IMG/VR virus record: IMGVR_UViG_3300006071_000089
Span: 1-25,000 of that record
Direction: 5' to 3' (one strand)
DNA: 25,000 nucleotides
Source: a virus
The notes under the pieces were generated by a model. That model saw nothing but the letters and a program-made list of their open reading frames with translations. It was not told where the DNA came from and searched no databases. Positions 1-25,000 of the stretch are shown here, piece by piece (positions within the stretch are counted from its first letter, which is position 1; each line of letters opens with the position of its first letter). The translations under genes and the position numbers were made by a program.

Positions 1-1
1 A

Positions 2-1642
2 ACGCTGGGCGGCTATCAGTCTTTTCACTGGACACCGCCCAACGCTTCAAACCCGTTGGCATTTGTCTGTAAATCGTGGTCAGAGCAAGATACGCCGGGC
101 GGGATTAGGACGCTTAATTGCACGTTTGAGCAAAGATTCGTTGATTCCTATACATCCGCTGTTGATGTGCCGGACGGCTCGACATTTTCGCCTGCGACAG
201 CGACGAGCTATTCGATTAGCTACACGCAAATTCAGTCTTTAACCGATTTGCAATTGCAGACGGCCAGATCTAATTTAGGCCTAACAACTGTTGCTTGGTC
301 TGGTAATTATTCAGACTTGAATGGCACTCCTTCAATACCGACCGTTCCTGCACTTGTTTCCGCATTTACAAACGACGCCGGATACTTAACACGCATCACC
401 GCTGCCCAAGTTAAAAGTGCGCTTGGAATTTCTACGCTAACTGGTTCTAACACTGGCGATGAAACAAGCGCAACTATTATTTCAAAGCTCGGATTTACGC
501 CGTACAACGCGTCGAATCCAAACGGGTATTTAACAGGGATTACGTCTGCTCAGGTCGTTACAGCGCTTGGATTTACACCAACAACGCTTGCTGCCGTTGC
601 AGGTGTGGGCTATGCGACGGGAGGAGGATTTGCGAGTGGAACCAATACAGGCGACGAGACCGCAGCGACGATTGTTGCTAAGCTGAGTTACACACCAGAA
701 AGCACTTCAAAAAAGGGGGTAGCCAACGGTTACGCACCTTTGGGGAGCGACGGAAAAGTACCTTCGTCTTATCTGCCAGCCACGAGCAGTAGCGCAAGCG
801 CTACATCGACGGATGTCGTGCCAGAGGGAACAACCAATTTGTACTTTACGCAGGCGCGGGCGAGAGCCGCTATCAGCGTCGCTGGATCATTATCGTATTC
901 AGCAGGGGTAATTAGCTATACCGCACCAAATGTACTTTCTGCGCTTACAAATGATGTCGGGTACCTCACTACCATCACGTCGACACAAGTTAAGTCGGCT
1001 CTTGGAATCTCCACTCTTTCAGGATCGAATACGGGCGATGAAACATCATCGACAATTCTATCTAAGCTAGGCATTACAACACTATCCGGCTCAAATACCG
1101 GAGACGAAACGTCAGCAACAATAATATCAAAACTCGGCTTCACACCCTACAGTTCGGCCAACCCGAGCGGGTACATCACCAGTTCATCGCTCACCCCTTA
1201 CGCGTTACTTTCAGGTGCGGCGTTTACAGGTGCAGTCAGTGCAACGTCATTTAGCGGCCCACTCACCGGCGCACACGATGGCCCAGTGGGCGCAACAACG
1301 CCAAGCTCGGGTAAGTTTCTCCACGCTTATTCGCCAACAATCACGCTCACCGATGCGGCTTCAATCGCCTGGAACGTGGCAACAGGTCAAGTTGCAAAAG
1401 TCACGCTTGGCGGATCTCGAACAATGGCGGCACCAACGAATTTGCAAGACGGCGCCTGCTATACGCTGAATATTATTCAAGATACTACAGGCTCGCGCAC
1501 ACTGTCTTGGAATAGCGTCTTTGCTTTCACAGGCGGCACCGCACCCACACTATCGACTGCTGCAAATGCCGTAGATAAGATTTCGTTTCAGTACGACGGT
1601 ACAAAATTGCGTGAACTTGGCCGCTCGCTGGGAACAGCATGA
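2..1642 (+). CDS. gpM-like minor tail protein fused to a tail fibre (5' end missing)
   Basis: The reading frame is open to the left edge, so the gene begins outside the window; the TTG at 56 is not the true start. The first visible residues, LGGYQSFHWTPP, then VCKSWSE and FEQRF, match the C-terminal end of the lambda gpM family (minor tail protein at the tail tip; lambda has GGWKSFLWTPP, then CAKWSS and FEQV). In lambda the protein ends there. Here it continues for about 490 residues as a fibre: short repeats with the core NTGDET, neck-like segments such as LTDLQLQTARSNLGL, LGFTP motifs, and a beta-rich C-terminal domain ending in GRSLGTA. I infer that one polypeptide both builds the tail tip and carries a side fibre or adhesin. 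The stop overlaps the next start (ATGA at 1639). Confidence is high for the fibre and good for the gpM part, which is only partly visible. Confidence 0.82.
   Translation, partial: TLGGYQSFHWTPPNASNPLAFVCKSWSEQDTPGGIRTLNCTFEQRFVDSYTSAVDVPDGSTFSPATATSYSISYTQIQSLTDLQLQTARSNLGLTTVAWSGNYSDLNGTPSIPTVPALVSAFTNDAGYLTRITAAQVKSALGISTLTGSNTGDETSATIISKLGFTPYNASNPNGYLTGITSAQVVTALGFTPTTLAAVAGVGYATGGGFASGTNTGDETAATIVAKLSYTPESTSKKGVANGYAPLGSDGKVPSSYLPATSSSASATSTDVVPEGTTNLYFTQARARAAISVAGSLSYSAGVISYTAPNVLSALTNDVGYLTTITSTQVKSALGISTLSGSNTGDETSSTILSKLGITTLSGSNTGDETSATIISKLGFTPYSSANPSGYITSSSLTPYALLSGAAFTGAVSATSFSGPLTGAHDGPVGATTPSSGKFLHAYSPTITLTDAASIAWNVATGQVAKVTLGGSRTMAAPTNLQDGACYTLNIIQDTTGSRTLSWNSVFAFTGGTAPTLSTAANAVDKISFQYDGTKLRELGRSLGTA
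443..1111 (+). repeat. four-copy NTGDET fibre repeat
   Basis: Four copies of a protein motif close to GSNTGDET(S/A)xTI(I/L/V)xKL start near 443, 638, 1022 and 1088. Copies 3 and 4 are adjacent, 66 bp apart. Copies 1 and 3 are each preceded by a related segment (TNDAGYL / TNDVGYL, then QVKSALGIST). The DNA of the copies has diverged at third positions, so the protein repeat is old and selected rather than a recent duplication. This is typical of trimeric phage fibre shafts. Confidence 0.85.
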
Positions 1643-3930
1643 TCATCATTCCAGCCAACAGTCCGTCGACTGCTTACACTCTGCAAAAATCACTACGGTT
1701 TCGTGCCAGTGCGTCTGCTAACTTAACCCGTACATTTACAACACCGACATCTTCGACGGTTTTTACTTGGTCAGGTTGGGTTAAGAGAGGGTTGTTAGGG
1801 ACAACACAGTATTTGTTCGGGGCAAGTACAACTACTAATTTTGGGTTTAACTCAAGCAACCAGTTGGTATTGACCCTTAGCGGAACAACAGCGGCAACCA
1901 CGAGCGGGGCGTGGACCGACCCTTCCGGTTGGTATCATGTGGTGTATGTACAAAACGGATCAGCACAAACTATATATGTAAACAGTATTTCAAAAGCAAC
2001 AGGCACAACAGCTAATACAGTGTTCAATACTGCTATTGCCCATCAAACAGCATCAGCAAATTCCGCTAACTATTTTGACGGTTACTTAGCTGAAGTCAAC
2101 TTCATTGACGGTCAAGCCCTAACCCCAACATCCTTTGGTTCATTCAACGCCACCACCGGGGTGTGGCAACCTGCTAAGTACTCAGGTACTTACGGTACTA
2201 ACGGGTTTTATTTACCGTTTAGCAATACGGCTAGTACAACGACACTTGGCTATGACTTGTCCGGTAACAGTAACAACTGGACTACCAACAACATTGGACT
2301 AGCGACGGGCAGTGCGTACCTAGGTGTGTCTTACGACGCTATGACGGATGTACCGACTTTGACGAGTGCTGCGGCGGGTAATTACGCTGTGTTGAATCCC
2401 CTTGATACAGTAGGCACTACCGTAATTTCAGCGGCAAACTCAACCATTACCGGCAATCAAGGTATTTTTTGGCAAACCACTAGAGCCACAATAGCACTCC
2501 CGTCTAGCGGCAAGTTTTATTGGGAGGCTGGTCTAGCTTCCTCGCAAGGTGATTTGGCTGTTGGTATTGCCACGTTTACTGCGGCGTTAGTGAGCAATAT
2601 AGGGACAAATATGGTTTCCTATATTGACACCGGTACTTTGATTAACAACGGGACAAGCACAGGTGTTGCCTCTTTTGCCATTGGCGATCAGATAGGCATT
2701 GCTGTTGATGTCGGTGCTAACCTCATTTATTTCTACAAGAACAACGTGCTGGTAAATACTGGCGGTACTTCAATTGCAATCACTGCACCGTTTGCGCCAT
2801 TTATCAGTTTGAATCAAAGCGGTTGTAGTGGTTACATAAACTTTGGGCAAAGACCTTTTCAATACACACCCCCGACAGGCTTTGTAGCCCTCAACGCTTA
2901 TAACCTACCAACAGGAACAATCCTGCAAGGCAATAAGTACATGGATGCTACGCTCTACACCGGTAACAATGCTACTGGTCGTTTAATTACAAATGCTTCA
3001 GGATTTCAGCCTGACTTGGTTTGGATTAAAGATAGAACAACTGCATATAACAATAACTTGTACGACTCTAACCGAGGCGCACCTTATGAGTTATCAAGCA
3101 ATTTAACATCCGCTGAATCATCAGGCGATTTAACTGCTTTTAACACCAGCGGGTTTACGATTAACCAAACATCAAGCTACAACATAAACGTAACAGGCGA
3201 TGCTTATGTAGCTTGGCAATGGCAAGCAGGAAAAGGTACAACATCAAGCAACACCAACGGATCAATCACATCAATTGTGAGCGTAAACGCTACCGCTGGG
3301 TTTAGTGTTCAAACATGGACTGGTAATGGTGGTGGTACGGTAGGGCATGGTTTAGGTGTCGTTCCTAATTTTATTATTTGTAAATCTCGGAATACTACGT
3401 CTACTTTGTGGTGGACATACCATTCAAGCGCACCAGGACAATATTTTTATTTGAATTCAACATCAGGAGCAAATGCAGATGGAGGTTCAGTATTTGGAAA
3501 TAACTCCGTAGCTGTTGCGCCAACTTCTTCTGTATTTTCTGTTGGTAGCTCTAATGGCGCAAGTGGCTACACAATGGTTTCTTACACCTGGGCGGCTATT
3601 GCTGGATTTAGTTCTTTCGGTAGTTACACCGGCAATGGAAGTACATCTGGACCTTTTGTGTACACAGGGTTTCAGCCCCGTTATATATTGATTAAACGCA
3701 CTGATTCCACAAGTGATTGGTACGTTTGGGATACGGCTCGGAATACATACAATACTGGCGCAAGTTATCTGTTGACCGATTCAAGCAACGCTGAAGCAAC
3801 GTCCTCTACGGTTAACACACTGGCAAACGGATTCAACATCGTAAACGCATCTACGGTCAACGCTTCCGGCGGTACTTACATCTACGCTGCCTTTGCTTCT
3901 AATCCTTTCAAAAATTCTTTAGCTTTCTAG
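1639..3930 (+). CDS. LamG/SPRY-type tail adhesin, 763 aa
   Basis: Probable virion surface or receptor-binding protein. Residues about 20-175 look like a concanavalin/LamG jelly-roll (FTWSGWVKRG, WYHVVYVQNG, YFDGYLAEVNFIDGQ). Residues about 270-415 look like a SPRY-type beta-sandwich (FYWEAGL, IGIAVDVGANLIYFYKN, INFGQRPFQYTPP). From about 455 to the end there are three diverged copies of a module that opens with GFQPDLVWIK, VVPNFIICK or GFQPRYILIK, has Trp-rich strands, and closes in AW or YAAF. I recall such modules from phage and marine proteins annotated as DUF7483, but cannot confirm the family name here. There is no signal peptide. It is translationally coupled to the gpM-fibre gene and sits between M and L, where lambda has no gene. 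Receptor binding is inferred from domain type and position. Confidence 0.72.
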   Translation: MIIIPANSPSTAYTLQKSLRFRASASANLTRTFTTPTSSTVFTWSGWVKRGLLGTTQYLFGASTTTNFGFNSSNQLVLTLSGTTAATTSGAWTDPSGWYHVVYVQNGSAQTIYVNSISKATGTTANTVFNTAIAHQTASANSANYFDGYLAEVNFIDGQALTPTSFGSFNATTGVWQPAKYSGTYGTNGFYLPFSNTASTTTLGYDLSGNSNNWTTNNIGLATGSAYLGVSYDAMTDVPTLTSAAAGNYAVLNPLDTVGTTVISAANSTITGNQGIFWQTTRATIALPSSGKFYWEAGLASSQGDLAVGIATFTAALVSNIGTNMVSYIDTGTLINNGTSTGVASFAIGDQIGIAVDVGANLIYFYKNNVLVNTGGTSIAITAPFAPFISLNQSGCSGYINFGQRPFQYTPPTGFVALNAYNLPTGTILQGNKYMDATLYTGNNATGRLITNASGFQPDLVWIKDRTTAYNNNLYDSNRGAPYELSSNLTSAESSGDLTAFNTSGFTINQTSSYNINVTGDAYVAWQWQAGKGTTSSNTNGSITSIVSVNATAGFSVQTWTGNGGGTVGHGLGVVPNFIICKSRNTTSTLWWTYHSSAPGQYFYLNSTSGANADGGSVFGNNSVAVAPTSSVFSVGSSNGASGYTMVSYTWAAIAGFSSFGSYTGNGSTSGPFVYTGFQPRYILIKRTDSTSDWYVWDTARNTYNTGASYLLTDSSNAEATSSTVNTLANGFNIVNASTVNASGGTYIYAAFASNPFKNSLAF

Positions 3931-3938
3931 GATCAATC

Positions 3939-4430
3939 ATGTTCAAACTCGACGGAAAAACATTACAGACAGGGGTGGCGTTTACACACAACGACATCCA
4001 GTATCCGGCTAATTGGCTAAACCTTTCTACGCCAGAAGAAAAGCAAGCCATCGGTATCGTAGAGATTGCTGAACAGCCTCGTCCTGATGACCGTTATTAC
4101 TGGGTAACGGATAACGGCGACGGGACGTACACAGCAACGGCTAAAGACTTGGTGACGCTGAAAGCTAACGCCGTGTCCACAATCAACAATTCGGTATGGT
4201 CAATCCTTCAACCGACAGACTACATGGATAGTCGCAAAGCCAATGATCCGACTTACGTGGCTCCTGCTGCTTGGATAACTTGGCGGGCTTCGGTTCGCGC
4301 TGCCGCCAAGACTGCTGTGACCGCGATCAACGCCGCTGCAACTGTCGAAGACCTTATCCCATTGGTTACGCCAGCGTGGCCACAGGATCCTAATTATGTT
4401 GCGCCAGATCAACAGGGAGCACAACCATGA
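3939..4430 (+). CDS. small tail adaptor / fibre-assembly-like protein, 163 aa
   Basis: This protein starts eight bases after the adhesin gene and resembles small proteins commonly found beside phage fibre genes. The N-terminal half contains DIQYPANWLNLSTPEEK and then RPDDRYYWVTDNGDGTYTA. The C-terminal half is a helix rich in Ala with WxxWRASVRAAAKTAV, ending in a Pro-rich tail (TPAWPQDPNYV). Many such proteins act as fibre-assembly chaperones or as minor tail pieces. I cannot say which applies here. The stop overlaps the start of a 29-codon gene (ATGA at 4427). Confidence 0.6.
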   Translation: MFKLDGKTLQTGVAFTHNDIQYPANWLNLSTPEEKQAIGIVEIAEQPRPDDRYYWVTDNGDGTYTATAKDLVTLKANAVSTINNSVWSILQPTDYMDSRKANDPTYVAPAAWITWRASVRAAAKTAVTAINAAATVEDLIPLVTPAWPQDPNYVAPDQQGAQP

Positions 4431-4516
4431 TTCTCTCAGTGATCGCGTGGATTTTAAGATCGCTGGTATTCGTGGTTTTGACTACCGATGATTGGACTAG
4501 TGAGTCGACGCAATGA
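4427..4516 (+). CDS. 29-residue hydrophobic peptide, coupled on both sides
   Basis: ATG at 4427 overlaps the upstream stop (ATGA), and this gene's own TGA at 4514 overlaps the ATG of the gpL gene at 4513 (ATGA). The peptide begins MILSVIAWILRSLVFVVLTT and ends in a short acidic tail (DDW, then SES). The hydrophobic stretch of about 17 residues could span a membrane or pack as one helix. It fills the gap between two coupled genes exactly, which is good evidence that it is translated, at least to keep ribosomes moving into gpL. No family recognised. Confidence 0.5.
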   Translation: MILSVIAWILRSLVFVVLTTDDWTSESTQ

Positions 4517-5211
4517 CAACAATTCGCGCTGAGCTTCAATCGCTGGAACCGTCCGCGATTATTGAGCTATTTCAATTTGATTTAACCACTCAGGGCGGCG
4601 ACATTGTTTATTTTCACAATGGAATTAACAGCCTTGGAAACGACGTTGTATTTGATGGCGTAACGTATTCTCAATTCCCGATCAAAGCCGAGGGCTTTAA
4701 AAAATCAGCAACTGGATCGCTACCGAGGCCTACTGTAACTGTCTCAAACGTCGGGGGCTACATGGGTGCGCTTGCAAGACAATACGGTGATTTTGCCGGA
4801 TGCAAATTAACAAGAATTCGAACGTTTGCGAGGTTTTTGGATTCCGTAAATTTTAGTTCTGGAAACCCGAGCGCGGATCCAACTCAAATACTGCCAAAAG
4901 AAATTTGGTACGTGGATCGCAAATCAAATGAAGATGCAAATACGATGACCTATGAACTATCTGCATCAATTGATATGGTTTCGGTGAAAATTCCACGAAG
5001 GCAATTTATTCAAAACTGCTGCACGTGGGTTTACCGTGGGGCTGATTGTGGCTACACAGGCACAAATTATTTTGATATTTCAGGCAATCAGGTGAGCTCG
5101 GCATCAAGTGATGTTTGCGGTAAACGGTTGACCGATTGCAAATTACGATTTGGTGATACTGCCGTGTTGCCATTTGGTGGCTTTCCGGGCTGTGGGCTGG
5201 TTACGCAATGA
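4513..5211 (+). CDS. L: minor tail protein L (iron-sulfur tail-tip protein)
   Basis: This 232-residue protein matches the lambda gpL family in length, gene order and motifs. The N-terminal part has ELQSLEPSAIIELFQFD, and the middle has LPRPTVTVSNV. The C-terminal part carries a cysteine cluster: C170, C179, C202 and C209, with CTWVYRGADCGYTG the clearest segment. In lambda gpL four cysteines at 9-, 23- and 7-residue spacing bind a [4Fe-4S] cluster; the same spacing is present here, with additional cysteines at 169 and 227. The protein forms part of the tail tip between gpM and the gpJ hub. It overlaps the next gene by 4 bp. Confidence 0.93.
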   Translation: MTTIRAELQSLEPSAIIELFQFDLTTQGGDIVYFHNGINSLGNDVVFDGVTYSQFPIKAEGFKKSATGSLPRPTVTVSNVGGYMGALARQYGDFAGCKLTRIRTFARFLDSVNFSSGNPSADPTQILPKEIWYVDRKSNEDANTMTYELSASIDMVSVKIPRRQFIQNCCTWVYRGADCGYTGTNYFDISGNQVSSASSDVCGKRLTDCKLRFGDTAVLPFGGFPGCGLVTQ

Positions 5212-5921
5212 TTCCACTGGAAGATCATATTATCGAGGCGATACAGTCGCACTCGAAGTCGGAGTATCCGCTCGAGTCTTGCGGATTGGTGATTATTAAG
5301 CAAGGAAAGCAGCGATACATTCCAGCAAAGAACGTTTCAGAAGCCAAAGAAATTAGCTTCACGATCGCCGCCGAAGATTTTGCTCGAGCAGAAGACGCGG
5401 GCGAGATTATCCGGTTGTGTCATTCTCATTGCAATATGCCTGCGGTGCCAAGCGAGGCCGATTTAGTCTCGTGCGAAACGAGTGGAGTCCCGTGGCTGAT
5501 CGTTAATCAACCCACTGGGGCCATTTATGAATGGTCTCCAACTGGTTACAGCGCACCTCTAATTGGACGCACATTTGCTCATGGCGTATTAGATTGCTAC
5601 ACCTTAATTCGTGACTATTTCAGAATCGAATGCGGTATTGAGATACCAAATTTTAGGCGCAAGCGTCAATGGTGGCTACGTGGCGAGGATATGTACGTCG
5701 ATAACTTTGAACAAGCCGGATTTTTCGAAGTCGACAAGATTCAACAGCATGACGTTTTACTAATGCAAATTGGATCGCCCGTTATCAATCACGGCGCGGT
5801 TTACATCGGAAACAATCAAATTATTCAACATTGCACAAACAGGCTTTCGAGTCGTGACGTTTACGGCGGCGGATGGCAGCGTGCGGTCAGAAAAATAGTA
5901 CGTCACAAAAATTATGCTTAA
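5208..5921 (+). CDS. K: tail assembly protein K (JAMM plus NlpC/P60)
   Basis: The 237-residue protein has two enzyme-like domains, as in the lambda gpK family. Residues 1-115 form a JAMM/MPN fold with E23 (LESCG) and the metal motif H72-S-H74 followed by S82 and D85 (HSHCNMPAVPSEAD). Residues 120-235 form an NlpC/P60 cysteine peptidase fold with C130 in VLDCYTLIRDY, H195 in INHGAVYIG and H208 further on. All expected catalytic positions are intact. The family is needed for tail tip assembly and may cut peptidoglycan during entry. It overlaps L by 4 bp and I by 8 bp. Confidence 0.93.
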   Translation: MIPLEDHIIEAIQSHSKSEYPLESCGLVIIKQGKQRYIPAKNVSEAKEISFTIAAEDFARAEDAGEIIRLCHSHCNMPAVPSEADLVSCETSGVPWLIVNQPTGAIYEWSPTGYSAPLIGRTFAHGVLDCYTLIRDYFRIECGIEIPNFRRKRQWWLRGEDMYVDNFEQAGFFEVDKIQQHDVLLMQIGSPVINHGAVYIGNNQIIQHCTNRLSSRDVYGGGWQRAVRKIVRHKNYA

Positions 5922-6582
5922 AACAGTCAAACTCTACGGACACCTCGGTAAAAAATTCGGGCGAGTTCATCGGCTGGATGTTAATGGCCCACTGGATTCT
6001 ATTCGTGCATTTGCGGCTTTGTATCCTGAATTTAAGAAATCATTGGTCGAGCATAGGCCTGGTTACAAAATCTTGATCGACGGGTTTGAGGCAAAGAGCA
6101 AGGACGAGTTGAAATTGCCCGGTAGTCGCACGATCAGCATCGTTCCCCTGCAATCTGGTGCCGGTAACGGCGTAACTACTATTTTGGCTGGCGTGGCATT
6201 AATTGCGGCTGCGTTTGTGACTGGCGGTGCTTCAATCGTTGCGACTGAGTCGTTTGAATCTATTGATGCCTTCCTAGCAGGTTCTGGCACGACAGGTTTA
6301 TCGCTCACCACCACCAGTATGGGCGCAATGGCTTTGACTTTTGGCGCAACTCTGATTTTGGGCGGTATATCCAAATTGCTATCTCAGCCCAGCAATGCGC
6401 CAAGCTATTCATTTAATGGACCAGTTAACACAACCAATCAAGGCAACAGTGTGCCGATCGTTTACGGTCGAGTAATGATAGGCTCACAGGTCATATCATC
6501 CGGCCTCTATTCTTACGATCTCGCAGTTGATTGGACGAATACGTCAACCTCTAACAGCTCGACGTTCAAAGGCCAGATATGA
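5914..6582 (+). CDS. I: tail assembly protein I
   Basis: This 222-residue protein lies between K and J, as in lambda. The first 80 residues look like a ubiquitin-type beta-grasp (VKLYGHLGKKFG, then FAALYPEFKKSLVEH). The middle, about residues 80-160, is Gly/Ala-rich and hydrophobic (ILAGVALIAAAFVTGGAS and LTFGATLILGGISKLL). The C-terminal part has the family signature FNGPVNTTNQGNSVPIVYG followed by a GS..ISSG stretch. In lambda gpI is required for tail assembly but is absent from the finished virion. The start overlaps K by 8 bp, and the stop overlaps J by 4 bp. Confidence 0.9.
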   Translation: MLKTVKLYGHLGKKFGRVHRLDVNGPLDSIRAFAALYPEFKKSLVEHRPGYKILIDGFEAKSKDELKLPGSRTISIVPLQSGAGNGVTTILAGVALIAAAFVTGGASIVATESFESIDAFLAGSGTTGLSLTTTSMGAMALTFGATLILGGISKLLSQPSNAPSYSFNGPVNTTNQGNSVPIVYGRVMIGSQVISSGLYSYDLAVDWTNTSTSNSSTFKGQI

Positions 6583-9500
6583 GCGAGATTATTGGCTACG
6601 GTGGTGGCGGCAAGGGTGGCAGCGGATCTGGCGGAAGCGGCGCAAGCGAGGCAAGTGATACGCTTCGTTCTTCGGAAATGGCATTTTTGCTCGACGCATT
6701 GTGCGAAGGTCCGATTAATGGTCTTGTAAACGGGGCTCAGTCTGTTTATCTTGACCAGACGCCATTGCAAAATGCCGACGGAAATTGGAATTTTGATAAC
6801 GCCACTTTTGCCTATTCGGTCGGTGATATTGCCGGAAATCAATTAGGTATTGGGTCTTTGTCGGGCGATTCTGGCAACATCGAATCGACTGTTTCGGTAG
6901 CGACAAAGGTATATCAGGCTACCCCAATCGTTAAAACTGTCACGGATGCCAACGTTGACTACATTCGAGTCACTGTTTATGTGCCGCAACTTACGCATAC
7001 CGATAGCAAAACAGGTGATATTAGTGGCTCGTCAGTTCACTACAAAATCGATCTAAATATCAATGGAGGTGGTTGGTACAAAATGGTGGATGACACCATA
7101 TCTGGCAAAACCACCAGCAAATACTCTCGCAGCTATTTAATACCTACGTCTGGCGTTGGCGGTGTAATCGATAACGTCAATTTGGACCCTGTTGCCCCAT
7201 CTGGATCTGGCGGGTCGGGTTCGGGCGGATCCGGTTCGGGTGATTCCGGCGGGGCATCAAATGGTGGTGATGGCGGAGACGGGTCTTCGGCCGGCACCGA
7301 TTCGTCAAGCAGTGATGCTGCTGCAGCGGCTAATGCTGCGGCTGAAGCGGCAGCGGCTGAAGCTGAGGCAGCGGCTGAGTCGGCATCCGAAGCCGAGGCT
7401 GCCGCATCTGAGTCTGCAGCTGCCGAGGCAGAAGCCGAAGCCGCCGCCGCTGAGGCAGCGGCCAATGCCGCAGCTGAGGCGGCTGCAAATGCTGATGCGG
7501 CTGCCGCCGAAGCCGCCGCCGCTGATGCGGCTGCCGCTGCCGATGCTGCCGCCGCCGCCGCGTCAAGCGATTCTCCCGACGGCGATGGCGATGGCGGAGG
7601 TGATGGCGGAGGTGATGGCGGTGTTTCGTCATCATCCGGTCCATGGCAAATTCGAGTTCGTCGAACATCCGGCGACAGCGGATCGTCCTATACCCAGAAT
7701 GATTTGTATTTTGAAAGTTACACGTCGATCATTTCTACAAAGGTGGAATATCGGCACACGGCCATCGCTGGCATTTCGATTGATGCTCGCCAGTTCTCTG
7801 CCATTCCAACTCGCGCCTACGAAATTTATGGGCTATCAATTGAGGTGCCCTCGAATTATGACCCAGCGTCGCGCAGCTACTCAGGCACATGGGACGGCAC
7901 GTTTAAGCTTGCATACTCAAATAATCCGGCTTGGTGTTTTTATGATTTGTTGACTAACACTCGTTATGGTGTTGGTGGCAACATTGACACCACAATGATT
8001 GATAAGTGGGCTTTGTACTCAATCGGTCAGTATTGCGACGAGTTAGTCGATGATGGCTTCGGAGGCACTGAGCCAAGATTTACCTGCAATCTGGTTATTC
8101 AAAAAGCAGATGATGCTTATCGAGTGCTGCAAAACTTCGCAAGCGTATTTAGAGCCATTATTTATTGGTCGGCTGGTGGCATTTCAGTATCTCAGGATGC
8201 GCCAGCTGATCCTGTGCAAATATTCGCTCCTGCCAATGTCATCGGCGGCGCATTCAAGTATCAAGGGACCAGTTTAAAGTCGCGGCACACCGTTGTTTTG
8301 GTGACATGGAACGATCCCGCAAATTACTACAAGCAAGCAATTGAGTACGTGCAAGACGATGCTGCCGTTGCGAAATATGGGATTATTCAAGCTGATGTTG
8401 TGGCGATGGGCTGTACTAGCCGAGGCCAAGCGCATCGATTTGGAAAATGGCTGTTGTATACCGAGCAAAACGAAACGGAAACGGTTAGTTTTAGAACCGG
8501 TATTGATGGATGCTACGTTTATCCCGGAGCAATCATACGCACGTCAGACCCGAATCGCGCAGGTGTGCGAATGGGTGGCAGACTGATTGATTACTCTACC
8601 GACCTAACCACCCTCACTTTAGATGCGGCCTATTCTCCAACCGCATCTAACCAAATGATTTATGTTGCGTATCCGGATGGCACGATTGGCAGCAGCTCTA
8701 TTCAGTCCGTAGCTGGATCTACCGTCACTTTGTCGGCGGCGCTTACGCAAACACCGGTGTCGAATGCTATCTACATGCTATCCGAAGCTGATCTTGAGCC
8801 CGAAACATGGCGAGTGGTTTCTGTTTCTGAAACTGCCGATGACACGATAGAAGTGTCAGCCATTCAGTACAACGCATCGAAGTACGATTACGTTGAAAGA
8901 AATATTGCATTGACGACAAATCCGACGAGCACTTTAACGGCTGTCCCGTCCGCGCCAAGCAACCTGTCTCTTGCTGTGTCCCGATACGTGATTGACATTG
9001 GGGTGGCCGGATTGCGTGCAACAATCTCATGGTCTGGATCCGCTAGTCGATACAACGTCAGTTACACCAAATCCGGTGGGCAAACTGTAAGTTTTGTCCA
9101 AAACGAGTTAAGTTTTGATATTGATAATTGCGCCGTTGGTGAAGTTTATTCCGTTTCAGTTCAAGCGGTTAGCGGCGTTGGCTTTACTTCAACGACCACT
9201 ACGTCATCGTTCACGATACCTGACCCCCTACAGATCTATCCATCGGCACCAACGAGTTTTGACGCAATACAAACACCCAATGGCGTGAAGTTAACCTGGA
9301 CGTCAGTAAATGACCCGATGCTCTACGATTATGAAATTCGATATGGTACAGATTGGGCAAATAGTACTTTTTTGGGATACTTCACCGGCAACACAACTCT
9401 CGTCAGCCCGCTAAAGGACGCTTCATACAATTTCATGATTGCGTCCAGAAATATCTTTTTTAATATTTCAAAGACGTGCAAGTTTTCAACGTTAAATATT

Positions 9501-10751
9501 TCACCGCCTACTGCGCCTAAACTTTCGGCAAGAATATCAAGCGGCGATTTTATTTTGTCGTGGACGGTTCCAACAAGCCTATTTGCTATTGATCATTATG
9601 TTGTTTATCACCGCCACAATGCGACGGTAGCGGCCACCAAAATTGGATCCATTTTTACAACACGTTATCAATCCAACGTAACTTGGTCTGGGACTGAGAG
9701 TTTTTCTGTGGCAGCGGTTGACGTGGCGGGCAATGTTGGATTTTATGCGCAAGTGTCTTTGACGATTACAGCGCCGACTGCGCCGACTGTTACGAGCAGT
9801 TGTGTTGATAACAATGTGCTTTTGTACTGGACGAGTTCAGAGCAAACATTGCCGATCGACACGTACAACATTTATAAAGGCGATACGTTTGCAACGGCAG
9901 AGCTAATAGGCACAAAGTCAGGTCTGTTTACTACTGTTTTTGAATCAAGCTCTGGAAATTACACATATTGGGTGGCGGGTGTTGATACGGCTGGTAATGT
10001 TGGGACACCGGGCGCAATCACCGTGTCGGTGGCGGCTCCAACCAATTACGTTTTACATAGTTCAACGTACAGCACCTTTAACGGCACATATAACCACTCA
10101 GTGCTAGACGAAGGCGCTGTGATGATGCCAGTCGACACTACGTCGACATGGGCAAGCCATTTCACCTCAAAAGGTTGGTCAACATTTCAAGATGCTATTA
10201 ACGCCGGTTTTGCTGATTATGCGCAACCGACTGTCTCGTCTGGCTATTACGAAGAAGTGTTTGATTTTGGTGCGGTTATTGGGACATCAAGCGCGACAAT
10301 CATACCGACGATCATTACGGTAGCTGGATCTCCGGCAGTAACCACCACTTTTCAAGCAAGTTTAGACGGGGTGACTTTTGGGGCAACGCAAACCAGCTCC
10401 GCGTACCTCACAAATTTCAGATACATCAAGGTTCGAGTGACCGTCACATCATCGGATAACCTTGGTCTGGTCTCAATGACGAGCTTGCAAGTTAAGCTCG
10501 ATCTTAAGTCGATTAGCGACTCAGGAACTGTTGCAGTTAACGCAACAGATGCGAACGGCACGACAGTATTATTTAATCAACCGTTTGTCGATGTGACTAG
10601 CATTAGTGTCACGCCAAAAGGGACTTCGGCATTAACAGCCATCTATGATTTTAATGGATCAGCTGCACCGACATCATTCAAAGTTTATCTATATAACGCT
10701 GCCGGAGTAAGGGTTTCCGGCACCGTTTCTTGGGCCGCCACAGGCTACTAA
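6579..10751 (+). CDS. J: tail tip hub / host specificity protein J with low-complexity insertion
   Basis: A 1390-residue protein of the lambda gpJ family, the central tail tip protein that meets the host receptor. The N-terminus has the Gly-rich start (YGGGGKGGSGSGG) and SDTLRSSEMAFLLDALCEGP. At about residues 195-370 the usual pair of strands (YSRSYLIP ... GPWQIRVRRTS) is interrupted by about 145 low-complexity residues. The hub continues with YEIYGLSIEVP, NPAWCFYDLLTNTRYG and a barrel region with PGAIIRTSDPNRAG. Four fibronectin-III-like domains start near residues 788, 888, 976 and 1065, each with an AP or PTAP linker and a W strand. The last 230 residues are a beta-rich tip domain, probably the receptor-contact part. 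It is 4 bp coupled to I. Confidence 0.95.
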   Translation: MSEIIGYGGGGKGGSGSGGSGASEASDTLRSSEMAFLLDALCEGPINGLVNGAQSVYLDQTPLQNADGNWNFDNATFAYSVGDIAGNQLGIGSLSGDSGNIESTVSVATKVYQATPIVKTVTDANVDYIRVTVYVPQLTHTDSKTGDISGSSVHYKIDLNINGGGWYKMVDDTISGKTTSKYSRSYLIPTSGVGGVIDNVNLDPVAPSGSGGSGSGGSGSGDSGGASNGGDGGDGSSAGTDSSSSDAAAAANAAAEAAAAEAEAAAESASEAEAAASESAAAEAEAEAAAAEAAANAAAEAAANADAAAAEAAAADAAAAADAAAAAASSDSPDGDGDGGGDGGGDGGVSSSSGPWQIRVRRTSGDSGSSYTQNDLYFESYTSIISTKVEYRHTAIAGISIDARQFSAIPTRAYEIYGLSIEVPSNYDPASRSYSGTWDGTFKLAYSNNPAWCFYDLLTNTRYGVGGNIDTTMIDKWALYSIGQYCDELVDDGFGGTEPRFTCNLVIQKADDAYRVLQNFASVFRAIIYWSAGGISVSQDAPADPVQIFAPANVIGGAFKYQGTSLKSRHTVVLVTWNDPANYYKQAIEYVQDDAAVAKYGIIQADVVAMGCTSRGQAHRFGKWLLYTEQNETETVSFRTGIDGCYVYPGAIIRTSDPNRAGVRMGGRLIDYSTDLTTLTLDAAYSPTASNQMIYVAYPDGTIGSSSIQSVAGSTVTLSAALTQTPVSNAIYMLSEADLEPETWRVVSVSETADDTIEVSAIQYNASKYDYVERNIALTTNPTSTLTAVPSAPSNLSLAVSRYVIDIGVAGLRATISWSGSASRYNVSYTKSGGQTVSFVQNELSFDIDNCAVGEVYSVSVQAVSGVGFTSTTTTSSFTIPDPLQIYPSAPTSFDAIQTPNGVKLTWTSVNDPMLYDYEIRYGTDWANSTFLGYFTGNTTLVSPLKDASYNFMIASRNIFFNISKTCKFSTLNISPPTAPKLSARISSGDFILSWTVPTSLFAIDHYVVYHRHNATVAATKIGSIFTTRYQSNVTWSGTESFSVAAVDVAGNVGFYAQVSLTITAPTAPTVTSSCVDNNVLLYWTSSEQTLPIDTYNIYKGDTFATAELIGTKSGLFTTVFESSSGNYTYWVAGVDTAGNVGTPGAITVSVAAPTNYVLHSSTYSTFNGTYNHSVLDEGAVMMPVDTTSTWASHFTSKGWSTFQDAINAGFADYAQPTVSSGYYEEVFDFGAVIGTSSATIIPTIITVAGSPAVTTTFQASLDGVTFGATQTSSAYLTNFRYIKVRVTVTSSDNLGLVSMTSLQVKLDLKSISDSGTVAVNATDANGTTVLFNQPFVDVTSISVTPKGTSALTAIYDFNGSAAPTSFKVYLYNAAGVRVSGTVSWAATGY
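7198..7635 (+). repeat. low-complexity tract inside gpJ
   Basis: This in-frame tract encodes first a Gly/Ser run (GSGGSGSGGSGSGDSG), then a helix-prone Ala/Glu/Asp/Ser run built from AAAEAEAA-type units, then a Gly/Asp run (DGDGDGGGDGGGDGG). The DNA is rich in GCN codons, and near 7592-7615 there are two and a half copies of a 12-bp unit, TGGCGGAGGTGA. The GCN bias opens long false frames on both strands. I infer a flexible, partly helical linker that may expand or shrink by slippage. Confidence 0.9.
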
Positions 10752-10762
10752 TCGAGGATTAA

Positions 10763-11653
10763 ATGACGAACACATCCGACTTTTCTAAGCCGGTGATTAC
10801 GGACGCCTATACGTCTGTATTGCCCGAAATCTCAGCAATCCACAACGACTTAGCATTAGGGCTGGATCCCGCTTACACGAGCCCGGCTAATGTTCCGACT
10901 AACGCCACACGCTGGAACAGTGTAAATAAATATTGGGAAAAATACGGTGGCACTACATGGACTGCGTTGTGCTCTTTGTATGCAATCACCGTGGCAGCTG
11001 CCGTCAAGTGGGCAAACGCCATTACGCTGTCTGTAACGGGTGACGCAACGGGAGCGGTAAGCATCGATGGCGGCAGCAATGCCACGATTGCTTTGACGCT
11101 GGCAACGGTCAATCAATCAGTAGGTACGTTCGGAGATCAATCAGACATTCCTGTAATTACCGTTAACGCAAAAGGCCAGGTTACGAATGTCGGCACAGTT
11201 AGCGTGTCTGCTGGACTTCCGGCTGGCGCAATAGCTACTTGGGCGGCCTCCGTAGCACCTACGGGCTATTTAGAGTGCAACGGCGCACTGTTATCTAGAA
11301 CAACTTACGCGTCACTTTTTGCGGCAATAGGCACCACGTTCGGCGTGGGTGATGGATCAACAACTTTTGGAATTCCTGACCTGCGTGGGTATTTTCCACG
11401 AGGCTGGGATCACGGACGAGGGGTCGATTCAGGGCGTGCTTTTGGTTCGTCGCAGTCCGACCTTTTTGCAAGCCACAACCATAACACTAGCCCGTACTTC
11501 AATGCGATTAACTTCTCAAGAGCAGCGTGGGATCCTACTGGCGTTGGCTTTATGACGAATGAGCTTGGCGGGACTTACGGCAACGACTCTTACACGGGCG
11601 GCGCAGAGACTCGACCCAAAAACATCGCTTTAATGTTCATCATCAAATACTGA
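10763..11653 (+). CDS. tail fibre with collar domain
   Basis: A 296-residue structural protein. Residues 1-150 are a fibre-like stem with a T/S-rich beta region (TLATVNQSVGTFGDQSDIP, then AKGQVTNVGTV). Residues about 155-235 are a phage tail collar domain: PAGAIATWAASVAPTGYLEC, LLSRTTYASLFAAIGTTFG and GIPDLRGYFPRGWD. The end is a typical tip with SHNHNTSP and the closing NIALMFIIKY. Proteins of this type form short or side fibres. It follows J by 11 bases and leads the second host-recognition cassette. Confidence 0.88.
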   Translation: MTNTSDFSKPVITDAYTSVLPEISAIHNDLALGLDPAYTSPANVPTNATRWNSVNKYWEKYGGTTWTALCSLYAITVAAAVKWANAITLSVTGDATGAVSIDGGSNATIALTLATVNQSVGTFGDQSDIPVITVNAKGQVTNVGTVSVSAGLPAGAIATWAASVAPTGYLECNGALLSRTTYASLFAAIGTTFGVGDGSTTFGIPDLRGYFPRGWDHGRGVDSGRAFGSSQSDLFASHNHNTSPYFNAINFSRAAWDPTGVGFMTNELGGTYGNDSYTGGAETRPKNIALMFIIKY

Positions 11654-11658
11654 AAATC

Positions 11659-12318
11659 ATGCAAATTTACAATTATGACGGCACGACCGGCGAGTATCTA
11701 TTTACCTCTTTGGCGGATTTGTCTCCCCTAGAAAAAGGAGTCTATTTGATTCCAGCCAATGCCACAACTTTAGCGCCGCCAACCGCGCAAGTTGGATATG
11801 CACGAGTTTTTGGCGGTTCGACTTGGGCTCAAATTCGGGATTTGCGAGGAACAAAGTATTGGCTTTCAGATGGATCAGAGAATATAATGTCCACGTTGGG
11901 CGCTCTGCCGTCCGGCGCAAGCGTAATTCCGCCAGATTTGCCACTTACAACGGTGCAAGCTGAGCAGTCGGCCATCATTACGGCGGCATGTGCCAAAGCA
12001 ATTACTTCCGGTTTTTCGTCGTCTGCTCTGGGATCGTTGCACACGTACCCAAGCAAAATCACAGATCAACAGAACATTTCAGCAAACGTCCTAGCAAGTT
12101 TGCTTCCCGGCATTGCGTCCACTTGGACGACCTTGCAAATTTGTCAAGATTCAGCGGGTGCGTGGGCTTACTTGCCGCATACGGCGGCGCAAATTCAACA
12201 GGTTGCGGTGGATATGAAGGCTTGGATCCAGTCGTGTATTGCTAAAAAAGCAACGCTCGAGGCTTCTATTGCGGCGGCAACGACTAACGATCAAGTTGAA
12301 GCTGTTTTATGGTCCTAA
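11659..12318 (+). CDS. tail fibre accessory protein, DUF4376-type
   Basis: The 219-residue protein begins with MQIYNYDGTTGEYL, a common opening for fibre assembly or accessory proteins downstream of a fibre gene. The middle has STWAQIRDLRGTKYW, which resembles the W..v.D.RGt.yw pattern of the class. Residues about 100-205 match the DUF4376 pattern: an Ala-rich helix, then TSGFSSSALGSLHTYPSKIT and DQQNISA, then a Trp-containing helix. I infer a chaperone or minor fibre component. The stop overlaps the oxygenase gene start by 10 bp. Confidence 0.75.
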   Translation: MQIYNYDGTTGEYLFTSLADLSPLEKGVYLIPANATTLAPPTAQVGYARVFGGSTWAQIRDLRGTKYWLSDGSENIMSTLGALPSGASVIPPDLPLTTVQAEQSAIITAACAKAITSGFSSSALGSLHTYPSKITDQQNISANVLASLLPGIASTWTTLQICQDSAGAWAYLPHTAAQIQQVAVDMKAWIQSCIAKKATLEASIAAATTNDQVEAVLWS

Positions 12319-13307
12319 ATCTGCCGCGCAGGATCCATTCGATCTTGCCTCATGAACTTGGGGTCAGAATTAGCAGGCAAGTCTTATTGAACGGTTTTAA
12401 GTATGGTCATCGGTCTACTTTGTCGATGGGATACGCGCATTGGAATCACGATTATGGCGGCGGATCGGTCGAAAACGGACTGGATATATCCGAATCATTG
12501 AGCCCGCTCATGGCTCAGGCGTGGTCGCACATTCAAAAGGATGTCGGCGCTGGCATGACGCTGTTGAGGTGCTATGCCAATGCGCACACGTTTGGAACAG
12601 AAGGCTATCCGCATACGGACTCAGAGAGAAACGGTGATTTAACCGTTGTCATTTATCTAAACCAGAATTGGCGGCGAGAGTGGGGCGGTGAGACAGTTAT
12701 TTACAACGGCGACGAGATTGTTCATGCGGAGTTGCCAAAATTCAATTCTGGGCTTTGTTTTGCCGGGAACGCGTTTCACGTTGCAAAGCCCGTTTCGAGG
12801 ATTTGTCCAGAGCTTCGGGTAACGCTCATGTTTAAGATGGCTCCTTTTGGGCTGGACCCGATTAGAGACGGCCTGCAGGTTTATTTGACAGAAAACGGCG
12901 CTCACAATGCGCCACACTCTCGTCGAAATTTGCGAGCTCATTTGCTTCATACATACGATCTTTTAAATTCTGTCGGCCAACGCTCGGAAGTTTGCTTAGC
13001 TGGTGGCTTGCACTCCGTCTGTGGCACCAATATTTATAGAAACGGAATTGTTGCGGATAAGCAGTCTGTAATTGATCGATTCGGCAAGTCGGGAGAGCTT
13101 GCAATGTTGTTTGCTGAGCTGGATAGACCCAAGGTGCTTGAGAAATATTTGAGCACTGGGCAATCCGATTTGGTTTTGACGGGACAATGCACTGAACAGG
13201 ATATGCGAGATCTTTGCGCGATTGAGGCGGCAAATCTTGAAGATCAGAAAGTATTGAATAGCAACTATCCAAAGCTTTTAGCGCTTTGGAATTCACTCAT
13301 CGAGTAA
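12309..13307 (+). CDS. 2OG-Fe(II) oxygenase fused to an HD-like (DUF6817-like) domain
   Basis: A 332-residue, two-domain protein. Residues 1-178 have the prolyl-hydroxylase-type double-stranded beta-helix: iron ligands H102 and D104 (PHTDSERNGDLTVVIYLN), the GG turn at 126-127, H157 in FAGNAFHVAKPV, and R170 for the 2-oxoglutarate carboxylate (ELRVTLMFKM). Residues about 195-330 contain HSRRNLRAHLLHTYDLL and CLAGGLHSVCGTNIY, the pattern I know from DUF6817, an all-helical family resembling HD hydrolases. Both active sites appear intact. In this position the oxygenase may hydroxylate a fibre or tail protein, or a small molecule; the substrate cannot be read from sequence. The start overlaps the upstream stop by 10 bp. 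Confidence 0.82.
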   Translation: MVLNLPRRIHSILPHELGVRISRQVLLNGFKYGHRSTLSMGYAHWNHDYGGGSVENGLDISESLSPLMAQAWSHIQKDVGAGMTLLRCYANAHTFGTEGYPHTDSERNGDLTVVIYLNQNWRREWGGETVIYNGDEIVHAELPKFNSGLCFAGNAFHVAKPVSRICPELRVTLMFKMAPFGLDPIRDGLQVYLTENGAHNAPHSRRNLRAHLLHTYDLLNSVGQRSEVCLAGGLHSVCGTNIYRNGIVADKQSVIDRFGKSGELAMLFAELDRPKVLEKYLSTGQSDLVLTGQCTEQDMRDLCAIEAANLEDQKVLNSNYPKLLALWNSLIE

Positions 13308-13313
13308 GCCAAA

Positions 13314-13634
13314 ATGACAACAAGCACAATCACCGGCTTTAAGCGCGGGGATACGTTTTCGCTCGCCGGTACATACAAGGTAAACGGTGTTGCGACATCT
13401 GTTAACGGGATGACAATTGCATCACAGGTTAGGACGCAGGCTGGCACGTTGGTGCAAAATTTGACCGTTGCGCAAACCGCTTTTATAGGTGGTTTCTCAT
13501 TGACTGCGACAGCAACGCAAACAGCGGCGTGGCCTGCAACAACATTGGTTTGTGACATACAGTTCACACAAAACGGGATCGTGCAATCTACTGAAACGTT
13601 TTCAATCGCAGTCGAAGATGACGTAACAAAATGA
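13314..13634 (+). CDS. small beta-rich fibre adaptor-like protein, 106 aa
   Basis: The protein resembles the N-terminal adaptor domain of baseplate upper proteins: ITGFKRGDTFSLAGTY, then a strand with GMTIASQVRTQAGTLVQNL, and a closing ETFSIAVEDDVTK. Such domains dock fibres to the tail. It stands alone here and is coupled by ATGA overlap to the next gene (13631). The role is inferred from fold-like pattern and neighbours. Confidence 0.6.
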   Translation: MTTSTITGFKRGDTFSLAGTYKVNGVATSVNGMTIASQVRTQAGTLVQNLTVAQTAFIGGFSLTATATQTAAWPATTLVCDIQFTQNGIVQSTETFSIAVEDDVTK

Positions 13635-14050
13635 GCGTCGATTTAGTCTATCAAGATCAGTTTTTAAGCACTGGTCGCACGATTGAATTAACAGCTGCGC
13701 AGACAATTTCGGTTGATTTGGAATCGTCTGAGTTAGGTGTTTCACTTGAATTATCTGTATCGTCGGCGATCTCGGTAGAGCTATCTATCGTTCAAAGTTT
13801 GATTTCTATCGAACTAGCGATGACACCTGTTTCGCAGTCGGCTATTCAGTTGACGGATCCGCAATTTACGCGAGATCAAAACGGGCTTCTTTTGCGAGTG
13901 GATTACGCAGGCGGTTTATACAAAACGTTTGACTGGTTAAACGGTTTGCTGATTCAAGAAACGTTTTTTAATGGTACGAGCACCATTACCAAAATGATGA
14001 CGTACTCCAACGGCGTCTTAACTTCTATCAATCAGGTGTCTAGTGAGTAG
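13631..14050 (+). CDS. small protein with short beta repeats, 139 aa
   Basis: No certain family. Residues about 18-74 contain an alternating hydrophobic repeat at 10-11 residue intervals: IEL, ISVDL, VSLEL, ISVEL, ISIEL and AIQL. The rest includes YAGGLYKTFDWLNGLLIQET and then TKMMTYSNGVLTSI, which looks like a small beta domain seen in other phage tail proteins. Its start overlaps the stop of the 106-residue gene, so the two are translationally coupled. It is probably a fibre-shaft or adaptor component. Confidence 0.55.
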   Translation: MSVDLVYQDQFLSTGRTIELTAAQTISVDLESSELGVSLELSVSSAISVELSIVQSLISIELAMTPVSQSAIQLTDPQFTRDQNGLLLRVDYAGGLYKTFDWLNGLLIQETFFNGTSTITKMMTYSNGVLTSINQVSSE

Positions 14051-14056
14051 TAAAAC

Positions 14057-16216
14057 ATGACCTTTGCGATTGCAAGCAACATTATTACCCAAACTGGTAC
14101 TGACACCAGCCTCGCATCGTTATCGTCAGTTTCCGGGGTAACGGTTTATACGGTTGGGCCGTCAACGCTTTTTCAGAAAAAATACTACACGCTTCCCGCC
14201 AACGCATCGCTTGTATACAACAATTTAACCATCGATCCAAAAATCGAGTGTCTTGTGCTCGGATCAGGAAATACAACGATTGCTCCTGCATCAAACTCGG
14301 CAGTTTTGCAAATTGGAAATCCAATAACACAAAATGGATTTACCTATGCCGCATCGGGCGAGGCGATAATCACGCAGTCAAACGCAGGAAATGCCTATTC
14401 GCTTACCGCAGGTGTGAACTTTTATCAAGGCACTTTGAATTGGTACTCCGGTATTATTCGAGTCTCTACATACTCCAGCTTTGGTGGAAACAACACCTAC
14501 AACAATGGCGGCGTTATTACTGGATATTTGACCGGTTATATTGGCCCGAACGCCGTACTAGAGGTTATCTATCCACCAAGTGGGCAAGTTACCGAGGCCA
14601 ACCAAATGGGATTTGGCCCAGCGGCTAGTTTGGTCGTTAATGGATTGACTGTCAGAGGTTACGGTACCAGCCCACAATCCGCGCTGATTATTTTTAACAC
14701 CAATGTGGTGTTGACAACGCCACCCGCATTCAATCTTCAAGGTGTCGCTGGACTGACTTATGGAGCAACGTCAGGGACTGAATCAAACCCCGTGACGACA
14801 AGTCAAGCTCCAAATGCAAGGCAGAGCACCTTTTTAACGATTTACGGATTCAAGTCCAGCGCAAGTGCAAAGGGGCTAAATCTCTTTGCGGGATCGCTGT
14901 TGCGCGGGGTAAATCTATCCGTCGGTTCTTCGATTCCAATAGCTACGCATAACGTCACAGCCGGCCAGACTCAAGGGTATGTCGAGGTGCGCAACGAGGC
15001 GAAATTAACATTCAAGTCACAAGCTGGGGCGTTGATTCAAAACGTGGTGGTCTATATGAGGGACACCAACAACGGGCAGCGTCGTCTCTATAACCTTTGC
15101 CAGCAATCAATTGATAATACTGCAGACAAAATTTATATCCAGTCGTCTGACGCAACCGGCACGGCTCAATTCATGGGTACAGCCAACTCGATATTACTTT
15201 GTGCAGTGGCTCACTTAATCGCAAACAGCGATTTCACAAACAACACTGGCGAAAACATCAAAGACCTTCGGTCTAAAACGAACACCGAGGGTTCAGACGA
15301 TTTTACGTTTTACGCTTGGCACTACAACTATAGTGTCCTGCCTATCAGCGTTGTTTTGCACAGCGACACAACGCCGTACTTGCTGAGCAATACGCTGATC
15401 GCTGATTCGTATGTGACGATGACGCAGGCGGCAGCCACGACAAAGCTCGCATCAAATTTTGCTGTTTCCACAACTGGCTCTGGCACTATCTCCGTTCTTG
15501 CGCTGTCGTCATTTGACGATCTGTACGATTGCATGAAAGCCTACAAAGCTTCTGCGACGCAATCAAACTTGGAGTTTTTAGGCATTACCAATCAAATTGT
15601 CAACGCCAGTGGAAGCACTGCAAATGCTGGTTCATTAAATATCGCTGGCCTTGAGTATTTAACTGCGGGTTCAAAATTAACGACCATTAAATCAACGGGT
15701 ACGCTGACCGCCAATAGTGCTATTCAAAGTGGTTTATCTGTCATCGGCAACGTGAACCAAGCGACTCCGACCAATTTAACAAACGTCACCATCACCGGAA
15801 ATCTGATCTACAACACAAACACTCCCGTTACTGTCAATTTTACTAATTGCACGATTTCTGGAACGGTCAGTAATAGCGGCACTGGTCTGGTAACGATTAG
15901 TCTGATTGCGTCGTCAATTGGTTCGGCTGGCTCAAACGTTTCGTCCTATGTATCCGCGCCCGTTTCGCTGTCGAACATTGTTGTTGGCTCGACGTGGGCG
16001 GTAATTAATAGCGCTACCAATGCCGTTCTAGCAAGCGGAACTGCGGCGAGTAGCACGGTGTCGTTTACATACCCGTGGTCGGCCAATGTCAACGTCACGG
16101 TTCGCGTTAGATATTACGGGTCAGTCAAATATGTTCCATACGAAACATCCGGTGTTATTACGAACGCCGGCCTATCAATTATTGTCAATCAAATTCAGGA
16201 CAGCATAGGCTCATAA
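14057..16216 (+). CDS. large beta-rich tail fibre or surface protein, 719 aa
   Basis: There is no signal peptide and no transmembrane segment. The protein is long, rich in Asn, Thr, Ser and Gly, and patterned like a right-handed beta-helix or stacked beta structure (VYNNLTIDPKIECLVLGSGN, SLVVNGLTVRGYG, TNLTNVTITGNLIYN with further NxTI-type repeats). The C-terminus (VTVRVRYYGSVKYVPYETSG followed by VITNAGLSI) resembles that of the 555-residue protein encoded at 16498. The position after J and between fibre-adaptor genes supports a structural virion role, possibly a fibre. Confidence 0.65.
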   Translation: MTFAIASNIITQTGTDTSLASLSSVSGVTVYTVGPSTLFQKKYYTLPANASLVYNNLTIDPKIECLVLGSGNTTIAPASNSAVLQIGNPITQNGFTYAASGEAIITQSNAGNAYSLTAGVNFYQGTLNWYSGIIRVSTYSSFGGNNTYNNGGVITGYLTGYIGPNAVLEVIYPPSGQVTEANQMGFGPAASLVVNGLTVRGYGTSPQSALIIFNTNVVLTTPPAFNLQGVAGLTYGATSGTESNPVTTSQAPNARQSTFLTIYGFKSSASAKGLNLFAGSLLRGVNLSVGSSIPIATHNVTAGQTQGYVEVRNEAKLTFKSQAGALIQNVVVYMRDTNNGQRRLYNLCQQSIDNTADKIYIQSSDATGTAQFMGTANSILLCAVAHLIANSDFTNNTGENIKDLRSKTNTEGSDDFTFYAWHYNYSVLPISVVLHSDTTPYLLSNTLIADSYVTMTQAAATTKLASNFAVSTTGSGTISVLALSSFDDLYDCMKAYKASATQSNLEFLGITNQIVNASGSTANAGSLNIAGLEYLTAGSKLTTIKSTGTLTANSAIQSGLSVIGNVNQATPTNLTNVTITGNLIYNTNTPVTVNFTNCTISGTVSNSGTGLVTISLIASSIGSAGSNVSSYVSAPVSLSNIVVGSTWAVINSATNAVLASGTAASSTVSFTYPWSANVNVTVRVRYYGSVKYVPYETSGVITNAGLSIIVNQIQDSIGS

Positions 16217-16217
16217 A

Positions 16218-16442
16218 ATGAATATTTCACCCTCTCAAGAAAATCAGAATTTATTTTGGACTGCCGCAACAAAAGAGCGGGCAGATTTAACGCCACAGGA
16301 ATTCAGAGCAATTGTCGCGTGCTATGGCTGGCTCGACAATGATGAGCGCGCAAAGTTTGACATTAAAAGGTCTGATTTGACAGACGCTGAAATCGAAAAT
16401 TACAGCGGATTAAAACTGCTCGATTCGTATTTTCCAGAATAA
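16218..16442 (+). CDS. small acidic hypothetical protein, 74 aa
   Basis: Translated one base after the 719-residue fibre gene and followed directly by an intrinsic terminator. It is helical and acidic, with FWTAATKERADLTPQEFRAI and YGWLDNDERAKFDIKRSDL. No family recognised. The tight spacing to the fibre gene suggests co-translation and perhaps a small fibre partner or chaperone. Confidence 0.55.
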   Translation: MNISPSQENQNLFWTAATKERADLTPQEFRAIVACYGWLDNDERAKFDIKRSDLTDAEIENYSGLKLLDSYFPE

Positions 16443-16461
16443 TTAACCGTTAATTAACACA

Positions 16462-16483
16462 GCCCGCTTCGGCGGGTTTTTTT
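16462..16483 (+). terminator. intrinsic terminator 1
   Basis: CCCGC stem, TTCG loop, GCGGG stem, then seven T. The T-run is followed at once by ATGGGC, and the next gene starts 14 bases after this ATG, so no promoter fits between terminator and gene. Confidence 0.9.
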
Positions 16484-16497
16484 ATGGGCAAGAAATT

Positions 16498-18165
16498 ATG
16501 ACTATCGCAACCGATTTTACGATTGATACCGTAAACAGCCGAATCACGCACACTAGCGGCACCACTGTTTACTCAGTGAATGCACTCTATTCGTATTTAG
16601 AGAGCTTGTTCGCTGGCGTGGCTTATATGCAGTACAAGCCACCAATGTCGGCCAGCACACCGACTAACTACACGATGATCAACGGCTGGTTTATTGATGA
16701 GGCGACCTTGCAATTCTTGTCAGGCGGCGGTCTCGCAACACTTGGCTGGGATAATTCAGCGTATCCAGGCTCTGGTATTTTGCTTTTGCAATTTGGTGCG
16801 ACCTATACCGCGGCAGTCTCTAGCGACATTGGTAAGGCTGTTGTACAGGGCTCAAACACAGGGACACTAATCGGTTACGACAACGTCAACAATCGTTGGT
16901 GGGTGCGTCCGTTAGTTGGGACGATTGTTGCTGGCGCAACGACGATTACAAGCGGCACCGGAGCGGGAACGTCTACTGCGGTGACGACAGGTGAATCGCT
17001 GTTTTCAAACCTGTACTCACTTGGCTCACCATTGCAGGCCGGTACGCAGCTATACATCAGCCAAGGTGCTAACACCTTGGTGCCGAGCTACTGGCCTACC
17101 GGTCACGTCGATTTAGTTATTCCAGTTAAGCGGTCTGGCGCAATGCTTAACTCGGGGCAAGTCACCGTTTACGCGCGCGAGTATGGAAACACGTTTAACG
17201 TTTACACAATTGACCTGAGCTTCGGTGGCAGAAACCCGGTCCCGCTTTCAACGTCGGTTGACACATCAATTGTTGACTCTGCCGCAACCGTCTCTGGATG
17301 GACAACTGTACCGAATTTGACGTATGGAACAGTATCCAAAAATCTGAACAACGGCAATGGGGCAAAATCCTACGATCTCGTTATTGACTGCGCCGGACTT
17401 CCTGTGCTGAAAGTATACGAGTGGCTGCAATATCAAGCCTCTCGCGGCAAAACAGCGACGACCTATACCAACGGTACCCAAGGCCAGTTTTATCTCGGTC
17501 TGACCGGGTATACGCCTCTGCCAACTGCGCCGTTCGGTACGTTTGCCGGTGGAAAGTTTTTTGCCGCGCAGGGGATTTGGTTGCAGAATATGGCGACCGC
17601 AGACATCCAGAATTACCAGCTGACAGCTGACGATGCAACGACTCAAACACCGCCAAACACTCAATACGTGACCGTTAGCTCACTTGTTGCGGGCGATCAG
17701 GTATTGGTGGCCCGCACTTCCGGATCTGGAAGCACAGCCATTAACACGGCTCAGTACACGCTAGCATCGTCTGGTAATGGGATCGGAAGCGGTACCGTAA
17801 CAGTCAATGGGTCGATTAGCTCTGACGAGCCATCATCCGGTACGCTGCGAATTAAAAACGCAGCCGGTACTTATGACCGTTACTCGTATACAAGTTGGTC
17901 TGGATCGACGTTTACGCTGTCAGGAACTCTGAGCGCAGCCTACAACAATTCGAACATGTTTGTGCCTATCATCGACGCAACGGCAACGGGTACGAGTATC
18001 ACTACATCGTTAATTCAATCGGTAACAATCAACGTTGTAATTCGAGTCCGTAAATACGCATCTGGATCTGGAAATTCAATCCAGCCATTTGAAACGGCGG
18101 GAACTATTACTCCAACTGGTCTGTCTGTATCTGCTATACGGACGACTGACACAATCGCAGTTTAA
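16498..18165 (+). CDS. tail fibre-like protein, 555 aa
   Basis: The gene begins 14 bases after the terminator tail, whose GGG may act as a weak ribosome site 9 bases upstream. The N-terminus is of the fibre-adaptor kind (DTVNSRITHTSGTTVYSVNA, then ALYSYLESLF), followed by a long beta region with WRVRPLVGT-like strands (RWWVRPLVGTI), YAREYGNTFNVYTIDLSFGG and YEWLQYQASRGKT. The C-terminus (INVVIRVRKYASGSG, then FETAGTITPTGLSV) resembles that of the 719-residue protein, suggesting a shared interaction module. Probably structural; no enzyme motif is seen. Confidence 0.62.
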   Translation: MTIATDFTIDTVNSRITHTSGTTVYSVNALYSYLESLFAGVAYMQYKPPMSASTPTNYTMINGWFIDEATLQFLSGGGLATLGWDNSAYPGSGILLLQFGATYTAAVSSDIGKAVVQGSNTGTLIGYDNVNNRWWVRPLVGTIVAGATTITSGTGAGTSTAVTTGESLFSNLYSLGSPLQAGTQLYISQGANTLVPSYWPTGHVDLVIPVKRSGAMLNSGQVTVYAREYGNTFNVYTIDLSFGGRNPVPLSTSVDTSIVDSAATVSGWTTVPNLTYGTVSKNLNNGNGAKSYDLVIDCAGLPVLKVYEWLQYQASRGKTATTYTNGTQGQFYLGLTGYTPLPTAPFGTFAGGKFFAAQGIWLQNMATADIQNYQLTADDATTQTPPNTQYVTVSSLVAGDQVLVARTSGSGSTAINTAQYTLASSGNGIGSGTVTVNGSISSDEPSSGTLRIKNAAGTYDRYSYTSWSGSTFTLSGTLSAAYNNSNMFVPIIDATATGTSITTSLIQSVTINVVIRVRKYASGSGNSIQPFETAGTITPTGLSVSAIRTTDTIAV

Positions 18166-18176
18166 GGACTGAGAAA

Positions 18177-18614
18177 ATGTCATTCTCCTTTGACCATGTA
18201 AAGAGTCTGATTAACGTTGACCCCTCACAAACGTCTGTCGATTGTCAGGCTCTTTACAGCGCAATCTCGCAACATCAAGCGAGTGCTGGAGGGGTTATTT
18301 ATGACAAAATCGCAGTCGCCACAGGACTCAACCAGCTCGGCCCAAACGTTCAAACGGGTATCACCGTCGAACTATTGGGGGATTGGCAACTCAAATTCGC
18401 TGACGGGCAATATGTCGCCTCAGTCCTCGCCGGAAATCTCATCGGAGGACTCAACGGCGACCCAATCGCATACAGCGCCGGTGTCCAAGTCCTCTTAGTG
18501 CAGTCCGCATCGTCGACGGTGGTTACATCGTCATCGAGCGGATTGACTGACGCGCAGGCTGCCCAGCTGTCATCGATTCAAAATAACTCTGCGCTTATTC
18601 CCGCTCTTTTGTAA
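18177..18614 (+). CDS. tail module protein, 145 aa
   Basis: It contains VELLGDWQLKFADGQYVAS and GNLIGGLNGDPIAYSAGVQV, a pattern I have seen in many phage tail regions, often as a domain of larger fibre proteins. The N-terminal 50 residues include VDCQALYSAISQHQ, and the C-terminal 40 residues are a Ser-rich linker with LTDAQAAQLSSIQNN. It pairs with the 555-residue fibre gene between terminators 1 and 2. Probably an adaptor or fibre-attachment piece. Confidence 0.6.
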   Translation: MSFSFDHVKSLINVDPSQTSVDCQALYSAISQHQASAGGVIYDKIAVATGLNQLGPNVQTGITVELLGDWQLKFADGQYVASVLAGNLIGGLNGDPIAYSAGVQVLLVQSASSTVVTSSSSGLTDAQAAQLSSIQNNSALIPALL

Positions 18615-18636
18615 AACAGACCGTATATCAACGAAT

Positions 18637-18658
18637 GCCGCCTTTGGGCGGCTTTTTT
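18637..18658 (+). terminator. intrinsic terminator 2
   Basis: GCCGCC stem, TTTG loop, GGCGGC stem, then six T, directly followed by ATGAGC. The GTG start of the phosphoesterase gene lies 14 bases after that ATG. Confidence 0.9.
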
Positions 18659-18672
18659 ATGAGCTGAATATT

Positions 18673-19836
18673 GTGATCCTCGACGTTAGGCTAAAAGAGT
18701 TTGGAACTTCTCAGCAAGGCGAACGTCTTGACGCGGTAAATAAATATGGGACATTTCTGGCGGCAGCGAAAGCGCTTGGCGTGTCCAGGACTGCAATCAG
18801 TCAATCGATTGACATCCTGAGGCGAAATGCGGCGCTTCGCGGATATTCGCCTTTGCACGATATGACCAAAACCGTGCCCGATGGTTTCAAGGTCAAAGGT
18901 GTAAGCACCTATTACGACAAGGACGGAAAAACCAGAGGTCAGTGGGTCAAGTCAAGCGCAGACGAAGAGCGGCGGCAGCAAATTATCAAAGACACGTTTG
19001 TTGCTATGGCAAGTGAGTTGCCTCGCATTGCTCCAAGCGTTGCGCCGAAGGTAAGTATTGATGCGCTATGCAATTTATACACGCTCACCGATACCCATGT
19101 CGGAATGCTGGCGTGGCACGAAGAGGGTGGCGCGGATTGGGATTTAAAGATTGCCGAAAAGACGCTGACCGGATGCTTTGAGCAAATGGTTGTTTCGTCC
19201 CCACCTGCAAAAGTTGGATTTGTTTCGCAGCTGGGTGACTGGTTGCATTTTGATGGCATGAAAGCGGTCACACCTACGCACCAGCACATTCTTGACGCAG
19301 ACGGTCGTTTTAGCAAGATCGTACAGGTCTCTGTTCGAATGCTCAGGCGACTAGTCGATTTTGCGCTGAGCCATCACGAGAGGGTCGTTGTGTTGATGGC
19401 TGAGGGCAATCATGACCTTGTGTCCAGTATTTGGCTGCGGACAATGTTTAAGGCGCTCTATGAAAACGAGCCAAGAGTGGAAGTGATTGATTCTGCTTTG
19501 CCTTACTACGTCTATGAGCATGGAAAAACAATGCTTTGTTTTCACCACGGGCACTTAAAAAATAAAGATAGTTTGCCGCTACTTTTTGCCGCGCAGTTTC
19601 CCGCAACGTGGGGTGCAACGACTAAACGATATTGCCACACTGGTCACCTGCATCACTTGGACGAGAAAGAACACTCGGGAATGATCGTGACTCAACATCC
19701 CACGTTGTCGGCTAGAGACGCGCACGCGGCTAGGGGAGGTTGGATAGCCGAGCGTCAAGTCAGCGCAATCACATATCACAAGGATTTTGGTCAAGTGGCA
19801 AAGATAACGATCACTCCTGAAATGCTATTGAAATGA
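18673..19836 (+). CDS. metallophosphoesterase with N-terminal helix-turn-helix, 387 aa
   Basis: GTG start. Residues about 20-57 form a helix-turn-helix (TFLAAAKALGVSRTAISQSI) of the kind seen in phage DNA-binding proteins. A short linker contains HDMTKTVPDGFKVKGVSTYY. Residues 130-387 are a calcineurin-type phosphoesterase: D140-T-H142, GDW at 188-190, GNHD at 245-248, HHGH at 291-294 and GHLHH at 324-328. All two-metal ligands are present, so an active nuclease or phosphatase is likely. The DNA-binding module suggests a nucleic acid substrate; this is inference. It begins the module between terminators 2 and 3 and overlaps the next gene by 4 bp. Confidence 0.85.
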   Translation: MILDVRLKEFGTSQQGERLDAVNKYGTFLAAAKALGVSRTAISQSIDILRRNAALRGYSPLHDMTKTVPDGFKVKGVSTYYDKDGKTRGQWVKSSADEERRQQIIKDTFVAMASELPRIAPSVAPKVSIDALCNLYTLTDTHVGMLAWHEEGGADWDLKIAEKTLTGCFEQMVVSSPPAKVGFVSQLGDWLHFDGMKAVTPTHQHILDADGRFSKIVQVSVRMLRRLVDFALSHHERVVVLMAEGNHDLVSSIWLRTMFKALYENEPRVEVIDSALPYYVYEHGKTMLCFHHGHLKNKDSLPLLFAAQFPATWGATTKRYCHTGHLHHLDEKEHSGMIVTQHPTLSARDAHAARGGWIAERQVSAITYHKDFGQVAKITITPEMLLK

Positions 19837-20195
19837 AACTTAACTTTTTATTAAAGGTCTCACAAATGGATTGGGCAACCGTAATACCACTAATGATTTT
19901 TGTTGGAACCCTTGTGACTTCCGGGTTTGCCTATTTGTGGCTGAGAGCGGAGAAAAACTTGGATAAATTGTTGTCTAGCCATGACGATGATATTTCATCG
20001 CTAAAAAGGGAGCTAGGCGAGCATCGACTTCATGTGGCCGAGTCATACGTCACGCAGAGCGAGCTAGCCCGCACAATTCAAAGTCTCGAGAAAACCGTCG
20101 AAAGATTGCTCGATGCAATTAATCAAATGTCTCGTGATTCTAAAGAGGCATTTGCTGAGCTGCATCGTCGTATTGATGGCAAGGCAGACAAATAA
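19833..20195 (+). CDS. membrane-anchored coiled-coil protein before the endolysin
   Basis: The ATG at 19833 overlaps the upstream stop; an in-frame ATG at 19866 gives a shorter form that starts with MDWATVIPLMIF and may be the real start. One transmembrane helix at about residues 15-38 is followed by a long charged coiled coil with heptad spacing (SLKRELGEHRLHVAES, then LARTIQSLEKTVERLL). The topology and the position next to the endolysin fit a lysis or accessory membrane protein. I do not recognise a family, and it is not clearly a spanin. Confidence 0.6.
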   Translation: MKLNFLLKVSQMDWATVIPLMIFVGTLVTSGFAYLWLRAEKNLDKLLSSHDDDISSLKRELGEHRLHVAESYVTQSELARTIQSLEKTVERLLDAINQMSRDSKEAFAELHRRIDGKADK

Positions 20196-20650
20196 TGACG
20201 CCACAAGAGTTTGTTTCTGCAGTAGGCAAGGCTGCGCGGCAGTCGATGATTGAAACGAGGATCCCTGCATCGTTTGTCGTCGCAGATGCGGCCCTTGAAA
20301 GCGGGTGGGGTAAATCGCTGTTGAGCGTCCAAGGGTTTAATCTGTTCGGCGTAAAAGCAGATTCGTCTTGGAAGGGCGCAACCCTTACCATGCAGACCAG
20401 AGAATTTTTAAACGGCCAATGGATTATGGTTCCCGCTTTGTGGCGCAAGTACCCGGACTGGCTCGCTTCAATCAATGATCATGCTCAGTTTCTGCTTACA
20501 AATGCAAGATACAGCGGTTGTTTTTCGCACAAAGATGGGATTGGATTTGCTCAGGCCGTACAGTCGGCTGGATACGCAACCGATCCTTTATACGGTGAAA
20601 AAATAATCTCAATCATCAATCAGTACAAGCTGTCCAATCTGGACGATTAA
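20195..20650 (+). CDS. FlgJ-type endolysin (glucosaminidase-like)
   Basis: The 151-residue protein matches the muramidase/N-acetylglucosaminidase fold shared by the C-terminal half of FlgJ and several phage endolysins. FVVADAALESGWGKS places the catalytic Glu at residue 35, followed by FNLFGVKADSSWKG, LWRKYPDWLASINDHAQFL, and FAQAVQSAGYATDPLYGEKI. There is no signal peptide or transmembrane segment, so release probably needs a holin. It cleaves peptidoglycan glycan strands at the end of the lytic cycle. It overlaps the previous stop by one base (TAATG) and is followed by terminator 3. Confidence 0.88.
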   Translation: MTPQEFVSAVGKAARQSMIETRIPASFVVADAALESGWGKSLLSVQGFNLFGVKADSSWKGATLTMQTREFLNGQWIMVPALWRKYPDWLASINDHAQFLLTNARYSGCFSHKDGIGFAQAVQSAGYATDPLYGEKIISIINQYKLSNLDD

Positions 20651-20670
20651 CAAATACTCAACCGATCAAC

Positions 20671-20693
20671 AACCGCCTACGGGCGGTTTTTTT
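20671..20693 (+). terminator. intrinsic terminator 3
   Basis: ACCGCC stem, TACG loop, GGCGGT stem with flanking A-T pairs, then seven T counting the paired ones, directly followed by ATGGGC. The HNH gene starts 13 bases after that ATG. It is nearly the same design as terminators 1 and 2. Confidence 0.9.
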
Positions 20694-20706
20694 ATGGGCG
20701 CTCGAT

Positions 20707-21066
20707 ATGTCAATAATTAAACATTTAGTTGATGCCGCACAAGGCAAACATCCCCTCGGTACAGCCCGCTCCGGCAAGTGGCCGACTGTTCGCAAAAATT
20801 ATCTGGCTTTGCATCCAGTCTGCGAGGTCTGTGGCGGCAAAGAAAAGCTAGAAGTGCATCACAAAAAGGTCTTTCACCTTAATCCACAGCTTGAGCTTGA
20901 CCCAAACAACCTGATCACCCTTTGCGAGTCAGGAGCAAACGGCATCAATTGCCATCTCGCGGTTGGTCATTTGGGAAATTTCAAAAGTTTCAATCCAAGC
21001 GTCGAGGCAGACGCAAAAGTTATTCGCGCGCGAATTCAAAACCGTCCAACTTCAGCTAAGGAGTAA
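20707..21066 (+). CDS. HNH endonuclease-like protein, 119 aa
   Basis: Compact HNH protein: C39-x-x-C42 (VCEVCGG), H51-H52 (LEVHHKKVF), N67/N68 (LDPNNLITLCE), and C73, C82, H83 and H88. The GHLGNFKSFNP ending is typical of the phage HNH type that sits beside lysis or packaging genes and can assist DNA packaging or cut DNA. It is the first gene after terminator 3. There is no adjacent intron or second nuclease, so it need not be a homing enzyme. Confidence 0.85.
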   Translation: MSIIKHLVDAAQGKHPLGTARSGKWPTVRKNYLALHPVCEVCGGKEKLEVHHKKVFHLNPQLELDPNNLITLCESGANGINCHLAVGHLGNFKSFNPSVEADAKVIRARIQNRPTSAKE

Positions 21067-21068
21067 CC

Positions 21069-21269
21069 ATGCAAGATAAAAAAAACTGGCCGCTGTTTTT
21101 GTCCATTTTGATTGCGTTTTCAACTTGGGCTGTATTTTGTTATTTGCAGCCACAAGCCGCTCCTATATCTGACCTAGTGTCAACTATCAAGCTATATCTT
21201 GCGGGCGCTGGGGCGGCGTTTTTGGCCTTGTATCAGCCTCCGAAACCACCATCAGGCGGTGCATCGTGA
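21069..21269 (+). CDS. holin candidate, 66 aa
   Basis: A small membrane protein with a Lys-rich start and two probable transmembrane helices, about residues 7-26 (WPLFLSILIAFSTWAVFCYL) and 41-56 (LYLAGAGAAFLALY), then a Pro/Gly tail. Length and topology suit a class II-like holin that would release the endolysin encoded 400 bases upstream. No family signature confirms it. A run of eight A lies in codons 3-6. The stop overlaps the next start. Confidence 0.6.
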   Translation: MQDKKNWPLFLSILIAFSTWAVFCYLQPQAAPISDLVSTIKLYLAGAGAAFLALYQPPKPPSGGAS

Positions 21270-21592
21270 TTCGCGCTCTTCTAGCCGGGCTTTTGATTGC
21301 CTGTTTATCTGGCTGCGCAAATCTTTACGCAGGAATAGCCGAGTATCGGGTGACTCTGTTTTATGACCCCGGCGCGCAAAAGTGGGAATGCTGTACGGCC
21401 GAGGTTATCTCCGGCAAAAACGTAGCTGGGTTGACTTTTCACATCACCAAGCACGGTGACGACTGGGATGTTTCTTTGGTCGAACAGGCCGTAAACGGAT
21501 CTCAAGCGATTCAGAGTTTTGCAGAAAGCGTTGCAAACACAGCTGGCGACATCACCAAAGCGGCCATCGATGCCGCACAACTTATCAAGTGA
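21266..21592 (+). CDS. phage lipoprotein 1, 108 aa
   Basis: GTG start overlapping the holin candidate's stop. The signal peptide has a hydrophobic core (LLAGLLIACLSGCAN) and an LSGC lipobox, so the mature chain starts at Cys17. The rest contains YRVTLFYDPGAQKWECCTAE and a helical C-terminus with SFAESVANTAGDITKAAID. No family recognised. Outer-membrane attachment is inferred from the signal. It could be an o-spanin-like part, but it does not overlap an i-spanin gene. Confidence 0.68.
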   Translation: MIRALLAGLLIACLSGCANLYAGIAEYRVTLFYDPGAQKWECCTAEVISGKNVAGLTFHITKHGDDWDVSLVEQAVNGSQAIQSFAESVANTAGDITKAAIDAAQLIK

Positions 21593-21599
21593 GGGTTTT

Positions 21600-21977
21600 A
21601 TGAAAAAGCTAATTTTATTGGCAGTTTTAACGCTGTCTGCGTGCACGACCGCACAACAACAAACCGCAACATCCAGCGCGGCTCAGGCTCAAAAACTGCT
21701 GGCTGCGGCCTGTCCACAAATCAATGCGGCGATTGCTCAATTGTCTGCGCTTCAATTGCCAGATCAAGTCCAGGCTGATCTTAATGCGGCCAATCCTATT
21801 GTTCAGTCCGCATGCTCTGTGAGCGGTCAAGTGGATGCGACCAGCGTTAAAGCGCTTGGCATTACCGCGATCCCAGTCATCATTTCGGCAATCCAAGCTT
21901 CAAGTATGAGCGACACGGCAAAACAAGACATTACGTTGGGTCTGGATGCTGTTTCAGTTGGGCTGGCTTTGCTATGA
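21600..21977 (+). CDS. phage lipoprotein 2, 125 aa
   Basis: The preferred start is the ATG at 21600, preceded by a GAGGG ribosome site at about 21591-21595; it gives a clean lipoprotein signal, MKKLILLAVLTLSAC. A longer frame from 21519 would bury that signal. The mature part is Gln/Ala-rich, helical and low in charge, with two further cysteines (AAACPQINAAIAQL and VQSACSVSG). The stop overlaps the phospholipase start by 4 bp (ATGA). Similar lipoproteins occur in phage lysis regions; function unknown. Confidence 0.7.
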   Translation: MKKLILLAVLTLSACTTAQQQTATSSAAQAQKLLAAACPQINAAIAQLSALQLPDQVQADLNAANPIVQSACSVSGQVDATSVKALGITAIPVIISAIQASSMSDTAKQDITLGLDAVSVGLALL

Positions 21978-22762
21978 AACAGGTGCGCCTAGCCTTGTCG
22001 GGGTCGGGATTTCTCGCCCCAATTCATGCAGGCGCGGTCTGCTCTCTTATGGATAACGGCGTTGAGATTGTCGAGCTATCCGGATCGAGCGGCGGATCCA
22101 TCATTGCCGCATTGGTTGCGATCGGCATGGATGCCAAAGCAATCAAAGACTTGGCTATGTCTGATATTCCTAAAGGGATTATCAGTTTTCAGCCGCTAGC
22201 ATTGCTCAAGAAAGCGTACAACTCGGGCGAGATTTTGCATAAATGGCTTCAAGACGTAATCGGCGGTCATACGTTTGCCAGTGCAAAAGTGCCCGTTACG
22301 GTAATGGCGACCGACATCGAGGCCGGAAAGCCGTATGTCTTTAACCAAAGCCTGACCCCAGACGTGCAAATTGCTGACGCTTGCCGAGCCTCTGCGAGCG
22401 TGCCGTTTGTCTGGCAGCCAGCAATCGTGAATGGCCGCGCACTGATCGATGGCGGGACCTGCAATAACATCCCTGTCGATCAATTGATTGACGACAGCAC
22501 GCCTCGAGTCGGCATTCAAGTAAAAGATGGTTCCGGATCTGGCAAAATCGACACAGTATTTCAATTCGCTGGGCAGGTTTTAAGCACCATGCTCGATGCG
22601 AATGAGGGAAACATTGACGTCTGGGCTCAGCGCACTGGCGCAAAAATTGTCGAAGTCAGTGCGGATCCCTACGGTTTCTTAAATCCAAACCTGACCACGG
22701 ATGAGAAAACCGATCTGTTTAGTCGCGGTTATTTTTCGGTGACGACGAAACTTTTAGCTTAA
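21974..22762 (+). CDS. patatin-like phospholipase, 262 aa
   Basis: A Ser-Asp lipid hydrolase of the patatin/RssA type. It begins with the Gly-rich oxyanion stretch (LALSGSGFLAPIHAGAV), has the GxSxG nucleophile at S39 (ELSGSSGGSIIAAL), and the Asp of the dyad at D158 (ALIDGGTCNNIPVD). Between them are VTVMATDIEAGKPYVFNQ and ADACRASASVPFVWQP, typical of the family. There is no signal peptide. It lies coupled to lipoprotein 2 at the end of the late unit. A role in lysis, membrane change or lysogenic conversion is possible. Its last 44 bases overlap the end of the opposite-strand HTH gene. Confidence 0.88.
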   Translation: MKQVRLALSGSGFLAPIHAGAVCSLMDNGVEIVELSGSSGGSIIAALVAIGMDAKAIKDLAMSDIPKGIISFQPLALLKKAYNSGEILHKWLQDVIGGHTFASAKVPVTVMATDIEAGKPYVFNQSLTPDVQIADACRASASVPFVWQPAIVNGRALIDGGTCNNIPVDQLIDDSTPRVGIQVKDGSGSGKIDTVFQFAGQVLSTMLDANEGNIDVWAQRTGAKIVEVSADPYGFLNPNLTTDEKTDLFSRGYFSVTTKLLA

Positions 22763-22952
22763 ACAGCTCCCACAATCCCGGGTGCATTCGACGATCTCCG
22801 GCTTCCCATTGCTGCCACGCGCGACACGTCGAATAAACGACGTGCGCAGCGGACGTTTGAGTCAGCCCGACCTGCTCGCGTTTGGTGCGAATCTCATCTG
22901 GTGTTGGATTTGAATGCGGCCCTTTCGAACCACGGTTAGGATGATTAGCCAT
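22719..22952 (-). CDS. HTH regulator-like protein, 77 aa
   Basis: A small DNA-binding protein of the XRE-like group often seen in phages: PTPDEIRTKREQVGLTQ, AAHVVYSTCRAWQQWEAGDRRMHP and then GLWELFKLKV. In this group the W-containing second half replaces the usual end of the XRE fold. It is the third gene of the leftward operon and overlaps the preceding gene by 8 bp. It might control the operon promoter at 23809-23836 or the operator there; this is inference. Confidence 0.7.
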   Translation of the reverse strand: MANHPNRGSKGPHSNPTPDEIRTKREQVGLTQTSAAHVVYSTCRAWQQWEAGDRRMHPGLWELFKLKVSSSPKNNRD

Positions 22953-23418
22953 TTGTAAAGCAATCTCGCAAAATTTTCACTGACTCAGGTTTTTTGTCGA
23001 TGGCTTCAATTGCTCGCACCTCAAAAACAATATCTTCGTTTGGGGCAGTGTTGTTTGCTGTTTGTTCAATCCGCTGAATCCAAATATCGTGATTTTGATT
23101 TGCAAAGTCACGCACCACCGACTCTAGCCACTGCATCATTTGGTCTTTGCCGATTTCGGTAAGTGTTAGCCATTTTGAATCTGCACTTTCGTCTGTAATT
23201 TTGCACTCGCGTAACACAATCTGTGCAGTGAATTCGTTGTTGATCGGCGCGCCATCACAATCCACAACCGATTTTGTTGTGCCGTCATCGACGATGCCAA
23301 ACATTTCGTTATTAAAAGTTTTGTTTGAGCCGTAATCTGTGCCGCTGAGCGTGAACCAGTACGTTGTTGCTCCATCCATCGAATTGTGGTCTTTACTACT
23401 AAAATTTGCTGTAATCAT
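22945..23418 (-). CDS. unknown accessory protein, 157 aa
   Basis: The second gene of the leftward operon. The start is supported by a ribosome site (TAGGA) about 9 bases upstream. The first 70 residues look like a beta-rich fold (ATTYWFTLSGTDYGSN, MFGIVDDGTTKSVVDCDG), and the rest like a helix with charged faces (KDQMMQWLESVVRDFANQNH) followed by FEVRAIEAIDKK. There is no signal or membrane segment. I recognise no family. The 5' leader is shared with the next gene up. Confidence 0.65.
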   Translation of the reverse strand: MITANFSSKDHNSMDGATTYWFTLSGTDYGSNKTFNNEMFGIVDDGTTKSVVDCDGAPINNEFTAQIVLRECKITDESADSKWLTLTEIGKDQMMQWLESVVRDFANQNHDIWIQRIEQTANNTAPNEDIVFEVRAIEAIDKKPESVKILRDCFTNG

Positions 23419-23425
23419 TTTATTT

Positions 23426-23455
23426 TCCTATCCGTTGTTCTCGATGTGCGGTTGT
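23426..23455 (-). promoter_or_regulatory. repeated 5' leader, copy B
   Basis: Read on the minus strand, ACAACCGC, then core TCGAGAACA, then AGGA. Twenty bases agree at 17 positions with copy A (23761-23791). It lies just upstream of the 157-residue gene and ends in its ribosome site. Confidence 0.6.
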
Positions 23456-23456
23456 T

Positions 23457-23753
23457 TTAGATATTAGATAAAACAACATTGTTGATTTCTGCAATTTCAT
23501 TTTTCATTAAATATAGCGGAGCACAAATATCTGATAATTCACAGCCCGCCATCAATGCGACCTCGTTTCGAATCGCGCGCTGCTCTCTGCTGCTCAATTC
23601 CGTATCAATCAGAGCGTCAGCGATCGCCTCGTATGCAACTGCGTTTACCATTGATTCTGGATTCTCGACTGCTGCCCATTTGAATCCGCCAGCACCGATT
23701 GATTTGCGAACGATTGCTACTGATTCGTTAAAAATTTTAGTTGCGTTTGTCAT
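23457..23753 (-). CDS. unknown accessory protein, 98 aa
   Basis: The first gene of the leftward operon. ATG is preceded by AAGGA at good spacing. The protein is mainly helical, with FNESVAIVRKSIGAGGFKWA, then VAYEAIADALIDTELSSREQ and QRAIRNEVALMAGCELSDIC. There is no transmembrane segment. No family recognised. Its promoter and leader are the best-defined in the window. Confidence 0.65.
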   Translation of the reverse strand: MTNATKIFNESVAIVRKSIGAGGFKWAAVENPESMVNAVAYEAIADALIDTELSSREQRAIRNEVALMAGCELSDICAPLYLMKNEIAEINNVVLSNI

Positions 23754-23760
23754 TTTTCAT

Positions 23761-23791
23761 TCCTTGGCCCCTGTTCCCGAGGCGCGGTTGT
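23761..23791 (-). promoter_or_regulatory. repeated 5' leader, copy A
   Basis: Read on the minus strand, ACAACCGC, then core TCGGGAACA, ending in the AAGGA ribosome site. It can form a short hairpin (GCCTC, loop GGGAACA, GGGGC). It lies in the predicted transcript from the promoter at 23809-23836. Copy B is the second one. Confidence 0.6.
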
Positions 23792-23808
23792 CTGTGTTGA
23801 CAATTTAA

Positions 23809-23836
23809 ATTATACGCTCATTGTTCGTATTTGCAA
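23809..23836 (-). promoter_or_regulatory. leftward promoter
   Basis: On the minus strand TTGCAA (-35, 23831-23836) and a perfect TATAAT (-10, 23809-23814) are 16 bases apart. The transcript would start near 23802 and carry leader copy A into the 98-, 157- and 77-residue genes. Confidence 0.78.
23812..23830. promoter_or_regulatory. 19-bp dyad, probable repressor operator
   Basis: ATACGCTCATTGTTCGTAT is a near-perfect palindrome of form ATACGnnCAnTGnnCGTAT. It covers the promoter spacer and half of the -10 box, the usual place for a phage repressor site. Which protein binds it is not known; the repressor gene may lie outside the window, or it may be the 77-residue HTH protein. Confidence 0.68.
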
Positions 23837-23869
23837 GTGCTTTTTGCAATTATTTTCTAGGTATTTTCT

Positions 23870-24850
23870 TTAATGTCTGATTCTGGCCGCAATCTGAGAA
23901 GCGCTCGGGTTGTAATACGTCATCGCTTGGGCTGGATTGGACCAGCCGAACATTTTGCACATGTCTAGCACATCCATACGCGGCGCAAGCCAAGTCGCAG
24001 CCGTGTGTCGGCTATCGTGAAACGTAAAACCCTCTAGCCCGGCTCGCGCTCGAGCACGTCTAAAGAGTGCGTCCAGCGTTTCTTTTTTGAGCGCAAAAAC
24101 GGATGTCGAATCAAACCCCCGCATTTTCGCAATGAGCCTTGCAGCCTTCTTGGTGATCGGCACGTCCCTTGGTTTTGTCTTGGTAATCGGCAAAATCACA
24201 TAGTCTGGCCGGACGCAAGCCCAATTCAATCCTGTCAATTCCCCCGCCCGCATCCCCGTTCTAAGCGCCAGCAAAAAACATACAGCCACGCTCTGAGTAA
24301 TAGAGCGAACCGGTCCACCGTACTGCAGAGCCCTAAGCATTTTTCGGATCTGGCTCGACGTGATAACCGTCGTTCGATGCTCTGGTGACTTCGGCTTGCG
24401 CACGTCGCGCATCGGGTTTTCTGCAATCCAGCGCCATTCTCGTCTGGCTACCTCAAAGACGCCACCTAATAATGAACACTCGCGAATCACGGTGCCTGGA
24501 CTCGTGGCCGCCAGCCGAGCGTCACGCCACTTGCCCAGCTCGTCTGGTGTAAAGTTACCGAGCAATCGACTGGCACTTAGATTTTCGTCGCGGATAAACG
24601 CTTTGATCCTGACTTGTTCCCATTTGTTACCGCGCTTAGTCGGGGAAATTTCTAGGGCATAGCGTTCGAGCGCGGCCTTGAGCGTGTACTTGGTGCCAAT
24701 CGGTTTCTTGTTCTCGGTGCGTAATTCTGTTTCTCGCGCAGCTCCCCACGATTCGGCCTCTCGTTTGGTGCGGAACACCTGAGAATCGCGCACTCCTTTG
24801 ACGTAGACCTGTGCTCGGTAGCCTGTCTTGGTCTTGGTAACGGATGACAT
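23870..24850 (-). CDS. int: phage tyrosine integrase, 326 aa
   Basis: A tyrosine recombinase that inserts and excises the prophage. The N-terminal part (about residues 1-60) is an arm-binding-like domain with VYVKGVRDSQVFRTKREAES, and residues about 60-155 are a SAM-like core-binding domain. The catalytic domain has R201 (ALRTGMRAGELTGL), K224 or K226 (PITKTKPRDVP), H278 and R281 (FHDSRHTAATWL), W303 in place of the usual second His (MFGWSNP), and the nucleophile Tyr, most likely Y312 by spacing (MTYYNPS). The gene reads away from the attachment site into the prophage. No ribosome site is visible before the ATG. Confidence 0.93.
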   Translation of the reverse strand: MSSVTKTKTGYRAQVYVKGVRDSQVFRTKREAESWGAARETELRTENKKPIGTKYTLKAALERYALEISPTKRGNKWEQVRIKAFIRDENLSASRLLGNFTPDELGKWRDARLAATSPGTVIRECSLLGGVFEVARREWRWIAENPMRDVRKPKSPEHRTTVITSSQIRKMLRALQYGGPVRSITQSVAVCFLLALRTGMRAGELTGLNWACVRPDYVILPITKTKPRDVPITKKAARLIAKMRGFDSTSVFALKKETLDALFRRARARAGLEGFTFHDSRHTAATWLAPRMDVLDMCKMFGWSNPAQAMTYYNPSASQIAARIRH

Positions 24851-24883
24851 GGGGAGTTGTTGTGGGGAAATTACGGGGAGTTG
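24851..24883. repeat. two direct repeats before int
   Basis: GGGGAGTTG occurs at 24851-24859 and 24875-24883, 24 bases apart, immediately before the int start. They might be arm-type integrase sites or regulator sites. Short repeats also arise by chance. Confidence 0.4.
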
Positions 24884-24913
24884 AGTGTAGATTAGATTGT
24901 ATTTTTAGGTCAA
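24884..24913 (-). promoter_or_regulatory. integrase promoter
   Basis: On the minus strand TTGACC (24908-24913) and TACACT (24884-24889) lie 18 bases apart, with an estimated start near 24877 and a short leader of about 27 bases. A TTAGATT / AATCTAA inverted repeat (24892-24898 and 24917-24923) surrounds the -35. Confidence 0.6.
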
Positions 24914-24978
24914 TTTAATCTAACCGATTGCCTGAGACGCTACTAAATACGTCGTTTGGTCAAATTTGATTTTACTTT

Positions 24979-25000
24979 TGGTGCCTCCGGCGAGAATCGA
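24979..25000 (-). tRNA. 3' end of a tRNA gene, probable attachment site
   Basis: Read on the minus strand, TCGATT then CTCGC then CGGAGGC and ACCA: part of a T-loop, the 3' half of a T-stem, an acceptor strand, discriminator A and an encoded CCA. The rest of the gene lies beyond the window, so the amino acid cannot be assigned. The acceptor implies a 5' end of GCCTCCG. With int 129 bases away, this is the likely junction (attR or attL) of prophage and host. Confidence 0.7.

Follow-up and report, generated by a model that had tools for sequence, protein, structure and literature searches.

What does a phage do with a 2OG-Fe(II) oxygenase joined in one chain to a DUF6817 domain, encoded among its tail-fibre genes, and on what would such a protein act? 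The window analysed here, that is, the whole stretch of 25,000 bases taken from an IMG/VR virus record, comes from a freshwater phage and has a lambda-like tail module with small genes after it. A tyrosine-integrase-like gene, recognised by reading its translation, lies at 23870-24850 on the minus strand. No near relative of the window was found among 50,697 phage records; its J-like protein is closest to those of Burkholderia phages.

The fused gene and its neighbours

The genes with which the analysis is concerned are as follows.

6579..10751, + strand: lambda J-like tail tip protein (phrog_31, 1e-252)
10763..11653, + strand: collar-type tail fibre (PF07484, 5.5e-24)
11659..12318, + strand: upstream neighbour, tail fibre assembly protein (DUF4376; PF14301, 9.4e-14; phrog_1807/1348)
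12309..13307, + strand: fused gene, 2OG-Fe(II) oxygenase plus DUF6817, 332 aa (open frame; Pfam and PHROG matches; AF2 model with mean pLDDT 89.7)

An earlier note on this DNA had placed the fused gene among fibre genes, and this is borne out by the lambda-like module around it, with its J-like protein, collar fibre and DUF4376 fibre-assembly protein. The gene has an ATG start, and its first 10 bases overlap the end of the fibre-assembly gene, which fits its translation within that operon; the gap to the next gene is 6 bases. A chance ORF or a pseudogene is ruled out by the invariance of both of its sites in 76 non-redundant pairs, described below. A collagen-like substrate was also considered and set aside, since reading the translations of the neighbouring genes by eye showed no repeats of the collagen type.

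Some other features of the window are worth recording. Upstream of the tail-tip genes, Laminin_G_3, SPRY and DUF7483 domains occur together in one protein (1639-3930, + strand), which is probably a further adhesin-like fibre. The J-like gene contains, at about 7133-7465, a long low-complexity stretch rich in Gly/Ser and then in Ala/Glu/Ser, and its G+C is locally raised (0.558 in 7001-8000). A patatin-like phospholipase gene is found at 21974-22762 on the + strand (PF01734, 1.3e-30).

The two halves and their sites

Both domains score above their Pfam cut-offs, as expected from the earlier note, which had read the protein as an oxygenase fused to a DUF6817-like domain. The features of the N-terminal half are listed first; here and below, counts refer to 76 non-redundant oxygenase-DUF6817 pairs, with gaps set aside.

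12309..12848, + strand: oxygenase domain, residues 1-180, a PHD2/PPHD-like double-stranded beta helix (best Foldseek/VIA match 4j25)
12612..12620, + strand: H102-x-D104, iron ligands (each 76/76)
12777..12779, + strand: H157, third iron ligand (75/75)
12816..12818, + strand: R170, presumed 2-oxoglutarate carboxylate-binding residue (73/73; role by family knowledge)

The Pfam family 2OG-FeII_Oxy_3 (PF13640) matches residues 97-164 with an E-value of 6e-10 and 40.4 bits (cut-off 27). The predicted structure has the double-stranded beta-helix fold of the Fe(II)/2OG oxygenases, and its best solved match is the P. putida prolyl hydroxylase PPHD (4j25; Z 18.4, rmsd 2.7, 162 aligned, by Foldseek/VIA). 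PHD2, Trichoplax PHD and Tpa1 are also matched, with the small-molecule enzymes PolD and SnoN ranking lower. A profile of the subfamily has OGFOD1 as its first match (5.7e-6) and PolD as its second, and the substrate cannot be read from the fold alone. The HxD...H facial triad is present, together with an Arg of the PHD/P4H type, R170, which we take to bind the 2-oxoglutarate carboxylate. By fold and by its full set of iron and 2-oxoglutarate ligands, the N-terminal half is thus a 2OG-Fe(II) oxygenase of the PHD/P4H type, and a predicted hydroxylase. The earlier note had made its reading depend on an oxygenase fold in the predicted structure and on metal ligands retained in relatives, and both are found. 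With the PHD/PPHD-type protein hydroxylases (P. putida PPHD 4j25/4iw3, PHD2, OGFOD1/Tpa1) the phage protein shares the fold, the triad and the 2-oxoglutarate Arg, but its identity to them is only ~15%, it is fused to an HD-fold domain, and it is phage-borne.

Two annotation searches bear on this half. The best PHROG match of the gene is phrog_274, which carries the name 'DNA endonuclease V'. Because the match spans the 2OG fold, and the cyanophage proteins so named have the HxD...H...R of 2OG oxygenases, this name was not adopted; in PHROG 274 and in cyanophage records (e.g. L009:3774-4962) it looks like a misannotation. The sole PADLOC match was to the generic CRISPR-associated model '2OG', which hit the oxygenase half at 3.6e-9; none of its specific anti-phage defence models matched the fused protein.

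The features of the C-terminal half are these.

12870..13304, + strand: DUF6817 domain, residues 188-332, predicted HD fold (PF20680, E 9.8e-11; AF2 model of the domain alone; RelA/SpoT/Mesh1, Z 10-11.2)
12915..12917, + strand: H203, where the RKSG motif of RSH proteins has its Lys (76/76; profile alignment with RSH HD domains)
12939..12941, + strand: H211, corresponding to the first metal His of HD-fold proteins (76/76; by alignment)
13011..13016, + strand: H235-S236, at the place of the HD dyad, with Ser for Asp (H 76/76, S 74/76)
13233..13235, + strand: N309, probably standing where the HD fold has its last metal Asp (Asn in 75/75 paired copies; Asp in actinobacterial copies)

The Pfam match (PF20680) covers residues 193-273, with 42.1 bits against a curated cut-off of 25.2. 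Modelled alone by AF2, the domain has a pLDDT of 94.6 and a pTM of 0.90. Proteins of the HD superfamily (Rel, Mesh1 and small alarmone hydrolases) head its fold matches, which also include PhnZ and TmpB at Z about 8, and a DUF6817 profile matches the HD protein Lmo0812 (8.7e-7). The Foldseek E-values are weak (best 0.03), and it is because the sequence profile, the Foldseek ranking and the VIA Z scores agree that we assign the C-terminal half, from its model and profile, to an HD fold of the RelA/SpoT type.

All the residues named in the earlier note (H102, D104, H157, R170 and the HS at 235-236) are at the positions it gave. Its description of this half as HD-like stands for the fold (Z up to 11.2) and fails for the dyad, where the Asp is replaced by Ser. 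In the profile alignment, the two metal His of the RSH HD domains correspond to H211 and H235, the dyad Asp to S236 and the Lys of RKSG to H203. This small alignment took in one wrong-frame row (L168), so that its overall probability (21%) should not be taken as a measure; the part that can be read is the N-terminal motif. N309 was set at the last metal Asp by eye, from KLGDVLAHM in the actinobacterial copies against KLADRLHNM in RSH proteins. Aligned in this way to HD templates, H203, H211, H235 and N309 would lie close together and form one pocket.

The His-Asp dyad of the HD superfamily is absent, the paired copies having HS in 74 of 76 and HA in 2, and some cellular copies HG, HN or HA. 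Of the RSH hydrolase set H...HD...ED...D, both His are present and the Asp/Glu positions are substituted, the ED pair being lost and the last Asp being Asn. The set of the HD diiron oxygenases MIOX, PhnZ and TmpB (H...HD...H...H...D) is likewise absent, as the dyad is without its Asp and H235 is the last His of the chain. Since these ligands are missing, the DUF6817 half is neither a normal HD phosphohydrolase or ppGpp hydrolase nor a PhnZ-like diiron oxygenase. It shares with the RSH/SAH/Mesh1 hydrolases the fold and the first and second metal His, and differs from them in having Ser for the HD Asp, no ED, Asn for the last Asp, and an additional invariant His, H203, where they have Lys. The invariance of H203, H211, H235 and N309 indicates that this reworked HD pocket is maintained by selection and has not decayed.

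Pairing of the halves and gene context

A scan through the oxygenase half classified 77 viral loci: the oxygenase is fused to DUF6817 in 58, adjacent to it in 8, without it in 6, and cut off in 5. From the other side, viral contigs scanned with the DUF6817 half have the oxygenase fused or near in 39 of 45 loci; of the other 6, one lies at a contig edge and five are copies of the same phage. Both sets of counts include near-copies, and the search patterns were derived from paired members; they therefore describe this subfamily, not all phage oxygenases. Within the subfamily the pairing appears near-obligate (66/77 viral loci through the oxygenase half). The fusion label changes only 3 times on the tree, so most fusions trace to few events; in L048, whose position on a long branch is unsure, the fusion has the reverse order. 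The distance correlation between the halves is 0.81, a value reached in 0 of 2000 permutations and to which shared phage history contributes.

The two domains also occur as separate, overlapping genes. Such pairs are found on plasmids of the Burkholderiales Polaromonas, Paraburkholderia and Caballeronia, in Massilia, and in the cyanophages S-RIM50 and ACG-2014g. An HNH endonuclease gene lies between them at L043:7076-7564, a place taken by a small ORF in L046 and L047. In cells DUF6817 is rare (5-7 genomes per sample of about 300-400), and genome searches found this oxygenase within 1.5 kb of it at 2 of 22 loci. Without the oxygenase, it adjoins very large NRPS-type genes in three contigs (L014, L015 and L016, from Streptomyces and Spongiactinospora; near 7965-8564), and these NRPS-linked copies have HG for HS and Asp for Asn. 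That cellular DUF6817 is mostly without the oxygenase, and in some cases in NRPS clusters, hints at a small-molecule or carrier-bound substrate.

In the window's own clade (L076-L087 and L021), the identifiable neighbours are mostly virion or tail-fibre genes, across several unrelated phage types. These include tail-fibre-rich phages (L078, L081, L083, L084, L086), a second group (L076, L079, L080, L082), L077, which has an internal virion protein, and L085, whose phrog_358 proteins have no assigned role; the exception is L021, which has a cNMP-binding neighbour. An all-against-all phmmer comparison within this clade, looking for a substrate gene common to the neighbourhoods, found neighbours shared within phage types and none shared between them, a weak match between L085 and L021 (6e-4) being set aside. 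With no flanking protein common to the phage types, no single virion substrate is marked.

Elsewhere, the plasmid relatives are near a PilV pilus-adhesin operon and the cyanophage relatives near tail-fibre genes, while in other groups the module is flanked by terminase and a large gene (the L089 group), follows the portal gene (the L043 group), or adjoins clamp-loader genes (L115, L022) or primase (L027, L034). The fibre setting is thus really repeated in the window's clade and is not general across clades. We also note that in T4-like phages the fused gene sits between the clamp-loader genes and a QueC-like gene (L115:4737-5606, L095:2848-3717), and that the contigs on which it adjoins the primase gene (L027, L034-L036) are phage contigs of up to 354 kb.

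What the protein may act on

The explanation that we favour, with a probability of about 35%, is a two-site phage enzyme acting on one target, which in this lineage is most likely a late-made fibre or other virion protein. The oxygenase half would add a hydroxyl to the target, using O2 and 2-oxoglutarate, and the DUF6817 half would bind the target or its hydroxylated form, or complete the change, both halves serving the same target. The trait affected may be adhesion or assembly. The choice of target comes from gene context: because fibre and virion genes mostly surround the gene in this lineage, a virion protein is a possible first choice here. In favour of this explanation are the protein prolyl hydroxylases as nearest folds, the HD fold, the recurrent pairing, the agreeing trees and the fibre or virion context in the gene's own clade; against it are the other clades, with the gene beside terminase, portal, clamp-loader, QueC-like or primase genes, and the mostly unpaired cellular DUF6817. 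Hydroxylation of a virion protein, as the earlier note proposed, therefore gains from the clade's own context, from PilV on plasmids and from the cyanophage tail fibres, and loses by the contexts found elsewhere and by the want of a neighbour common to the clade's phage types. We think it unlikely that DUF6817 is a new catalytic type on an HD scaffold, whose three-His/Asn site would finish a two-step modification of a virion protein begun by the hydroxylase.

A somewhat doubtful alternative is a tandem enzyme for small molecules, in which a metabolite is hydroxylated by the oxygenase and the product is then converted by the HD-fold half. This division of labour is established for phosphonates in PhnY/PhnZ and TmpA/TmpB, which also pair a 2OG hydroxylase with an HD-fold partner (PMC8177086), and the presence of PhnZ and TmpB among the fold matches, the widely varying contexts of the module and the oxygenase-free DUF6817 in NRPS clusters agree with it. 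The HD oxygenases, however, hold two irons through H...HD...H...H...D, whereas the phage protein, which is also a single chain and phage-borne, is without these diiron ligands, having Ser for the bridging Asp and no His after 235; in addition, its oxygenase half is nearest to protein hydroxylases. Those hydroxylases raise a different prospect, to which we give a low probability, that a host protein is modified, for instance of the translation machinery, with gene position reflecting expression time only. The enzymes nearest in solved fold (PPHD, Tpa1 and OGFOD1) have as substrate EF-Tu or the ribosomal protein Rps23, the latter being that of OGFOD1, and PPHD was solved with EF-Tu, as its structure entry title states. 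That the position differs between phage clades, and that the module is also on plasmids, would suit a host target, but fold similarity does not transfer substrate, in its own clade the gene mostly has virion genes around it, and a gene expressed late comes late for takeover.

It is also improbable, in our view, that the oxygenase is the sole enzyme and DUF6817 a catalytically dead HD fold kept for substrate recognition, dimerisation or nucleotide sensing. Loss of the HD Asp, the ED pair and the last Asp of the RSH hydrolases would fit such a role, and an inactive HD domain is retained in RelA (PMC8177086); yet three His and one Asn are invariant in the paired copies, which goes beyond the needs of scaffolding, and DUF6817 occurs alone in cells.

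Part of this picture is known already. Tandem 2OG/HD enzymes are known, and EGLN-type phage 2OG oxygenases are known as a class (PMC12774648, PMC3037559): EGLN3-like members occur in many phages (Phold, PMC12774648), and cyanophages carry 2OG-Fe(II) oxygenases (PMC3037559, PMC9602691). They belong to the same broad superfamily as the phage fusion, and the available parts of these three papers do not mention a DUF6817 partner. No paper naming DUF6817 was found in the literature searched. What is new, judged from sequence, is a fused pair whose predicted HD fold is without the HD dyad, and which was not found in the 50,697 annotated phage records at the sensitivity of tblastn. Its recurrence in many uncultured phages, with invariant site residues, marks it as a real and undescribed, if still predicted, phage enzyme.

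These results connect a large set of phage 2OG oxygenases, until now unexplained, with a defined partner and a defined invariant pocket, and so bring their function within reach of experiment. The protein to work with is small, and its two domains hold a predicted iron site and a reworked HD pocket respectively. Should the target prove to be a fibre, these phages would hydroxylate their own adhesins; and if DUF6817 is catalytic, the HD scaffold would have gained a chemistry that does without its defining Asp.
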